64,000 nucleotides of DNA from Prevotella sp. MGM1. Its GTDB lineage: Bacteria; Bacteroidota; Bacteroidia; Bacteroidales; Bacteroidaceae. The translations under genes and the position numbers were made by a program. The notes beneath the pieces were generated by a model. It searched no databases. It saw nothing but the letters and a program-made list of their open reading frames with translations, and had not been told where the DNA came from. The stretch covers positions 1 to 64,000 of the forward strand of contig NZ_BEWV01000177.1 of the NCBI RefSeq assembly GCF_002933775.1, given 5' to 3'. This document shows positions 1-64,000 of this stretch, piece after piece. The first letter of the stretch is position 1. Each line of letters begins with the position of its first letter.

Positions 1-182
1 TTTAACACTCTATTCTCATTGTTTTAACAAATGCACCGGAATTTCGGCTTGTGCCAAGAAAACCGGTGCCTGACTATAAAAACCGATTTTTAGATTATGC
101 AAACCAACAGGGTAGATTTAACATACCCACAGAGTTTTCGGACTGACCAAATATCGGGCTATGGACTGCATAAGCCCCATGA

Positions 183-275
183 AATAAAAAAAGGATTAAG
201 AGTGTCTCACGACAGTCTTAATCCTCTGTTTTCTAACTAACTTATTATCAACTATTCATTACTCATTCTGAATTT
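183..275 (-). ncRNA. candidate short RNA with own promoter and terminator
   Basis: On the minus strand a TATCTTTG -7 element (282-289) is followed within about 60 bases by a 10-bp hairpin (arms 192-201 and 216-225) and a run of seven U (184-190). The predicted transcript is about 92 nt and holds no credible ORF. It lies divergent from the LacI gene. It could instead be an attenuated leader of a leftward gene beyond the window edge. No good -33 TTTG is seen, so the call is tentative. Confidence 0.35.
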
Positions 276-281
276 CTGATG

Positions 282-289
282 CAAAGATA
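282..289 (-). promoter_or_regulatory. Bacteroidetes -7 promoter element (TATCTTTG)
   Basis: Reverse complement reads TATCTTTG, an exact match to TAnnTTTG. It drives the candidate short RNA ending at 183, or a leftward gene outside the window. The -33 box is weak. Confidence 0.45.
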
Positions 290-334
290 GGCAGATTTTA
301 ATAAATTTGTATCTTTTTTACCTAAAAATCCTAC

Positions 335-346
335 GTAAACGTTTGC
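335..346 (+). promoter_or_regulatory. probable LacI-family operator (GTAAACGTTTGC)
   Basis: Near-perfect palindrome with the AAACGTTT core (337-344) usual for LacI/PurR-type operators. It overlaps the -33 box (342-345) of the promoter of the adjacent LacI gene, so binding would block that promoter. Autoregulation is inferred from position. Confidence 0.5.
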
Positions 347-373
347 GGATTACTCTGATTTTGCTTAACTTTG
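342..373 (+). promoter_or_regulatory. promoter of the LacI-family gene
   Basis: TTTG (342-345), 20-base spacer, TAACTTTG (366-373): an excellent fit to the Bacteroidetes sigma-ABfr consensus. It lies 35 bases before the start codon at 409. Confidence 0.75.
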
Positions 374-408
374 CATAAAGAATATCCCTTATTCACCTTT
401 AAGTTTTT

Positions 409-1437
409 ATGACCGACAACAAGCGTAGAACATCGCAGAAAGACCTGGCAAAAAAATTGGGAGTGAGCATTGCCACGGTGAGCAGAGCGCTGAGAAACTG
501 CCCTGAAATAGGAAAAGAGATGCAGGACAAAGTTAAAAACCTCGCCAAAGAACTCAACTACCGTCCCAATCCGTTTGCCCAGAGCCTACGTCGGGAAGCT
601 CCGAAAATCATTGGCGTCGTGGTACCCAATCTCGTCACACACTACTATGCAGCGGTGCTCGATGGGATTGAAGATGAGGCACGACGCAAAGGATATTCGG
701 TGATAAGCGCAAACAGCCATGAAGACTTCGAGACAGAAGCGAGGGTGATAGACAATTTCGTGGGACTGCATGTCGAAGGCATCATCGCCGGACTGGCACA
801 GAGCACCACAGACTACTCCCACTTCGAAGAAATCGCCGATATGAGAATACCCCTCGTGTTCTTCGGCAGGACATGCCTGACAGATCGTTTCTCTTCCGTC
901 ACGGCCAACGGAGACGAAGCCGCACAACAAGCCACGCAACATCTCATAGACACCGGCAGCCGGCGGATAGCGTTTATCGGCGGACCAAACCACCTTGACA
1001 TGGTGCGACGCCGCAAGCACGGATACCTCGAAGCGCTGCGTGGAAGCAAAATAGCGATAGACCGCAACATGGTGGTATGCGACAAGATTGACTACGACAT
1101 AGCCCTGCAATCGGCCATCGAACTGCTGAAACGACCGGACCGCCCAGATGCCATACTCGCTTTCAACGACATAATAACTTTCGCAGCCTTTACCGCAATA
1201 AAACAACTCGGCCTGCGAATACCTGAAGACGTGGCGCTGATAGGATTTACCGATGACCTGCATGCCGCATACGTCACGCCCCGCATGTCGGCAATAGAAG
1301 ACCGGTCGCACAAGATGGGAGTGACGGCATGCCGCCTGCTGCTGAGAAACATAGCCGGAGATAAAACAATATATCATGAGAAAGTGCCCCAAAAATTAGT
1401 CATAAGAGAGACATCGGCCAAAAAACCGATATCATAG
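409..1437 (+). CDS. LacI-family transcriptional regulator
   Basis: Sugar-responsive DNA-binding repressor or activator of 342 residues, the normal length for the family. Residues 9-28 form the LacI helix-turn-helix (KDLAKKLGVSIATVSRAL). A hinge helix follows near 50-62, then a periplasmic-binding-protein-like effector domain from about 66 to 335. The AAACGTTT palindrome overlapping its own promoter suggests autoregulation. It is transcribed alone and ends before a hairpin at 1642. It is clearly paralogous to the second LacI protein at 39056-40075 (shared SSVTA, ATxHLI and RKHGYxEALR segments). The effector is unknown; the target genes probably lie left of the window. Confidence 0.92.
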   Translation: MTDNKRRTSQKDLAKKLGVSIATVSRALRNCPEIGKEMQDKVKNLAKELNYRPNPFAQSLRREAPKIIGVVVPNLVTHYYAAVLDGIEDEARRKGYSVISANSHEDFETEARVIDNFVGLHVEGIIAGLAQSTTDYSHFEEIADMRIPLVFFGRTCLTDRFSSVTANGDEAAQQATQHLIDTGSRRIAFIGGPNHLDMVRRRKHGYLEALRGSKIAIDRNMVVCDKIDYDIALQSAIELLKRPDRPDAILAFNDIITFAAFTAIKQLGLRIPEDVALIGFTDDLHAAYVTPRMSAIEDRSHKMGVTACRLLLRNIAGDKTIYHEKVPQKLVIRETSAKKPIS

Positions 1438-1520
1438 AATATGCCGGAAGACCACACAACAAACCCGAAAGACACCACACCGGCAACAAAACAATATGTC
1501 CGTATATGCCTGAAAACATA

Positions 1521-1556
1521 ATAACGTAAAGAAAAGGCTTGATAACGTAAAGAAAA
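1521..1556 (+). repeat. 15-bp direct repeat, 21-bp period
   Basis: ATAACGTAAAGAAAA occurs at 1521-1535 and 1542-1556, two helical turns apart, with a partial third copy from 1560. It lies between the LacI gene and its terminator. Function unknown. Confidence 0.6.
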
Positions 1557-1641
1557 ATCATAACGACAATGAATTAGACGGACGCCGAATATTTATGCAA
1601 CATCAGTGAGAAATGCGATACAAAAGACTTTGAAAAATGAC

Positions 1642-1681
1642 AAAACGACCGATGAGTACAGTTTGCACATCGGTCGTTTTG
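1642..1681 (+). terminator. intrinsic terminator hairpin after the LacI gene
   Basis: Perfect 13-bp stem (1642-1654 with 1668-1680) ending in UUUU, 204 bases after the LacI stop codon. Confidence 0.6.
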
Positions 1682-1790
1682 CGTTCGGCATACCGTCATT
1701 CCGCAATAAGTATCCCGTCAGGATGCATTCGGATACTAAACGCAATGCAACGAGCGGCTAAACGCAAGCCAACGAGTATCCCAATGCAAG
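1681..1790 (+). repeat. 22-bp-period interspersed repeat, five units
   Basis: Five consecutive 22-base units begin at 1681, 1703, 1725, 1747 and 1769. They share the theme GCAACGnGTATCTAAACGCAA with substitutions. The same unit recurs at 14922-15031, 33955-34088 and 55866-55975. There is no coding signal across it. Confidence 0.7.
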
Positions 1791-1813
1791 ACGAAAAATG
1801 GCCGAATAAGACA

Positions 1814-1848
1814 TAAAAAAGGCTCCCTGCCCATAGACAGGGAGCCTT
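1814..1848 (-). terminator. intrinsic terminator, leftward
   Basis: Stem AAGGCTCCCTG/CAGGGAGCCTT with an 8-base loop. On the minus strand it is followed by UUUUUU. No leftward protein gene lies upstream of it, which supports the small-RNA call. Confidence 0.7.
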
Positions 1849-1971
1849 CCGGCACTCCAATGAGGCATGATGGTGCCTCAACCGGAACACGTATATATCA
1901 TTATATACCCACGACAGTCCCGAATTTATCAAATATCATAGTTCGCAAATATGCATAAATATACATTTCCA
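1814..1971 (-). ncRNA. candidate structured small RNA
   Basis: A minus-strand TACATTTG element (1978-1985) precedes about 158 nt that ends in a strong terminator (11-bp stem 1819-1829/1838-1848, then six U). In between is a nested hairpin: TTCCGG (1847-1852) pairs with CCGGAA (1882-1887), enclosing GAGGCA/TGCCTC. The only reading frames are a few codons long. A second possible -7 box, TAAATTTG, lies at 2054-2061. No -33 box is visible, and I do not recognise a known RNA family. Confidence 0.35.
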
Positions 1972-2184
1972 GACCTGCAAATGTAGATGACGAACCGCAT
2001 ATATTGTAAACATTTATCATAAAAACAACATTTAAATTTAATATTTCCGACACCAAATTTACTATAAAACATCGTAAAATGCAAGCAACATAACGATACA
2101 CATTAATATACATTGCCCACTACATGAGCGTCTGCCAGATACAGATGACATGATAAAAAACATGAAATATCGGAAAAAATTCAT

Positions 2185-2192
2185 TACCTTTG
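2185..2192 (+). promoter_or_regulatory. -7 promoter element (TACCTTTG)
   Basis: Exact TAnnTTTG match 99 bases upstream of the ATG at 2291. It lies inside the longer possible reading frame that would begin at 2150, which argues for the later start. Confidence 0.6.
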
Positions 2193-2290
2193 CAGAAGAT
2201 ATGCGGTATCAAGGAAAATCGAAACCAGTTTTATTCCACCCGATCCGCATCATCTTTACAAAAAAAATAATACACCTATTGACATACGCG

Positions 2291-2842
2291 ATGAAAAAAG
2301 TTTTAAACGCCATTGCCGCCGGAATGCTGACAGCAGGACTGATGAGTTGCGGCGGAGAGAGTAAAAACGAGAACATAATAACGACGAAGAAAGAGAGCAG
2401 AACCACAGCCGAACCGGTGAGAATGCAGGACTACACGCAATCGAAAGACGTGGAATGGCTGGGAAACGTATACACATGCGAGATTAAACGCACGGCCGAT
2501 GACAAACTGGCGAAGGTGAAAGACGAAAGCGGCCAGAAGTTTGTTGACAACAGCATATCACTCACCGTAAACAGAGCCGACGGAAGCACGTTTTTCAACA
2601 AGACTTTCACAAAAGCCTCTTTCGAACAGCACATCAGCGATGAATACAGCAAGTCTGGCATACTCGAAGGTCTCGTGTTCGACCGTGTGGAAGGCTCGTC
2701 CCTTCTGTTTGCGGCCAGTGTCAGCCTGCCGCAGACCGATGAGTATATCCCGTTGATCGTGAAGGTGTCGAGAATGGGCGATGTCACAATCTCGCGAGAC
2801 ACACAGTTAGACACCAGTTCGCAAGAGGAAGACGAGATCTGA
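2291..2842 (+). CDS. small hypothetical lipoprotein
   Basis: Protein of 183 residues with a lipoprotein signal peptide: KK, a hydrophobic stretch, and the lipobox GLMSC with the acylated Cys near residue 20. It should be exported and membrane-anchored. The rest is polar, probably beta-rich, and ends in an acidic tail (SSQEEDEI); I recognise no family. The frame stays open back to 2150, but a TACCTTTG promoter lies within that extension and the signal peptide begins exactly at 2291, so 2291 is chosen. It converges on the thioesterase gene, with 3 bases between stop codons. Confidence 0.75.
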   Translation: MKKVLNAIAAGMLTAGLMSCGGESKNENIITTKKESRTTAEPVRMQDYTQSKDVEWLGNVYTCEIKRTADDKLAKVKDESGQKFVDNSISLTVNRADGSTFFNKTFTKASFEQHISDEYSKSGILEGLVFDRVEGSSLLFAASVSLPQTDEYIPLIVKVSRMGDVTISRDTQLDTSSQEEDEI

Positions 2843-2845
2843 CCG

Positions 2846-3331
2846 TCACATCGACAACAACTCGTCGCCCTCGGTGACACATTCCGTGAAACCCATACCA
2901 GCCGCTTTATCCGGAGTGGCAGTGAAATACACAGCCTCTCCCTCGGCACACAGCTCGCCACGCGAGTTTTCTATCGTCACGCCGATAAAGGCCACGTTTC
3001 GCTTCATCTCGCGCAGACGGGCACGGATGGTTATCTGAGGTTCGGTTGTCATTACCGGACGACGATATTTCACGCTCAGATTACTTGTCACTCCTGTGGT
3101 CTGCAACTTGCGGAACACCACCCACGACGCGCACTCGTCTATCAGCGTGGCCTGTATTCCGCCATGCAGCGTGTCAATCCAACCTTGATATCGGGCGCTC
3201 GGCCGCCAGAAACAAACGACGTCTTCGCCATCCTCAAAAAACTCCATGCCCACTCCGTGAGGATTTTCAGGACAACAACCGAAGCAGTGATAACCGGGCT
3301 TCGACAACCAAGGGTTCTTTATTTTTCGCAT
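2846..3331 (-). CDS. PaaI-type hotdog-fold acyl-CoA thioesterase
   Basis: 161 residues. An N-terminal CFGCCPENPHGVGM segment (16-29) and the LHGG (56-59)...DE (65-66) hotdog active-site region identify a 4HBT/PaaI-like thioesterase that would hydrolyse an acyl-CoA or acyl-carrier thioester in the cytoplasm. The start at 3331 is preferred because homology begins there (MRKIKNPWLSK). An upstream extension to 3457 would run into the 3' end of the DUF5686 gene. It is the last gene of the leftward cluster, 19 bases after the DUF5686 stop codon. Substrate unknown. Confidence 0.85.
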   Translation of the reverse strand: MRKIKNPWLSKPGYHCFGCCPENPHGVGMEFFEDGEDVVCFWRPSARYQGWIDTLHGGIQATLIDECASWVVFRKLQTTGVTSNLSVKYRRPVMTTEPQITIRARLREMKRNVAFIGVTIENSRGELCAEGEAVYFTATPDKAAGMGFTECVTEGDELLSM

Positions 3332-3350
3332 AGTATAATTATTTGATATG

Positions 3351-5741
3351 TCAAAACTGCAACTTAAACCTGAAACGTACGCCCTGTCTTTTGGCTGTCG
3401 GGTGACCGAGATATGTAAGACGGCGCACATACTCGATGTCGAAAAAGCGGAACACATTATGCACTCCCGCCATTATCTCTACATAAGGCGTACTGCCTGA
3501 CATCACATGGACATCATCCGGAAAAGACATGAGGGCTCCATCTGTACCGCATCCGGCTTCATACGGATTATTCTTTGATGTCAGACTGCTCCACATTGCT
3601 TTCACGCCAAGACACTCACGCCACCGCAAATCCCTGACAAACGGAACGCGGTTGAAAATCTTTCCGCCTATATCCCACGTTATATCCGCAGACAGACAAC
3701 GATCGGAAAGAAACTCCATATTGTCCATCAGGTTGAACATACCGTCGCGCAGCATATACGACTGGTTGGCCGATGGGATTACAAGCAACGGAAACGGCAC
3801 GCTGTTCCACTGCGCCGCGGCATGCAGTCTTACATCGACCTTGCCCCAGCTCTTCATCCAAAAACGGTTGCTGAACATCAGTTCGGTAATATTATAGTCA
3901 TAACCGCCGCCCAAAAATCCGTCGATACCCACGGCATGAGTAAGCGTAAGCACCGGCACATCGCGGTTTATCCTGCGACGTCCGCGCTTGGTGGCCACAA
4001 AACGCTCCCCGGGAGCAAAGCGCAGACCGGCCCTCAACTCGGTCGTTCTTATGGACTGTGTGGCAGCCGTGAACATCAGCTTGCCTCGTGGCATGTTCTC
4101 CTCCGCCGTAATCATCAGTGAAGAAGTAAGTCCCCAGGTCTCCTCACGCTCGAATGTCAGCCGCTGCCGGTTGTATGTCATCATTCGTTCGGTATCGCCC
4201 CACGTCAGGGCTGTAAACATATTATGTTCCGGGTCTGCCACCCCTCTGTCACCAGGAAAGCATATATCATACACAGATGTCAGGGTAATACTGCGTTTCG
4301 GCCTTTCCTCGGGCGTATATATCTTAGGGCGAAACGAATATGTAAGCTCGGCCTTATAATAGTCTGCCCGGCTCTTCCACCCATGGGCATAATATCCGTT
4401 GAAGAAAAGATGCCGGTTGAGGTTGGCGGTTGTCTTCCCTCCTATCCGTGTGCGGAAACCGTCCACGCTATTGTTTGAAATAATGGCATTTACAGGTCCG
4501 ATATCGACCAGAGCCTCGCGGCCGCCCGCCCCGACCTCAACATAGTTCTCGACAATAGAGCGTAAGGCTGTCAGCAAGATATTATTGCGTCCCATCATCT
4601 TCACGTTGCGCATAAACTCGGGCAGGTTCCGCTCACCGGGAGTGAGGTCTACCGGGCGATACATGTCCCAGAAACTATCATCCCGACGGTCTGCCCCTCG
4701 CTCCACCAGCTCTTTGTCAAAGCCACGGAACAACTTGTCCGGAAGAGCAGCGAAATAGTGTCCACCCATGTGTGTGGTGCGTATGACAATGCACTTTTTC
4801 AGAAAGTCGAACATCTTAAACTCTCCCACCATCTCGTCAAGTGTCATAACCCACTCTCCGCCTGGTGCCGCACCAAACTCCTGGAGTATGCGCAACCCGT
4901 CCACAAAATTCACGCCGCCACGCTTAGGCACCGACAGTTCGCACCTGCGCACTCTGTACGAAGAGTCGTCCATGACATAAATGTCACCGCAAAATCCGAA
5001 ATCCAGAATATTGTCAGGCATGAAACGCAGGCGGACACAACGGTCGGTGCCCACACTCAGCGTATCTACAATGGTAAAGCGATAAAAACGCAAGGCATCA
5101 TCGCCAATCGGAGACGTGAACGATTGTTGCAGCAGACGTATCCTGTTGTCGTATATATCAATGTCGGGAAAGAAATCGGCAAGAGCCGCCGTTATCAGCC
5201 CGCCCGATCTGAATACCTTGTTTATGCCCTCGGAACGGTATCCGCGCACTATTGTCTTAGAGTCACGCGGATCCTTACGGAACGTCTCCTGCGTGTAAGC
5301 CTCGGTCACCACGACCGGCAGTATCAGCTTGTTGTTGTGCGGGCATAGCTCCACCTGTCTGAAAAAACCGGGTATTCCGGCAAACATCCCTTTCTCAAAG
5401 TCATCATGCGAAATGTCGTTTACCGCCATTGTCAGCTTCCGGTACTTGCAGTAATGATAGTAGTCGTGAGCCGACAGTCTTGTATCGCGGCGGGCTGCTA
5501 TCACCTTACGCATCAGCTCTACAGCCGGATTAGCCTTGCGCGAATACTTTTTTTTATCAGAACGCACCATTATCTCATCGAGTTGCTGCACACGCTCATA
5601 CCACTTCAAAGAGTCGGCAGGCATGGCGGCAGACGGCAACGAGAATGTCAAGAGGAACAAAAGACAATAAAAAAAAGACACGAAACGCAACCCGTCAGAT
5701 TGCGCCCGTGTCTTTATTTTACCGTACATCATCCGTTGCAT
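3351..5741 (-). CDS. DUF5686 outer-membrane protein lacking the N-terminal CarboxypepD domain
   Basis: About 796 residues with a signal peptide (hydrophobic FYCLLFLLTFSLPSAA). It aligns along its length with the 846-residue DUF5686 protein at 8558-11098; both share KKYSRK-NPAVELM-KVI at the start of the conserved part and end with a predicted barrel and a terminal aromatic (QF versus TF). It lacks the roughly 100-residue CarboxypepD_reg-like domain of the paralogue, because the signal peptide leads almost directly into DUF5686. DUF5686 proteins are predicted outer-membrane barrels of unknown function. The start is uncertain: ATG at 5741 follows an A-rich tract, and ATG at 5774 is also open. 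It lies 86 bases downstream of the CDP-alcohol phosphotransferase gene, with a 16-bp palindrome between them. Confidence 0.85.
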   Translation of the reverse strand: MQRMMYGKIKTRAQSDGLRFVSFFYCLLFLLTFSLPSAAMPADSLKWYERVQQLDEIMVRSDKKKYSRKANPAVELMRKVIAARRDTRLSAHDYYHYCKYRKLTMAVNDISHDDFEKGMFAGIPGFFRQVELCPHNNKLILPVVVTEAYTQETFRKDPRDSKTIVRGYRSEGINKVFRSGGLITAALADFFPDIDIYDNRIRLLQQSFTSPIGDDALRFYRFTIVDTLSVGTDRCVRLRFMPDNILDFGFCGDIYVMDDSSYRVRRCELSVPKRGGVNFVDGLRILQEFGAAPGGEWVMTLDEMVGEFKMFDFLKKCIVIRTTHMGGHYFAALPDKLFRGFDKELVERGADRRDDSFWDMYRPVDLTPGERNLPEFMRNVKMMGRNNILLTALRSIVENYVEVGAGGREALVDIGPVNAIISNNSVDGFRTRIGGKTTANLNRHLFFNGYYAHGWKSRADYYKAELTYSFRPKIYTPEERPKRSITLTSVYDICFPGDRGVADPEHNMFTALTWGDTERMMTYNRQRLTFEREETWGLTSSLMITAEENMPRGKLMFTAATQSIRTTELRAGLRFAPGERFVATKRGRRRINRDVPVLTLTHAVGIDGFLGGGYDYNITELMFSNRFWMKSWGKVDVRLHAAAQWNSVPFPLLVIPSANQSYMLRDGMFNLMDNMEFLSDRCLSADITWDIGGKIFNRVPFVRDLRWRECLGVKAMWSSLTSKNNPYEAGCGTDGALMSFPDDVHVMSGSTPYVEIMAGVHNVFRFFDIEYVRRLTYLGHPTAKRQGVRFRFKLQF

Positions 5742-5752
5742 TTTTATTATCC

Positions 5753-5768
5753 CGGTATAATTATACCG
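5753..5768. promoter_or_regulatory. 16-bp perfect palindrome (CGGTATAATTATACCG)
   Basis: Perfect inverted repeat between the CDP-alcohol phosphotransferase stop codon and the preferred DUF5686 start at 5741. It is suitable as an operator or a small RNA hairpin. No matching regulator is evident. Confidence 0.35.
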
Positions 5769-5827
5769 TGTCATACCATATCAAGCATTCTTTCCATACT
5801 CCTTATCCGGCAGAAAAAAATATCCGT

Positions 5828-6769
5828 TCAGGAGAAATACTTGGTGTCAAGCCTGCGGCACATAGCCTCATGCGAACGGTGCATATACACGCACATGGCA
5901 GTGAGGACCACGATCTCGAAAAGCGGATACACGTATGGCACGTCGAGAAGGCACGATATGTATAGTGTGATGCCGCGCGTGTTGAACGTAAGCATATTGG
6001 TATATTTCATCAACGGGAGCGATCCTTTCCTGAAATCGGCACGCAACCCCTGAGGCATATCCTCTGCATTGGGATATTTCGCCTTTATATGCTTATAGAA
6101 AGCCTGAAACTCGGGAGTGCGCTTTTCCTGCCCCCGGCAGTAATTCCGATAATTGAAATAGAACGCCCGATCCCAGAAAGCGCCTTTCTCTGGCAGACTG
6201 TCGAGTATGTCCTGCTGTGTCTTGGAATCGTCAAGCTCGCTACCTTTCTTTCCGAGAAGGAAATAAAGGTGTATCTGGCGATAATAGTCTGCCAGTGCGC
6301 ACTGCCTTGTATGGCAGACCACACCCGCTATCAGGCACATCAGAAAGCCCCAAAGTCCCCAATGCACATCGGTGAAAGGGATGTCTCGGTCATAGATACG
6401 GAACACGATGGCAAAATAAATGGCCGTGAACCATACATCGCTTGAAAAGCCGTCGAGCATTCGCCCTATCAGAGTGCGCTGCCCGGTTAGCCTGGCAAGC
6501 TGCCCGTCTGTCGAGTCGCAAAAATTAGCGAACATAAGAAGGATTATTCCTGCAATATTGTGCCACAGGTCGCTGAAATAAAACATGTATCCCGCCGCTG
6601 CGCCGAGAAACATCGACATTACCGTAACCGTATTGGGATGGACATGCAGACGCTTCCAAAGCAATGCGAAAGCGAGGCCTATCGGTCTTGTGAAGTGTAT
6701 GTCGAGCCACTCCTCGGTATCATCCGACTTGAACGACTCACGGAGCAATTCGCTGAATTTCTTACTCAT
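5828..6769 (-). CDS. CDP-alcohol phosphatidyltransferase family membrane enzyme (DIPPS-like)
   Basis: 313 residues. The signature D85-x2-D88-G89-x2-A92-R93-x8-G102-x3-D106 of CDP-alcohol phosphotransferases is clear. These integral-membrane enzymes move a phospho-alcohol or phosphatidyl group from a CDP-linked donor to an alcohol. The last motif Asp, expected at 110, is Ser, with Asp at 111. The N-terminal WLDIHFTRPIGLAFALLW...HPNTVT region resembles the di-myo-inositol-phosphate-phosphate synthase type rather than short PgsA enzymes. Five bases separate it from the upstream nucleotidyltransferase, so the two are co-transcribed. With inositol-3-phosphate synthase nearby, use of CDP-inositol, or otherwise making an inositol phospholipid, is the favoured inference; it is not proven. 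Confidence 0.88.
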   Translation of the reverse strand: MSKKFSELLRESFKSDDTEEWLDIHFTRPIGLAFALLWKRLHVHPNTVTVMSMFLGAAAGYMFYFSDLWHNIAGIILLMFANFCDSTDGQLARLTGQRTLIGRMLDGFSSDVWFTAIYFAIVFRIYDRDIPFTDVHWGLWGFLMCLIAGVVCHTRQCALADYYRQIHLYFLLGKKGSELDDSKTQQDILDSLPEKGAFWDRAFYFNYRNYCRGQEKRTPEFQAFYKHIKAKYPNAEDMPQGLRADFRKGSLPLMKYTNMLTFNTRGITLYISCLLDVPYVYPLFEIVVLTAMCVYMHRSHEAMCRRLDTKYFS

Positions 6770-6774
6770 AATAT

Positions 6775-7497
6775 TTAATCTGTGATAAACTGTTCGGCTT
6801 TGATTATATCTGACGCATGATCTATATCGAGCACTTTCGAGAAACGATAGGCTTTCAAACGGTGGCCATCGGCAATGAGAGCACGCTGGAAATTACGCAT
6901 CCTGCTCTCGCCACGCCCCATACATCCGTTGAGTGTATCTATCGTTTTGGGAGTGAGCCCGTATATTCCGCCGGAAATATAGCGACATGTATCAGACTTG
7001 TCAAGAAAGCCGGTGATATTCATCTGCCCGTCGGTATCCACATACAGTGGCTTTTCATCGTCTATAAAATCGGTCACTCCCATCATACCGTCGGCCTCAC
7101 CGCCCTCCAATGACTTGCGGAACACAGATATATAGTCTTTGAACTCGTCCTCACGGAATATGGTATCCACCGTTGTGAGGCAGAAAGGGCCGTCTCCGAG
7201 ATATCGGCTTATCTCATAAAAACTGTGCATCGAACTGGGCGTGCTCTTCACCACGAAACGCAACGGAACCGGCTGTCCTTGAAGTCCGTCAGCCTGTAAC
7301 TTCACAAGATGCAGGCTCACTTGAGCTGTTATGTCATTGCATATCACCACTATTTCTTCCGCTTCATTCTCAATGAACACACGGATCAGTCTGTCTATCA
7401 GATGCTCACCGCCAACTTTTACCAGCGGTTTGGGCACATCTATACCCTCGGCAGCCAACCGGCTACCCTCGCCCGCGGCTATTACAGCATATTTCAT
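6775..7497 (-). CDS. sugar-phosphate-type nucleotidyltransferase (candidate inositol-phosphate cytidylyltransferase)
   Basis: 240 residues of the GT-A-like NTP-transferase fold: AAGEGSR (7-13) and PKPL (22-25) for NTP binding, a metal-binding Asp in TTVD (111), and a C-terminal DIDH (224-227). The family couples NTP to a phosphorylated alcohol or sugar, giving a nucleotide-activated donor plus pyrophosphate. The partner gene, 5 bases downstream, is a CDP-alcohol phosphotransferase, the same pairing that is fused in archaeal IPCT/DIPPS. CTP + inositol phosphate giving CDP-inositol is therefore a reasonable inference; other alcohols are possible. A TAATTTTG promoter (7524-7531) lies directly upstream, after a terminator. 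Confidence 0.85.
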   Translation of the reverse strand: MKYAVIAAGEGSRLAAEGIDVPKPLVKVGGEHLIDRLIRVFIENEAEEIVVICNDITAQVSLHLVKLQADGLQGQPVPLRFVVKSTPSSMHSFYEISRYLGDGPFCLTTVDTIFREDEFKDYISVFRKSLEGGEADGMMGVTDFIDDEKPLYVDTDGQMNITGFLDKSDTCRYISGGIYGLTPKTIDTLNGCMGRGESRMRNFQRALIADGHRLKAYRFSKVLDIDHASDIIKAEQFITD

Positions 7498-7523
7498 TCT
7501 GTCTGTACATTATAAATACATGG

Positions 7524-7531
7524 CAAAATTA
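7524..7531 (-). promoter_or_regulatory. -7 promoter element (TAATTTTG) for the nucleotidyltransferase operon
   Basis: Exact TAnnTTTG match 26 bases upstream of the start at 7497 and just downstream of the terminator that ends the GIN-domain gene, so this pair has its own promoter. Confidence 0.55.
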
Positions 7532-7547
7532 CTAATTATAAATGAAA

Positions 7548-7597
7548 GGAGAAAATAAAGCGCCGGCTTTTTATGCAATGATAAAAAGCCGGCGCTT
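7548..7597 (-). terminator. intrinsic terminator after the GIN-domain gene
   Basis: Perfect 17-bp stem (7558-7574 with 7581-7597), 6-base loop, followed on the minus strand by a U-rich tract. Confidence 0.8.
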
Positions 7598-7614
7598 ATA
7601 TAATCAATGTCCAT

Positions 7615-8427
7615 TCACTTTGCCACACGCAGATTTCGTATATGATAATCGCCGCTGCCAAGCGATTTTTTATTCATGGATCTCACTGTTCCGCTGAACG
7701 TTATGTCGCCACTGCCTTTCAAAGAGCTCTCCAACCGGCCACAATTGGCAAACGAAATGCTTATATCTCCGCTACCTTTCAACAACACATCGGTATGCTT
7801 TGTGTTCTTCTGGGATATATCAATATCCCCGCTGCCGGTAAGAGCGACCTTGGAATTAAGCGCATCCAGTTTTTTTATGCTTATGTCACCGCTGCCAATC
7901 AGGTTTGTCGATATCCCGTCGCAGATAATATCCTTGAATTTAATATCCCCCGACCCTTTCAGCTCTATGTACATATTATCGGTATCCAGCCTACCCTGAC
8001 AGATGAAATCACCGCTGCCAAACACTTTGACACCCACAAGATCAGGAGACGTGACGTATACATATATTCCGTCGCCACCACTATCCTGACCGGACAACGA
8101 GCCGAATATATCCGATATATTGAACGAATATCTTATCGAAGTACTGCCTTTAAAAGTGACAGACAGTGTGTTGTTGCTCACAGTCAAGTCAAGATCCTTC
8201 AACTTTTCAGACGGCCCTTTAATTTTTACCGAGCGCTTGCTCCCCTGAGTGTAATACACCGTCACATAACCGTTGACCGCTATCTTCGTGAAGTTCGACA
8301 CCTTTCTGTATACCGTCTTCACATTTTTACCATCCGGCCCGGCCGTCACCATACAATCGTTTTCTTCCGCATACACTCCCGAAAAGACGGCAAACACCGT
8401 CAATGCCAATAATAAAAATCTCTTCAT
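7615..8427 (-). CDS. head GIN-domain (DUF2807) secreted protein
   Basis: 270 residues with a clear signal peptide (MKRFLLLALTVFAVFSGVYA). The body carries the Bacteroidetes 'putative auto-transporter adhesin, head GIN' domain. The second half has a repeated G-S-G-D motif, six or more copies spaced about 20-24 residues (LKGSGDI, LIGSGDI, LTGSGDI, LKGSGDI, LKGSGDI, LGSGDY), which predicts a right-handed beta-helix. Probably exported to the periplasm or cell surface; molecular role unknown. It lies 130 bases downstream of the long DUF5686 gene and is bounded by a strong terminator, so it may be co-transcribed with that gene. Confidence 0.88.
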   Translation of the reverse strand: MKRFLLLALTVFAVFSGVYAEENDCMVTAGPDGKNVKTVYRKVSNFTKIAVNGYVTVYYTQGSKRSVKIKGPSEKLKDLDLTVSNNTLSVTFKGSTSIRYSFNISDIFGSLSGQDSGGDGIYVYVTSPDLVGVKVFGSGDFICQGRLDTDNMYIELKGSGDIKFKDIICDGISTNLIGSGDISIKKLDALNSKVALTGSGDIDISQKNTKHTDVLLKGSGDISISFANCGRLESSLKGSGDITFSGTVRSMNKKSLGSGDYHIRNLRVAK

Positions 8428-8557
8428 AATAATCTATTCCTTATTTTATTTCTTTTCCGGTCTATTGCCATTACTCTACCATAATAGACGCAACAGCACC
8501 AGAAATAGTTGCGGCAAGGATTCTTTTTCTTATTTCAAGAGATATGGCAAAAGCATT

Positions 8558-11098
8558 TTAGAAAGTCATACGGAACATGAACCTCACTCCGTGCTTGGTT
8601 GCCGTGGGCAGATCCAGATAGTTGAGACGACGGGCATACTCCACATGTATTATCTTGAAGATATTGTGAATACCGAAAGCCATCTCCACATACGGTGTCT
8701 TGGAGTTCATAATATACGCTCCACCGGGAAATTCCATCAACGTAGCGTCGCCCGCATTCTGCGGCAAATATGGATTATTCTTATCGCTTAGGCTGCCCCA
8801 CAGACACTTAACGCCAATATACTCACGCCACTTCAATTTCTTTATCAGCGGTATGCGGTTGAACAATTTGCCGTTAAAATCCCATCCGATATCGGCGCTT
8901 ACAAACCTGTCATTAAGAAATTCCATGTTGTTTACCAACTGGAAAGTGAAGTCCTGTATAATATATGAAAGGTTGGTCTCCGGCATACACAGCAAAGGGA
9001 ACGGCACTTTGTCCCACTGTATGCCTCCGCGCACATAGCAATCTATCTTTCCCCAACTGTTCATCCAGAAACGTTTATATATGCTTGCCTCGGTATAGTT
9101 ATAGCGATAGTCACCTCCCAGCACGTCTTTAAGACCCAATGTGTGACTGACAGTAAACACCGGCGCATCGAGATTGATTTTCAAACGGCGCTGTTTGGTG
9201 TTTATGAACGTCTCGCCGGGAGCGAAACGCAGTTCGGCACGCAGTTCGGTTGTTCTTATCTTAGTGTTTTCAAGAGTCGACAGCGGGCGGAAATACAGCT
9301 CTCCGCACGGCACGTTCTCTTCCGTTTTCAGTCCTACCGTAGTCTTAAAACCCCAGTCTTCCTCGCGCTCGAAAGTCACCTGCTGCCTGTTATAGAACAT
9401 CATCTTGTCTACTTTCGCCCATTTGAACGATGTAAAGACGTTGTCCTTATCGGTGTGCATGAACTTATCGGAAGGCGAACATACGTCGTATGTGGACATC
9501 AAGGTAAGTGTCCGCTTGGGAAACTCTCTCGGAAGATACTCTTTCTTATTGAAAGAATACACAAACTCGCCCTTGTAGTAGTTCTTATGGCTTCCCCATC
9601 CGTGCGCATAATAACCGCTGAGGAACAGTTGTTTATGAAGCTTCGCCGTTGTCTGGGCAGTAATCCTCGTACGGAAACCGTCCACGAAATTACTCGTGAG
9701 CATGGTGTTTATCGGTCCTATGTCCACTTTACTCGGATTACCGGTTTCCACAAAATTCTCTATAAAGGCCTTGGCACCGAATATTATGTACTTAAAACCT
9801 TTTATCTGTTCGAGATTATGCACGAAAGCATCCATCTTGCTTTCGCTCTTTGTGAGATGCACCTGGCGGTATTTATCCCAGAAAGAGTCGTCACGCATCA
9901 TGGCATCGGCCTCTTTCACCTCTCTGGCCTTGCCCTTGAACAACTGTTTCGGCAGGTCATCGAAAGCGTAATCGCTCAGTCGCGTTGTACGTATTACAAT
10001 TGCTTTTTGCAGGAAGTTAGCCACTTTCAGTTCCGCAATCATGTCATCCACCGTCAAAACCCATGTACTGTCGGGCAGCATGGTAAACTCCTGTTCCACT
10101 TTCAAGTTCTCAACGAAGTTCACGTCACTGCGCTTTGGAATTGTCAGTTCACACCGTTTTACCTGATACGATGAGTCGTCCATGATGTAAATATCGCCAC
10201 GGAAACCGAAATCCTGCTGGTTATTTGGCAGGAAATGCAGATGAATACATTTGTCACGATCCACATATACGGTATCTTCTATATAATAACGGTAAAACGA
10301 TATTGCTCCTTTTCCTATCGGGGATGTAAACGGATACTGCAACAACCGCACTTGATCATCATAAATATTCACGTCGGTAAACACGTCTTTAAGTGTCGTG
10401 GTGAGTATGTCTCCCGTCTGGAACAAGTCGTTTATTCCCGTTGAGTTCTGTCCTTTCACTATGCTTTTCTCACTGTGCGGATGCTTCCGGTATATCTTCT
10501 GCGTCACAGTCTCATCCACCGATATCGGCAATATCATTTTATTGTTGTACCGGCACAGTTCAACCTGATCTTTGAGCCAAGTCTTTTTCTTGAACGTCGG
10601 CGATTCAAGACGTTCTTTCGTTATATCGTTAAATGCAAGAGTTATCTTCTGATAGTTGTTGTACTGATAGTAATCACGGTTCGACAAGTCTGTCTTTTTC
10701 TTCCGCTCTATCACCTTTTTCATCAGTTCCACGGCCGGATTGTTTTTCCTGCTGTATTTGCGACGCTTTGTTTTCACCGTCACTTCTTTCAGTCTCCGGT
10801 TATCCTGTTTCAGTCTTATGTCGAGTGTGTTTTTCGTGTTCGCGCCTATAGTCACCGTCTTCGGTACATATCCCACCGCACTGAATGTCAGTGCCCGGCC
10901 TTCGTGCCGCGCGATGGTATACCGGCCGTTGATGTTTGACGCCACCGCAACGTTATGCCCTTTGTAAATAACACTGGCATACGGTATACTGTCACCTGTC
11001 TCTTCGTCTATTATATAACCTGATATCTGGGCACGCAACGGCATTGCCAGCATCAGCAGAAACAGCATTATCGAATACGTTGTCCTGTTTTTATCCAA
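8558..11098 (-). CDS. DUF5686 outer-membrane protein with N-terminal CarboxypepD_reg-like domain
   Basis: 846 residues: signal peptide (1-23), then a CarboxypepD_reg-like/SusC-type N-terminal beta-sandwich (about 24-105; SGYIIDEETGDSIPYASV, INGRYTI, FSAVGY), then the DUF5686 region beginning KKTDLSNRDYYQYNNYQKI and a C-terminal barrel ending in an aromatic. It is predicted to be in the outer membrane; function unknown. Paralogue of the shorter protein at 3351-5741. It is separated from the inositol-phosphate synthase gene upstream by a 413-base repeat-rich gap, so co-transcription is uncertain. Confidence 0.9.
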   Translation of the reverse strand: MDKNRTTYSIMLFLLMLAMPLRAQISGYIIDEETGDSIPYASVIYKGHNVAVASNINGRYTIARHEGRALTFSAVGYVPKTVTIGANTKNTLDIRLKQDNRRLKEVTVKTKRRKYSRKNNPAVELMKKVIERKKKTDLSNRDYYQYNNYQKITLAFNDITKERLESPTFKKKTWLKDQVELCRYNNKMILPISVDETVTQKIYRKHPHSEKSIVKGQNSTGINDLFQTGDILTTTLKDVFTDVNIYDDQVRLLQYPFTSPIGKGAISFYRYYIEDTVYVDRDKCIHLHFLPNNQQDFGFRGDIYIMDDSSYQVKRCELTIPKRSDVNFVENLKVEQEFTMLPDSTWVLTVDDMIAELKVANFLQKAIVIRTTRLSDYAFDDLPKQLFKGKAREVKEADAMMRDDSFWDKYRQVHLTKSESKMDAFVHNLEQIKGFKYIIFGAKAFIENFVETGNPSKVDIGPINTMLTSNFVDGFRTRITAQTTAKLHKQLFLSGYYAHGWGSHKNYYKGEFVYSFNKKEYLPREFPKRTLTLMSTYDVCSPSDKFMHTDKDNVFTSFKWAKVDKMMFYNRQQVTFEREEDWGFKTTVGLKTEENVPCGELYFRPLSTLENTKIRTTELRAELRFAPGETFINTKQRRLKINLDAPVFTVSHTLGLKDVLGGDYRYNYTEASIYKRFWMNSWGKIDCYVRGGIQWDKVPFPLLCMPETNLSYIIQDFTFQLVNNMEFLNDRFVSADIGWDFNGKLFNRIPLIKKLKWREYIGVKCLWGSLSDKNNPYLPQNAGDATLMEFPGGAYIMNSKTPYVEMAFGIHNIFKIIHVEYARRLNYLDLPTATKHGVRFMFRMTF

Positions 11099-11110
11099 AT
11101 CTCTTTACTT

Positions 11111-11505
11111 ATTTATGATTTATATTGGAGTTAAGGAATTGCCATATAGGAGTTAAAGGTTTAAAATGGAATTACCCTCGGCCACGCTCACCGGAAGTAA
11201 GATATACTGCCACCAAGAACCGGATAATCCTCATTCTGTTTTCAGAAAGTTGAAATGGAATTTCGGCTGATCCATGACCGGGCATTAAGTATATTGCAGT
11301 CAGAGAACGGATAAATTTCCACTGGCATATTTTGGAAAGTAAAAGGAGTTAAAAGAGTTAAGACATTTATTTCCAATCGGTCATTAAATAAACATCACCA
11401 TTGCTCGTCGCCCGCTCAATCATGAGCGCTGTCTCTTGCTCACGACCGGAGCGATATGCTGTAAAAATCTTAACTCCGTTAACTCCTTTCCCCTTTTATT
11501 CCTTA
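11111..11505. repeat. repeat-rich intergenic region: degenerate ~85-bp tandem duplication with GGAGTTAA motifs
   Basis: Two degenerate copies (about 11164-11249 and 11250-11340) share AAATGGAATT, AAGTA-ATAT, AACGGATAA and GAAAGT landmarks in the same order. GGAGTTAA occurs near 11130, 11147 and 11341, with the inverse (TTAACTCC) at 11470-11488. Short CGCTCA/TGAGCG inverted repeats lie near 11412-11427. No coding sequence is supported here. Confidence 0.45.
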
Positions 11506-11511
11506 ATTATA

Positions 11512-12840
11512 TCAATCTATTTCCTCATCAGCTTCATACCCTCCCATCTCGCGTATGGCGTTTTTCAGCATGGTATACTGCTGATACAGGTGGTTGACCG
11601 GCTCCTCGCCCTTCGTATAATCATGCTGAGGAGATTTGAGGAAGAAGCTAAGGAAACGCTGTGTGCCATGACGTCCGGCACGTGCCGCAAGGTCGCTAAG
11701 CAGGCAGAGGTCGAGACACAGAGGTGCAGCAAGGATTGAGTCACGGCAGAGGAAGTTGATCTTAATCTGCATCGGATAACCCATCCATCCGAAAATGTCG
11801 ATATTGTCCCATCCTTCTTTATTGTCATTGCGAGGCGGATAGTAGTTGATACGCACCTTGTGGTAGTATTGTGTGTCCTCGTCGTTGCCGTGTCCGTAAA
11901 GATCTGGCTGAGCCTCGGGCTTCAGAATTGTTTCAAGCGTAGAGAGCTTTGACACTTCTTTTGTGCGGAAGTTTGCCGGCTCGTCGAGTACCAGACCGTC
12001 ACGATTGCCCAAAATATTCGTTGAGAACCATCCGTTAAGGCCCAGGCAGCGTGTGCCTATGATAGGAGCGAAACCGCTCTTCACCAGTGTCTGGCCTGTC
12101 TTGAAGTCCTTTCCGGCAATAGGCATGTTTGTCTTTTCAGCCAGTTCCCACATTGCGGGAATATCCACTGTTGTGTTGGGAGCTCCCATTATGAACGGGG
12201 CGCCTTCTTCGAGCGCGGCCATGGCATAGCACATAGACGGAGCCACGTGCTCACGGTCGTCGGCCTTCATCGCAGCCACGAGATCGTCGAGCTTGTAATG
12301 CACCTCCTTGCATACCGGAACGTAAATCTCGGTAGAGGCGGCCCAAAGCACGACTATACGCGAACAGCCGTTATCAGCCTTAAACTTGCGGATGTCCTCG
12401 CGCAGCTGTTCCTTCATGTCCCAGCGGTCCTTGCATTCCTTAACATTGTCACCGTCGAGACGCTTGGCGTAATTCTTGTCGAAAGCGGCTTTCATGGGCA
12501 CAATCTTCTCAAGCTCGTCTTTCACCGGATTGATGTCTTTCTCTTTCAATACCTCGGCATACATCGCAGCCTGATAAGCATTCTGCGGATATACATCCCA
12601 TGTTCCGAACACAATATCATCGAGTTTCGCCATCGGCACAATCTCGCCGTAGCTCAGGTATTTCTTGTCGTCGCCCTTGCCCACACGTATCTTGTCATAC
12701 TGTGTCATAGAGCCAACGGGCTTTGTCAGTCCGCGGCGTGCCATAAGAACACCCGTCATAAATGTAGTGGCAACGGCGCCGTTGCCCACAACCATAATTC
12801 CTAATTTGCCGTCAGCCGGCTTCACATTAGTTTGTTCCAT
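11512..12840 (-). CDS. ino1: inositol-3-phosphate synthase
   Basis: 442 residues. NAD-binding Rossmann motif VVGNGAVATT (17-26) and the family hallmarks GKDFKTGQT (243-251), NILGNRDG (275-282) and INFLCRDSILAAPLCLDL (361-378). The enzyme isomerises glucose-6-phosphate to 1L-myo-inositol-3-phosphate in the cytoplasm, using NAD as cofactor, and is the first step of inositol-lipid synthesis known in gut Bacteroidetes. It is third in a leftward operon after an ATP-grasp protein and a HAD phosphatase (21 bases after the latter). No PgpA-like phosphatase or short PgsA-like synthase accompanies it here. Confidence 0.95.
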   Translation of the reverse strand: MEQTNVKPADGKLGIMVVGNGAVATTFMTGVLMARRGLTKPVGSMTQYDKIRVGKGDDKKYLSYGEIVPMAKLDDIVFGTWDVYPQNAYQAAMYAEVLKEKDINPVKDELEKIVPMKAAFDKNYAKRLDGDNVKECKDRWDMKEQLREDIRKFKADNGCSRIVVLWAASTEIYVPVCKEVHYKLDDLVAAMKADDREHVAPSMCYAMAALEEGAPFIMGAPNTTVDIPAMWELAEKTNMPIAGKDFKTGQTLVKSGFAPIIGTRCLGLNGWFSTNILGNRDGLVLDEPANFRTKEVSKLSTLETILKPEAQPDLYGHGNDEDTQYYHKVRINYYPPRNDNKEGWDNIDIFGWMGYPMQIKINFLCRDSILAAPLCLDLCLLSDLAARAGRHGTQRFLSFFLKSPQHDYTKGEEPVNHLYQQYTMLKNAIREMGGYEADEEID

Positions 12841-12861
12841 TACTTCGAATATTTTTAAGTA

Positions 12862-13569
12862 TTATAATATTTCCTTCAATTCCGTTATCACCGCGTCGGC
12901 CGCCGACGTGTCACTTTCAGTTGTGTCCGTCCATCCCTCGCCTCGCATCCATACCGTGCGGCAGCCCGCTCTCTTTGCCGGAACTATATCTTTGTCATAG
13001 CTGTCGCCCACCACAGTAACCTTACCGGGCTCCATTCCGAGGGCCTCCACACCGAGAGTGAATATGCGATGGTCGGGCTTGCGAACGCCTACCACGGCCG
13101 ATTCCACGATACTGTCGAACAGCCCGTCAAGCCCGAACTCCCCGAGCACCGTAGATATATTGCCGTAGAAATTGCTGACCAGCGCCATCGGATAACGCTC
13201 TTTCAACTTCACGAGCACGGCCTTGCTTTTCGCGGTTTCTTCCTTTGTCTGTCCATAGAGTATGTCGAGCACAGCTCCCTGCCATCGCATGGCGTCGAAG
13301 CCTGGCTGTCTATCGGATATATACTCCATCTCTATCCGCAGTTTCACAGCGAGTGTCTTGCGAAAAGTATAGTCGGGCTGTATGATGGGATTACGCGCCA
13401 GTTCACGCTCGGCATATACGTATGCCTCGCGGAACAGTTCTTCGCCTACCGGCACGCCGGCACGCTCGTAGGCATGCCATATCCGCCGCCCCCAATGGCA
13501 TCCGCCCGTGTCGAGCGTCCCGCCATAGTCGAAGATATACCCTTCCGTTGTTTTATGCTTGTCTGTCAT
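12862..13569 (-). CDS. HAD-superfamily hydrolase (subfamily IA-like phosphatase)
   Basis: 235 residues. Motif I is FDYGGT (nucleophile D14), with Gly where many HAD phosphatases have the second Asp, as in YihX-like members. Motif II Ser in VSNF (S132), motif III Lys in RKPD (K164), motif IV GDSYDKD (188-194). An alpha-helical cap lies between motifs I and II. Predicted cytoplasmic phosphatase. It lies between the ATP-grasp gene (12-base gap) and inositol-3-phosphate synthase (21-base gap), which makes inositol phosphate or a related metabolite a plausible substrate by context only. Confidence 0.88.
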   Translation of the reverse strand: MTDKHKTTEGYIFDYGGTLDTGGCHWGRRIWHAYERAGVPVGEELFREAYVYAERELARNPIIQPDYTFRKTLAVKLRIEMEYISDRQPGFDAMRWQGAVLDILYGQTKEETAKSKAVLVKLKERYPMALVSNFYGNISTVLGEFGLDGLFDSIVESAVVGVRKPDHRIFTLGVEALGMEPGKVTVVGDSYDKDIVPAKRAGCRTVWMRGEGWTDTTESDTSAADAVITELKEIL

Positions 13570-13581
13570 TTGAGTTTTCTT

Positions 13582-14397
13582 TTATTTATTACCGCTGATG
13601 CGCTTAATCACAATTTCCGCAATTGCACTTGCCGCCTCTTCCCTGCATCGGGAGAAGCTGGGCCAGTCGTTGAAGTCGATTATAGTCACGCCTCCGCCAC
13701 TGTCTACAATGCAGTCGCCGCCATACACCACCGTATCGGCGGCTTCGGCTACACATCCGGCCATGGCACGAAGCGACGATAAGTCGAACTGATAATGAGA
13801 CGGGGCACCGTTACGGCGCTCATCGCCAAATTTCCAATTTCCATCGTCACCGGGATAGCAGACATGAAAAAAATCCGTGCCGCTCACCCCGTAGAATTTC
13901 ACGAGGTCTCCTTGCACGTGCGCCTGTACTATCACGTCTTTTATTCCAGCGCTTTTCATGAAAGCCATTTCCGCCTCAGCCTCCTGCCAGTCTGAGGCAA
14001 ACCGTATATCGCCCGGACCTTCGGCCGTTCCATCGGCTCTTTTGAGCCAATAGCCACAGTCACCATGCGATGAAGGAAGCGGCACACCGACCTGTTTCAT
14101 TATATCGTTGATCAACCTGCGATTACAGCATGCCTCCACACCGCTTCCACTGTTTACCACCGGCACGCCGGCCGACTCCATTCGTTTCAGCATCGCCACG
14201 GTAGACGGTTCGCGCCCCATGGATATACACGCCAAAGCATCGGCCGCACCCGAAAAATCGGTCTCGGCCAATATCTCCACTTCATATCCGGCACGCCGCA
14301 ACTCATCGGCCGCACCCTCAAGAATGGCAGCGTCTTTATCTACCGAATTTGGCGAGAAACGCTCTGCCCTGCTTATTGCGTAAATCTTTCGTAGCAC
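13582..14397 (-). CDS. ATP-grasp-like protein
   Basis: 271 residues. The layout is that of ATP-grasp ligases: an N-terminal Rossmann-like part (DELRRAGYEVEIL), a central region starting at the RRLINDIMKQVGVPLPSS segment, and a C-terminal metal-binding motif IIDFNDWPSF. Such enzymes join a carboxylate to an amine or thiol through an acyl-phosphate; the substrates are unknown. The frame is open to 14484, but a TAATTTTG promoter lies at 14419-14426 inside that extension and an A-rich leader (GGAGAAAAAAAGCGAC) precedes GTG at 14397, so a GTG start is chosen. It is first in the operon with the HAD protein and inositol-3-phosphate synthase. Confidence 0.8.
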   Translation of the reverse strand: MLRKIYAISRAERFSPNSVDKDAAILEGAADELRRAGYEVEILAETDFSGAADALACISMGREPSTVAMLKRMESAGVPVVNSGSGVEACCNRRLINDIMKQVGVPLPSSHGDCGYWLKRADGTAEGPGDIRFASDWQEAEAEMAFMKSAGIKDVIVQAHVQGDLVKFYGVSGTDFFHVCYPGDDGNWKFGDERRNGAPSHYQFDLSSLRAMAGCVAEAADTVVYGGDCIVDSGGGVTIIDFNDWPSFSRCREEAASAIAEIVIKRISGNK

Positions 14398-14418
14398 GTC
14401 GCTTTTTTTCTCCAACGG

Positions 14419-14426
14419 CAAAATTA
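14419..14426 (-). promoter_or_regulatory. -7 promoter element (TAATTTTG) of the ATP-grasp/HAD/ino1 operon
   Basis: Exact TAnnTTTG match 21 bases before the GTG start at 14397. The -33 box is weak. Its position corrects the start of the ATP-grasp gene. Confidence 0.6.
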
Positions 14427-14600
14427 TACAATATTTCTTACATAGAAAACTTTTTGACGGCAAATATTTTTCCGTTTTCGGCAAATGGGCAAAAAACGGG
14501 CATTATTTAAGAAATTAAGAATACTTTTTAATATATTTTAAAATCGGCTTGTCGACCGGTGATCGCTGTCCGGTGTATCGTAAAGTGTATCGTAATAACG

Positions 14601-14632
14601 CTTGCAATAAAAACAATTTAAGTGTAACTTTG
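14601..14632 (+). promoter_or_regulatory. promoter facing right into a gene-free region
   Basis: CTTG (14601-14604), 20-base spacer, TAACTTTG (14625-14632). It starts a transcript that would end at the terminator 14881-14917. Confidence 0.55.
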
Positions 14633-14638
14633 AAGACG

Positions 14639-14917
14639 ACAAAACTATTTCCACACACATAAGTCATGATTTTTATTTACAAAACATCCACAAATAACGA
14701 CATTGTGACCAACAACAAGAAAACAAAAACGCTACCGACCAACACCTTGATATTTGACATGCAAGCGACAATACCGCCATAGCCATACCATTATATGACA
14801 ACAGTAGGCTACAAACAAGTCTACGGTTGCGAAAACATGCCCGTACACATGTTGTGACACAGGTTTGAAAACTTACACCAAAGAGGCTTCCGGCATCCGT
14901 CCGGAAGCCTCTTTTTT
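14639..14917 (+). ncRNA. candidate small RNA or short mRNA (~280 nt)
   Basis: Bounded by a good promoter (14601-14632) and a strong terminator. The only leftmost ORF is a 38-codon frame at 14666-14782 (MIFIYKTSTNND...), which is polar, Asn/Thr-rich and of no known family. The transcript could be a regulatory RNA or encode this peptide. Its 5' part (14665-14697) is repeated imperfectly at 15146-15176. Confidence 0.4.
14881..14917 (+). terminator. intrinsic terminator
   Basis: 13-bp perfect stem (14881-14893 with 14901-14913), 7-base loop, then a run of six T. It directly precedes the 22-bp repeat cluster. Confidence 0.85.
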
Positions 14918-14921
14918 GATT

Positions 14922-15031
14922 GCAACGGGATATTAACCGGCACGCAACGGGCATCTAAACGCAATGCAACGGGTATCTAAACGCAATGCAACGGGTATCT
15001 GAATGGAAAGTAACGGGTATCCGAACATAAA
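14922..15031 (+). repeat. 22-bp-period interspersed repeat, five units
   Basis: Units start at 14922, 14944, 14966, 14988 and 15010. The second and third differ by one base (GCAACGGGCATCTAAACGCA versus GCAACGGGTATCTAAACGCA, each followed by AT). Best-conserved copy of the family in the window. Not CRISPR: the units are contiguous with no spacers. Confidence 0.85.
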
Positions 15032-15280
15032 ACATCAAGAATAAAGCCTTACTACAATAAACAATTTATCAAAAATCAATGTATTTTTCATCTGAACGCA
15101 CTACATACACGCATCATAAAGATAAAAGCACCCGCACCGCTCTGTATGATATTTTATTTACAAAACACCATATAACAAACTTTTTCCGGCCGCATCTGTC
15201 AAGAACCGCCACAATCATCACGGCATCAATTTCCGGCATTTTCCCACATTTCCGATACCTGTAAAAAAAGTATTATTTAA

Positions 15281-15312
15281 TTTGTGTATTTGCGAGGTTT
15301 GCAGTATCTTTG
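15281..15312 (+). promoter_or_regulatory. promoter of cysE
   Basis: TTTG (15281-15284), 20-base spacer, TATCTTTG (15305-15312), ending 27 bases before the cysE start codon. Confidence 0.75.
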
Positions 15313-15339
15313 CAGTCATAAAAATATTGACACAACGAG

Positions 15340-16230
15340 ATGAGCAATACAGATTTCACTCATATATTGACCCGTACGGTTGACGAGTTGTCGGAAGCGA
15401 AGTCGCTCGAAGGTTTGTTTCATCAGCACCGGGACGGCACCCCGCTGCCCTCGGGAAAGGCACTCAAAGAAATAATAGGGTTGGCACGATCCATTCTTTT
15501 CCCTGGATATTTCGGAAAATCATCTGTCAATACCCGAACAATCAGATATCACATCGGCGTGAACATCGAACGGATGCACAAGCTACTTACCGACCAGATC
15601 ATGGCCGGACTGTGCTTCTCGTGCCACGACAGCGAGGACTTCGACCCAAACGAATGCCGTGACAAGGCATGCGATATATCCGCGCGACTGATAGAAAAAA
15701 TACCCGAAATAAGACGGACGCTCGCCACCGATGTGGAGGCTGCATACAACGGGGACCCGGCGGCAGAAAACCATGGGGAGGTAATATCGTGCTATCCGGC
15801 GATAAAGGCGCTTGCCAACCATCGCATAGCACATGAGTTGCTGCTGCTCGGCGTGCCGCTGATACCAAGGATAATATCAGAAATGGCCCACTCGGAAACC
15901 GGCATCGACATACATCCCGGAGCAAGTATCGGCCACCACTTCACGATAGACCACGGCACCGGTGTGGTGATAGGAGCAACATGTATCATAGGTAACCACG
16001 TGAAACTGTATCAGGGAGTAACACTTGGGGCAAAAAGTTTCCCGCTCGACAACAACGGCAACCCCATCAAAGGCATACCGCGCCACCCCATACTGGAAGA
16101 CAACGTTATCGTATATTCCAACGCCACTATACTGGGACGCATCACAATAGGCCGGGGTTCGGTGGTTGGTGCCAACCTGTGGGTGACGGAAGACATGAAA
16201 CCCGAAAGCAAGGTGGTGAAAAAGGTATAG
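15340..16230 (+). CDS. cysE: serine O-acetyltransferase
   Basis: 296 residues. An alpha-helical N-terminal domain is followed by a left-handed beta-helix of hexapeptide repeats: IDIHPGASIG, FTIDHGTGVVIGATCIIG and VKLYQGVTLGA, with the catalytic DHG His/Asp. It makes O-acetylserine from serine and acetyl-CoA, the first committed step of cysteine synthesis, in the cytoplasm. The long N-terminal domain matches the form common in Bacteroidetes. It is transcribed alone from a consensus promoter; the RNA methyltransferase gene follows after 155 bases that contain a 15-bp-period duplication (TAAGGAGATGAGG at 16231 and 16246). Confidence 0.95.
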   Translation: MSNTDFTHILTRTVDELSEAKSLEGLFHQHRDGTPLPSGKALKEIIGLARSILFPGYFGKSSVNTRTIRYHIGVNIERMHKLLTDQIMAGLCFSCHDSEDFDPNECRDKACDISARLIEKIPEIRRTLATDVEAAYNGDPAAENHGEVISCYPAIKALANHRIAHELLLLGVPLIPRIISEMAHSETGIDIHPGASIGHHFTIDHGTGVVIGATCIIGNHVKLYQGVTLGAKSFPLDNNGNPIKGIPRHPILEDNVIVYSNATILGRITIGRGSVVGANLWVTEDMKPESKVVKKV

Positions 16231-16385
16231 TAAGGAGATGAGGATTAAGGAGATGAGGGTATTACCCGCAAAAGCCGCATACTCCATTGCCGCCATTTAA
16301 TATCAGGCATCCGCCACCCTACACTTAACATCCGCCAATCTGGTATTTGACATCTGACATAAAGAAATAACGAATAAATATATAA

Positions 16386-17987
16386 ATGGAACAGGAATTT
16401 GAGTTAATCGCCAAAACATTCATGGGCTTGGAGCCCGTATTGGCGAAAGAACTGACCGGCCTCGGCGCGAATGACGTGCAGATAGGCCGCAGAATGGTAT
16501 CATTCACCGGTGATAAGGAACTGATGTACAGAGCAAACTTTCAGCTGCACACAGCCATCAGGATTTTAAAGCCCATCTGCCACTTCAAGGCTCTGTCGGC
16601 CGACGACGTATATGAAGAAGTGAAAAAAATAGACTGGACGTCATATATGTCTGTCGACAAGACTTTCGCGGTAGACTCGGTGGTTTTCTCGGAAGAGTTC
16701 CGCCACTCGAAGTTTGTTTCCTATAAGGTGAAAGATGCCATTGTAGACCAATTCCGTGAAAAAACGGGCAAGCGTCCGAACATCAGCGTGGCAAACCCCG
16801 ACATACGCCTGAACATGCACATTGCCGAAGACCGCTGCACACTGTCGCTCGATTCGAGCGGCGAGAGCCTGCACCGCCGCGGCTACCGCCAGGAGAGTGT
16901 GGAGGCCCCGCTGAACGAAGTGCTGGCTGCCGGAATGATCCTGATGACCGGCTGGGAGGGAGAGACAGACTTCATAGACCCGATGTGCGGCTCTGGAACA
17001 TTGCCCATCGAAGCCGCTCTCATAGCCTGCAACATGGCGCCCGGACTGTTCCGCAAGGAGTTTGCCTTTGAGAAATGGGCCGACTTCGACAAGGACTTGT
17101 TCGACAGGATATACAACGACGACTCGCAAGAGCGGGAATTCAAACACCACATATACGGCTACGACATCGACATCAAGGCAGTGAACACCGCACGCCTCAA
17201 CGTAAAGGCAGCGGGACTGACAAACATGATAACCATCAACGAAGGCGACTTTAAGGATTTCACGCAGCCTGAGAACAAAAGCATCATCGTGACCAATCCT
17301 CCCTACGGCGAGCGCATTTCCACGCCCGACCTGCTCGGTACATACAAGATGATAGGCGAACGGTTCAAGCATCAGTTCATGAACAACGACGCATGGGTGC
17401 TCAGCTACCGTGAGGAGTGTTTCGACCAAATAGGCCTGAAACCGTCAATCAAGATACCGCTTTACAATGGCTCGCTGGAATGCGAATTCCGCAAATATCA
17501 GATTTTCGACGGAAAACTCAAGGATTTCAGAAGCGACGGCGGCATAGTGAAGACGGAAGAGGAGAAAAAACAGATGGCGGAGAAGCACAGGTTCAAGAAA
17601 GAGCGGGAATTCAAGAAAAGGCTTTCGTCCGATAATGAAGACAACGAAGAGGACGATATACGCTCATTCAAGTTCCGCCATGTGAAGTTTGAGAACCGTG
17701 ACGGTATCGACGGCAGAGCGCATGGCAGAGAACGCAGGAACTTCGACGGTGAAAGAAGAAGTTTCGACCGGGATAAAAGAAGTTTCGACCGTGGCGGAAA
17801 AGGATATGACCGCGAACGCAGAGGGTACGAAGACAACGGCGGAAACCGCGGTGGACACGAACGATTTGACCGCAGCGGCAAAAACTACGGCAAACCCGCA
17901 GGCAAGGGCGGATACGGAAAAAGCGACAGAACGAGAGTAAGCCGTGACTACGGCAAGAGAAACAACAGATACGGCGATGAGAATTAA
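16386..17987 (+). CDS. THUMP-domain class I SAM-dependent RNA methyltransferase (RlmL/N-like)
   Basis: 533 residues. An N-terminal ferredoxin-like/THUMP region (about 1-160), then the UPF0020 methyltransferase fold with the SAM-binding PMCGSGTLPIEAA loop (about 199) and catalytic TNPPYG (about 302), expected to methylate the 2-amino group of a guanosine in 23S rRNA. Residues from about 448 to the end are an unusual low-complexity tail rich in Arg, Gly, Asp, Phe and Tyr (repeats such as RRSFDRDKRSFDRGGKGYDR), resembling RGG-type RNA-binding tails. The last 11 bases overlap the start of the DPP-IV gene, suggesting translational coupling. Confidence 0.9.
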   Translation: MEQEFELIAKTFMGLEPVLAKELTGLGANDVQIGRRMVSFTGDKELMYRANFQLHTAIRILKPICHFKALSADDVYEEVKKIDWTSYMSVDKTFAVDSVVFSEEFRHSKFVSYKVKDAIVDQFREKTGKRPNISVANPDIRLNMHIAEDRCTLSLDSSGESLHRRGYRQESVEAPLNEVLAAGMILMTGWEGETDFIDPMCGSGTLPIEAALIACNMAPGLFRKEFAFEKWADFDKDLFDRIYNDDSQEREFKHHIYGYDIDIKAVNTARLNVKAAGLTNMITINEGDFKDFTQPENKSIIVTNPPYGERISTPDLLGTYKMIGERFKHQFMNNDAWVLSYREECFDQIGLKPSIKIPLYNGSLECEFRKYQIFDGKLKDFRSDGGIVKTEEEKKQMAEKHRFKKEREFKKRLSSDNEDNEEDDIRSFKFRHVKFENRDGIDGRAHGRERRNFDGERRSFDRDKRSFDRGGKGYDRERRGYEDNGGNRGGHERFDRSGKNYGKPAGKGGYGKSDRTRVSRDYGKRNNRYGDEN

Positions 17988-20178
17988 GACATTCGGATAT
18001 GCCCTAATAGTATTGTCCATGTTACCGGCCATGACCATGCACGCACAACTGAAACAATTCACTCTCGAAGATCTCAACTTCGGAGGAAACAACTATTACA
18101 ACATGTCGCCCAAAAACATGTACATAACATGGTGGGGCGACAGGCTGATGTATCAGGACGCCGAGGAAACAGGCACGGTTAACATGAAGACTGGCGAGAG
18201 GAAAATGCTGTTCACTCTCGAAGAAGTCAACAAGGCATCGGATGGAGACAAGGTGCGTTCTATGATGAATGTGCGGTATCCCTACCCTGACGAACCGCTT
18301 GCTTTGTTGAGTAACGGCAAGCGGCGCATATTGTACGACTGGCAGAAAAAGACAGTAGCATGGAGACAAAACTGTGAAGGCGAGACGTTTGCGGACTGGA
18401 ACAGCAAGTCGAGAACCGTGGCGTTCGTGAAAGGACACCAGTTGTTCGTGACCGACGCCGACGGCAAAACGACACAAATAACGACCGACGGAAGCCGTGA
18501 CATAGTATACGGCCAGGCCGTGCACCGCAACGAGTTCGGAATAATGAGCGGCACATTCTGGAACAACGACGGCAACCGCCTGGCGTTCTACCGGATGGAT
18601 CAAAGCATGGTCACAGACTATCCGCAGGTGAACACGTTCGCAAGAATAGCCGGCCATGAGCCTGACAAATATCCGATGGCTGGCATGACAAGTCATAAAG
18701 TGACAGTGGGAGTGCATGACATGAACACAGGAAAGACCATATACCTGAACGCAGGAAACCCGACAGACCGTTACTTCACGAACATCGCATGGAGTCCCGA
18801 CTCAAAGACAATATACATACAAGAGCTGAACCGGGACCAGAACAAGATGCATCTCGTGAGCTACGATGCCGAGACAGGCAACAAAAGGGATGTGATATAC
18901 GAGGAAAGCAGCGACAGATATGTGGAACCCCAGCATCCTATAACCTTCCTGCCATGGGACAACGGCAAATTCATAATGCAGAGCCAGCGCGACGGATACA
19001 ACCATTTATATGTCGTAGACACGAATACAAAGGTTTACCCAGATACACACCGAACCGATTTTGGCGTGGCATACAGGGAGTATTATAAGACAAAGCAGCT
19101 CACATCCGGCAATTTCGTAGTGCAGGAAGCAGTAGGATTTAATGCCAAGAAGAAAAGCATCATCATCCTGTCAAACGAGAAAAGCCCTATACAGAGCAAC
19201 CTGTTTGCCGTGAACACGACAACTGGAAAACGCACCGCACTCGACAACGGACGCGGAGTGCATCACGGTGTGCTGTCGGCAAGCGGGGCATTGATGTATG
19301 ACAAATACAGCGAACCGGACGTGCCTCGCAACATCGAGATTGCAAACACTGCCACTGCAAAACGCGAAATGATTTTCAGCGCACCCGATCCATGGGCAGG
19401 ATACAATGTACCGGAATACTCTTGCGGCAGCATCAAGGCCGCCGACGGCATCACTGACCTGTACTACAGAATGGTGAAACCTGTCAATTTTGATCCGGCC
19501 AAGAAATATCCCACCGTGGTTTACGTATACGGAGGCCCACACGCACACAACGTAGACGCACGATGGCACTACATGAGCCGCTCATGGGAAACATACATGG
19601 CACAGAAAGGATACCTGCTTTTCATACTCGACAACCGTGGAAGCGAGAACAGAGGACTGGCATTCGAACAGGCCACATTCCGCAATCTTGGACAAGAGGA
19701 GATGAAAGACCAGATGAAGGGCGTGGAATATCTAAGGTCGCTTCCGTACGTTGACACCGACAGGCTGGGCGTACACGGATGGAGCTTCGGCGGATTTATG
19801 ACCATATCGCTGATGACCCACTATCCGGACGTGTTCAAAGTCGGTGTCGCCGGAGGCCCCGTGACAGACTGGAAATGGTACGAGGTGATGTACGGAGAAC
19901 GGTATATGGACACCCCAGAGAGCAATCCCGAAGGCTACAAACGCACATCCCTGATAGATAAAGCGAAAGATTTGAAAGGCAGATTACAGATAATCATCGG
20001 CATGAACGACCCGACGGTGGTGCCGCAGCATGCATTGCAGTTCATCAACGCATGTACGGAAGCAGGCACCCAACCCGACTTCTTCGTATATCCAGGCGAA
20101 GGACACAACATGGCAGGCCACAAAAGCGTGCATCTGCATGAGCGGATAACCCGCTATTTTGAAGACTACCTGAAATGA
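17977..20178 (+). CDS. S9 family prolyl oligopeptidase (dipeptidyl peptidase IV type)
   Basis: 733 residues with a signal peptide (MRIKTFGYALIVLSMLPAMT). An N-terminal eight-bladed beta-propeller (DPP-IV N region, about 90-480) is followed by an alpha/beta-hydrolase domain with the nucleophile in HGWSFGGF (about 601), Asp in GMNDPTVV (about 677) and His in GEGHNM (about 709). It removes X-Pro dipeptides from peptides in the periplasm. The start at 17977 is chosen because the signal peptide begins there and it overlaps the upstream stop; an earlier ATG at 17944 would add a polar prefix in front of the signal peptide. Confidence 0.93.
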   Translation: MRIKTFGYALIVLSMLPAMTMHAQLKQFTLEDLNFGGNNYYNMSPKNMYITWWGDRLMYQDAEETGTVNMKTGERKMLFTLEEVNKASDGDKVRSMMNVRYPYPDEPLALLSNGKRRILYDWQKKTVAWRQNCEGETFADWNSKSRTVAFVKGHQLFVTDADGKTTQITTDGSRDIVYGQAVHRNEFGIMSGTFWNNDGNRLAFYRMDQSMVTDYPQVNTFARIAGHEPDKYPMAGMTSHKVTVGVHDMNTGKTIYLNAGNPTDRYFTNIAWSPDSKTIYIQELNRDQNKMHLVSYDAETGNKRDVIYEESSDRYVEPQHPITFLPWDNGKFIMQSQRDGYNHLYVVDTNTKVYPDTHRTDFGVAYREYYKTKQLTSGNFVVQEAVGFNAKKKSIIILSNEKSPIQSNLFAVNTTTGKRTALDNGRGVHHGVLSASGALMYDKYSEPDVPRNIEIANTATAKREMIFSAPDPWAGYNVPEYSCGSIKAADGITDLYYRMVKPVNFDPAKKYPTVVYVYGGPHAHNVDARWHYMSRSWETYMAQKGYLLFILDNRGSENRGLAFEQATFRNLGQEEMKDQMKGVEYLRSLPYVDTDRLGVHGWSFGGFMTISLMTHYPDVFKVGVAGGPVTDWKWYEVMYGERYMDTPESNPEGYKRTSLIDKAKDLKGRLQIIIGMNDPTVVPQHALQFINACTEAGTQPDFFVYPGEGHNMAGHKSVHLHERITRYFEDYLK

Positions 20179-20286
20179 AGCCACCGGTAAAAGAGAATCC
20201 GTAAGATAAAGATAAGAACGGACAACAACAAATTTCTATTCGGAGAAAACAAACATCAATAATGCAAACAATAAAAACAATATAAC

Positions 20287-21555
20287 ATGAAGATACTGTT
20301 GTTAGGAAGCGGCGGCAGAGAGCACGCCCTGGCATGGAAAATAGCGCAAAGCCCGCAAGTAGACAAACTGTTCATCGCCCCGGGTAACGCCGGGACAGGC
20401 AACTGCGGAGAAAACGTGGCGATAGGCGTCAACGACTTTGAGGCCATCAAGGCGTTTGTTGCCGACAAGAAAGTGGACATGGTGGTCGTAGGACCGGAAG
20501 ATCCGCTGGTAAAAGGCATATACGATGATTTTAAGAACGATGAAAGAACCAAGAACATACCGGTCATAGGACCGTCGAAAGCGGGAGCCGTGCTTGAAGG
20601 CTCAAAGGATTTCGCAAAGGGATTCATGCAGCGCCACAACATCCCGACGGCCAGGTATAAGACAATAGACGGCAACACCCTCGAAGAAGGACTCGCCTTT
20701 CTGGAAACACTGGAAGCCCCGTATGTGCTCAAAGCCGACGGACTATGTGCCGGAAAAGGCGTACTGATACTTCCCACGCTCGAAGAAGCCAAGAAGGAAC
20801 TGCGCGAAATGCTCGGCGGCATGTTCGGCAACGCTTCGGCACAGGTGGTCATTGAAGAGTTCCTCAGCGGTATAGAATGCTCCGTATTCGTGCTCACAGA
20901 CGGCAAGAACTACAAGATATTGCCTGAGGCAAAAGACTACAAGCGTATAGGAGAGCATGACACCGGCCTGAACACGGGCGGCATGGGCAGCGTGACCCCT
21001 GTACCGTTTGCCACGGAAGAATGGATGAAAAAGGTGGAAGACCGCATAATACGCCCCACGGTAGACGGGCTGGCTGCCGAAGGCATAGACTATAAAGGAT
21101 TTATATTCTTCGGCCTTATCAACGTCAAAGGCGAGCCGATGGTGATAGAATACAATTGCCGCATGGGTGACCCCGAGACCGAGAGCGTGATGCTACGCCT
21201 GAAAAGCGACATAGTAGACCTCTTCGACGGTGTGGCAAAAGGCGACCTCGACAAGCGCCTGATTGAGTTTGACGAGCGCGCGGCTGTCTGCGTGATGCTT
21301 GTAAGCGGCGGCTATCCGCAGGAATACAAGAAAGGATATCCCATAACAGGAATAGAGAATGTGGAAGGAAGCATGGTATTCCATGCCGGAACGGCACTCA
21401 AAGACGAAGAGGTGGTAACGGCAGGCGGACGCGTCATAGCCTTAAGTTCTTACGGAAAAGACAAGGCCGAGGCTCTGGCAAAATCGTTTGATGAAGCCAA
21501 GAAAATCCAATTCACCGACAAGTACTTCCGCAGCGACATAGGAAGCGACCTTTGA
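20287..21555 (+). CDS. purD: phosphoribosylamine-glycine ligase
   Basis: 422 residues, standard length. N-terminal [18 protein letters not shown]-grasp motifs [41 protein letters not shown] and the metal-binding [10 protein letters not shown]. It catalyses the ATP-dependent addition of glycine to 5-phosphoribosylamine in purine synthesis. It lies 108 bases after the DPP-IV gene and 13 bases before a membrane protein gene on the same strand. Confidence 0.97.
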
Positions 21556-21568
21556 TTTCAGCCAAACA

Positions 21569-22507
21569 ATGGTCAAACGACTGCAAAACAAGATTTCGGA
21601 AAGCAGAATGGCACTGCCCGCGGTCGCTCTGTACGGGGTGGCTGTATGGCTGGCGGACGGACTGTACCACATGCAATGGTGGATACAGTTCGCCTGCTTT
21701 GTTTTATCTACATACCTGATGATCGAACTGAACAACAGCAACGCACTTATCAGAATTTACAGCAGGATGGTATCGTGCTCATTCATTGCGATAGCCTCAA
21801 TGTGCTGTTTCATGTTCGACGCCATGAATGAAGCCATCGCCGCAACATTAATAACAGCCGCATACCTGCCGCTGTTCCACTGCTATCAGGATAAGACAGC
21901 CACGGGAAAGACATTTTACGGATTTATTATGATTGGCCTGTCGAGCATGTTCTACGTGCATACACTTATATTAATACCGGCCATGTGGATAATGATGATT
22001 TTCTACATACAGTCGATGAGCCGGCGCACATTTCTCGCTTCCGTTATCGGAGTGGTGACACCATACTGGTTTGCCACATTATATTATATCTACTCCGACA
22101 ATCCATTGGCATCGTTAGACCACTTCATGCCTCTATCGGAGATAAGCTATCCGCCGGACTACACCATACTGTCTGTAAACCAGGTTGCGACATTCATATT
22201 CATAGCCATACTCGCAGTCACCGGAATGATACACTTCGCACGCACGGCCTACAACGACAAGATAAGAATAAGAATGCTATATAACTGTTTCATCCTCATG
22301 GCACTGTTTGTAATGACACTGGCTGTGGCATTCCCGCAACATTATGATATCCTCACGAGGATCCTCATAATAAACACCGCTCCGCTGGCAGGACACTTCA
22401 TCTCACTCACACGGACACGGGTGACAAACATCGCATTCTGCCTCATCATGATTACAATAATAGCTATAACAGGAGTTAATCTATGGATGTCATCACCGCT
22501 CTTCTGA
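21569..22507 (+). CDS. polytopic membrane protein of unknown function
   Basis: 312 residues, almost entirely hydrophobic, with roughly nine predicted transmembrane helices and short polar loops; inner-membrane location is expected. I do not recognise a family. It starts 13 bases after purD and its 3' end overlaps the YqaA-like gene by 25 bases, so the three are co-transcribed. This suggests an envelope role rather than purine synthesis. Confidence 0.8.
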   Translation: MVKRLQNKISESRMALPAVALYGVAVWLADGLYHMQWWIQFACFVLSTYLMIELNNSNALIRIYSRMVSCSFIAIASMCCFMFDAMNEAIAATLITAAYLPLFHCYQDKTATGKTFYGFIMIGLSSMFYVHTLILIPAMWIMMIFYIQSMSRRTFLASVIGVVTPYWFATLYYIYSDNPLASLDHFMPLSEISYPPDYTILSVNQVATFIFIAILAVTGMIHFARTAYNDKIRIRMLYNCFILMALFVMTLAVAFPQHYDILTRILIINTAPLAGHFISLTRTRVTNIAFCLIMITIIAITGVNLWMSSPLF

Positions 22508-22935
22508 CCGACTACGGATATTTCGGGATATTGGTAGCCTCGTTTTTAGCTGGCAGCTTCTTCCCTTTCAGCAGCGAGGCCGTAATGATAGCGCTTCTCG
22601 CCGCAGGCCTGAACCCGTGGCTTCTCATCGTCTACGGCACGATAGGCAACGTGGCGGGAGGAATGTTCAACTATGCCATCGGCCGGCAAGGCAAGATGGA
22701 ATGGATAGAGCAATATCTACACGTGAAACGCAAAGATCTGGACAGAGCAGAAAAATTCATGGCCGGTCACGGAGCATGGATGGGCTTCTTCGCCTTCGTC
22801 CCCATTCTCGGCAGTGCCATCACGATAGTGCTCGGACTGATGCGTGCGAACATCACGATATCGTTCATAAGCATTACGATAGGCAAATTCCTAAGATACG
22901 TATTACTGATATACGGCGCAAGCATGCTGATATGA
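22483..22935 (+). CDS. YqaA-family small membrane protein (DedA/SNARE-associated type)
   Basis: 150 residues with about four hydrophobic segments. LAGSFFPFSSEAVMIALLAAG and GTIGNVAGGMFNYAIGR match the short DedA/VTT-like YqaA family, whose members are thought to act in membrane lipid handling. It overlaps the preceding gene by 25 bases in another frame, implying coupled translation. It is the last gene before the terminator at 22998. Confidence 0.88.
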   Translation: MDVITALLTDYGYFGILVASFLAGSFFPFSSEAVMIALLAAGLNPWLLIVYGTIGNVAGGMFNYAIGRQGKMEWIEQYLHVKRKDLDRAEKFMAGHGAWMGFFAFVPILGSAITIVLGLMRANITISFISITIGKFLRYVLLIYGASMLI

Positions 22936-22997
22936 ACAAAAACATAACAAGACATACCTCCACCGTTAAACCATATATCTACTAAAAAAAACGAATA

Positions 22998-23042
22998 TAA
23001 ACGCCATAAGGGTCAGAGACGCTTATGACGTTTTGTTTTTTT
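22998..23042 (+). terminator. intrinsic terminator after the YqaA-like gene
   Basis: Stem AAACG-CATAAG with CTTATG-CGTTT (one mismatch), loop of 10-11 bases, followed by a long T-rich tract (23031-23043). Confidence 0.75.
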
Positions 23043-23133
23043 TATCAACCGGACACACATTAAACACAAACCAAGCGACAGCCGGATACGAGTTAAAAAA
23101 AACAAAATGCTCAATATCTCACCTTATTTATAT

Positions 23134-23141
23134 TACCTTTG
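23134..23141 (+). promoter_or_regulatory. -7 promoter element (TACCTTTG) of the DUF2723 gene
   Basis: Exact TAnnTTTG match 75 bases before the start codon. The -33 box is not convincing. Confidence 0.55.
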
Positions 23142-23215
23142 CACGGATTATATCATCGTCAAAAGAGCATTGACAGAATAACCAAAATTATAGAATAACA
23201 TAATAACCATTTGGA

Positions 23216-26200
23216 ATGATGAAACAATTCAGACGAGTGGACAATCTGCTCGGGTGGCTATCTTTCCTGATAGCAGCCTTTGTGTATTGCTCCACTATTG
23301 AACCGACAGCAAGTTTTTGGGACTGTCCGGAGTTTATCACAACAGGATATAAACTCGAAGTAGGACACCCGCCGGGAGCACCTTTCTTTGCCATGACGGC
23401 AAATGTCTTCTCACAATTCGCAAGCGATCCGACACAAGTGGCATACATGGTAAATATGATGAGCGCCTTGCTCTCGGCAATCACCATAATGTTCCTGTTC
23501 TGGTCAATATCGCATCTCGCGCGCAAACTGCTCATAAAAGACTGGAATGAGCTTACACTACCAAAAGCAATCGCAATAGAAGCCTCAGGACTTGTAGGCG
23601 CTTTGATATACACTTTCAGTGACACTTTTTGGTTCAGTGCTGTCGAAGGCGAGGTATACGCCTATTCATCGGCATTCACCGCAATTGTGTTCTGGCTGAT
23701 ATTGAAATGGGAAGACCATGCCGACGAGCCTCACAGCGACCGCTGGTTGGTACTGATAATGTATATGACCGGTCTGTCCATCGGTGTGCACCTGCTAAAC
23801 CTGCTTTGCGTACCGGCACTTGTGTTGGTATACTACTACCGCCGATTCCCTCACAAAAACTCCAATGCCGATCTGCGTGGCTCACTGATTGCCCTGGCAA
23901 TATCCGTGGGTATACTCGTAGCCGTACTCTACGGAGTGGTGCCTGGCATCGTGCGTGTAGGCGGATGGTTTGAGTTGTTCTTCGTAAACACCCTCGGCTG
24001 CCCGTTCAACACAGGCGAGATAATATATATAATACTACTCATTGCCTGCATTATATGGGCTATATATGAGACATACAACGACAAAAGCCAAAAGCGAGGC
24101 GACATTGCTTTCATCGCCTCGGTGGGCATGCTCGGCATACCGTTCTACGGACACGGCATTTCTTCCGTAATAATCGGAATCATAGTCCTGACCGCACTGT
24201 GGTTCGCATTGAAGTATACAAAGAAAGGTATGCCGCTAATCAGTTCGAGAGTAAAGAACACATCATTGCTCTGCATGCTTATGCTGATGATCGGTTATTC
24301 AAGCTATGCGATGATAGTGATACGTTCTTCCGCCAATCCTCCGATGGACCAGAACTCTCCCGAAGACATCTTCACACTCGGAGAATATCTCGGACGAGAG
24401 CAATATGGCAACAGACCGTTGTTCTACGGCCAGGCATATACATCGCAAGTGGCTCTCGATAAAGACGGAGAGTACTGCCGCCCGCAAATGAAAAAGGGCG
24501 CACCGGTATACCAACGCAAGGAAAAAGCGTCTGCCGACGAGAAAGATTCATACTTCGTAGTACGCACAAGAGACGAATACAAGTATGCACAGAACATGCT
24601 GTTCCCACGCATGTACAGTGATACCCATGCCGGAGCCTATGAAAGTTGGATGGGCGGAGTGAGCGGCAGCCAGGTTCCTTATGACCGCTGCGGAGAGCCG
24701 ATGATGATAAAAATGCCGTCGCAACTCGAAAATCTGCGCTTCTTCCTGTCTTACCAATGCAACTTCATGTACTGGCGTTATTTTATGTGGAACTTCGCAG
24801 GACGCCAGAATGACCTGCAAGGTAACGGCGAACTGGAACACGGTAACTGGATAACCGGCTTCTCTTGGTTTGACAACTGGCGACTGGGCAATCAGGATCT
24901 GCTGCCTGACGAGTTGAAAAACAATAAAGGACACAATGTATTCTACTGCCTGCCGCTACTGCTCGGACTTATCGGCCTGTTCTGGCAGTCACTGAGAAAA
25001 GGCCCTAACGGCATCCGCCAGTTCTGGGTAGTGTTCTTCCTTTTCTTCATGACCGGACTAGCAATTGTAATCTACCTCAACCAAACACCTATGCAACCGC
25101 GCGAACGCGATTATGCATACGCAGGCTCGTTCTACGCTTTCGCAATCTGGTGCGGACTCGGAGTCGCTGCCATAATTGAAGAAATCAACCGCAAACTAAA
25201 AGGCCATGAGACAGTGGTGGCAGCAATAGTGGGAGCCGCCTGCCTGCTTGTCCCCGTGCAAATGGCATCACAGACATGGGACGACCATGACCGCAGCGGA
25301 CGTTACACATGCCGTGATTTCGGACAGAATTATCTAATGTCGCTTCAAAAAGAAGGCAATCCGATCATTTATACAAACGGAGATAATGACACGTTCCCTC
25401 TCTGGTATAATCAAGATGTGGAGGGAGTACGTACAGACGCACGTGTCTGCAACCTCAGTTATCTGCAAACAGACTGGTACATCGACCAGATGCGGCGCCC
25501 CGCTTACGACTCTCCTTCCGTGCCGATAACGTGGAACCGACTTGAATACTGCTCCGGAACAAACGAATATGTGCAGCTGAATCCGATGATGAAAGAGAGC
25601 ATCAAGGAACTCTATAAGACTTATCCGGAAGAAGCCAAGAAGATGTTCGGAGACGAACCGTTTGAATTGAAGAACATACTTAAATACTGGGTACGCAACG
25701 ATGTAGACGAAAATCAGCGCGAAGTGATGACTCTCCTCACCGGAGGAGACCGCGGAAGCATTCACGTAATACCGACTGATACAGTATATGTAACCATCGA
25801 CAAAAAAGCGGTGAAGAAAAGCGGAATGATGATGGCAACCGATTCGATACCTGATAAGATGGTAATCTCACTCGCTGGAAAGAGAGCTTTATACAAAGGT
25901 GACCTCATGATGCTTGAAATGATAGCCCAAAGCAATTGGGTACGCCCGATATACGTAGCTCTCACCGTAGGCCAGGATAACTACATGAACCTCGGAGACA
26001 ACTTCATACAGGAAGGTCTTGTAAACCGCATCACTCCGTTCACGACTAATACAGCGGGAGCGAAAAACTTCGACACAAAGCGCAGTTATGACGTGATGAT
26101 GAACAAGTTCAAGTTCGGCGGAATAGACAAAAAAGGTATTTACATTGATGAAACAGTTATGCGCATGTGCCATACAAACCGCCGTGTATTCGTGCAACTG

Positions 26201-26602
26201 GCAATGAACCTTGCCGCAGAAGGACAAACCAAGAAAGCCGCAGAGGTATTGGCATATCTTGACAAGAATATCCCCGAATACAACGTACCTGTCGACTACT
26301 CTTCCGGGTCGCTCGACGAAGCACGTGTATATGCAGCGATTGGCAACAAAGCCGCGGCAAATCATCTGATAAAAGAACTGTGGAAAAAATCAAGCCAATA
26401 CCTAAATTGGTATCTGTCACTCGAAGGAATACGCTTCACGAGCGCACAACGAGAGTGCATGATTAATCTGCACATAATGCAGCAAGCCGCCATCATAGCC
26501 AATGAGACCGATCCCACATGGGCAGAAAAGAAGTTGAAAGAACTTGAAATATTCGCTGAAAGATATCAAAACAAAGGCGGTAAGTTCGGAATAGAAGGCT
26601 AA
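23216..26602 (+). CDS. DUF2723 (GT117-like) membrane glycosyltransferase
   Basis: 1128 residues. An N-terminal multi-span region of the GT-C fold begins with the family signature PTASFWDCPEF (31-40) and GHPPGAPFF, followed by about a dozen helices. A soluble C-terminal part from about residue 680 includes an ITYTNGDNDTFPLWY-like segment and TPR-like helices near the end. DUF2723 is related to eukaryotic TMEM260, a protein O-mannosyltransferase, so a polyprenol-sugar-dependent transfer to a protein or glycan at the outer face of the inner membrane is inferred. The acidic residues in FWDCPEF are the likely catalytic centre. The next gene, a polysaccharide deacetylase, starts 12 bases downstream. 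Confidence 0.88.
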   Translation: MMKQFRRVDNLLGWLSFLIAAFVYCSTIEPTASFWDCPEFITTGYKLEVGHPPGAPFFAMTANVFSQFASDPTQVAYMVNMMSALLSAITIMFLFWSISHLARKLLIKDWNELTLPKAIAIEASGLVGALIYTFSDTFWFSAVEGEVYAYSSAFTAIVFWLILKWEDHADEPHSDRWLVLIMYMTGLSIGVHLLNLLCVPALVLVYYYRRFPHKNSNADLRGSLIALAISVGILVAVLYGVVPGIVRVGGWFELFFVNTLGCPFNTGEIIYIILLIACIIWAIYETYNDKSQKRGDIAFIASVGMLGIPFYGHGISSVIIGIIVLTALWFALKYTKKGMPLISSRVKNTSLLCMLMLMIGYSSYAMIVIRSSANPPMDQNSPEDIFTLGEYLGREQYGNRPLFYGQAYTSQVALDKDGEYCRPQMKKGAPVYQRKEKASADEKDSYFVVRTRDEYKYAQNMLFPRMYSDTHAGAYESWMGGVSGSQVPYDRCGEPMMIKMPSQLENLRFFLSYQCNFMYWRYFMWNFAGRQNDLQGNGELEHGNWITGFSWFDNWRLGNQDLLPDELKNNKGHNVFYCLPLLLGLIGLFWQSLRKGPNGIRQFWVVFFLFFMTGLAIVIYLNQTPMQPRERDYAYAGSFYAFAIWCGLGVAAIIEEINRKLKGHETVVAAIVGAACLLVPVQMASQTWDDHDRSGRYTCRDFGQNYLMSLQKEGNPIIYTNGDNDTFPLWYNQDVEGVRTDARVCNLSYLQTDWYIDQMRRPAYDSPSVPITWNRLEYCSGTNEYVQLNPMMKESIKELYKTYPEEAKKMFGDEPFELKNILKYWVRNDVDENQREVMTLLTGGDRGSIHVIPTDTVYVTIDKKAVKKSGMMMATDSIPDKMVISLAGKRALYKGDLMMLEMIAQSNWVRPIYVALTVGQDNYMNLGDNFIQEGLVNRITPFTTNTAGAKNFDTKRSYDVMMNKFKFGGIDKKGIYIDETVMRMCHTNRRVFVQLAMNLAAEGQTKKAAEVLAYLDKNIPEYNVPVDYSSGSLDEARVYAAIGNKAAANHLIKELWKKSSQYLNWYLSLEGIRFTSAQRECMINLHIMQQAAIIANETDPTWAEKKLKELEIFAERYQNKGGKFGIEG

Positions 26603-26614
26603 TAAAGTAACAAG

Positions 26615-27226
26615 ATGATAATAGAGCAACCGGCTATGTGGTTGCGCTGGTTATACCCCAGAGCAACATGGAGAATGGACAAACATGAGAAAGCCATATA
26701 TCTGACTTTTGATGATGGTCCTATACCGGAAGCGACTCCATTTATCCTTGACACTCTTGCCAAAGCCGGAGTCCACGCCACATTCTTCATGGTAGGTGAT
26801 AACGTAAGAAAATATCCTGAACTATACCGAAGAGTAGTGGCCGAAGGGCATCGAATCGGCAACCACACCTATAATCACATAGGTGGATTCCGTCACTCGA
26901 TAAAGGCGTATTACGACAATGCGGAGAAAGCGGACGAACTGTTACACACCAATTTGTTCCGCCCCCCGCACGGTTGGATGCGCTTGGATCAATACATTTG
27001 GCTCGGCCGGAAATACCGTATAGTGATGTGGGATCTTGTCACCAGAGACTACTCCAAGTGGATGACAGCCGAGGGAGTACTCAACAACGTGAAACGGTAC
27101 ACACGCAACGGTTCGATAATAACGTTTCACGACTCTGTAAAAAGTATCGACAAATTGCATAAAGCCCTGCCTGAGGCTATAAAATGGCTGAAAGACGAGG
27201 GTTATGAGTTCAAGACTTTCGAGTAA
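26615..27226 (+). CDS. polysaccharide deacetylase (NodB-type) family protein
   Basis: 203 residues. The carbohydrate esterase 4 motifs are LTFDDGP (30-36, catalytic base and metal Asp), GNHTYNH (82-88, metal His pair), RPPHG (116-120) and a late TFHD. The enzyme removes N- or O-acetyl groups from a glycan. There is no clear signal peptide, though the short N-terminus WLRWLYPRATWR could associate with the membrane. Its position 12 bases after the DUF2723 gene points to action on the same glycan pathway. Confidence 0.92.
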   Translation: MIIEQPAMWLRWLYPRATWRMDKHEKAIYLTFDDGPIPEATPFILDTLAKAGVHATFFMVGDNVRKYPELYRRVVAEGHRIGNHTYNHIGGFRHSIKAYYDNAEKADELLHTNLFRPPHGWMRLDQYIWLGRKYRIVMWDLVTRDYSKWMTAEGVLNNVKRYTRNGSIITFHDSVKSIDKLHKALPEAIKWLKDEGYEFKTFE

Positions 27227-27253
27227 AACAATTATGCCCGACCAATAAACTTA

Positions 27254-27281
27254 AAACGCCGGAAATATATTTCCGGCGTTT
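27254..27281 (+). terminator. hairpin terminator after the deacetylase gene
   Basis: 11-bp stem AACGCCGGAAA/TTTCCGGCGTT with a 4-base loop, followed by a modest T-rich tract. Confidence 0.65.
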
Positions 27282-27393
27282 CAAGTTTTCTATAATATCG
27301 TATTTTCAAATCATCAGAGCGGATAATACCAACAAGGACTTTATTAATATTCATTTATGCACACAAAGAATTAAAGACCATTGATTATAAAAC

Positions 27394-27425
27394 AAAAAAG
27401 GGCGCGCCTTAGTTTTGACACGCCC
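27394..27425 (-). terminator. intrinsic terminator, leftward
   Basis: 9-bp stem with two G-U pairs (27417-27425 with 27400-27408) followed by six U on the minus strand; about 140 bases beyond the DUF4890-like gene. Confidence 0.65.
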
Positions 27426-27561
27426 CGTTACCCTTTAATTTCTTCTTACTTAAAAAATTAAAACCTCATGAAGCCAGGCACACTTGCCTTTCCTTGCTTT
27501 TCATTTACCTAAATCACTATTATGTTCACCAAATCATTATGACTATCTTTATTTTATTTCT

Positions 27562-28020
27562 TTATTTCCTGCCTGCTTGTCTTCTTGCTTCTATGTCTTT
27601 CTGATATTTGGCATACTGCTCAGAAGTCATTATGGTCTTCAATTCTTCATCATATTTCCTCATGTTCTCACGCATTTCTTTCATATCAGGTCTTATGCGT
27701 ACATTGTTCCCGGTAGCGGGAGCTGTTCTCGTACGCATAGAGGTGTCACGTCTTACGGCTCTCTCCTTTCCTGCATTTGTATTTCTTCCCGCACGATTTC
27801 CCATTCCGCGCCACATTTGTCCTTGATACTTCGTGTTAAGCTCAAGCAACTTTTGTGCCTGCTCCGCATTCAAATCATATTTCTTAACTGTGGCCTCCGT
27901 GCGTCTCTTCACGATTTCCGTTCGGTCCATTCCATTACGCCCGCGTCTGTCTTCGTTCTGAGCCATTGCTGTGGCACTGATTATCATCATTGCGGCCAAT
28001 GCCAGTATAGTCTTTTTCAT
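27562..28020 (-). CDS. DUF4890-like periplasmic protein (Spy/CpxP-like)
   Basis: 152 residues with a signal peptide (MKKTILALAAMMIISATAMA). The mature part is highly charged, Arg- and Met-rich and helical, with an LNAEQAQKLLELNTKYQ segment and a second MTSEQYAKYQKD segment, similar to the LTxxQ motifs of Spy/CpxP-type chaperones. A periplasmic stress or chaperone role is inferred. A TATTTTTG promoter element (28113-28120) lies 93 bases upstream. It is divergent from the DUF4230 pair. Confidence 0.82.
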   Translation of the reverse strand: MKKTILALAAMMIISATAMAQNEDRRGRNGMDRTEIVKRRTEATVKKYDLNAEQAQKLLELNTKYQGQMWRGMGNRAGRNTNAGKERAVRRDTSMRTRTAPATGNNVRIRPDMKEMRENMRKYDEELKTIMTSEQYAKYQKDIEARRQAGRK

Positions 28021-28112
28021 AATCGCTTCTTGTTTATAGCTGTTATTAATACGTTTATTCTGTCGCGACTGGTTATATGACGCCGTAATGTTTTAAAAGT
28101 TTAAATGATTGA

Positions 28113-28120
28113 CAAAAATA
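28113..28120 (-). promoter_or_regulatory. -7 promoter element (TATTTTTG)
   Basis: Exact TAnnTTTG match on the minus strand upstream of the DUF4890-like gene. It is back-to-back with the rightward element at 28154. Confidence 0.45.
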
Positions 28121-28153
28121 ATTTCATTTTTATGCGAAACGGATGTTTTTTCT

Positions 28154-28161
28154 TACTTTTG
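28154..28161 (+). promoter_or_regulatory. -7 promoter element (TACTTTTG) of the DUF4230 pair
   Basis: Exact TAnnTTTG match 45 bases before the ATG at 28206. Confidence 0.6.
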
Positions 28162-28205
28162 CAACAATAATAATCACTCCAAAACTATAATTACGAAACT
28201 ACGAT

Positions 28206-28886
28206 ATGAAACTGATATACTTGCTTTTGACAATTATGATAATATCAGGGTGTTCATGCTCGGCAGACAAAGAGAATGCGCCTGAACATAATTCGGAAAA
28301 CACAGACAGCCTGCCTATGCTTGTTATGCAGATACGAAAACACTCACGACTATATACTGCCGAGTATAGAATAAAAAAAATAGTGACCCACGACGACGTA
28401 AAACGCCTAAAAGGAACATTTCTCGGCAAACAATTCGATATGAAAATGCCAATCGGAGACCGCAAGATAGCTATCCCGATGAGTGCCAAACTGAAAGCAT
28501 ATATCGACTTTTCCACATTCTCAGAAAAGAATATCGAACGGGATGGAAATAAGATTACCATTATTCTCCCCGATCCAAAAGTGACCCTTACAAGCAGTAA
28601 GATAGACAGAAAGAACATCAAAGAGTTCGTATCAATCACCCGTTCGCATTTCACTGACAAGGATATGACCGACTATGAAAATCAGGGACGTGAAGCTATC
28701 ATATCGTCAATCACCCGTACCGGGATAATAGAGACCGCACAAGAAAATGCCGCCCAGATTATAATACCAATGATAGAACAGATGGGTTACGAGGGAAAAG
28801 ACATCACAGTGACATTCCGTAAGCAATTCGATGAGAGCGACTTAAAAACACTTATCGATGCGACAACAGTGGAAAAGATACCATGA
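28206..28886 (+). CDS. DUF4230 lipoprotein
   Basis: 226 residues with a lipoprotein signal (MKLIYLLLTIMIISGCSCS, acylated Cys 16). The rest matches the DUF4230 pattern: a short N-terminal strand region with an AEYRIKKIV segment, KAYIDFSTF, a strand pair ending in LPDPKV, and C-terminal helices starting ENQGREAI. Members are common in Bacteroidetes and have no established function. It is followed after 17 bases by a second DUF4230 gene, an evident tandem duplication with divergence. Confidence 0.83.
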   Translation: MKLIYLLLTIMIISGCSCSADKENAPEHNSENTDSLPMLVMQIRKHSRLYTAEYRIKKIVTHDDVKRLKGTFLGKQFDMKMPIGDRKIAIPMSAKLKAYIDFSTFSEKNIERDGNKITIILPDPKVTLTSSKIDRKNIKEFVSITRSHFTDKDMTDYENQGREAIISSITRTGIIETAQENAAQIIIPMIEQMGYEGKDITVTFRKQFDESDLKTLIDATTVEKIP

Positions 28887-28903
28887 CATGACAACACTAT
28901 AGC

Positions 28904-29521
28904 ATGAAAGAAATGAAAAAGAAGATCGCAAGCATAGCGAATATAAAGTTTATAGTTGTTGCACTGACACTGATTGCATTATCGGTGGTGGTGTACAAGC
29001 TACTGAACATTGCCGAAGAGACATCTATCACGGTGGAAAACGACAAGAGGATAGACATCACTCCCGAACATATAGAGTCGATAAAAGCCATCGGTGAATG
29101 GGAGTTTCTTTCCGTGTCAGACGAGGAAATGATTGATACGGTGCGTCGAGGGATGTTCTCCGACGACCACCTTGTGCGCATTTATTACGGGACAATGCGG
29201 CTTGGAATTAACATGCACCACGTAAAATCAGAATGGATAAAAGTATCCGGTGATTCCATAACCATGATTTTACCTGCGATATCACTACTTGATAGAGATT
29301 TCATAGACGAGGCCCGCACACGTTCTTTCTTTGAAAGCGGCCGATGGACCAATGCTGACCGTGAAGCAATGTACAAACGGGCACATACCAGGATGCTAAG
29401 ACAAGGAATGACAAAAGCCAACATAAACAGTGCACGCAACAACGCAGATACACAAATACGAAACATGCTGAAGTCCATGGGATTTAAACATATAATAATA
29501 AGGTTTGACGAAAGACCTTGA
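28904..29521 (+). CDS. DUF4230 membrane-anchored protein
   Basis: 205 residues with one N-terminal transmembrane helix (about 13-34, FIVVALTLIALSVVVYKLL) rather than a lipobox. The core repeats the layout of its neighbour: IGEWEFLSVSDEEM, a Gly-Ile strand, ILPAISLLD (equivalent to ILPDPKV), then helical MLRQGMTKANINSARNNADTQI. Together the two genes would give one lipid-anchored and one inner-membrane-anchored DUF4230 protein. Function unknown. It converges on trmO. Confidence 0.8.
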   Translation: MKEMKKKIASIANIKFIVVALTLIALSVVVYKLLNIAEETSITVENDKRIDITPEHIESIKAIGEWEFLSVSDEEMIDTVRRGMFSDDHLVRIYYGTMRLGINMHHVKSEWIKVSGDSITMILPAISLLDRDFIDEARTRSFFESGRWTNADREAMYKRAHTRMLRQGMTKANINSARNNADTQIRNMLKSMGFKHIIIRFDERP

Positions 29522-29541
29522 CTTCATTGCAACGTGGTTCA

Positions 29542-30219
29542 CTACACACGGTCTACGACATCTATAACCCTCATCACTTCACCATCGACTGTAAACCTCA
29601 CGTCACGACCGGCAAACGGCATACCATATACACGCAGCGGATCTGAGTGATAATGGGGCCGAGGGTCGAGGGCAAGCGCCTGTTTGAGTGCGGCCAACTC
29701 ATCATCATCAAACAGTATCTCATGCTCTTCTTTCATCTCCACCGCAAGCATTTTCCATTGCTCCGTGTCTGTAAACCCGCTTCTCACTCCCGAGTGACAG
29801 TCGGCCTGCACCACATAAGGCTTAATGTCATATACAGGCGTTCCATCCATCAGGTCTGCTCCGGACACTTCTATTGCCAGTCTGCCACCCTGCATCCCTA
29901 TTCTCTCTATCCGCACGGCTGATAGTCCCAGGTTATTGGGTCTGAATGGAGAACGGGTCGCAAAAACTCCCATCTGCTTGTTTCCTCCAAGCCGTGGAGG
30001 GCGTACCGTAGCATGCTTGCGCGCTGACAAGTTCTCGGAAAACCCCCAAATAATCCACAGATAGTCGAAACCATCGAGTCCCCGAACAGAATCCGGATCT
30101 GAATAATCGCATGTAAAAACAATCTTTCCCCGCAGCTTGGGCACCAGTCCGCTTTGTCTGGGTAGTCCAAACTTAGAGGTAAACGGCGAACTGAAATATG
30201 CTATCGGTTTTATTTCCAT
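29542..30219 (-). CDS. trmO: tRNA (adenine(37)-N6)-methyltransferase TrmO
   Basis: 225 residues. VirR/YaeB (TsaA) beta-barrel fold with FGLPRQSGLVP near the start and the signature GVFATRSPFRPNNLGLS, plus a C-terminal DPRPHYHSDP segment. It N6-methylates t6A37 of tRNA-Thr(GGU), using SAM. It lies 66 bases downstream of aroB on the same strand. Confidence 0.93.
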   Translation of the reverse strand: MEIKPIAYFSSPFTSKFGLPRQSGLVPKLRGKIVFTCDYSDPDSVRGLDGFDYLWIIWGFSENLSARKHATVRPPRLGGNKQMGVFATRSPFRPNNLGLSAVRIERIGMQGGRLAIEVSGADLMDGTPVYDIKPYVVQADCHSGVRSGFTDTEQWKMLAVEMKEEHEILFDDDELAALKQALALDPRPHYHSDPLRVYGMPFAGRDVRFTVDGEVMRVIDVVDRV

Positions 30220-30285
30220 TGTTTACGTAATCTTTTAAGAGTCAAGAGTGTTTTTTGTTTTATGAGTCAGACTTAAACAACCTCC

Positions 30286-31344
30286 TCAAATACATCCCTC
30301 CCTGTAAAAGTCGAGAGCCTCGTATATTTCTTCTTTCGTTGCCGTTTGGTCTATCCTTATGTCGCCTATACCGCCCAGCAGCGTGAAGTTTATTGTGCCG
30401 GCAACGTTCTTTTTGTCGTGGGTCATCAGCTCAAACAGTTCCGGATAGTCATCGCATGTGATAGGCATGCGGCCGTAATTCTCCGCGATGAAAGCCACTG
30501 TCTGGCGCATCCTGTTGGTCGGGAAACCAGTTTTAAGAGCACTCAAATACAACTCGCATATCATACCGGCCGCCACTGCGTAACCATGCAGAATCGGTGT
30601 GCCGCACCGCATGGCAATAGACTCGAAGGCGTGTCCCGCCGTGTGGCCGAAGTTCAATGCCTTGCGCAGTCCCCGTTCCGTTGGGTCTTGCTCCACGATG
30701 CGCTCTTTCACTTTCACTGAGTCGGCCACCATTGTGCGCAGCCGGTCGAGATCGGGAGTGTCAAGGTCGAACGACATCAGCTCAGCCCACATCCGCTCAT
30801 CGCTTATCAGTCCGTGTTTCAGCATCTCGGCATAGCCCGACAGTATGTTCTCCGAGTCCATTGTTTTAAGAAACCCGGTGTCGAGAATGACGCTTCGGGC
30901 ATTGTTGAACACGCCTATCTCGTTTTTAAGGCCGTTGAAGTTTATTCCCGTTTTCCCACCGACAGAGGCATCCACCATTGAGAGCAGCGTCGTAGGGATG
31001 TTTATGTAGCTTATGCCCCGCTTGAATGTAGATGCGGCAAAGCCGCCGAGATCGGTCACCATGCCGCCCCCGAGATTTATCATCAGCGAGTGGCGGGTGG
31101 CCCCCAAGCGTCCGAGTTCCGTCCATATGTGCGCCACGGTGTCAAGCGTCTTGTTTACATCGGTGGCTCCTACGACTATCTTTTGTGCCTCGCGCATGCA
31201 GTCCTGTCCAGCGATGAGCGGCAGGCAGAGCCGTTCGGTGGTCTCGTCCGCAAGCACAAAGAGGCGGTCGTGCGGGCAAATTCCTACTGCGGCGGCCAGC
31301 GACCGCCCTATATTATCCGATATTATAATCTCCTGTTTAGTCAT
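30286..31344 (-). CDS. aroB: 3-dehydroquinate synthase
   Basis: 352 residues. NAD and active-site segments NLGGGMVTDLGGFAASTFKRG, PTTLLSMVDASVGGKTGI and the metal His motif NFGHTAGHA. It converts DAHP to 3-dehydroquinate in the shikimate pathway. ATG at 31344 is preferred over 31365 because it follows an A/T-rich leader and gives the usual short N-terminus. A TATCTTTG element lies at 31419-31426. Confidence 0.96.
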   Translation of the reverse strand: MTKQEIIISDNIGRSLAAAVGICPHDRLFVLADETTERLCLPLIAGQDCMREAQKIVVGATDVNKTLDTVAHIWTELGRLGATRHSLMINLGGGMVTDLGGFAASTFKRGISYINIPTTLLSMVDASVGGKTGINFNGLKNEIGVFNNARSVILDTGFLKTMDSENILSGYAEMLKHGLISDERMWAELMSFDLDTPDLDRLRTMVADSVKVKERIVEQDPTERGLRKALNFGHTAGHAFESIAMRCGTPILHGYAVAAGMICELYLSALKTGFPTNRMRQTVAFIAENYGRMPITCDDYPELFELMTHDKKNVAGTINFTLLGGIGDIRIDQTATKEEIYEALDFYREGCI

Positions 31345-31418
31345 AATCTTTCTAAAAAACAGCATTGGTCGAACGCAATGATACTCGTTTCAATTGCTCA
31401 GACGCAGCCTATCACCTG

Positions 31419-31426
31419 CAAAGATA
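31419..31426 (-). promoter_or_regulatory. -7 promoter element (TATCTTTG) of aroB
   Basis: Exact TAnnTTTG match on the minus strand, 75 bases upstream of the aroB start. Confidence 0.6.
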
Positions 31427-31450
31427 GCAATTTTATGTCACAAAAATAAC

Positions 31451-31509
31451 AAAAAGGCCAGCCAAGGAATTTAGAAACGAACAAATTGTCACATTCCTTC
31501 ATCGGCCTT
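31451..31509 (-). terminator. intrinsic terminator of the C10 peptidase operon
   Basis: Two-part stem (AAGGCC 31454-31459 with GGCCTT 31504-31509; AAGGAAT 31464-31470 with ATTCCTT 31493-31499) followed on the minus strand by a U-rich tract. It lies just after the lipoprotein stop codon at 31526. Confidence 0.7.
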
Positions 31510-31525
31510 TCCACTGATAATCATG

Positions 31526-32362
31526 TCACTCGGCGGCCTGTTCTCCATTAAAATAACTACAACTGTTATCGCACCGCAAAACTATCATGAACCTTCGACG
31601 ACGGCCTGTCTTGTTCGGCGGTACGGAAATATCAATGTCTTTCCCCACGCTCTTTATCGTCACATATCTCACCGTTGTGTCGCATCTCTGCGTCCGCAGA
31701 CGCTTTTCCTTGTCACTATCGGAGAATATACATTCTTCCGATTCCAATCCGTAATCGCTCCGGTAAAAAACTATTTTCTCTATCCACCATGTCGTTCCAC
31801 GGGTCGTCGCCTCCGTCTTGGCCCCGTTCACAGGTGCGTTTAACCAATGAGGCCAAATACTAATAAGAGAAAATACGTTGGGATTTTTGCCCAGAAGCAT
31901 AGCCGACTGTATAATCTTTATACTGTCGGTATAGTCTCCTTTGCTCAGATATATTATAGCCTCACGGTCGTCTTGCATATCTGTCGTGGGAGCCATGAAA
32001 GTCAGCTCGTTCCCTTTCACCTCGGTTGTGAGCCATAAGTGCCGATTCTCAAAAGATCCGTTTTTTGCCATCTTCCGCTTATCGGCCTTAGAAATACTAT
32101 GCACAAATCTCACAATTTTAGGGCGCGGCAGATAATACCGCTCTTCATACACTGCGATACTGTCTATCTGCCACCCGCCGTATCGGGTGGTGACAACGGT
32201 CGTATCACTATTATCTCTCAGATGCCGCACATGCCTTGACAGGCCGATAATATCATCTATATAATTAAGAACAATAGCATTGGCATTCTTACTTCCATCC
32301 ACTTTATCATATCTACGCAAACCGCAAGAAACGATTAATGTGGCAACGGCAATAATTATCAT
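31526..32362 (-). CDS. lipoprotein with BACON-like domain, coupled to the C10 peptidase gene
   Basis: 278 residues with a lipoprotein signal (MIIIAVATLIVSCG, acylated Cys 13). A BACON-like strand pattern, WLTTEVKGNELTFMAP followed by AIIYLSKGDYTDSIKIIQSA, occupies about 105-155. The C-terminal 130 residues are unassigned. The start at 32362 is supported by the ATGA overlap with the stop codon of the upstream C10 peptidase gene, which indicates translational coupling; an earlier ATG at 32401 would overlap more and add charged residues before the signal peptide. A partner or inhibitor role for the peptidase is inferred from context only. Confidence 0.72.
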   Translation of the reverse strand: MIIIAVATLIVSCGLRRYDKVDGSKNANAIVLNYIDDIIGLSRHVRHLRDNSDTTVVTTRYGGWQIDSIAVYEERYYLPRPKIVRFVHSISKADKRKMAKNGSFENRHLWLTTEVKGNELTFMAPTTDMQDDREAIIYLSKGDYTDSIKIIQSAMLLGKNPNVFSLISIWPHWLNAPVNGAKTEATTRGTTWWIEKIVFYRSDYGLESEECIFSDSDKEKRLRTQRCDTTVRYVTIKSVGKDIDISVPPNKTGRRRRFMIVLRCDNSCSYFNGEQAAE

Positions 32363-33603
32363 TGTCCGGGTCCTGTAAATCCTCCCCATAAGTCTTCGCA
32401 TATAAGGCTCTCTAAAATACTTTTTTTACCAACAGAAAAATAAGTCAATTGATATGTATAAAACAAACATCCTTCCGGATCAAAATATATAAGAGGGGAA
32501 TAATAACCATTCGATTTTCCACCCCATCCCCAGTTACAATGAAGGAAAATATACTGTACCCCTGATTTGGGACGGTTTTCTTTCCAACAAAAAGAACAAC
32601 CATCTATAATCCAAGCATGTTTAATTTCACCACCATTGACAATTCCCGTGCCACCGATACATATAATATCGTCATTCAATAAATAATTCACAACAATAGA
32701 ATCTACAAAATCTATCTTTCTTTGATTTCGTACATTATAATTTAAACTATCAAGCAAAGACATTGCTTTTTCTAATGTAGTACCACTTCCGTGTATTGGG
32801 TGATATATCATTTTCGTACTCATACCTATTTGATATAACAAATATGCTATTTTATCCATCGCCATATCATAATCCATTGTTAAAGACGACTCACCCGGCA
32901 ACCTGTTTTCTGATAAAACTTCTCTTATCTCCTTAAAATCATAAGTTCTATCACCATATACTACTTCATCTTTGCAATGTAACATTGCCTGTGCCGTAGC
33001 AATAGCGACACATCCTACGGGACAATTTGGATTATATTTTACTACATATTTATTATACGGTGATAGTTGATGCCATGAAGAATCAACAACTTCTCTATGT
33101 ATAACACATCTTAATAGATAATCATCCGGCACTTCTATAACAGAATCTTTATTCTCTGCACTCTTCAAATAACCGTCCAATCGTGATATAAAATTAGCAT
33201 AAACAGGATCTTCCATACTTTCTTTATAACTGAAAGTACCGGTTTCCGAATAAGCAAGAACAGGGAAAACACGATTATCAGAAGATACGACAATGAAGCC
33301 TTCTCCATCTCCTCTGTTCAAAATATAAGCAAGAGTATCATACACAAAATCCACGCCTCTTGTTAAATTAGGTTCAGAACTCTTCACATAATCCATCACA
33401 AAATCAGAAGAACCCCTTGTCGAGGACTTAAAGAATTTATTTGCAATACTCAATGCTTTCACTTCATCTATTTTAAACTTGCCATCCGTGTTTGGGGCAT
33501 GATTATTCGGGACATTACAATTTTCAACAGTAGTGTCAATATCGTTCGTACATGAACAAATGAACAACGATAACAAAACATAAATTAAAGATTTCCTTTT
33601 CAT
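32359..33603 (-). CDS. C10 family (streptopain-like) cysteine peptidase, lipoprotein
   Basis: 414 residues: lipoprotein signal (MKRKSLIYVLLSLFICSC, Cys 18), a Spi-type propeptide (about 45-150, with GFIVVSSDNRVFPVLAYS), then the peptidase domain with the nucleophile C198 in CPVGCVAIATAQ, H329 in IKHAWIIDG and the conserved LHCNWGWGG. A secreted or cell-surface protease, activated by removal of the propeptide. Start chosen at the signal peptide. A TATATTTG element lies 31 bases upstream. Base composition is clearly more AT-rich than the flanking housekeeping genes, suggesting acquisition. The downstream lipoprotein overlaps by 4 bases. Confidence 0.92.
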   Translation of the reverse strand: MKRKSLIYVLLSLFICSCTNDIDTTVENCNVPNNHAPNTDGKFKIDEVKALSIANKFFKSSTRGSSDFVMDYVKSSEPNLTRGVDFVYDTLAYILNRGDGEGFIVVSSDNRVFPVLAYSETGTFSYKESMEDPVYANFISRLDGYLKSAENKDSVIEVPDDYLLRCVIHREVVDSSWHQLSPYNKYVVKYNPNCPVGCVAIATAQAMLHCKDEVVYGDRTYDFKEIREVLSENRLPGESSLTMDYDMAMDKIAYLLYQIGMSTKMIYHPIHGSGTTLEKAMSLLDSLNYNVRNQRKIDFVDSIVVNYLLNDDIICIGGTGIVNGGEIKHAWIIDGCSFCWKENRPKSGVQYIFLHCNWGWGGKSNGYYSPLIYFDPEGCLFYTYQLTYFSVGKKSILESLICEDLWGGFTGPGQ

Positions 33604-33633
33604 ATTTAAAAATTTTACGGTTAATAGTCGTTG

Positions 33634-33641
33634 CAAATATA
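33634..33641 (-). promoter_or_regulatory. -7 promoter element (TATATTTG) of the C10 peptidase operon
   Basis: Exact TAnnTTTG match on the minus strand, 31 bases before the start codon at 33603. Confidence 0.6.
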
Positions 33642-34669
33642 AACAATATTTTACGATTTACTTAATGTTTGGCAATTTATTTGCGAAAATAATATCAATC
33701 GATAACACCGGCACATAAAACCACGTCAAAATAATTTACGATATGCGGCAAAACATCATGAATTATCATTACAACGACACAGCCATAAACAGGAAAACAC
33801 GCAGCGCAAACCGTTTTGTCGTGATTTTACCCGATTTTGATACAGTTTTCGCAAATCACTGATTATAAATATATTACACTTTCTTTACGGTGATTTTCCG
33901 AACTATCTGACCGTCAGTCACATACAAACGGCCACATACTCCACCGGCTGTTTTTTGCATTTAGACACCCGTTGACCCGCATTGGGTATCCCGTTAGGCA
34001 GCACCCGGCAATCCGTCGGAAGACACCGGGCAACCAAATGCGGCGCAAAATGAAGCAAAACAGCTTGCAACGAGTATCCAAATGCGACACAACAGCCAAA
34101 AGCACGGAAAAAGACAGGCATGAAAACAGAGCGAAATCATCACCGGAACACCTCAAAACGACTTTTCCGACGCATTTCAAAGGCACTGTTTTTTCGGAAT
34201 ATTCATTATAGTGCGGAAATAAAAAATATGACTTATTCTTAATCATTACATGGTATTGGAACGATTATAAATATCAGATTATCAATATTCCACAAAACAA
34301 ATCACCCCACAAACTAATCTTCAAACAACTTATAAATATCTACCTGCGACAATTCTGCATTCTCTTTAAAAATCATTTCCAGCATTTTAAGCCAGCAACC
34401 ATAATAATATCTCGGAGCACTACCTATATTAACAAATAGCATATATATTCGAAAAGACGGCATCCACCTTTATAATCTCGTATGGTTAGAGCTGAATACT
34501 TAATGAGATACAACAATAGTATAAATAGAATTAAAAACAGGAATGATATTATAAAGTTTGCAAATACAACATTGAACATATTAGAATATTTTGTATGTTT
34601 ACAGTTAAGAATATTTATATAAACAACAATTCATAGTTGATTTCCAAACCACAATAAATAAAGAAGGAC
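33642..34669. other. AT-rich gene-free kilobase
   Basis: No reading frame here has coding character; the short leftward frames at 33914-34246 only cross repeat units. It holds the 22-bp-period repeat cluster at 33955-34088. From 34250 to 34669 I see only AT-rich sequence and no convincing promoter for the HNH gene. Confidence 0.6.
33955..34088. repeat. 22-bp-period interspersed repeat in inverted arrangement
   Basis: Units at 33955-33976 and 33977-33998 read in reverse orientation (TTGCATTTAGACACCCGTTG...). They are followed by more degenerate units and then a forward unit at 34067-34088 (GCAACGAGTATCCAAATGCG). Same family as at 1681, 14922 and 55866, here as head-to-head halves. Confidence 0.65.
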
Positions 34670-35410
34670 ATGATTGCATCCACATTAGCTTTTCAAGAAT
34701 TAGAGTCTAACTTTCTGCATTATATGCTTCAGTATGGAGGAATTGCAAAGAAAACAAGCCATGATTATATCAGTAGAATGCGATTCCTTTCTCAGTATTA
34801 TATATTGGATGAGAATATTACAGATGAATATGTAAACTTTATAATGAATGAGGAAAGAAAGGTGTATACACAAAGAAGCCGATACAATACTGTTAAAGCC
34901 TTAGGCGATTTTCAAGCCGGACTAAGAAAATTCCTCGCATTTGTAAAATCAGGCTATAACAAAAGAATTAACGATAGCATCCTTTCCGAAATACACAAAA
35001 TAGAAGATGACCATCAACTGACTTCAACAGAAAGAACTCAGATAATACAATCTCGTATCGGACAAGGGGTATTTCGAAATAAACTTGTCCAATACTGGAA
35101 TGGTTGTAGCGTAAGCGGATGTTCTTTTTTACCCGTACTGGTAGCTTCTCATATCCGGCCATGGTACGTCAGTGACAATGAACAGCGATTAGACATGTAC
35201 AACGGACTGTTATTGCAACCTAATCTCGATAAACTTTTTGACCAAGGCTATATAACATTCGATATACAAGGGAAAATACTTTGTAGCCATTTACTCGACT
35301 TAAATGACAGGAATTTATTAGGCATAGATAACAATATGCATCTGCTCAAAGTAGATGATATGCACATAAAATATCTCATGTATCACCAAGAGAATTGTTA
35401 TATCGGTTAG
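34670..35410 (+). CDS. HNH endonuclease with recombinase-like N-terminal helical domain
   Basis: 246 residues. The C-terminal half fits the HNH_2 (PF13391) pattern of restriction-type nucleases: C146/C151, ASHI (H161), RLDMYNGL (N178), then LDKLFDQGYITFD. The N-terminal 100 residues (YGGIAKKTSHDYISRMRFL...LGDFQAGLRKFLAF) are helical and resemble the SAM-like core-binding domain of tyrosine recombinases, which would be an unusual DNA-binding partner. AT-rich, isolated, no methyltransferase beside it; probably horizontally acquired. A restriction, defence or mobile-element nuclease is inferred. Its last 35 bases overlap a small opposite-strand gene. Confidence 0.8.
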   Translation: MIASTLAFQELESNFLHYMLQYGGIAKKTSHDYISRMRFLSQYYILDENITDEYVNFIMNEERKVYTQRSRYNTVKALGDFQAGLRKFLAFVKSGYNKRINDSILSEIHKIEDDHQLTSTERTQIIQSRIGQGVFRNKLVQYWNGCSVSGCSFLPVLVASHIRPWYVSDNEQRLDMYNGLLLQPNLDKLFDQGYITFDIQGKILCSHLLDLNDRNLLGIDNNMHLLKVDDMHIKYLMYHQENCYIG

Positions 35411-35573
35411 CACCGTATTCTCTTACGACACGCAAAGCACATTTTATTTTGTCAAGAGTATTTTGATATTCCTCCAAAACATCTTCACTCATCAAACACT
35501 GTATCTCTTCCGAAATTAAATATTTTGCCTCATCAAGTGCGTAGTATATAATCATTAGCTTTTCTCTATCCAT
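35376..35573 (-). CDS. small hypothetical protein, convergent with the HNH gene
   Basis: 65 residues, helical and charged (MDREKLMIIYYALDEAKYLI, then SEDVLEEYQNTLDKIKCAL). The frame is open to 35660, but the residues before the Met at 35573 look non-coding, and an imperfect -7 box (TATCTTCG) lies just upstream, so 35573 is preferred. It overlaps the HNH gene tail-to-tail by 35 bases. No family recognised. Confidence 0.42.
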   Translation of the reverse strand: MDREKLMIIYYALDEAKYLISEEIQCLMSEDVLEEYQNTLDKIKCALRVVREYGANRYNNSLGDT

Positions 35574-35882
35574 CGTTTTTGCGCGAAGATAAGCTTTTTT
35601 GTTATTATACAAAAGTAAATTACGTGATAAATATTTGGCAATAGGCAAAATAATATCCATTTAACCAAATAATCATTAAAGTTTCAATACACTTAACCAT
35701 ATACTCTAAAAGTTCCAGATAAGCAATTGGTAAAAATTAAAAATATAGCTTCCGACAATCGTTTCAAACATCCGGACACACCGTTTTTTTTAGATTTATC
35801 ATTTTTCAGCCACCATTCATTAAACGTTTTAATCATTATCCCGTCATAAAAAACGTGAATGAATAAAAAAAGTAACTATATA

Positions 35883-38828
35883 ATGAAAAGACTTCTATTG
35901 TGGATGGCCGTTATAACGGCGACAATTCCCGCTCTGGGACAACGTGTTATCACGGGAAAAATAGTGGAAAACGAATCGAAAGAAGCTATGATGATGACAA
36001 CCGTGAAACTGATGAAGACAGACAGCACGCTTGTGAAAGGACTGCTCACGGCAGAAAACGGCACATTCAGCGTAACAGCACCAGCCGACGGCAAATACAT
36101 ACTGAAAGTGACAAGTGTGGGATATAAAGACTATACAAACAACATAACCGTGACCGGTGGAAAAGATGTTCAACTGGGAACGATAGCCCTCACCGCAGAC
36201 GCCATCATGCTGGAAGGCACAACCGTGAAAGGACATGCAGCCAAGGTAACACTGAAAGAAGACACTTTCGTATATAACGCCGCCGCATACCGCACGCCGG
36301 AAGGCTCTGTTGTGGAAGAGTTGGTAAAGAGACTGCCAGGCGCACAGGTAGACGACGACGGCAAGATAACCATCAACGGCAAGGAAGTGAAAAAGATACT
36401 GATAGACGGCAAGGAATTCATGACGGGCGACACAAAGACGGCAATGAAGAACCTGCCCACCTCTATTATAGAAAAGGTGAAATCGTATGACGAGAAAAGC
36501 GACCTCGCCCGTATATCGGGAATAGATGACGGTAACGAACAAACAGTGCTTGACTTCGGCATCAAACGTGGTATGAATAAGGGATTTTTCACTAACAACG
36601 ACCTTGCAATCGGTACGAAAGACCGATATGCGGCACGTGTGATGGCAGCAAGGATGCAAGACAATTTCAGAGTAATGGGATTTGGGAATGCAAATAACGT
36701 CAACGACCGTGGATTTTCAGGCCGTGGCGGTGGCGGACGAAGCGGACTCACAGCTCATAAAATGGCCGGAGCCAACTTCAATTACGAGAAAAAAGACAAA
36801 CTGAAACTGGATGGAAGTGTACTTTGGAACCACAGCGATGGCGACACACGTACCAAAACGGCAGCAGAAAATTTCGTAAGCACAGTAGGCTCGTTCTCAA
36901 ATAGCCTGAACCAAAACTACTCACGCAGCAATAGTTGGAACGCGCAGATGCGTCTGGAATGGATGCCCGACACGATGACAAACATCATGTTCCGCCCGAA
37001 TTTCAGCTATTCCACAAACGACGGCTTATCGATGAGCCGCTCGGCAACTTACAAGGACGACCCGTATCTATACGTCTTCGACCCGCTGGACGAGAAAGAT
37101 ATAGAAGAACTGGCCGAAAATGACGTGATGGTAAACTCACGGAAAAACAACTCTATAAGCTACGGCGAGTCAAAAAATTTCGGCGGTTCGCTGCAAATCA
37201 ACCGCAAACTGAACAACACCGGACGAAACGTAACACTGAGAATGGGCGCAAACTATGGAGAGTCAGAAAACAAAAGTCTCTCAACTTCCAACGTGCATCT
37301 GTATCAGATTAAAAACATTCTCGGACTCGACTCCACATATCAGACAAACAGATATAACCTCACACCGCAGAAAAACTATAATTACAGTGTGAGAACGACA
37401 TACAGCGAGCCTATATTCAAGGCCACTTTCCTGCAATTCAGCTATGAATTTCAGTATAAATATACAAAGAGCGAACGCTCAACGTTTGATTTCAGCAACC
37501 TCGGTGAAAACTTCTTCGCCGACATCACGCCGCAATTCCGCGGGTGGGACGAATACCTCAACCGTTTAGATAATCCCTATCAGGACTATCTTGACGATGA
37601 CCTGAGCCGCTTCTCGGAGTACAAGAACTACATACACGACATACAGTTAATGCTGCGAATAATACGTCAGGCGTATAACTTCAACGTCGGAGTGACTGTG
37701 ATGCCGCAGAAAACACATTTCGTGCAGCGCTACCAGGGCCATCACGCCGACACGGTCCGCACGGTGACAAACGTGACCCCCACCCTCGATTTCCGCTGGA
37801 AGATATCGAAAGTGAGCCAACTGAGGTTCAACTACCGCGGATCGACAAGCCAACCGAGCATGACAGACCTGCTTGACATCACCGATGACAGTAATCCGCT
37901 GAACATCACGATGGGTAACCCGGGACTGAAGCCATCATTCACCAACAGTTTCTTCATACGCTACAACAACTACATACAGCACCGGCAGCAGGCTTTCGGA
38001 GCAAACATGAGTTTCAATACGACAAGCAACAGCTTCAGCAGCCGCGTGACATACAATCCCGAAACTGGAGGACGTATCACACGACCGGAGAACATAAACG
38101 GCAACTGGAACATTAAAGGATCGTTCTTCTACAACACGGCTATCGACACTACAGGCTATTTCAACGTGAACACATCTACCGATTTCGGATATGAACACTA
38201 CGTGAGCTATATCAGCATAAACCGTAATTCAGACTCACAAAAGAACGTTACAAAGTCTACATCCATACGTGAAAAACTTGCCGGAAGCTACCGCAACGAG
38301 TGGATTGAGTTTGAAGTGAACGGAACCGTGACATACAACCACGCAAGAAACGCTCTTCAACCCAACAGCAATCTCGACACATGGATATATTCTTACGGAT
38401 TCAATACAAGTATGACACTGCCTTGGGGAATGGGGCTATCCACAGACTTCAACATGAACAGCCGACGTGGATTCAACGATGAGTCGATGAACACCAACGA
38501 ACTGATATGGAATGCGCAGATAAGCCAGAGTTTCCTGAAAAACAAAAAACTCACCCTGTCGCTGCAGTTCTACGACCTGTTGCACCAACAGTCGACCATC
38601 AGCCGCACCATCAACGCCATGCAACGCAACGACACAGAGTATAATGCCATTACAAACTTTGCCATGCTGCACGTCATTTACCGCATGAACTTATTCGGAG
38701 GAAAAGCCGCACGTGAAGGTATGCGAGATGGCAGAAGGACTGACAGACCAGGCCAGAGAGGCGGACGCGGCCCGCGCATGGGTGGCAACCGCGGAGGTGG
38801 CGGTTTCGGCGGACCTGGAATGTTCTGA
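35883..38828 (+). CDS. TonB-receptor-like outer-membrane beta-barrel protein
   Basis: 981 residues: signal peptide (MKRLLLWMAVITATIPALGQ), CarboxypepD_reg-like domain (about 22-110, VITGKIVENESKEAMMMTTV, SVGYKDY), plug-like region (VVEELVKRLPGAQVDDDGKITINGKEVKKILIDGKEF pattern), then an OMP_b-brl_3 barrel. The C-terminal tail is Gly/Arg/Pro-rich (GQRGGRGPRMGGNRGGGGF). Such proteins lack a SusD partner and probably import a non-glycan ligand or have a structural role. ATG at 35883 is chosen at the signal peptide; 35859 is also open. An AAACGTTT motif (35823-35830) precedes it and could bind a LacI-type regulator. Confidence 0.9.
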   Translation: MKRLLLWMAVITATIPALGQRVITGKIVENESKEAMMMTTVKLMKTDSTLVKGLLTAENGTFSVTAPADGKYILKVTSVGYKDYTNNITVTGGKDVQLGTIALTADAIMLEGTTVKGHAAKVTLKEDTFVYNAAAYRTPEGSVVEELVKRLPGAQVDDDGKITINGKEVKKILIDGKEFMTGDTKTAMKNLPTSIIEKVKSYDEKSDLARISGIDDGNEQTVLDFGIKRGMNKGFFTNNDLAIGTKDRYAARVMAARMQDNFRVMGFGNANNVNDRGFSGRGGGGRSGLTAHKMAGANFNYEKKDKLKLDGSVLWNHSDGDTRTKTAAENFVSTVGSFSNSLNQNYSRSNSWNAQMRLEWMPDTMTNIMFRPNFSYSTNDGLSMSRSATYKDDPYLYVFDPLDEKDIEELAENDVMVNSRKNNSISYGESKNFGGSLQINRKLNNTGRNVTLRMGANYGESENKSLSTSNVHLYQIKNILGLDSTYQTNRYNLTPQKNYNYSVRTTYSEPIFKATFLQFSYEFQYKYTKSERSTFDFSNLGENFFADITPQFRGWDEYLNRLDNPYQDYLDDDLSRFSEYKNYIHDIQLMLRIIRQAYNFNVGVTVMPQKTHFVQRYQGHHADTVRTVTNVTPTLDFRWKISKVSQLRFNYRGSTSQPSMTDLLDITDDSNPLNITMGNPGLKPSFTNSFFIRYNNYIQHRQQAFGANMSFNTTSNSFSSRVTYNPETGGRITRPENINGNWNIKGSFFYNTAIDTTGYFNVNTSTDFGYEHYVSYISINRNSDSQKNVTKSTSIREKLAGSYRNEWIEFEVNGTVTYNHARNALQPNSNLDTWIYSYGFNTSMTLPWGMGLSTDFNMNSRRGFNDESMNTNELIWNAQISQSFLKNKKLTLSLQFYDLLHQQSTISRTINAMQRNDTEYNAITNFAMLHVIYRMNLFGGKAAREGMRDGRRTDRPGQRGGRGPRMGGNRGGGGFGGPGMF

Positions 38829-38886
38829 AAAACAAACTGCAACTATATATATTACATACCGACATTTAAAAACAGAAAACAAAGAC

Positions 38887-38934
38887 AGCATCCGCTTGGA
38901 TGGTCATAAAGACCAGAAAAGCGGATGCTTTTCA
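38887..38934 (+). terminator. intrinsic terminator after the barrel gene
   Basis: Outer stem AGCATCCGCTT/AAGCGGATGCT with an inner TGGTC/GACCA hairpin, followed by TTTT. Confidence 0.8.
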
Positions 38935-39055
38935 TTTGCCTGTCATACCATTGCCAGAAAGCCGGTTTGCGGACGTTTTATAAAAAGCAATTGCTTTTCA
39001 CCCAATTGAGATACCTATGAAAAAAAACAAAAATTATAAATAATATGGAAGACCA

Positions 39056-40075
39056 TTATTTCCGTCGACTGCTTTGCCGTATACGCTGCACCGTGGAGAT
39101 TACCTTTCGCACCGGAGTCATATCTCCACGTATATGATTTAAAAGGATTTGTGCCGCACTCTCACCCATCAGACGGCTCCGATCTTCTATTGTAGATAAT
39201 GTCGGACATACATCAGCGGCATATTCCGCATCACTGAAACCTATCAGGGCTATATCCGACGGCATCGAAAGACCGCGGCGTTTTATTGTCTTCATAGCTG
39301 AAAAGAGTAGCGTATCATTAAGTGCTATAATGCCATCGGGACACTCGTTGAGATCAAGTAGCGTATCGGTGGCGTCAACAGCTGACGCTGAATCGATATC
39401 ACTATATGCCACATAACAGGGGCGCAGAGGCAAACCATACTCACGCAGTGCCTCAATATATCCGTGCTTGCGATCAGCCACCATTTTCAAACGGCTCGGA
39501 CCACACAGAATGGCAATCCTACGGCAACCTTGTTTGATAAGATGATGTGTCGCGCGACGAGCCGCCTCTGCTCCATCGGCCGTCACGGAAGAATATGTCT
39601 GCATCGGTATGTCGCGTGCGACAAAAACCACCGGTATACCTCCGGCCATCAAAGAGCCGAAATGTGAGAAATCGGCCGTCTCCTGAGTCACGCTCGCTAT
39701 TATTCCGGCAACATGCAGATTGGCAAGATCTCGCACATTGGCATATTCCTCTACATATCTCTCATGTGAGTTTATGTTCACCACGGCATATCCGGCTGAT
39801 GCCGCAATGTGCTCTATCCCATCAAGCACAGATGAGTAAAAGTGGGTCACACCGTGGGGAACAATAACACCGATAACCGGCAGCGAACCGCTGCGCAGGC
39901 TATCGGCAATGATATTTTTGGTATAATTCATATCCCGTGCGGTCTGCATCACGAGTTCTCGCGTCTGCCTACTGATTGCGGGATTTGCTTGGAGAGCACG
40001 GCTCACCGTGGCGACACTTATACCGAGTCTCTCGGCAATGTCTTTCAGTTTGGCCGGTCTTCCTTCGTCTTTCAT
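39056..40075 (-). CDS. LacI-family transcriptional regulator
   Basis: 339 residues. Helix-turn-helix at 9-28 (KLKDIAERLGISVATVSRAL), hinge near 50-60, periplasmic-binding-like domain from about 64. Close paralogue of the protein at 409-1437. It has no obvious promoter of its own: its start lies 20 bases after the DUF5606 stop codon, so it is probably co-transcribed with coaE and DUF5606. No metabolic target genes lie beside it. Confidence 0.92.
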   Translation of the reverse strand: MKDEGRPAKLKDIAERLGISVATVSRALQANPAISRQTRELVMQTARDMNYTKNIIADSLRSGSLPVIGVIVPHGVTHFYSSVLDGIEHIAASAGYAVVNINSHERYVEEYANVRDLANLHVAGIIASVTQETADFSHFGSLMAGGIPVVFVARDIPMQTYSSVTADGAEAARRATHHLIKQGCRRIAILCGPSRLKMVADRKHGYIEALREYGLPLRPCYVAYSDIDSASAVDATDTLLDLNECPDGIIALNDTLLFSAMKTIKRRGLSMPSDIALIGFSDAEYAADVCPTLSTIEDRSRLMGESAAQILLNHIRGDMTPVRKVISTVQRIRQSSRRK

Positions 40076-40095
40076 TATCTCAGACAGTATCTTTC

Positions 40096-40536
40096 TTATT
40101 CTTTTCGGTCATCGATATTATCACCTTCCGTAGGTGTCATCTCTTCATCGAAATCGGAAATACCGTTACTTATAAGTATATTGTACCACTGGATAAGTTT
40201 CTTTATATCACTGTTATGCACACGGTCGCGATCGAAATCGGGCAGTATTTTTGCGAAATACTCACGCAGTTCGTCACCACTTGCCTTTTTATAATCCAAA
40301 GCAGAGGTCTTTCCTTCTTCAAGATTCTTCATACTTGTGAGCACTTTGTGCAACGGGACATCATCCGTTTCTGTATACATTGCGATATCTGCGAGCGATG
40401 TTATCCTGTCGGTGGCGAACGCAGGCATACGGCGGTGCGTATCGTCGAGAACCTCCACTATAAGACTGTTCTTTGCCCTTGATACCAATTTGTAAAGTCC
40501 GGGCTTTCCCGAGATTGCTAAGATTGTCTGTAACAT
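40096..40536 (-). CDS. DUF5606 protein
   Basis: 146 residues. LQTILAISGKPGLYKLVSRAKNSLIVE at the N-terminus is the hallmark of the small Bacteroidetes DUF5606 family: a beta-rich N-terminal domain followed by a helical region (LKKLIQWYNIL type) and an acidic tail. Cytoplasmic, function unknown. It starts 8 bases after coaE stops. Confidence 0.88.
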   Translation of the reverse strand: MLQTILAISGKPGLYKLVSRAKNSLIVEVLDDTHRRMPAFATDRITSLADIAMYTETDDVPLHKVLTSMKNLEEGKTSALDYKKASGDELREYFAKILPDFDRDRVHNSDIKKLIQWYNILISNGISDFDEEMTPTEGDNIDDRKE

Positions 40537-40544
40537 GTCTTTGT

Positions 40545-41099
40545 TTACTTCAATTTGTTTATTAATTCGTTTATCTGTCGGTCCACATCATGTGTACCAT
40601 CGTTTATTATCTCATAATCAGCACGCGCAATAACGGTTTCCTGTGGCAACTGCCGTGCCATCCATTCACGTACTTTCCCGCATGTAATTCCGTCACGTTC
40701 CATAACCCTTTTCACCCTTACACTATCGGGAGCAGTCACCGCTATTACCTTATCTACAAGCCGGTCAAATCCCGACTCATATAGAATGGCGCACTCCATC
40801 CACTCTATTCCGCTATTTTCAAAATCAACGGCAACAGCCGGATGCACAATGGCGTCTATAGCTTGCGCATTGCTTTCCGAAGCAAGAAGAAAACTCGCAA
40901 CGGCCGCTTTATTGAGTTTGCCGTCTTTATATGTGTCCGGACCAATGAGTTCCGTCAGCCGCTCTTTTATCTCATCAGAAGAACTGATTATACGTTTGGC
41001 CGCGCTGTCACAGTCATAGACTTTTATCCCCAAAGCTTCAAGTCTGGCACAAACATAGCTTTTTCCACTGCCGATACCTCCGGTAATTCCTATTCTCAT
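40545..41099 (-). CDS. coaE: dephospho-CoA kinase
   Basis: 184 residues. P-loop GGIGSGKSYV (7-16) and typical CoaE body (YDCDSAAKRI, IVHPAVAVDFEN, ARADYEIINDGT). It phosphorylates dephospho-CoA to CoA with ATP, the last step of CoA synthesis. In the leftward operon, 106 bases after the YbbR-like gene and 8 bases before DUF5606. Confidence 0.96.
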   Translation of the reverse strand: MRIGITGGIGSGKSYVCARLEALGIKVYDCDSAAKRIISSSDEIKERLTELIGPDTYKDGKLNKAAVASFLLASESNAQAIDAIVHPAVAVDFENSGIEWMECAILYESGFDRLVDKVIAVTAPDSVRVKRVMERDGITCGKVREWMARQLPQETVIARADYEIINDGTHDVDRQINELINKLK

Positions 41100-41205
41100 C
41101 CTTATCAGCCGCGTATTTCAACCATTAACAGACAGAGCCGTACTCCATCGAATGGCATTAATATCCCATTCGGGCATATCAACAACTCCGATATCGTATA
41201 TCCCG

Positions 41206-42183
41206 TCATTCTTCCTCGATAAGATAATCCACTGAACCAACATCTATCTTCGCCCTACTTACGTCATGCGGTATCCCTTTCAGATGTACCGCACATTTAT
41301 CCGACGGATGCCGCATTATCTCTTCATAATCAGCAACCACCGTAAAATCAGACGGTCGAAGTTTTTTCAACCGGCTTATACCCGTAACAAAATGAACGGT
41401 GACTTTCGATGGAAATGTTCTCAGCACCTTACCGTCAGGAAAATTGACACCCGTCACCGGCACACTCATGTTTGCCTCCGTGAGCACATCGGTATAAAAA
41501 GCCATCTTTATCCTATCCGGCACGCACTTCGCACCTCGTATTTTCTGTAATCCGCAGGTTATAGAGAGCGTATCCCGGAAGTTATCATAGTTCAACGTCT
41601 CCGTATATACCACGTCTATACTGTCCAATTTCTCCTCTGCGGCATACACATCGACACTGTCTGGCTGATAATCCACGTGAGAAATAAAATAAAGTTGCTC
41701 CGGAACCACATGCCCGCGCCATCTGACAGGCACACGCTTGCACAGTCCGTAATTAAAAAAGAACTCCGACTTATCCGGTTTTATACTCACGATTTTAGTC
41801 GAAGCCGACAACTGTTGATATATGAAACGCTGCAACTCGGCCGATGTTATCGAAGCACTCTCCGTGCCACGTACATATGATTTGAAGTTTATACGCAGCG
41901 GACGCAAGATGTCTCTATATTCATATCCAAGCAAAACGAGTCCTTTATCCCTCACCACCACTTTCATGGTATCCGTACTCGGAGATATGAGTACCACGTT
42001 ATCAGGCACATTCACTATGCTGACAGGTATTCTCACTTCTTTTTCATAGGTCTCATTAAGCGTCATCAACAACCAGAAGACAGCGGAAAGCGCAAGAAAA
42101 AACAAAAAAATCAGGAAATCCTTATTCACTAATTTGAATAAGGATTTCCTGACTATATGTGCTATGCGATACCGCCAGTCCAT
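41206..42183 (-). CDS. YbbR-domain (CdaR-like) membrane-anchored protein
   Basis: 325 residues. One N-terminal transmembrane helix (about 23-43, DFLIFLFFLALSAVFWLLMT) followed by periplasmic beta-rich YbbR repeats (IPVSIVNVPDNVVLISPST..., VPVTGVNFPDGKVLRTFPSKV). In Firmicutes YbbR proteins regulate diadenylate cyclase; here the neighbours are yajC and coaE and the role is unknown. Its start codon follows the yajC stop directly (no intervening base). Confidence 0.88.
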   Translation of the reverse strand: MDWRYRIAHIVRKSLFKLVNKDFLIFLFFLALSAVFWLLMTLNETYEKEVRIPVSIVNVPDNVVLISPSTDTMKVVVRDKGLVLLGYEYRDILRPLRINFKSYVRGTESASITSAELQRFIYQQLSASTKIVSIKPDKSEFFFNYGLCKRVPVRWRGHVVPEQLYFISHVDYQPDSVDVYAAEEKLDSIDVVYTETLNYDNFRDTLSITCGLQKIRGAKCVPDRIKMAFYTDVLTEANMSVPVTGVNFPDGKVLRTFPSKVTVHFVTGISRLKKLRPSDFTVVADYEEIMRHPSDKCAVHLKGIPHDVSRAKIDVGSVDYLIEEE

Positions 42184-42510
42184 TTATTTTGTCTGCACAG
42201 GTGTGCTTGCCATATCCTTGAAGACATAGCCTTTGTCTACACGTATCACCACTCCCTTGGCTATTTCCACCTCAATGATGTTTGCCGCAAGATCTATTTT
42301 CTTCACCGTTCCGTAGATGCCGCCACCGGTCACCACAGATGTTCCTACGGCAAGAGAGTTCTGGAAGTTCTGTATCTCTTTCTGCTTCTTCTGCTGAGGT
42401 CTGATCATGAAGAACCACATGATGGCAAACAAGGCCACCATCATAAGAAGCATGCTTGTCATTCCACCACCCTGGGCAGCCTGAGCCGATAAAAATAATG
42501 TTGTTGTCAT
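42184..42510 (-). CDS. yajC: preprotein translocase subunit YajC
   Basis: 108 residues. One transmembrane helix (about 18-37, TSMLLMMVALFAIMWFFMI) followed by IRPQQKKQKEIQNFQNSLAVGTSVVTGGGIYGTV, the invariant YajC signature. It is an accessory subunit associated with SecDF in the inner membrane. It lies between nusB (29 bases) and the YbbR-like gene (0 bases). Confidence 0.95.
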   Translation of the reverse strand: MTTTLFLSAQAAQGGGMTSMLLMMVALFAIMWFFMIRPQQKKQKEIQNFQNSLAVGTSVVTGGGIYGTVKKIDLAANIIEVEIAKGVVIRVDKGYVFKDMASTPVQTK

Positions 42511-42539
42511 ATTCGATGTTTATTCGTTTTAATCCGTGT

Positions 42540-43517
42540 TTATTCGTTTTCAGTCTTTTCACCTCCCTTTGGCATGCTTACCCGTTGAGGCTCGATGCTT
42601 TTGAGCAGACGCCCAGTATCCACCAAGTGGCGTGCGATGGTGTCAAGCATGCCGTTGATATATCCGCCACTTCGCGGTGTACTGTACAGTTTCGACATTT
42701 CCACATATTCGTTGATAGAAACACTTATCGGTATAGTGGGGAACGTCATAATCTCAGCTATAGCTATCTGCATTATCACTACATCCATATATGCGAGACG
42801 TCCGAAGTCCCAATTACGCGAGGCCTCACTCATGAAACGCTGGTATTCATCGGCATTCAGAATAGTAGCACGGAACAGTTTGCGGGCGTAATCCCTGTCG
42901 TCATCACTGTTATATTCAGGAAGCAGTTCCTGCTTCGGACCGTTCTTCTCGTCAAACCGCTTTATTGTTTTAAGTACAAATGTGTCAACCACCTCCTTGT
43001 CATCGTTCCAGTACAGACTCTGTTCTTCGAGCACATCATCGAGTGCCTCGTTCTCCTGTATCAATGTTCTGTATATCTTCCGCCAAAGCTCACGGTCGGC
43101 AGCATAAGAATCATCACCGCTTGCCATGTATTCCTTATATATATTGCTTTCGGTAATCTGCAAATACAACTTCCTGACAAACTCAGCCTCGTCATCCCAT
43201 GTCTTCTTCTGGCTCTCCATAAATTCGTTCAGCATCTTGTTTTCTTCAAGTTGAAGAGCGAACTTATTATATATGAATTTCGTGGACGGCTCTTCCGTTC
43301 CCTCACGTCTTGCTTTTGCCTGAGCCACCTCCACATGTTTACGAGCCTCTTTTGTCACCGCCACCATGAGCGCCAACAAATAATTATACAAGTCGTAGGC
43401 TTTTGAAAGACTGAAAAACAATTCTTTCTCGGCAGAGTCTATATTCTTGTTTCCGTTTTGATAGTACGCATAGGTTAACTGAACTATCTTGATTCTTATA
43501 ATTTCGCGGTTTATCAT
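42540..43517 (-). CDS. nusB: transcription antitermination factor NusB (long Bacteroidetes form)
   Basis: 325 residues, about twice the length of enterobacterial NusB, as usual in Bacteroidetes. The N-terminal 190 residues (INREIIRIKIVQLTYAYYQ) are a diverged first part and the C-terminal 120 residues carry the canonical NusB helices (RDYARKLFRATILNADEYQ, YMDVVIMQIAIAEIMTFP, SINEYVEMSKLY). It acts with NusE in rRNA antitermination. First gene of the operon, behind a TAATTTTG promoter (43585-43592). Confidence 0.93.
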   Translation of the reverse strand: MINREIIRIKIVQLTYAYYQNGNKNIDSAEKELFFSLSKAYDLYNYLLALMVAVTKEARKHVEVAQAKARREGTEEPSTKFIYNKFALQLEENKMLNEFMESQKKTWDDEAEFVRKLYLQITESNIYKEYMASGDDSYAADRELWRKIYRTLIQENEALDDVLEEQSLYWNDDKEVVDTFVLKTIKRFDEKNGPKQELLPEYNSDDDRDYARKLFRATILNADEYQRFMSEASRNWDFGRLAYMDVVIMQIAIAEIMTFPTIPISVSINEYVEMSKLYSTPRSGGYINGMLDTIARHLVDTGRLLKSIEPQRVSMPKGGEKTENE

Positions 43518-43584
43518 ACTTAATTTATATGGTTGACTTTATTATTGAGATACACTTATCCTTCGCAACAATGTCTTTTGCTTG

Positions 43585-43592
43585 CAAAATTA
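43585..43592 (-). promoter_or_regulatory. -7 promoter element (TAATTTTG) of the nusB operon
   Basis: Exact TAnnTTTG match on the minus strand, 68 bases upstream of nusB. Confidence 0.55.
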
Positions 43593-43664
43593 GACAAAAA
43601 AACCAATATAATGCAAGAAATAAGTGAAAATATTGCACTTTTTATTATTAATCCCCGTGCATTG

Positions 43665-43696
43665 TTTGCGTAATTGAATTTAAACGACTATCTTTG
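43665..43696 (+). promoter_or_regulatory. promoter of rplY
   Basis: TTTG (43665-43668), 20-base spacer, TATCTTTG (43689-43696), 92 bases before the rplY start: a long leader that could carry regulation. Confidence 0.75.
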
Positions 43697-43788
43697 CATC
43701 GCTTTTTCAAGCACATCGATTAAAATCAGTGTGATGGTGAATTAAGCAAGTATCAATTGTTTAAACTTAATTTAGAGTAACACAAGTT

Positions 43789-44388
43789 ATGAAAGAAATC
43801 AGCTTAACAGGCAAGATGCGCACCGACTTGGGCAAGAAGGCATCTAAGTCAATGCGTAAAGAGGGACTCATTCCCTGCAACATGTACGGAGAGAAAAAAG
43901 GCGAGAACGGACTTCCCGAAGCAATGTCATTCGCAGTGTCAATGACAGAACTGCGCAAGATTGTATACACTCCGCACATCTACGTTGTAAACCTCAACAT
44001 AGACGGCAAGGAGCACAAGGCTGTCCTCAAAGAATTGCAGTTCCATCCGGTGACAGACGCTCTGTTGCACGTGGATTTCTATGAGATAAACGAAGTTAAA
44101 CCCATCACAATTGGCATCCCCGTAAAACTCAACGGTCTTGCCCAGGGTGTGCGCGATGGTGGTCGTATCAACCTCTCTATCCGCAAGATTAATGTTACAG
44201 CTCCTTATCAGGCCATACCGGAACACCTCGACATCGACGTTACCAACCTTCGCCTCGGCAAGAGCATCAAGGTAGGTGAGTTGAGTTTCGAAGGTCTCGA
44301 ACTCGCCACTCCGGCAGAAGTTATCGTATGTTCTGTTAAAACCACACGCGCATCCAAATCGGCTGCCGCAGCCGCTGCTGCTCAATAA
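43789..44388 (+). CDS. rplY: 50S ribosomal protein L25 (CTC form)
   Basis: 199 residues: N-terminal L25 5S-rRNA-binding domain (1-95, [19 protein letters not shown]) plus the C-terminal TL5/CTC beta domain (about 98-185), ending in an Ala-rich tail. It binds 5S rRNA in the large ribosomal subunit. Its stop codon overlaps the start of pth by one base (TAATG). Confidence 0.96.
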
Positions 44389-44957
44389 TGGACAAATATT
44401 TGATTGTAGGGTTGGGAAATGTCGGCAACGAATACGACAATACCCGCCACAATACAGGATTTATGATATTGGATGCCTTCGCCAAGGCATCCAATATTGT
44501 TTTTGATGACCGCCGTTACGGATTTGTAGCAGAGACGAGCATCAAAGGGCGAAAAGTGATCTTACTGAAACCAAGCACATTCATGAATCTCAGCGGCAAT
44601 GCCGTCAGATATTGGATGAACAAAGAAAACATCGATATCGACCGACTGCTCGTCATAGTCGACGACCTTTCCCTGCCTCTCGGCACGCTGCGCCTGAAAC
44701 CTTCAGGAAGCAACGGCGGACACAATGGCTTAGGAAATATACAATCCGTGCTCGGTACCGACAAATACAGCCGTCTGCGTGTAGGCATCGGCAACGATTT
44801 TCCTCGCGGCATGCAAGTGGAATGGGTTCTCGGCAGATATGACGAAGAGGAGATGAAAGCACTTGAACCGAAGTTTGACACGGCCGGTGAGATAATCAAA
44901 AGTTTCGTGCTTTCGGGTGTCAACATCACCATGAATGCGTTCAATAAAAAGAAATAA
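44388..44957 (+). CDS. pth: peptidyl-tRNA hydrolase
   Basis: 189 residues. [19 protein letters not shown] (catalytic His), FMNLSGNAV and [20 protein letters not shown] (catalytic Asp), GGHNGLGNI. It hydrolyses peptidyl-tRNA released from stalled ribosomes. Overlaps rplY by one base; the L25-Pth-S4 protein order is common in Bacteroidetes. Confidence 0.97.
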
Positions 44958-45022
44958 TATACAAGCGGTTTTCGGATAACACCGCAATAACCATACCCAC
45001 GCTTAAATAATACAATAGGAAA

Positions 45023-45487
45023 ATGACCAATGAGGCAAGAATAGACAAATGGCTGTGGGCCGCACGCATATTCAAGACACGCTCGATAGCGGCCGATGCC
45101 TGCAAGAACGGACGTGTGACAATAAGCGGCACTAACGTCAAACCGTCGCATACGGTCAAGACCGGAGAAACGGTAAGCGTGCGCAAGCCTCCCGTGACAT
45201 ATTCTTTCAAGGTTCTTAAACCCATCGAACAACGTGTCGGTGCGAAATTAATACCGGAGATCTATGAGAATGTGACCACGGCAGATCAGTACGAACTGCT
45301 CGAAATGAACCGCATAAGCGGTTTTGTCAACAGGGCGAGAGGCACCGGTCGCCCCACTAAAAAAGACCGTCGCTCACTCGACGCATTCATAGGCCCGTCA
45401 CTCGAAGGACTCGACGTATACGATGATGGCGATTTCGACTATGACGCAACCGAAGGAAAAGATACGGACGAAGACAACGAGTATTAA
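45023..45487 (+). CDS. S4-domain RNA-binding protein (Hsp15-like)
   Basis: 154 residues. S4 RNA-binding domain at the N-terminus (RIDKWLWAARIFKTRSIAADACKNGRVTISG pattern, residues 6-36), a conserved linker with GRPTKKDRRSLDAF, and an acidic C-terminal tail. Homologues of Hsp15 rescue nascent-chain-bearing 50S subunits. It is 65 bases after pth on the same strand. Confidence 0.9.
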   Translation: MTNEARIDKWLWAARIFKTRSIAADACKNGRVTISGTNVKPSHTVKTGETVSVRKPPVTYSFKVLKPIEQRVGAKLIPEIYENVTTADQYELLEMNRISGFVNRARGTGRPTKKDRRSLDAFIGPSLEGLDVYDDGDFDYDATEGKDTDEDNEY

Positions 45488-45558
45488 GTCGTCATCAGGC
45501 ACTGCCACAACAAACATAAGGCAATACCCAATATTCACATCATTAATTAATATCACTT

Positions 45559-46641
45559 ATGAAAATCATCAGACTATTTATCATGGCAGCCATCATACCC
45601 ATGATGGCATCATGCCTCAACGACAATGGGGGCAACTCAGGATTCAGTGGAGCCGGCGGCACAAGCGGCTATGCAAACACGGCCAACGGCTACATTCAGT
45701 TCGCCTCGATAGGCAACTGGTACATAGTACAGGACGGGAGCAAAGATTGGCTCAAAATAGACCTTATGCGCGGAAACGGATACAGTTTCTATGTAATCCC
45801 GACTCATTTCGAACAGAACAAGACCGGACTTAAACGCACCGCGAGAATAACTATACAGGATGCCAATGAGCACGATGCTTACAGCACATTCTACCTCGCA
45901 CAGTATGCCACCAGAGGCGACGGCTCACTCGGAAACGCACCTCTCGTAAAAACGATAAAGGGTGACGATGGAACAGATATCACAATCACGTATGACGATA
46001 AATGCCGTCCCACAACATTCAAGATGCTCAGGAACGGAGCCACGAAACACAACATCGGTTTCAACTACAACGATAAAGACACCACACTATACGTAACCAC
46101 AGGGTCAAACACGTTGGAAGGCCGATTTGACGAAGGTTACCAGCCGGACAATCTCACTTCTGAAACCGACACCGTGGTATACAAGAGCGGCATCGTTGCC
46201 AACTCGATATCAATGAGCGTCGAACGGCTTCTTGCCGGAGGTGAAAGATCGGGAGTGTCCCACCTCGTTTCAGGCGGGCAGCGATTTGGAGCAGACGACG
46301 AGCACATCGCCGACAGCCTTAAATACAGGCATATATATCCCGACGGCAGACCGGTTTACGGCGAAGACTTGAAGCTGCACTTCGGTGATGAGAAAACAAG
46401 GGTTAGCAACCGCAACCAATCGGTAGATGCCAACCAATTACTGCTCGGTGCCGACGAGTGCAACCCATTCATGCTGCTCTCACTCTTCCGCAACATGCGC
46501 AACAGCTACGTGATAACGGAGGCTACAGCGAAAAACGGCCGTTTCACAGTGTCTACCGTTCTTAACCCGGACAAGAGCATAAGCACGATGACCGTCACTG
46601 GCAAGACAGGCAATACCGTAAAATATATCTTCGGATACTAA
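45559..46641 (+). CDS. lipoprotein with BACON-like domain
   Basis: 360 residues with a lipoprotein signal (MKIIRLFIMAAIIPMMASC, acylated Cys 19) and a Gly/Ser/Asn-rich linker. Residues about 55-120 (GNWYIVQDGSKDWLKIDL, then RTARITIQDAN...FYLAQYA) show the BACON strand layout. The remainder is beta-rich and unassigned (TDITITYDDKCRPTTFKM, YVITEATAKNGRFTVSTV). Probably surface- or periplasm-anchored. Closed by a strong terminator at 46652. Confidence 0.75.
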   Translation: MKIIRLFIMAAIIPMMASCLNDNGGNSGFSGAGGTSGYANTANGYIQFASIGNWYIVQDGSKDWLKIDLMRGNGYSFYVIPTHFEQNKTGLKRTARITIQDANEHDAYSTFYLAQYATRGDGSLGNAPLVKTIKGDDGTDITITYDDKCRPTTFKMLRNGATKHNIGFNYNDKDTTLYVTTGSNTLEGRFDEGYQPDNLTSETDTVVYKSGIVANSISMSVERLLAGGERSGVSHLVSGGQRFGADDEHIADSLKYRHIYPDGRPVYGEDLKLHFGDEKTRVSNRNQSVDANQLLLGADECNPFMLLSLFRNMRNSYVITEATAKNGRFTVSTVLNPDKSISTMTVTGKTGNTVKYIFGY

Positions 46642-46651
46642 TACATACTAC

Positions 46652-46705
46652 AAGAATGCCGGGAGCGCAAATCGGCCAACGATGCGTCTCCCGGCATTCT
46701 TGTTT
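46652..46705 (+). terminator. intrinsic terminator
   Basis: Perfect 14-bp stem (46652-46665 with 46688-46701) after the lipoprotein gene. It lies inside the longest open frame of the next gene, showing that the antiporter starts later. Confidence 0.8.
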
Positions 46706-46751
46706 CAAGGACATAAAATATCGACCCAAGACAAAAGAAAATAATACGGAA

Positions 46752-47744
46752 ATGGCATTATACATAGTATATATCATAATAGGTATTGTTCTCGTGCTAC
46801 GTGGAGCCGACCGGCTCACCGAAGGAGCATCCGCACTGGCCCGTCGCATGCAGGTTCCCGAAATGATTATCGGCCTGACCATCGTGGCCGCCGGCACATC
46901 GGCGCCAGAGCTGTTTGTCAGCCTCACATCGGCATTGAAAGGCTCCGCCGATATGGCCGTTGGAAATGTCATCGGCAGCAATATCCTCAACACTCTGCTC
47001 ATCGTGGGATGCGCAGCCATGGTATCACCGATCACCATCTCACGATCCACCGTGTCGAAAGATCTCCCTCTCTCGGTTGCCATGACAGTACTGCTGATCA
47101 TTCTCTGTCTCGACAATTTCTCCGGAATAAATATAAGGGGTAACACGATCGACCGGGCAGACGGAATGATACTGCTCGTATTCTTCACCACATTCATGGC
47201 ATTCACCATCTATACCGTGAAACGAGAAAAAAACGAAATCGCGGCCGCCAATACAGGCAATGGAACGACAGACGAACATGCTTCCAATACCGGCATGCCG
47301 GTATGGAAAAGCATCGCTTTCATTTCTATCGGACTATTGTTCCTCATTATCGGCAGCGACCTTTTCTCTGACTATGCCACAAAAGTGGCCGCAATACTCG
47401 GAATGAGCGATGCCACCATCGGCATCACCATCGTGGCAGGAGGCACATCGCTGCCCGAACTGGCAACAAGCGTGGTGGCCGCCCGTAAAGGACAGTCGGC
47501 AATGGCCATTGGCAATGTCATCGGCAGCAACGTGTTCAACATCCTTGCCATTCTCGGAATCACGGCTGCCATCAGCCCGCTGACCATCACAGACATCACC
47601 ATCACAGACCTTTGCGTGATGATTGCCGGAGCGGTGGCTGTATGGCTTTTCTCTTTCACGAGATATACCGTAAGCCGGACGGAAGGAGTACTGCTCACTT
47701 TAAGCTACATAGGGTATGCCGCTTGGCGGCTGTTCAATGTCTGA
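46752..47744 (+). CDS. calcium/sodium antiporter (CaCA family, YrbG-like)
   Basis: 330 residues with about ten transmembrane helices in two homologous halves. Each half has an alpha-repeat: GTSAPELFVSLTSALKGSAD...GNVIGSNILN in the first and GGTSLPELATSVVAARKGQS...GNVIGSNVFN in the second, the cation-binding core of K+-independent Ca/Na exchangers. Inner membrane. The frame is open from 46656, but that stretch is occupied by a terminator; ATG at 46752 starts directly before the first helix. Confidence 0.93.
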   Translation: MALYIVYIIIGIVLVLRGADRLTEGASALARRMQVPEMIIGLTIVAAGTSAPELFVSLTSALKGSADMAVGNVIGSNILNTLLIVGCAAMVSPITISRSTVSKDLPLSVAMTVLLIILCLDNFSGINIRGNTIDRADGMILLVFFTTFMAFTIYTVKREKNEIAAANTGNGTTDEHASNTGMPVWKSIAFISIGLLFLIIGSDLFSDYATKVAAILGMSDATIGITIVAGGTSLPELATSVVAARKGQSAMAIGNVIGSNVFNILAILGITAAISPLTITDITITDLCVMIAGAVAVWLFSFTRYTVSRTEGVLLTLSYIGYAAWRLFNV

Positions 47745-47827
47745 CACACATTGCCGCATAGCCAAGCATTGCCGCCCACATACGCATAAACATAAGGCAA
47801 CAAAATATACCGGTTGCCTATCAGATC

Positions 47828-47857
47828 AATAAAGCCATGAAAAACGGCTTTATTTTC
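47828..47857 (+). terminator. intrinsic terminator after the antiporter gene
   Basis: 9-bp stem AATAAAGCC/GGCTTTATT followed by TTTT. Confidence 0.65.
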
Positions 47858-47906
47858 TCAAACCGGAGAACCGATACGATAAAAAACATAATACGCAACA
47901 ACATTT

Positions 47907-47941
47907 AAGCGGACATGGAATGATCTCCATGTCCGCTTTTT
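47907..47941 (+). terminator. second intrinsic terminator
   Basis: 13-bp perfect stem (47907-47919 with 47926-47938) and a run of five T. It is 50 bases after the preceding terminator and has no gene between. Confidence 0.75.
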
Positions 47942-48217
47942 ACAATAGGGCACCTTCTTATATTTTTATAAATGAATCTGTCAATCCGTTACAAGACGCT
48001 CGGTTGTCCGTTGCAAATCTCACTTTTTCGTTTTATATATTAATTCCGGCTGTTCATCGACCAAACGACCTCATTGACAGAGGAAGTTACCGCACAAGAA
48101 TAATAAAGCAAAACAAACTGACACTCAATAACTTATCAACATAAAAACCATTACTATGTCCCGTTTATTACAACTATCAAGCAGTAAAATAATCTTATCA
48201 CGTATGCCAAATGTTAA

Positions 48218-48784
48218 AAAACGTGTATTGATAATACAGAAGACCGCATCGGCATCTATGACATAGAGAATAAAGAGCTTAAAATAATCACCATCGACGG
48301 CAACCACGGTATTGATGCGGGAACAAGCGTGACTCCTACCGCCGTAAGCAACGACGGAACCGTGGTGGGATATACCACCGGCCAATGGTTTGACCCGCGT
48401 AACGCTATCATACTGAAAGCCGGTGAAGACCAGCCGAGACTATTGAAAGACGTATACGGCTCACTCGAAGAGCTTGCAGAGTATGACGACAACGGTTTCC
48501 ATACCGTTACAGGCATCACGGGAGACGGAAGATACATCACCGTATTCGGCAGCGTTCTATCCGAGAAAGAGATTGACAGAGAGATTATTCCGACAGCCAT
48601 AGTGAAATCATACGTACTCGATACAAAAGGCAACATCACCGACGGCATCAGCAACATAACAAATAACACGAAGAAAAACGCAGAGTACTTCACCGTTGAT
48701 GGCCGCAGGATTTCCGCTCCGGTAAAAGGTCTTAATATCATAAAGACTTCCAACGGAGAGACAAGAAAGTTCTTCGTGAAATAA
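48218..48784 (+). pseudogene. 3' remnant of a secreted beta-propeller-like protein with C-terminal sorting signal
   Basis: The frame opens after a stop at 48215-48217 with no usable start codon and runs 188 codons. It contains propeller-like strands (IGIYDIENKELKIITIDG, TAVSNDGTVVGYTTGQW, TVTGITGDGRYITVFGS) reminiscent of HAF-type repeats, and ends with a Prevotella-type C-terminal signal (YFTVDGRRISAPVKGLNI, then KFFVK). An upstream ATG frame from 48156 would join it if the A6 run at 48216-48221 were A7. The rest of the original gene is missing. A GTG at 48329 is a possible but unlikely start. Confidence 0.7.
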
Positions 48785-48900
48785 TAAAAGATACTTTGTG
48801 ATACACAAAAAAAGAACTCTTTTCATTGCACATAGACAATCAACTTTTGAAATGAAAAAGAGATAAAGGGCAAAAGATATTCATCATCAGAATATCAGAT

Positions 48901-48944
48901 AAACAATGGGGGGACACGACATCGGTCGTGTCCCCCCATTGTTT
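48901..48944. terminator. bidirectional terminator
   Basis: 20-bp stem (48901-48920 with 48925-48944) around a 4-base ATCG loop, including a G6/C6 block, between convergent genes. Rightward it is followed by TTTTT. Confidence 0.85.
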
Positions 48945-48977
48945 TTATCACGTATATCCTGCCGGCAAGCTCCCTAT

Positions 48978-49394
48978 TCATTTCCCGGAACACTCCGGGC
49001 ACTGTCCCTTGAACATGTAGTTTACGGATTCGGGACGGTAACCGCGGGGCAACGACACGGCAGGCACAGGCACATTGTCAATGCAGAACGTGCGGTGGCA
49101 ACTCTCACAGTAGAAATGCACATGTAGATCATCGTCCGCCTCGCCATCACTCGTGCACAGTTCGTAGCGTGCACTGCCGCCGCCGTCTTCTATGACATGC
49201 ACGAGGTGATTGTCGCGAAAAATCGTAAGGGCACGGAATATGCCGGATTTATCAAGTGTCAATATCTTATGCTCAAGCTCTGTAAGCGACATAGGACGGT
49301 CGGCCGCAAGCAGCGCACGCACAACCAATATGCGATTGGCTGTCGGACGTATGCCGTGGGCAATAAGTATATCCGTATTTTTGTCTGCACCCAT
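48978..49394 (-). CDS. Fur-family transcriptional regulator
   Basis: 138 residues. N-terminal winged helix (IRPTANRILVVRALLAADRP) and C-terminal metal-binding part with DLHVHFYCESCH (H91, H93, C96, C99) and a terminal CPEC (C132, C135) forming a structural zinc site. It senses a metal or peroxide; the exact type (Fur, Zur or PerR) cannot be told. ATG at 49394 is chosen because a full consensus promoter (49412-49442) lies inside the longer frame that would start at 49460. Confidence 0.9.
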   Translation of the reverse strand: MGADKNTDILIAHGIRPTANRILVVRALLAADRPMSLTELEHKILTLDKSGIFRALTIFRDNHLVHVIEDGGGSARYELCTSDGEADDDLHVHFYCESCHRTFCIDNVPVPAVSLPRGYRPESVNYMFKGQCPECSGK

Positions 49395-49411
49395 ATTCCG
49401 CTTTTTACCCG

Positions 49412-49442
49412 CAAAAATAACAATCATTCCGCAAATGGCAAA
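49412..49442 (-). promoter_or_regulatory. consensus promoter of the Fur-family gene
   Basis: Minus strand TTTG (49439-49442), 19-base spacer, TATTTTTG (49412-49419), 17 bases before the ATG at 49394: an exact TTTG-N19-TAnnTTTG match. Confidence 0.75.
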
Positions 49443-49484
49443 ATAAAACGCCGGCAACATCGACCTGTTAATGCTTTTTTTGAG

Positions 49485-49492
49485 TATCTTTG
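49485..49492 (+). promoter_or_regulatory. -7 promoter element (TATCTTTG)
   Basis: Exact TAnnTTTG match upstream of the hypothetical gene at 49570, divergent from the Fur-family promoter, so both may be controlled by that regulator. Confidence 0.55.
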
Positions 49493-49569
49493 CGGACAGA
49501 TAGGCTTCGCCTCAGTAATTTGAAACAAGTTTCATTACATTCGACTTGCACTATCTTTATATATATATT

Positions 49570-50313
49570 ATGACACAGACAGACAAATATAAAACACTCG
49601 CAGCGCTAATACGCGGATATTTCACGGCATATATCAACGGTATATACGATGCGATGAACAAACAGAATGACGGTAAAATAACCCCGCTGACAATGAAAAC
49701 ACTTGCCATGGAGCACTATGAGAACATGGTGGGAGGCTTCAACGACACAATGTTCTTCATCATTTCACAACTCAATTACAGCCTTGACGAGATAGAGAAA
49801 CAACTCAAGGCCATGGGCGCAGGCAACACCTCATTGTTCGAACTAATGAGAATGGCATGCCGCACGGATGAGATGTTCGAAGCCATGACAACCGAATACA
49901 AGCGTAATGTCACCGCTATACTCGAAGGCCGCTTCACAAAAGCGGTGGAACACTTCAAGAACTACACGCGAAACGGCACTGAAGATCCTGTCGACAACGA
50001 ACTTGCCATAAGACTGCTGGTAAGGACTGTGATGACGGCTTACACCATGGGTATACGCGAGGCAAAGACCGGGAAGGCTACATTAAGACAGGCCACGCTG
50101 ATCGGTCTGCTTACGGAGAACATAACACTTATATTGCACGACAAACCGCTTGACACAGCAAAAACAGACAGGATAAATACAATGGACGAATATATAAGGT
50201 ATGTATGCGGCACAGACGAAAACATATGTGCAATGATGGACGAGATGAATGTGACATACGAGAACATCATCAAGAACGAAGGCATCATATCAAACGATGA
50301 CATGGCAAACTGA
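49570..50313 (+). CDS. hypothetical all-helical cytoplasmic protein
   Basis: 247 residues, with no signal peptide or membrane segment. Predicted helical throughout, Met-rich, with segments TLAALIRGYFTAYINGIYDA and LAIRLLVRTVMTAYTMGI. I recognise no family. ATG at 49570 (MTQTDKYKT) is preferred over 49546, which would add a hydrophobic HYLYIYI prefix. It is transcribed away from the Fur-family gene, with their -7 elements 66 bases apart. Confidence 0.7.
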   Translation: MTQTDKYKTLAALIRGYFTAYINGIYDAMNKQNDGKITPLTMKTLAMEHYENMVGGFNDTMFFIISQLNYSLDEIEKQLKAMGAGNTSLFELMRMACRTDEMFEAMTTEYKRNVTAILEGRFTKAVEHFKNYTRNGTEDPVDNELAIRLLVRTVMTAYTMGIREAKTGKATLRQATLIGLLTENITLILHDKPLDTAKTDRINTMDEYIRYVCGTDENICAMMDEMNVTYENIIKNEGIISNDDMAN

Positions 50314-50451
50314 AACGAAAGCCGGATAAAGGCCGCCATACATTATCCCTCATGCGGACACGCAATATCCGAAATACCGTACATCCACATATCGGAGAAA
50401 TACAAACTACTGTTTAAAGAAACAATATCAATCATCTAAAAACTTATCCAC

Positions 50452-51738
50452 ATGAATAAAAAGAGTGTCATCATGCTGTTGTTTACGTGCTGCTCGCTGT
50501 CTGCGGCAGCACAGTTCTCGAAAGCGAAGCGGGACTACGTGGAATACATCATCACGACAGACCACAAAGACCGCAACTACAACACAGGAGAAGAGGCTAT
50601 AATAAAAATAGAGGCTTACAAAGGCGGCATTCCGGTAGACGGAGTGAAGGTGTATTACAGCACGGGAGACGAGATGATGCCGTACAAAAAAGACTCAGCC
50701 ACATTCCGTAACGGCACGGCAACCGTCGCGATGGGCACACGCAGCGAGCCTGGTTTCCGCTCGTGCAATCTCAATTTCACCGTATACGGCAAGACAATCA
50801 AAGACCTTGTCAAAGTGGCATACAGTCCGCAAGACATCAAAAGCCTGACACCCATGCCCGAAGACTTCGACAAATTCTGGCAGAATACGATGAGAAAAGC
50901 AGGGAAAACAAAACTGAGACCTGAGATAACACCGCTGCCGCAATACTCCACGGACAAGGTAGAAGTAAGTCTTGTGAAACTTACGGTAGGCCCGAACGGC
51001 AGAAACATGTACGGCTATCTCACCAAACCGAAAGGCAATGGCACTTATCCGGTACTGTTCTGTCCGCCCGGCGCAGGGTCGAAAAAGATCTCACCGACAA
51101 CATATTACAGCGAGCTCGGATTCATATACCTGAACATCAACATCCACAACGGATGCAACCCTGAACTGGACGACGAGGAGTACAAGAAGGCCGAAGAAAT
51201 CGCGAAAGACTACAACCGCAACGGCATAGGCTCAAAGGAAACGTTCTACTACCGTGACGTATATGCGGGATGCTCCCGCTGCATCGACTTTCTGTGCTCA
51301 CTTCCAGAATGGGACGGTGTCAATGCTGGCGTAACAGGGGGCAGTCAAGGCGGCGCGCTGTCGATAGTCACGGCGGCATTGAACCGGAAAGTGACTTTCT
51401 GCTCGCCGTTCTACCCCGCCCTTTGCGATGTGCTCGGCTTCAAATACGACCGCGCCGGCGGCTGGCCGAAGTATTTCAGAAACACCACCGAACCGGCCGG
51501 AGCCGAAGAGACACTGGCGTACTATGACGTGGCGAACTTCGCACGACGTGTCAAATGCCCGGTGTTCTACTCTTTCGGGTATAACGACGAGACATGCTCG
51601 CCCACATCAACATTCGCCGCTTACAACGAGATTACAACAGAAAAAGTATTACGTGTGACTCCGACGAGCGGCCACTGGAGATTTCCCGAGACCAACGACG
51701 AGTCGGTGGAATGGATGAAAAGCAAAATAAAGAAGTGA
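50452..51738 (+). CDS. acetylxylan esterase (carbohydrate esterase family 7)
   Basis: 428 residues: signal peptide (MNKKSVIMLLFTCCSLSAAA), an N-terminal beta-sandwich (about 25-125), then the AXE1/CE7 alpha/beta-hydrolase with the nucleophile in GVTGGSQGGAL (near 298), Asp in FGYNDETCSPTS and His in TSGHWRF. It removes acetyl groups from xylan-type or cephalosporin-type substrates in the periplasm. Stands alone with no polysaccharide-utilization locus around it. Confidence 0.92.
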   Translation: MNKKSVIMLLFTCCSLSAAAQFSKAKRDYVEYIITTDHKDRNYNTGEEAIIKIEAYKGGIPVDGVKVYYSTGDEMMPYKKDSATFRNGTATVAMGTRSEPGFRSCNLNFTVYGKTIKDLVKVAYSPQDIKSLTPMPEDFDKFWQNTMRKAGKTKLRPEITPLPQYSTDKVEVSLVKLTVGPNGRNMYGYLTKPKGNGTYPVLFCPPGAGSKKISPTTYYSELGFIYLNINIHNGCNPELDDEEYKKAEEIAKDYNRNGIGSKETFYYRDVYAGCSRCIDFLCSLPEWDGVNAGVTGGSQGGALSIVTAALNRKVTFCSPFYPALCDVLGFKYDRAGGWPKYFRNTTEPAGAEETLAYYDVANFARRVKCPVFYSFGYNDETCSPTSTFAAYNEITTEKVLRVTPTSGHWRFPETNDESVEWMKSKIKK

Positions 51739-51880
51739 CAACGCAAGGAAATGCAGGTTGTGACGGCAAGGCAAAGAAACAATAACCTCGAGATAAAGAA
51801 ATGACGGTCGGAAAATAGAAAACAATCCCCGAAAAACAAGAACAAGAATAACAGCAAGACCGTAATCACCCGAACACAGG

Positions 51881-51948
51881 GACACGGAGCCACAGAGGTA
51901 TATCGCCCTAAATGACATTACACCCCGAGCTCCGTGTCTCTTTTTTTT
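51881..51948 (+). terminator. intrinsic terminator after the esterase gene
   Basis: 10-bp stem GACACGGAGC/GCTCCGTGTC with a 38-base loop, followed by a run of eight T. Also lies at the 3' end of convergent mnmA. Confidence 0.75.
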
Positions 51949-51960
51949 ACTTAATTCGTT

Positions 51961-53031
51961 TCAAAGCGTAATCTCGCCTGAACCGAAGCATCGGTGATGC
52001 CGCTCATCATACACAACACAGAACTGCCCCGGCGCCACTCCCTGTATAGGCCGTTCGGCATGAACGACATACGCCCCTTCGCCAGTCTGTTCGAGCGTAG
52101 CGGGATGATACTCCGGCGTATGCCGTATCTTGAACGTCACTCTGCCCATCTCCACCCGTCTGGTAAGAAAATGGAAATCGCGGATGGGGAATGTGCTCTT
52201 ATATGCCGTGACCGGCTCGAAACCGTGGCTTACGTAAAGTATGTTTTCATCCACATCTTTTTTCACCGCATACCACGGCCCTCCGCCGAAACCCAGACCG
52301 TGCCGCTGTCCAATTGTATGAAACCAAAGTCCGCGGTGCCGGCCTATCTTCTTTCCGGTTTCCAGTTCCAGCACATCGCCCGGATTCTCACCGAGATACC
52401 TCCGGATATATTCGTTATAGTTTATCTTTCCCAAGAAGCAGATGCCCTGCGAGTCCTTGCGCTTAGCGTTGACAAGATGTTCGCGCTCGGCAATCTCCCG
52501 CACCTCGCCTTTCATATAGTGACCTATGGGAAACAATGCCTTACGCAACTGCCAGTCGTAAATCCGCGCGAGAAAATCGGTCTGATCTTTCACCGGGTCG
52601 GGACTTGTGACAAGCCACTTGTCACCATCTTCAATTTCCGTGCGGGCATAGTGCCCCGTAGCTATGAGGTCGTAGCCATGGCCTATCTTGTCGTGAAACG
52701 CACCAAACTTGATAAGCCTGTTGCACATCACGTCGGGATTAGGGGTGAAGCCCGCCCGCACCTTGTCCATCGTATAGCGGGTGACTCCGTCCCAATACTC
52801 GCGGTGACAGTCTACCACCTGCAACTTACAACCGTATCTGGCAGCCACCACCGTAGCCATCTCCATGTCTTCCTCGCTTGCGCAGTCCCACTCTTCCTGT
52901 TCCTCCGGGCCTATCTTTATATAGAAACAGTCGGGCGTCAGCCCGCGGCTTGCCAACTCATGCACCACCACCGAACTGTCTACCCCGCCTGAGAGGAGCA
53001 CGGCGATCTTCTTGTCGTCTAACTTTTCCAT
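51961..53031 (-). CDS. mnmA: tRNA 2-thiouridine(34) synthase MnmA
   Basis: 356 residues. PP-loop LLSGGVDSS (12-20), catalytic Cys in PNPDVMCNRLIKF (C103) and DSQGICFLG with the second Cys. C-terminal tRNA-binding barrel ends with VAPGQFCVVYD. It thiolates U34 of Lys, Glu and Gln tRNAs, using ATP and a persulfide donor. Convergent with the esterase gene and divergent from the SPFH gene. Confidence 0.97.
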   Translation of the reverse strand: MEKLDDKKIAVLLSGGVDSSVVVHELASRGLTPDCFYIKIGPEEQEEWDCASEEDMEMATVVAARYGCKLQVVDCHREYWDGVTRYTMDKVRAGFTPNPDVMCNRLIKFGAFHDKIGHGYDLIATGHYARTEIEDGDKWLVTSPDPVKDQTDFLARIYDWQLRKALFPIGHYMKGEVREIAEREHLVNAKRKDSQGICFLGKINYNEYIRRYLGENPGDVLELETGKKIGRHRGLWFHTIGQRHGLGFGGGPWYAVKKDVDENILYVSHGFEPVTAYKSTFPIRDFHFLTRRVEMGRVTFKIRHTPEYHPATLEQTGEGAYVVHAERPIQGVAPGQFCVVYDERHHRCFGSGEITL

Positions 53032-53151
53032 AGCGCAAAATTAATCAAAAACAAAACAACCGGCAGTCTGAGACAGAGGGATTTGATATCCATTTTTGTT
53101 AAATAATATAAAATTCACGATACGACAAGTGTCAAAAAGTAAATCAATGCT

Positions 53152-53159
53152 TATCTTTG
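53152..53159 (+). promoter_or_regulatory. -7 promoter element (TATCTTTG) of the SPFH gene
   Basis: Exact TAnnTTTG match 40 bases upstream of the start codon at 53199. Confidence 0.6.
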
Positions 53160-53198
53160 TGATATTAAAATGATATTACTTTAAAATATACTTAAAAT

Positions 53199-54170
53199 AT
53201 GGAAAAGAAAGAATTTGCATTCAACGGAATGAAAGTAAACGGCTTCATTATGCTTTTTGTCAATCTTATTTTGACTTTTTTGGCCATAGCGGGCATAGTA
53301 TACGGTATCATATTGGACAGCGCCCCAGGAGGAGTTCTCATCGGCGCGTCTGTCACGACGCTCATAGCCACGTTCTTCATCTGGGGCGGTTTCGTGATGC
53401 TCGAACCCAATGAGGCCCGTGTGATGGTGTTCTTCGGCAAGTACAAAGGCACATTCACCGATACCGGATACTTCTGGGTAAATCCGTTCCTGACAACGAA
53501 AAAGCTATCGCTACGCGCCCGCAACCTCGATGCCGAGCCGATAAAGGTGAACGACAAGACGGGAAACCCGGTGATGATAGGTCTCGTGCTGGTATGGAAA
53601 CTGAAAGACACGTACAAGGCAATGTTCGAAATCGACTCGCAAACCATGGCACAGGCAGGAACAGCAGGCAAGAACGAAGTGAACATCGGCACATCTGTGA
53701 CAAGCATGATGAATGCCTTTGAAAACTTCGTGAAGACACAGAGCGACGCCGCTCTGCGGCAGGTGGCCGGACAATACGCTTACGACGACACCGACAACCA
53801 CATCGAAGAACTGACGCTGCGTAGCGGAGGTGACGAGATAAACAAGCAGCTCGAAGAGAAACTCGACGAGCGACTGGCTATGGCGGGCATAGAAGTGGTC
53901 GAGGCACGCATCAACTATCTGGCCTACGCACCCGAGATCGCGGCTGTGATGCTGCGCCGCCAGCAGGCATCGGCCATCATCACCGCCCGCGAAAAGATTG
54001 TGGAGGGAGCGGTGTCGATGGTCAAGATGGCACTGGACAAACTCGCTGACGAGGACATAGTGGAACTCGACGACGATAAGAAAGCCGCCATGGTAAGCAA
54101 TCTTCTCGTGGTACTCTGCGGCGACGAATCGGCACAACCGGTGGTAAACACTGGCACACTGAACCACTGA
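53199..54170 (+). CDS. SPFH (stomatin/prohibitin/flotillin) domain membrane protein
   Basis: 323 residues. Two N-terminal hydrophobic segments (about 11-40 and 46-68) anchor it in the inner membrane, followed by LEPNEARVMVFFGKYKGTFTDTGYFWVNP, the start of the SPFH/Band 7 domain (to about 230), then a helical region (PEIAAVMLRRQQASAIITARE). These proteins form large oligomers that organise membrane proteins and proteases. A ribbon-helix-helix gene follows after 98 bases. Confidence 0.92.
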   Translation: MEKKEFAFNGMKVNGFIMLFVNLILTFLAIAGIVYGIILDSAPGGVLIGASVTTLIATFFIWGGFVMLEPNEARVMVFFGKYKGTFTDTGYFWVNPFLTTKKLSLRARNLDAEPIKVNDKTGNPVMIGLVLVWKLKDTYKAMFEIDSQTMAQAGTAGKNEVNIGTSVTSMMNAFENFVKTQSDAALRQVAGQYAYDDTDNHIEELTLRSGGDEINKQLEEKLDERLAMAGIEVVEARINYLAYAPEIAAVMLRRQQASAIITAREKIVEGAVSMVKMALDKLADEDIVELDDDKKAAMVSNLLVVLCGDESAQPVVNTGTLNH

Positions 54171-54268
54171 TACGCCGCTCACAAATGACAAACATCCAAG
54201 CGGACGACAGTACACGGCTTGCGCAATCATGGCCGGCACCGCACTAACTCTCTTCAAAACCAACGGAC

Positions 54269-54478
54269 ATGGCGAAAAAAGAGACAAAGACAAAGAATTT
54301 CATACTCAGGATAGACAGCGAGATGATGGACGCCATCGAAGCATGGGCGGCCGATGAGTTCCGTTCTACCAACGGCCAGATACAGTGGATTATAAACGAG
54401 GCGCTACGCAAGGCCGGAAGAACTCCCAAAAAGAGAAACCGGACAGAGCGAGAAACAGCCCGGGAAGACACCCAATAA
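54269..54478 (+). CDS. ribbon-helix-helix (Arc-type) DNA-binding protein
   Basis: 69 residues. FILRIDSEMMDAIEAWAADE is the beta-strand and first helix of an Arc/MetJ-like fold; STNGQIQWIINEALRKAG is the second helix. The C-terminal tail is basic and polar. Probably a dimeric repressor. Downstream of the SPFH gene and 45 bases upstream of an alpha/beta hydrolase, it may regulate this small operon. Confidence 0.85.
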   Translation: MAKKETKTKNFILRIDSEMMDAIEAWAADEFRSTNGQIQWIINEALRKAGRTPKKRNRTERETAREDTQ

Positions 54479-54523
54479 TACCTGGAAGACTGAGAAACGA
54501 CAAAAAACAACAAACATGATATA

Positions 54524-55735
54524 ATGAAAAAAAGAAACATTCTCACACTGATTTGCATAGTGGCCGCAAGCATCAACGCACGTGCACAAGCCATAGACGG
54601 ATCATGGAAAGGCGACATGAAAGTGGGACCGTCATCGCTGGCGGTCGTGATAAACATAAAAGACGGCAAGTGCACGATGGACAGTCCCGACCAGGGAGCG
54701 TTCGGCATAGAGACAACCGTAAACCACCTGTCGGCCGACTCACTCAACATATCCATCCCCGCCATCGGAGGTAAACTTGCCGGACACCGGAATGGCGACA
54801 CACTGAAAGGAGCTTTCGTACAGATGGGCATGAGCTTTCCTATAGACCTCAAAAAGACCCTGATAGAACGGAAAAGACCGCAGACTCCACGGCCGCCGTT
54901 CGGATACACCACGGAAAAAGTGACATTCGACAATACGAAAGGAGGTGCCACGCTGTCGGGCACACTCACCTACCCTGCCGGATATGACGGCAAGGGCAAT
55001 ATACCGGTGATGATAATGGTATCGGGCAGCGGACAACAGAACCGTGACGAAGAGCTGTTCGGCCACAAACCGTTTCTCATAATCGCCGACCACATGGCGC
55101 GGAACGGCATAGCCACACTGCGGTATGACGACCGTGGAACCGGCAAATCGACTGGCGACATTGCCAATGCCACCACTGCGGACGCCATGGAAGACGCCGC
55201 GGCCGGCATCGACTTTCTACGGGCGAGCGGCAAATTCGGCAAAACGGGAGTTCTGGGACACAGCGAGGGCGGCACGGTAGCTTTCATGCTGGCCGCACGC
55301 GGCAAGGCCGACTTCATCGTCAGCATGGCCGGGTGCGCCGTCAGGGGCGACAGCCTGCTCCTCGAACAGACCAAAGCCATATCCGGCATACACACACTTA
55401 CACTCGAACAGATCAGGAACATGGCCAAGGCGCAGAACAACGCATGGACAAACCACTTCATAGACTTCTCGCCGAGAGAGGACATCGAACGTACCGAATG
55501 CCCCGTAATGGCAATAAACGGAGATAAAGACTTGCAGGTAGACGCTACGATGAACCTCGAAGCCATTCGCCGCCACCTGGCCGGCAACAAGAACGTGAAC
55601 ATAAAGAAATACACGGGACTGAACCACATGTTCCAACACTGCGAGACAGGCAAAATAGGAGAGTATGCCGAAATAGAGGAGACCATGGCACCGGAAGTGC
55701 TCGAAGACATCGCCAAGTGGGTGTCGGAACAGTGA
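54524..55735 (+). CDS. secreted alpha/beta hydrolase with N-terminal lipocalin-like domain
   Basis: 403 residues: signal peptide (MKKRNILTLICIVAASINARA), a beta-rich N-terminal domain (about 25-110, IDGSWKGDMKVG, LAVVINIKDG), then an alpha/beta-hydrolase with GSGQQNRD oxyanion region, nucleophile in LGHSEGGTVA (near S247), Asp in INGDKDLQV and His in LNHMFQ. Such periplasmic esterases or peptidases are widespread in Bacteroidetes; substrate unknown. Confidence 0.88.
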   Translation: MKKRNILTLICIVAASINARAQAIDGSWKGDMKVGPSSLAVVINIKDGKCTMDSPDQGAFGIETTVNHLSADSLNISIPAIGGKLAGHRNGDTLKGAFVQMGMSFPIDLKKTLIERKRPQTPRPPFGYTTEKVTFDNTKGGATLSGTLTYPAGYDGKGNIPVMIMVSGSGQQNRDEELFGHKPFLIIADHMARNGIATLRYDDRGTGKSTGDIANATTADAMEDAAAGIDFLRASGKFGKTGVLGHSEGGTVAFMLAARGKADFIVSMAGCAVRGDSLLLEQTKAISGIHTLTLEQIRNMAKAQNNAWTNHFIDFSPREDIERTECPVMAINGDKDLQVDATMNLEAIRRHLAGNKNVNIKKYTGLNHMFQHCETGKIGEYAEIEETMAPEVLEDIAKWVSEQ

Positions 55736-55791
55736 AGAACGTAATAATAAAGTCACGGATTTAACACTTTGTTTTTTGTAGAAACAGAAAA

Positions 55792-55837
55792 ATCAAGGCG
55801 CTACGCATTGCGATACACAATGCGATAGCGCCTTGAT
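55792..55837. terminator. hairpin, possible terminator
   Basis: 11-bp outer stem plus 6-bp inner stem. There is no T-run on the right; the minus strand has UUUU. It ends the rightward operon or is part of the adjacent repeat cluster. Confidence 0.4.
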
Positions 55838-55865
55838 CGCAATACGGAAATCCGCCTTACTTCCC

Positions 55866-55975
55866 GCAACGGGCGGCTGAATGGAAGCCGTTCGGCTGCC
55901 GATTGCTTTCCGTTTAGCGGCTAAACGGAAAGCAACGGGATACTAAACGCAACACAATCAGTATACTAAACGCAA
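55866..55975. repeat. 22-bp-period interspersed repeat with central palindrome
   Basis: Units begin at 55866, 55888, 55910, 55932 and 55954; the fourth is GCAACGGGATACTAAACGCA followed by AC. A perfect 13+1+13 palindrome (CTTTCCGTTTAGC-G-GCTAAACGGAAAG) at 55906-55932 is created where reverse and forward units meet. Confidence 0.75.
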
Positions 55976-56246
55976 ACCAGAAATTTGCAAAAGCGGAATA
56001 TCCAGAATATAAACAACATATATTTTTCGTATAACACTGATATACACCATATTGCGTAAAACAGCAAAATACGCCGATATTTGCGGCCGACGTATTTTAA
56101 TTTTCAAGCGACCGAAATATGAAAGACCTTTTGTAAACATTATTCACTGCATTCAGAAAGATGCCGTTCCTACATTCATCATCATTTTTTACGGTGTCAT
56201 TATCATATTATGTATCGTTTCTTGCTTGTGTCTCGTTTTTTTATTT

Positions 56247-56254
56247 TACCTTTG
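56247..56254 (+). promoter_or_regulatory. -7 promoter element (TACCTTTG)
   Basis: Exact TAnnTTTG match 46 bases before the start codon at 56301. It lies inside the longer open frame, which fixes the start. Confidence 0.65.
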
Positions 56255-56300
56255 CAGAGTTAGGAAAAACAGCAAAAACACCGATACAAGCCTGATGAAT

Positions 56301-57602
56301 ATGAAAAAGAAAACAGTTTTTATTTTGATGATGGCACTGGCCACGATTTCAGCCTCGGCACAAAACCCATATATAGTGAAGACACGTGGGGCAAAGAAAG
56401 CGGCCGTAACGAAAAGCACGGCAACGGCCGCCGAAGACGAAGCCGAGCCGGAGGCCCGCGACTTCATTGGCGAGAACTTCAGGTTTTACAGTCTCTGCGA
56501 CTGGCAGGAAGGCATGAAATTCATGGTAATGCCCGAGAAATACGATCTGATAGTCAACACGTTCTGCGACGCTGCCACGGGCAAGGAGGTGAGCAGCGGA
56601 CGGCTGCGCCACAAAATAATGATATACAAGGGACACACAGAGACACCCGAGGGATTTGCGCTTGTAAACTTCCTGTGCACGGACGACAACAAGAACTACT
56701 ACTACCGGATACCGAACGGCACGTTTGAAGACTACTGCTACGGCAAGCTCGGAGTGCCCACCCTCGCCTATCTCGGCGACGTGGACATAGCCCGGGAAAA
56801 ACTGATAGGCATGAAACTGTATACCAAGGCAACCCGTTACAGGGTGGACACAGAGATGGACGGCGACGGATTTGAGGAGATTTCGGTGCCGCTTAACGAG
56901 GAAGTGACCGTGAGGGCGGTAGGCGCAGGCAGCCGCAGCTGCCCGGTCAAGATTATCGTGGAAGACAAGAAAGGCCGCGAGTTCTATCAGAGCGTGGCCA
57001 TGAGCAAGACAAACAGCGGCATGCGCGACGACGAGTTCATAATGGACAAGGCAAAGTTTCTCTTCGCCGGATCGTTCGAACTGGCAGACGCCAATATCGC
57101 GGCGTCAAACGAATACTCCAAGTACATCGGGCGAAATGTATACACCAAGTATCCGACGAAAATGGAAAACGCCTCGGGAGTGATGGTCGGCATTGCCCGC
57201 CTGTCGACATTCAGGATAGAGAAGATACAGACACAGAACGGAACAAGATATGTGAGAATGACGCTGAAAAGCACCAACACCGGAGAGACGTTCGTAAAAC
57301 AGGTGACATTCGTGAATGAAGACATCGCCGGCGACATCGACGGAGCGCGCGAAGACTACTATGGATACCTGTTCGGAGCAGGAATACCCGAGGGACTGAA
57401 AGGGCTGTCGGAAGCGAAACGTAAGATGATTCAAGAGGGTCGTGTGGCCGTGGGCTTCACAAAGCGCGAGGTGAGAATGGCAAAGGGCGAACCAGACAAG
57501 CACGCATCGGCGGAAAACGGCCGCACAGACTGGATATACAACGACGGAACGATAGTCAAATTCACCAAAGACGGCAAGGCTTTCAAGACTGAACATCACT
57601 AA
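56301..57602 (+). CDS. secreted hypothetical protein with BamE/SmpA-like C-terminal motif
   Basis: 433 residues with a signal peptide (MKKKTVFILMMALATISASA) and an Ala/Thr/Glu-rich linker. The central part is beta-rich and unassigned (FYSLCDWQEGMKFMVMPEKY at its start). The last 65 residues (VAVGFTKREVRMAKGEPDKH ... RTDWIYNDG) match the G-x-T-xx-EVR...GxP...W-Y pattern of BamE/SmpA-like modules. Start placed at the signal peptide; the open frame extends to 56052, but a TACCTTTG promoter sits within it. ATG at 56295 is two codons earlier and equally possible. Confidence 0.75.
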   Translation: MKKKTVFILMMALATISASAQNPYIVKTRGAKKAAVTKSTATAAEDEAEPEARDFIGENFRFYSLCDWQEGMKFMVMPEKYDLIVNTFCDAATGKEVSSGRLRHKIMIYKGHTETPEGFALVNFLCTDDNKNYYYRIPNGTFEDYCYGKLGVPTLAYLGDVDIAREKLIGMKLYTKATRYRVDTEMDGDGFEEISVPLNEEVTVRAVGAGSRSCPVKIIVEDKKGREFYQSVAMSKTNSGMRDDEFIMDKAKFLFAGSFELADANIAASNEYSKYIGRNVYTKYPTKMENASGVMVGIARLSTFRIEKIQTQNGTRYVRMTLKSTNTGETFVKQVTFVNEDIAGDIDGAREDYYGYLFGAGIPEGLKGLSEAKRKMIQEGRVAVGFTKREVRMAKGEPDKHASAENGRTDWIYNDGTIVKFTKDGKAFKTEHH

Positions 57603-57619
57603 GGACAAAGGCATACAGA

Positions 57620-57718
57620 GCTTTCTTTAATCGCAAAAGGCACGGAGGCACACAGGCTAATCCAGTATGATATGGTATAGCCGTATGCGCCTCCGTGCCT
57701 TTTGCGATTAAAGAAAGC
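57620..57718. terminator. 30-bp perfect inverted repeat, probable bidirectional terminator
   Basis: Left arm 57620-57649 and right arm 57689-57718 are exact reverse complements, separated by 39 bases. The core CACGGAGGC/GCCTCCGTG is flanked by A-rich (left) and T-rich (right) arm ends, so a hairpin followed by U-rich RNA forms in either direction. The loop holds a smaller GGCTA/TAGCC hairpin. Confidence 0.7.
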
Positions 57719-57858
57719 AGTTCATAACCCACCGCAATTCACATAACGATACGATGCCAAAAAGCGGTTTCCTGTTGTTTTCTTCTCCACCGAAAGACAA
57801 AACACACGGTTTCAGACCGAAATAGATGTCTGAAACACCGTAAATGACAGTTTATTTG

Positions 57859-57866
57859 TAACTTTG
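57859..57866 (+). promoter_or_regulatory. -7 promoter element (TAACTTTG) of the MATE gene
   Basis: Exact TAnnTTTG match 71 bases before the TTG start at 57938. Confidence 0.55.
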
Positions 57867-57937
57867 CAGACCGAAACACTGACTGCCGGTGGATTTATGC
57901 CGGCACGTACAAGTATCGACACTAAAAATACAAGGAA

Positions 57938-59353
57938 TTGAAATCAGGGAAAGACAAGAGCGGGAAACTGCTGGCATACATACGCGACGGACGGGCAATG
58001 ACAAGACGGGAAAAACTGCGCCTCATCATCGAGATGAGTATCCCGTCGATGCTGGCTCAACTGTCATCGGTGCTGATGTTCTTCATAGACGCCGCCATGG
58101 TGGGCAGTCTCGGAGCGCGGCAGTCGGCATCCATCGGCCTGGTGGAGTCTACCACGTGGCTCTTTGGCGGACTGCTCGGTGCCGCCTCCATGGGTTTCTC
58201 GGTCCAGGTGGCCCACTGCTTCGGGGCGGGCAACTTCGAGCGGGCACGCCGTGTGTTGCGGCAGGGCATTGTGTGCACCCTCATTTTCAGCACCGCGCTC
58301 ATGCTCACGGCCGTTGCCATCCATTCTCGACTGCCGTTCTGGCTGGGCGGCGGCGCCGACATCGCAGCCGACGCGTCTATGTATTTCCTAATATTCTCGC
58401 TTGCCCTGCCCATGTTACAGATGTCGAGCCTTGCCGGCAGCATGCTCAAATGCAGCGGTAACATGCGCATCCCGAGCATGCTCAACATCATGATGTGCGC
58501 TCTCGACGTGGCGTTCAACTACATATTCATATTCGTCATAGGCCTGGGTGTTGCCGGTGCCGCCGTCGGCACTCTGATGGCTATAACCGTGACGGCCTGC
58601 ATGATGATGTATTTCATGATATTCCGCCCCGGCAAACTGTCGCTAAAAGGACGCCCGGGATCGTTCCGCCCAACGGCCGACTGCGTGAAAGCGGCTTTCA
58701 AGATCGGAGCGCCCATGAGCCTGCAACAGATACTTATGGGCAGCGCACAGATAGTGAGCACGGCCATCGTGGCTCCGCTCGGCAACATATCGATAGCGGC
58801 AAACACGTTCGCAATCACAGTGGAGAGCATCTGCTACATGCCGGGCTACGGCATAGCCGAGGCCGCCACCACGCTCGTGGGACAGGGACTGGGCGCCGGA
58901 CGCCGGATGCTCACCCGCAGCTTCGCCCGTCTGTCGGTGGCACTTGGAATGACGGTGATGACACTCATGGCGGTACTCATGTTCGTCTTCGCCCCCGAGA
59001 TGATGGCTATAATGACTCCCGTGGAAGACATACGCGCACTCGGCACCGCCGCACTGCGCATCGAGGCGTTCGCCGAACCGATGTTCGCGGCGGCCATCGT
59101 CTGCTACGGAGTATTCGTGGGAGCGGGCGACACGCTGAAACCTGCCATCATGAACCTTGCCAGCATGTGGGCCGTCAGGTTGTCGGCCGCCGCCATCCTC
59201 GCCCCGCACTATGGCCTGCGCGGAGTATGGGTAGCCATGGCGACAGAACTGATATTCCGTGGCGCCATATTCCTCATCCGACTGTTCAAAGGCGGATGGA
59301 TGGAAACAACAAAGAAAGAAGAACCGTTAAAAAAGGGAAACGCGCCGGATTAA
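57938..59353 (+). CDS. MATE family efflux transporter
   Basis: 471 residues with about twelve transmembrane helices in two similar halves (MSIPSMLAQLSSVLMFFIDAAMVGSLGA; MSLQQILMGSAQIVSTAIVAPLG), the multidrug and toxic compound extrusion fold in the inner membrane, usually Na+- or H+-coupled. The start is unusual: no ATG is in frame before residue 21, yet the segment LLAYIRDGRAMTRREKLRL looks like the family's conserved N-terminus, so TTG at 57938 is chosen; ATG at 57998 is the alternative. Confidence 0.92.
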   Translation: MKSGKDKSGKLLAYIRDGRAMTRREKLRLIIEMSIPSMLAQLSSVLMFFIDAAMVGSLGARQSASIGLVESTTWLFGGLLGAASMGFSVQVAHCFGAGNFERARRVLRQGIVCTLIFSTALMLTAVAIHSRLPFWLGGGADIAADASMYFLIFSLALPMLQMSSLAGSMLKCSGNMRIPSMLNIMMCALDVAFNYIFIFVIGLGVAGAAVGTLMAITVTACMMMYFMIFRPGKLSLKGRPGSFRPTADCVKAAFKIGAPMSLQQILMGSAQIVSTAIVAPLGNISIAANTFAITVESICYMPGYGIAEAATTLVGQGLGAGRRMLTRSFARLSVALGMTVMTLMAVLMFVFAPEMMAIMTPVEDIRALGTAALRIEAFAEPMFAAAIVCYGVFVGAGDTLKPAIMNLASMWAVRLSAAAILAPHYGLRGVWVAMATELIFRGAIFLIRLFKGGWMETTKKEEPLKKGNAPD

Positions 59354-59464
59354 AGATACCCACGCTTCAGGCGCCAGAAGCGTTGATAGACATGAAAGAA
59401 AGGATCCCAAAGTACTTCGCGGGGGAAATAGGCGATAAAGAATATTTCAACCTGCCTTATCTTA

Positions 59465-60553
59465 TTATTTAATTCCTTTCGCAACTCTTTTAAATTTAAC
59501 AAGGAAATTAGCCCAAGCCTCATTAGGGAGAAGTTTTCTGTATTTTCTATACTGTCTCCAATGCAATGGCATTGCCATAATTTTTTGCCTGACAAAACCG
59601 ACATTTCCTTTAAACGCAAATCGCTTTTTTCCAAAATTACCACCGGTCCAGATATCATCTACAATTATATCTGCTCCAAAAGAAGAAATATCAAAAGGTA
59701 TTTTGTCTCTCGATAATCCAAGTTCGGCAAACAACACATAACCAATAGCTGCCGACATACGTTTAAGCCCTATCTGAGACAAATAACTATTCAAAGCATC
59801 TCTATCCAAACAACCAATCAGTTCTTGATCATTCAATACCATAGCAAGGTCACACATCTGGCGCCAGCCAAGACCTTCATTTAACAAATGGTACTGTATA
59901 TGGATTATAAGGTGAAGAACGGTCAACGTAGCTGGCAAAGTCCTGACCCTTGCTTCTCTGATTTTTACAAAACTCCCATTTTCCTCAATAAGCTCATCTT
60001 GTATAATCTTTTGTAAATTATCCTGATAACAACCATATTGCATATCCGCTAATCTAATATGGTTTTCCACTATGACGTCTTCCAACCTATATGCCAGTTC
60101 TTTTTCATTCACCACAGAATAGCACCTTGTATTATTCTTTGCCCAAATATTTGCCTTTTCAACTTCTTGTCTTTTTGTGAAAAACAGGTCTATATCTCCT
60201 GCCTGACGATGATCAGGATAAGGATAGTAACGGCTTATCACCTGCCCTTTTATTACCATCGGGCTTAATCCCATGCTGGAAAAAAAATCACATATATGAA
60301 TTACTCTATTGTCAAGTTTTTCGTTTTGAATTTCTATCTGTCTTACCAACATCACCCACCTTAACTTCAAGATTGTTGCCGGTTGTAAACCTTGTGGCAA
60401 TAACTCCACTCCATCCAAAACGACTCCAACAACAGTTTGCACCACTGACATTTGAAACAAAGCATCCCAATCTACATGTTCAAACAGACGTAAATCGGGT
60501 GATACTCTATACATTCCACATCTAAGAAGTTCCAAAAACTGCTCATTAATCAT
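59465..60553 (-). CDS. nucleotidyltransferase-family protein (NTP_transf_5-like)
   Basis: 362 residues. GLSPMVIKGQVISRYYPYPDHRQAGDIDLFF carries the polymerase-beta-type nucleotidyltransferase motif (G...R.GDIDL) found in the PF14907 family, which often occurs in exopolysaccharide and peptide-modification loci. A helical C-terminal half follows (LTVLHLIIHIQYHLLNEG). Target unknown. ATG at 60553 (MINEQFLELLRCG) is preferred; 60586 is also open. More AT-rich than the MATE gene it converges on. Confidence 0.82.
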   Translation of the reverse strand: MINEQFLELLRCGMYRVSPDLRLFEHVDWDALFQMSVVQTVVGVVLDGVELLPQGLQPATILKLRWVMLVRQIEIQNEKLDNRVIHICDFFSSMGLSPMVIKGQVISRYYPYPDHRQAGDIDLFFTKRQEVEKANIWAKNNTRCYSVVNEKELAYRLEDVIVENHIRLADMQYGCYQDNLQKIIQDELIEENGSFVKIREARVRTLPATLTVLHLIIHIQYHLLNEGLGWRQMCDLAMVLNDQELIGCLDRDALNSYLSQIGLKRMSAAIGYVLFAELGLSRDKIPFDISSFGADIIVDDIWTGGNFGKKRFAFKGNVGFVRQKIMAMPLHWRQYRKYRKLLPNEAWANFLVKFKRVAKGIK

Positions 60554-60846
60554 AATTACAGGCTTATTATCGGGAAAGACGGTCATACAAAAGAGAATTA
60601 AAGCAATAGAAAATAATTGTATATAAGTTACTTACATCTCTTTCCGACTCAGGGCGCATTAAACCATATAATTGATATCCATCTGGATAAAGGGTAATAA
60701 TATTATGTTATAAAAAGAACGAAAAAAGCACATCACAAGCCTTTAATCACAACAAATCTATTGCAGTGTTCTTTTATTTAGCATTTTTCAAGACATTCAT
60801 TATGCTTAATCCGATGAAAAATATTATATTCGCAAAATAAATCAAT

Positions 60847-61155
60847 ATGAATAATCTTGCTAAAATATCAATATTGCTGATTATTGTCCTAAGCAGTTCC
60901 GCCTTTGGGGCTCAGCCAACAAGTAATAGAATAATCAGCAGCGCCGGGACACAAACTATAAATGCACCACAGGATTCTTTGGCTATGGATACGACAATGC
61001 AAGAAAAATCAGTAGATGAGACTAACATTGATTCATTGACAGTTGAACATAGCGCTATTGACACTACCTTATATCGGTCAGCAATGTTATATCAGGATAG
61101 TTTTCGCAACTTAAAGAAAACATATAATAAAGATGTTTTTTTAATTCAAATATGA
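60847..61155 (+). CDS. small secreted hypothetical protein, possibly frameshifted
   Basis: 102 residues with a signal peptide (MNNLAKISILLIIVLSSSAFGA) and a Ser/Thr/Asp-rich body. After the stop codon at 61153 another frame (61145-61219) reads FKYDPFKEKMKEPWIGDILKDFFK and then stops. Removing one A from TTAATT near 61142-61144 would join the two and give about 123 residues. Either the gene is recently broken or this is coincidence. No family recognised. Confidence 0.55.
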   Translation: MNNLAKISILLIIVLSSSAFGAQPTSNRIISSAGTQTINAPQDSLAMDTTMQEKSVDETNIDSLTVEHSAIDTTLYRSAMLYQDSFRNLKKTYNKDVFLIQI

Positions 61156-61234
61156 CCCATTCAAGGAAAAGATGAAAGAACCCTGGATAGGTGATATTTT
61201 GAAAGATTTTTTCAAATGATTATGAGAGTGTTTT

Positions 61235-62344
61235 TCATGTCGTTTCGGCTTCATAAACATACCTTGTTTGCTGTGCTATTATATTCCAATCATATGAGCC
61301 CATATCATAATTCACCCACGGCACCTGTCTCAGCATGACATCACACAAACGGTCGGCCAGCATCTCCACATCTCCCAAACGGAAATAGCATTGTTCAGGA
61401 AGACCGACTTCCATATTGGCGGGAATATCGCTCACTACTACGGGCAGGCCGTAGCTCATGGCTTCAAGCAAAGCGATGGGCAGCCCCTCGTGCGAAGACG
61501 GCAGTACATAGCACATGGCGTTGGTGAGCAGTGAATGAAGCCTGACGCCTTTGACAAAGCCCGTAAGCACAACACCGTTATCGAGAGCCATGCGTTTAAG
61601 CCGACGGGAGTAATCGTCTTCAAAGTCGGTGTCACCGGCCAGTACAAGACGCGTATTGCCGTCTATGACACCCCGTTCTTTCAACATCGCAAATGCCTCG
61701 ACCAAGTCATGAAGGCGCTTTTCGGGAACGAAACGGCACATACCAAGGATATATCTGTTTTCCTCAATGCCAAGAGAACGGAAATAATCTGGAGCGGAAC
61801 ACTTTTCGGGAGCGGGAACACCGTTCGATATCACATGCACGCCACGAGTGCGGCCGTACTTATCGGCAATCAACCGCTCTATCACACGGGAAATAACGAT
61901 GACATCGTCAGCAAACATGCAGCCCATCCGCTCACCGAGTTTCAGCATGGCCTTAGCCACTATCCCCCACTTGTCACGGTCATAATCGGGACCGTGATGA
62001 GTGAAAACGACTTTCAACCCTCTCATCTTGGCATACGGAACAAGCAACGCCGGGCCTATGGCATGGATATGGACAATGTCTGCCCCACACCTTTTCGCCT
62101 CGTTTATTGCCCTGAACGTATGTATTATGGCCTCAAACGACTTCTTCTTCGGCGTATCTACGTCTACGAGATGCACGCCGTTCCACCCGGTAAGCGGCTC
62201 ACGTTCGGTCACGTAGTTCTTCCGGCGGGCCACTGTAACGTCGACACCCATGGCCGCTATCCTTGGGAACAGTTCCTCGCAATGGGTCTCCACGCCACCC
62301 ATTATATTGGGAATGCCGCGCGTACCGGTAACAAAAACCTTCAT
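61235..62344 (-). CDS. glycosyltransferase family 4 (GT-B) protein
   Basis: 369 residues. N-terminal GTRGIPNIMGGVETHCEEL (donor/acceptor Rossmann domain), DIVHIHAIGP, THHGPDYDRDKWG, and C-terminal HEGLPIALLEAMSYGLPVVVSD, the nucleotide-sugar-binding signature of GT4 enzymes. A cytoplasmic enzyme for extracellular polysaccharide or O-glycan assembly. ATG at 62344 is chosen: homology begins at MKVFVTGTRG. Downstream of the acyltransferase on the same strand, with a small opposite-strand gene between. Confidence 0.92.
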   Translation of the reverse strand: MKVFVTGTRGIPNIMGGVETHCEELFPRIAAMGVDVTVARRKNYVTEREPLTGWNGVHLVDVDTPKKKSFEAIIHTFRAINEAKRCGADIVHIHAIGPALLVPYAKMRGLKVVFTHHGPDYDRDKWGIVAKAMLKLGERMGCMFADDVIVISRVIERLIADKYGRTRGVHVISNGVPAPEKCSAPDYFRSLGIEENRYILGMCRFVPEKRLHDLVEAFAMLKERGVIDGNTRLVLAGDTDFEDDYSRRLKRMALDNGVVLTGFVKGVRLHSLLTNAMCYVLPSSHEGLPIALLEAMSYGLPVVVSDIPANMEVGLPEQCYFRLGDVEMLADRLCDVMLRQVPWVNYDMGSYDWNIIAQQTRYVYEAETT

Positions 62345-62351
62345 GATATAT

Positions 62352-62381
62352 TTTGATTTTCGGATTTTTATATTACTTTTG
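62352..62381 (+). promoter_or_regulatory. near-consensus promoter for a 36-residue protein
   Basis: TTTG (62352-62355), 18-base spacer, TACTTTTG (62374-62381), 25 bases before the ATG at 62407. One of the best -33/-7 pairs in the window. Confidence 0.7.
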
Positions 62382-62406
62382 CCCCATAGAGGCAATATCA
62401 CAATTA

Positions 62407-62517
62407 ATGAAAAGATTTCTCACTGCATTATGGGAGCATCTCGTTTATGCGGGCATACTCGTCACGGTATGCTTCTCCTCATTGTGGCTGCTTGCCAAAG
62501 GGAAGAGAAAGAAGTAA
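62407..62517 (+). CDS. 36-residue single-span membrane miniprotein
   Basis: Reads MKRFLTALWEHLVYAGILVT, then VCFSSLWLLAKGKRKK and a stop. Basic N-terminus, one transmembrane helix (about 12-30) and a strongly basic C-terminal tail, as in regulatory inner-membrane miniproteins. It lies antisense in the gap between the leftward acyltransferase and glycosyltransferase genes; its stop is 5 bases from the end of the acyltransferase gene. Support comes from the near-consensus promoter at correct spacing and the clear membrane topology. No family recognised. Confidence 0.6.
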   Translation: MKRFLTALWEHLVYAGILVTVCFSSLWLLAKGKRKK

Positions 62518-62522
62518 ATATC

Positions 62523-63586
62523 CTAACCAAATTTAGCAATAATTCCTTTCAAAAGATAATGTTTCATGACATGTGAGAAAACGATCGTACCGGTCATTAC
62601 AGACACCGATACAACGATATACAGACAATCGGTATCGGATATAAAATTCTCCAAATGAAGTCGCTCGACCACACGAAACATTACCATGTGGCAAAGATAT
62701 ATTTCCATCGACAGTCCGCTGACATATTTTACGACCCTGTTGTTGAACAATATATTGTCGGAACCGATGGCATATATAAGCACGATTGTGAAAAGAACAA
62801 GTTCGCTAAGTAACAGGACAAAACTTGAATACTCCCATAAAGACAACACAAAAAACGTCAAAATACCCGCCAACATAATGCAACAGGCCATCCGATTGTG
62901 TCTATTCACAAATAAAGACAAAGGATTGCGATAAAGAAACACAAGCCCTCCGGCCATGAACAATGGCATACAATAAACAATATTTCCTCGCCCAATAACA
63001 GGCTCTGGACTCTCTCCATTGAAAGAGTACCGTGTAGCCATCCAAACCAACAACAATGTCGCGACAAGAACAATCCAGCCTCTACGCCTGTTGTCCATCA
63101 AAAAGACAAAGAAAGGGAACAACATATAGAAAACAAACACGACCCCCAAGAACCACCCTACTCCGATAACTGAAATATTAACGTCAGGAAGCAGACCAAA
63201 ACACAATGTCATATCCGCAAACATCTCGTATAAAGAATACATACTCGGTGATATAATCACATCAAGAACACAAAGAGAAGCAAAGAACGGAAGTATTCTT
63301 ATATATCTTTTCTTATAAAAAGAATTGGGAGTAATCAAACCGGCTTTAATCCGCTCATAATATCCGCAGCAAAGCGAAAAACCGCTTACGACCATGAATA
63401 ACAGTGTAAAATCGGTAAACCACGGTATCAACGTGACAGTAAAATAGTTTTCAGACGGCTTCACAGAGATGTTTGCCAATACGTGCATTATCACTATTCC
63501 AATCGCCGCATACGCTCTAAGACCGTCAAGTGAACCGTAACGTTCAAGACGCTCTGCCTTTTCGGGGGGGTAAATTTATTTAACAT
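62523..63586 (-). CDS. acyltransferase (OafA/YrhL type), start out of frame at a G7/C7 tract
   Basis: About ten transmembrane helices. The family N-terminus YGSLDGLRAYAAIGIVIMH (catalytic His) is intact in the frame that ends at 62523, but that frame has no start codon before a stop upstream. ATG at 63586 (ATG TTA AAT AAA TTT A) lies in another frame, separated by seven C (63564-63570). Eight C would join them into a 354-residue protein; as sequenced, translation from this ATG stops after 30 codons. A weak internal GTG at 63494 would omit the conserved N-terminus. It would O-acetylate a surface glycan. Phase-variable or newly broken gene. Confidence 0.82.
63564..63570. repeat. homopolymeric G7/C7 tract near the acyltransferase start
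   Basis: Seven consecutive G on the plus strand (C on the coding strand), six codons after the ATG. A change of one base switches the reading frame, the usual design of slipped-strand phase variation. Confidence 0.7.
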
Positions 63587-63713
63587 AAGTACTCTGTTGT
63601 TATTATAGAAAACAGCGTGACAATCAATAATGGTCACACAAAACCTATTTCAATGCAAACAATGGCTTTTGCCATATCAAAAGCCACCAAACGCTGCATA
63701 CGAAATAGGAATG

Positions 63714-64000
63714 TTACTTTATTTCAATCTCACGGTCTGTCTCAGCCTTCGTCGCCTCATAACCCTGACCGGCAACGTCGTCATTGACGATATCTTCGCC
63801 ACGCCTGCCACGCAGAGCCTCTTTGGACACATCTGAAAGTCCGTTGTTTATGTCTGCATGTAAATCGCAAGTGGAGCAACGATCAAGCTGCTCTTTGGTC
63901 ACTTTTCCGTCACGATAGTCGCAACACACCTTGTTTTCATACATGGAGTATTTGCCACCTAACAAAGACTTCAACTTATGCTTCAAAACCCAAAGTAGCG
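63714..64000 (-). CDS. C-terminal part of an unidentified protein (runs off the window)
   Basis: At least 94 C-terminal residues; the frame stays open to the right edge (LLWVLKHKLKSLLGGKYSMY...). It contains a cysteine cluster (VCCDYRDGKVTKEQLDRCSTC) and a charged, acidic tail. Probably the end of a polysaccharide-locus protein given its position, but the family is not recognisable from this fragment. A TTG at 63986 is a possible but unlikely internal start. Confidence 0.55.
   Translation of the reverse strand, partial: LLWVLKHKLKSLLGGKYSMYENKVCCDYRDGKVTKEQLDRCSTCDLHADINNGLSDVSKEALRGRRGEDIVNDDVAGQGYEATKAETDREIEIK

Follow-up and report, generated by a model that had tools for sequence, protein, structure and literature searches.

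A putative phase-variable acyltransferase-3 gene with a C7 tract in a predicted surface-polysaccharide locus of Prevotella sp. MGM1

The window, i.e., the whole 64-kb stretch of DNA that was analysed, contains an acyltransferase-3 (AT3) gene that is very probably a translational phase-variation (contingency) locus, in which the gene is switched by a C tract. The data suggest a genuine on/off switch and not a dead gene. Slipped-strand mispairing during replication would lengthen or shorten a C run six codons past the ATG and would shift the reading frame, and only some tract lengths would bring the ATG in frame. The sequenced cell, with a tract length of seven, would be in the OFF state and would make a product of 30 residues, and a population would then be a mixture of cells that make the acyltransferase and cells that lack it, and hence of cells with and without the respective polysaccharide modification. 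The full-length product is predicted to be a membrane acyltransferase-3, which most likely adds an acetyl or another acyl group to the surface polysaccharide of the operon. From the sequences we infer slippage as the mechanism and reversible switching in this strain, as well as the substrate, the phenotype, and its benefit.

The reading frames at the C7 tract

The features of the gene are as follows:
63584..63586, minus strand, ATG start codon of the putative phase-variable gene, 16 nt upstream of the tract (distance and phase were scored)
63564..63570, minus strand, C7 tract (G7 on the plus strand), the proposed slippage site
63494..63586, minus strand, OFF reading, a 30-residue product followed by a stop codon that ends at 63494
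62523..63575, minus strand, intact acyltransferase-3 frame of 350 codons plus stop, out of phase with the ATG
63492..63494, minus strand, GTG, the first start codon in the acyltransferase frame, inside the R-x10-H motif
63483..63518, minus strand, R-x10-H motif of AT3 proteins, with Arg15 and His26 of the 345-residue frame from 63560

The frame that contains SLDGLRAYAAIGIVIMH is open from 63575 to 62526 (350 codons) and is terminated by the stop codon at 62525-62523. Between 63575 and the motif it has neither an ATG nor a GTG nor a TTG, and a start at the GTG at 63494 would cost the R-x10-H motif its Arg. The first-pass annotation had described an intact N-terminal motif in a frame without a start codon, and this was confirmed, the first start being the GTG inside the motif. 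It had also pointed to a good ATG out of phase, to a C7 at 63564-63570, and to a 30-codon product of the C7 form; positions and description turned out to be correct, and the ATG frame translates to 30 residues.

The tract begins in codon 6 of the ATG frame on the minus strand, and the frame break coincides exactly with it. The repeat has a unit that is not divisible by three, is located downstream of the start codon, and breaks the frame. No second defect besides the frame break was found in the 345 codons of the window gene. The C7 is the sole C or G run of at least seven in the 64 kb, and about 2.4 are expected under a first-order Markov model. The tract length by itself is unremarkable; the frame break at the tract and the recurrence in relatives exceed chance. 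Two points count against a switch: a tract of seven C is rather short for slippage, and the host genome contains a full-length mutS, which is expected to make slippage less frequent and thus counts somewhat against rapid switching at C7.

The encoded protein

The acyltransferase frame matches almost the full length of PF01757 (Acyl_transf_3), with an E value of 2.9e-31 and 109.2 bits versus a curated cut-off of 31 (residues 9-328). The R-x10-H motif, which belongs to the first membrane helix, has been described for AT3 proteins (PMC9833829), and among 29 aligned rows H26 is invariant and R15 is conserved in at least 90%. At the third membrane helix, the RXXR motif takes the form RYIR (residues 85-88); R85 is invariant in the 29 aligned rows, and the second Arg is a Lys in some of them, e.g., in L012. 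An AlphaFold2 model based on the family alignment has a pLDDT of 86.9 and ten helices of at least 16 residues. The best structure match in the PDB is 8jl4, titled only "membrane proteins", and human HGSNAT is named in the titles of three of the top five. These four entries have probabilities of 0.95-1.00 and a TMq of about 0.5, but none reaches an E value of 0.001 or below, and the model is compatible with a transmembrane acyl-transferase fold, short of proof. The PDB matches from a search of sequences with the profile, namely complex I subunits with an E value of 0.018 at best, were weak and were judged to be due to chance. The predicted enzyme probably decorates bacterial surface sugars, and membership in the family suggests O-acetylation as the specific modification.

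The genomic neighborhood

The neighbors of the acyltransferase gene are encoded on the same strand:
63714..64000, continuing to 64925 of the contig, minus strand, radical SAM/SPASM protein, upstream neighbor
61235..62344, minus strand, GT4 glycosyltransferase with DUF1972, downstream neighbor
59465..60586, minus strand, NTP_transf_5 protein, further downstream

The upstream genes on this strand encode, in addition to the radical SAM/SPASM protein, LicD, an epimerase, an IspD-like cytidylyltransferase, a GT2, Wzy_C, a hexapeptide transferase, and a flippase-like protein. By its gene content the surrounding operon looks like a surface-polysaccharide locus, and the surface-glycan target that had been proposed from the window is backed by the flippase, Wzy_C, GT2, LicD, IspD, epimerase, and GT4 genes.

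The neighbors of some of the relatives were scanned. Radical SAM/SPASM and GT4 genes are present in L002, L006, L007, L012, and L031, a capsule-synthesis protein is encoded in L011, and further PF01757 genes are found in L002 and L040. The trio of radical SAM/SPASM protein, acyltransferase, and GT4 recurs in varying order in polysaccharide loci of Bacteroidota and Bacillota. Some neighboring genes also carry tracts, namely a PF01757 gene with a G9 in L008 and a GT2 gene with a G9 in L085. Two hexapeptide acetyltransferase-like genes have a C8 (L055:1829-2428, minus strand) or a C11 (L011:2571-3122, plus strand) near their 5' ends.

An invertible promoter was also considered. The inverted repeats around 63449-63938 are short or imperfect and, as judged from the repeats, do not resemble those of such an element; among the perfect pairs the longest are a hairpin of 9 nt and a pair of 8 nt, 50 nt apart.

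Relatives of the gene

A scan of GTDB contigs yielded 43 loci. Forty-one of them were examined, and L043 and L044 (Brevibacterium, 28% identity) were left out. Profile searches of whole genomes added seven new loci once duplicates had been removed; seven further loci duplicated earlier ones and were counted once, and L078 is the window's own copy. Together with the window, 49 rows were included in a maximum-likelihood tree, and 26 of them, the window among these, form one Bacteroidota-type clade (support 100/99). L003 is titled Christensenellaceae, but was placed among the Bacteroidota in the tree and was counted there; it is probably a misbinned contig. The 23 other homologues belong to the Bacillota by title, plus one from the Mycoplasmatota and one that is unlabelled. 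All comparisons rest on one genome per species.

A single-sequence search of 60 relatives, own genome included, returned the own copy only. With a profile the acyltransferase family was found in 4 of 393 genomes of the order, in 8 of 399 of the taxonomic family, and in 5 of 398 of the genus (the latter two with the own genome included), and in one of the five genomes of one small family. The low numbers for genus and family indicate that the acyltransferase family is dispensable. No relative was found in the viral contigs searched, and a phage origin is thus unsupported. The nearest full-length relatives of the window gene are about 60% identical in protein, and a near-identical relative in the ON state is not among them.

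The 5' tract in Bacteroidota-type loci

Counting the window, 16 of the 26 Bacteroidota-type loci have a tract of six to ten C or G just upstream of the motif. It is a C6 in L002 and L091, a C7 in the window, L005, and L007, a C8 in L003, L085, and L090, a C9 in L004, L006, L010, and L011, a C10 in L008 and L014, a G8 in L088, and a G9 in L017. At the run density of the same loci, 0.103 per kb, only 0.27 tract-bearing loci would be expected for segments of 100 nt. The enrichment has a P of 7e-26 (4e-24 for 15 of 25 loci without the window), which overstates independence, because the loci are related. The presence of the tract requires seven changes on the tree. The remaining ten loci (L009, L013, L016, L019, L020, L027, L029, L081, L086, and L092) lack it, and therefore the family does not require the switch. 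For L086 only 87 residues went into the tree, and this locus was scored as having no tract.

The phase could be scored for 15 of the 16 tract loci, the sequence of L010 beginning at its tract. An ATG is in frame with the motif in nine (ON) and out of frame in six (OFF), three for each wrong phase. The state requires six changes on the tree, which is the maximum possible for six OFF rows. In all six OFF loci the downstream frame is intact, and the break is always at the tract. The two loci L004 and L090 are 96.7% identical over 1144 nt, and they differ by 38 substitutions and a single indel. This indel is located in the tract, so that L004 has a C9 and is OFF and L090 has a C8 and is ON. The scored codons of this pair contain 17 synonymous and eight non-synonymous changes (dN/dS 0.15).

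The proposal of a phase-variable acyltransferase, which had been made from the window, is supported by the 16 tracts in 26 loci and by the nine ON and six OFF states. The first-pass annotation had also considered an invariant C7 accompanied by other inactivating changes; in the relatives the lengths vary from 6 to 10, ON and OFF states are mixed over the tree, and the OFF frames are otherwise intact. An alternative view is that the gene is a recently inactivated pseudogene, the tract of which has mutated once, and that it is on its way out. This would fit to the OFF state in the window, to the few genomes that carry the family, and to the internal stop of L086, which shows that dead copies exist. 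However, it does not fit to 345 codons without a second defect, to six OFF loci that are all broken at the tract and nowhere else, to the dN/dS of 0.15 for the OFF/ON pair L004 and L090, or to the presence of three types of repeat within the family, and it is unlikely. Phase variation is the preferred reading.

A separate observation concerns the genes next to L004 and L090. In both loci a second PF01757 gene precedes the tract-bearing acyltransferase gene, and it is broken at a G7 in one (L004:924) and open with a G8 in the other (L090:1003), so that both neighboring PF01757 genes differ in state between these near-identical loci.

Tracts at other sites of the family

Nine of the 23 other homologues contain an internal tract, a G6-G9 at about codon 255 that precedes the last of the conserved blocks. 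It is in frame in L012, L015, L024, and L028 (four intact genes) and out of frame in L026, L030, L031, L033, and L040 (five truncated genes), and on the tree only two changes of state are needed for these four ON and five OFF rows. Within the gene the indels between L030 (G9) and L031 (G7) are confined to the tract (two G) and 6 nt at the 3' end. For L012 and L026 the one-base difference at the tract is the only indel in 1115 nt. Variation of the tract with the rest of the gene intact is thus found in L004/L090 as well as in L030/L031. In L022, titled Clostridium sp., nine perfect CAGAG units are present at the 5' end, and the ATG is out of phase.

Therefore, one enzyme family has mono-nucleotide tracts at two sites and on either strand and, in addition, one pentanucleotide array. 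We read the repeated tracts at different sites as a sign of convergence under selection for switching. Because slippage tracts recur at different sites of the family, phase variation is favored over a dead gene, a sequencing error, or a programmed frameshift.

A sequencing or assembly error would mean that the true tract length differs and that the gene is always ON. The genome is a draft in 225 contigs, and Illumina error rates have been reported to be high in polyC and polyG of eight or more (PMC4235727). In the same study 22 of 31 meningococcal tracts were located at contig ends, and L010 likewise begins at its tract. But the C7 is shorter than the eight named there (PMC4235727), and both wrong frames occur, also in strain-titled records (L006, L030, L033, and L031, which has an internal tract and a title coverage of 653). 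The latter point also answers the possibility of a sequencing error raised by the first-pass annotation, as far as the relatives are concerned. Furthermore, an error would leave unexplained why a slippery tract is kept at the site in 16 of 26 loci, and we regard it as very unlikely.

A last alternative is that the C7 form yields the full-length protein, either by programmed ribosomal frameshifting at the C run or by slippage during its transcription. By the rules for slippery sites the run could act as a slippery heptamer for a -1 shift. However, a fixed phase would be expected, and all three phases are seen (9, 3, and 3 of 15); also the internal tracts are in frame in some loci and out of frame in others. 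Frameshifting is extremely improbable, and phase variation remains the preferred explanation.

The internal-tract alleles of Faecalibacterium, Hominifimenecus, Lachnoclostridium, Mediterraneibacter, and Clostridium (L012, L015, L026, L030, L031, and L033) have DNA identities of 83-94%, which suggests recent horizontal transfer among gut Bacillota.

C and G runs in the host genome

The host genome has 2.95 Mb in the 225 contigs and is 92% complete. The host shares its GTDB genus with Prevotella sp. P2-180, and a genus mate, G857, carries L089, which is contained in L006. At least 49 (at most 51) C or G runs of seven or more are present in the host, and 27 among those listed have a length of at least eight, compared to 1.85 expected by extrapolation from shorter runs. 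Three of the seven PF01757 genes of the host have a run of at least seven, i.e., the window gene, one with a G11, and one with a G8, and the latter two are in frame. A region of contig C204 of G000 (33745-85900, L045-L047) contains 16 of the 49 listed runs, several of them in stretches without long open frames. A gene for a SusC-like TonB-dependent receptor (L056:2-2395, minus strand; G000 C221:59371) has its frame broken at a G10 just past the plug region and is possibly another phase-variable gene.

On the G strand, 10 of 48 host runs of at least seven are followed by TAA, compared to 69 of 3085 runs of three (examples in G000 are C84:11559, C208:40097, C215:3816, and C215:30564, and further copies are L100-L129). 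The sequence G8TAAAA occurs 273 times in 251 genomes of the taxonomic family, versus 64 times for the reversed control, and is more frequent than the control in 98 genomes and less frequent in 20. In 198 genomes of the order the numbers are 66 versus 24 (summed by hand). Among 30 copies that were inspected, many seem to be intergenic, and with regard to a possible role as a promoter element, weak shared flanks were seen. At least three of the inspected copies are in genes of the contingency type, two PF01757 genes and one DNA methylase gene broken at the run. The latter encodes an N6/N4 DNA methylase (PF01555; L120:776-2190, minus strand) and is possibly a phase-variable methyltransferase gene.

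It is possible, albeit somewhat doubtful, that gut Bacteroidales, which are usually discussed for their invertible promoters, have in addition a poly-G/poly-C contingency system that extends over the genome and is directed at surface-glycan genes, that the tracts have a DNA-level motif in common, G(8+)TAAAA, with a possible role in their seeding, stabilisation, or regulation, and that slippage switches arose repeatedly and independently in the AT3 family in two phyla, as 5' poly-C, 5' poly-G, internal poly-G, and 5' pentanucleotide. The proposed targets would comprise several AT3 acyltransferases, a glycosyltransferase, hexapeptide acetyltransferases, a DNA methylase, and a SusC-like receptor.

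Discussion

Phase-variable AT3 genes and poly-G switches of glycan genes are already known, and what appears to be new here is a putative homopolymer-controlled AT3 gene, in a family with an unusual degree of convergence. The repeat of neuO of Escherichia coli K1 is a heptanucleotide, and NeuO is not known to belong to the AT3 family. Like the modification proposed here, the O-acetylation of the K1 capsule is phase-variable, but NeuO is prophage-borne (PMC3046976).

Other parallels are found among the AT3 proteins. OafA of Haemophilus influenzae acetylates heptose III of the LOS, its phase variation is translational and operates via a simple repeat, and the gene is frameshifted in the Rd genome record (PMC9558356). 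However, by the title of reference 73 of that article, the repeat is a tetranucleotide, and the host is a gammaproteobacterium, whereas the present family has mono-nucleotide C or G tracts and one pentanucleotide array, in Bacteroidota and Bacillota. Salmonella OafB is an AT3 O-antigen acetyltransferase with phase-variable expression, but its control is epigenetic and methylation-dependent, and it has a fused SGNH domain (PMC9558356).

Two further systems resemble the present one in the tract. In Campylobacter jejuni a poly-G of eight or nine toggles the surface-glycan gene cgtB by a frameshift; in contrast to the AT3 gene, cgtB encodes a glycosyltransferase of an unrelated phylum, and mixed populations have been demonstrated (PMC6437147), whereas the present locus is known from genome sequences alone. 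In Bacteroides fragilis 638R one extra C frameshifts an acetyltransferase-related gene of the polysaccharide locus PSI/9, and the authors suggested slippage (PMC3090145). In this case, however, the run comprises only 4-5 C, a single strain comparison was made, and a conserved tract is not part of the account of that gene (PMC3090145). Our literature search, which left most subscription papers outside, revealed no AT3 gene of Prevotella-type bacteria or Clostridia that had been described as homopolymer-controlled.

The results hold a warning, namely, that such genes will be miscalled as pseudogenes in MAGs. Ordinary reads suffice to determine the length of so short a tract, and therefore the switch can easily be tested with metagenomes. 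The repeated origin of tracts in one family, in Bacteroidota as well as in Bacillota, points to a strong shared selection, for which phages, antibodies, and competitors would be candidate agents. If the proposed explanation is true, a commensal Prevotella-type bacterium has a random switch for the decoration of its surface polysaccharide, of a kind that has mostly been described in mucosal pathogens.
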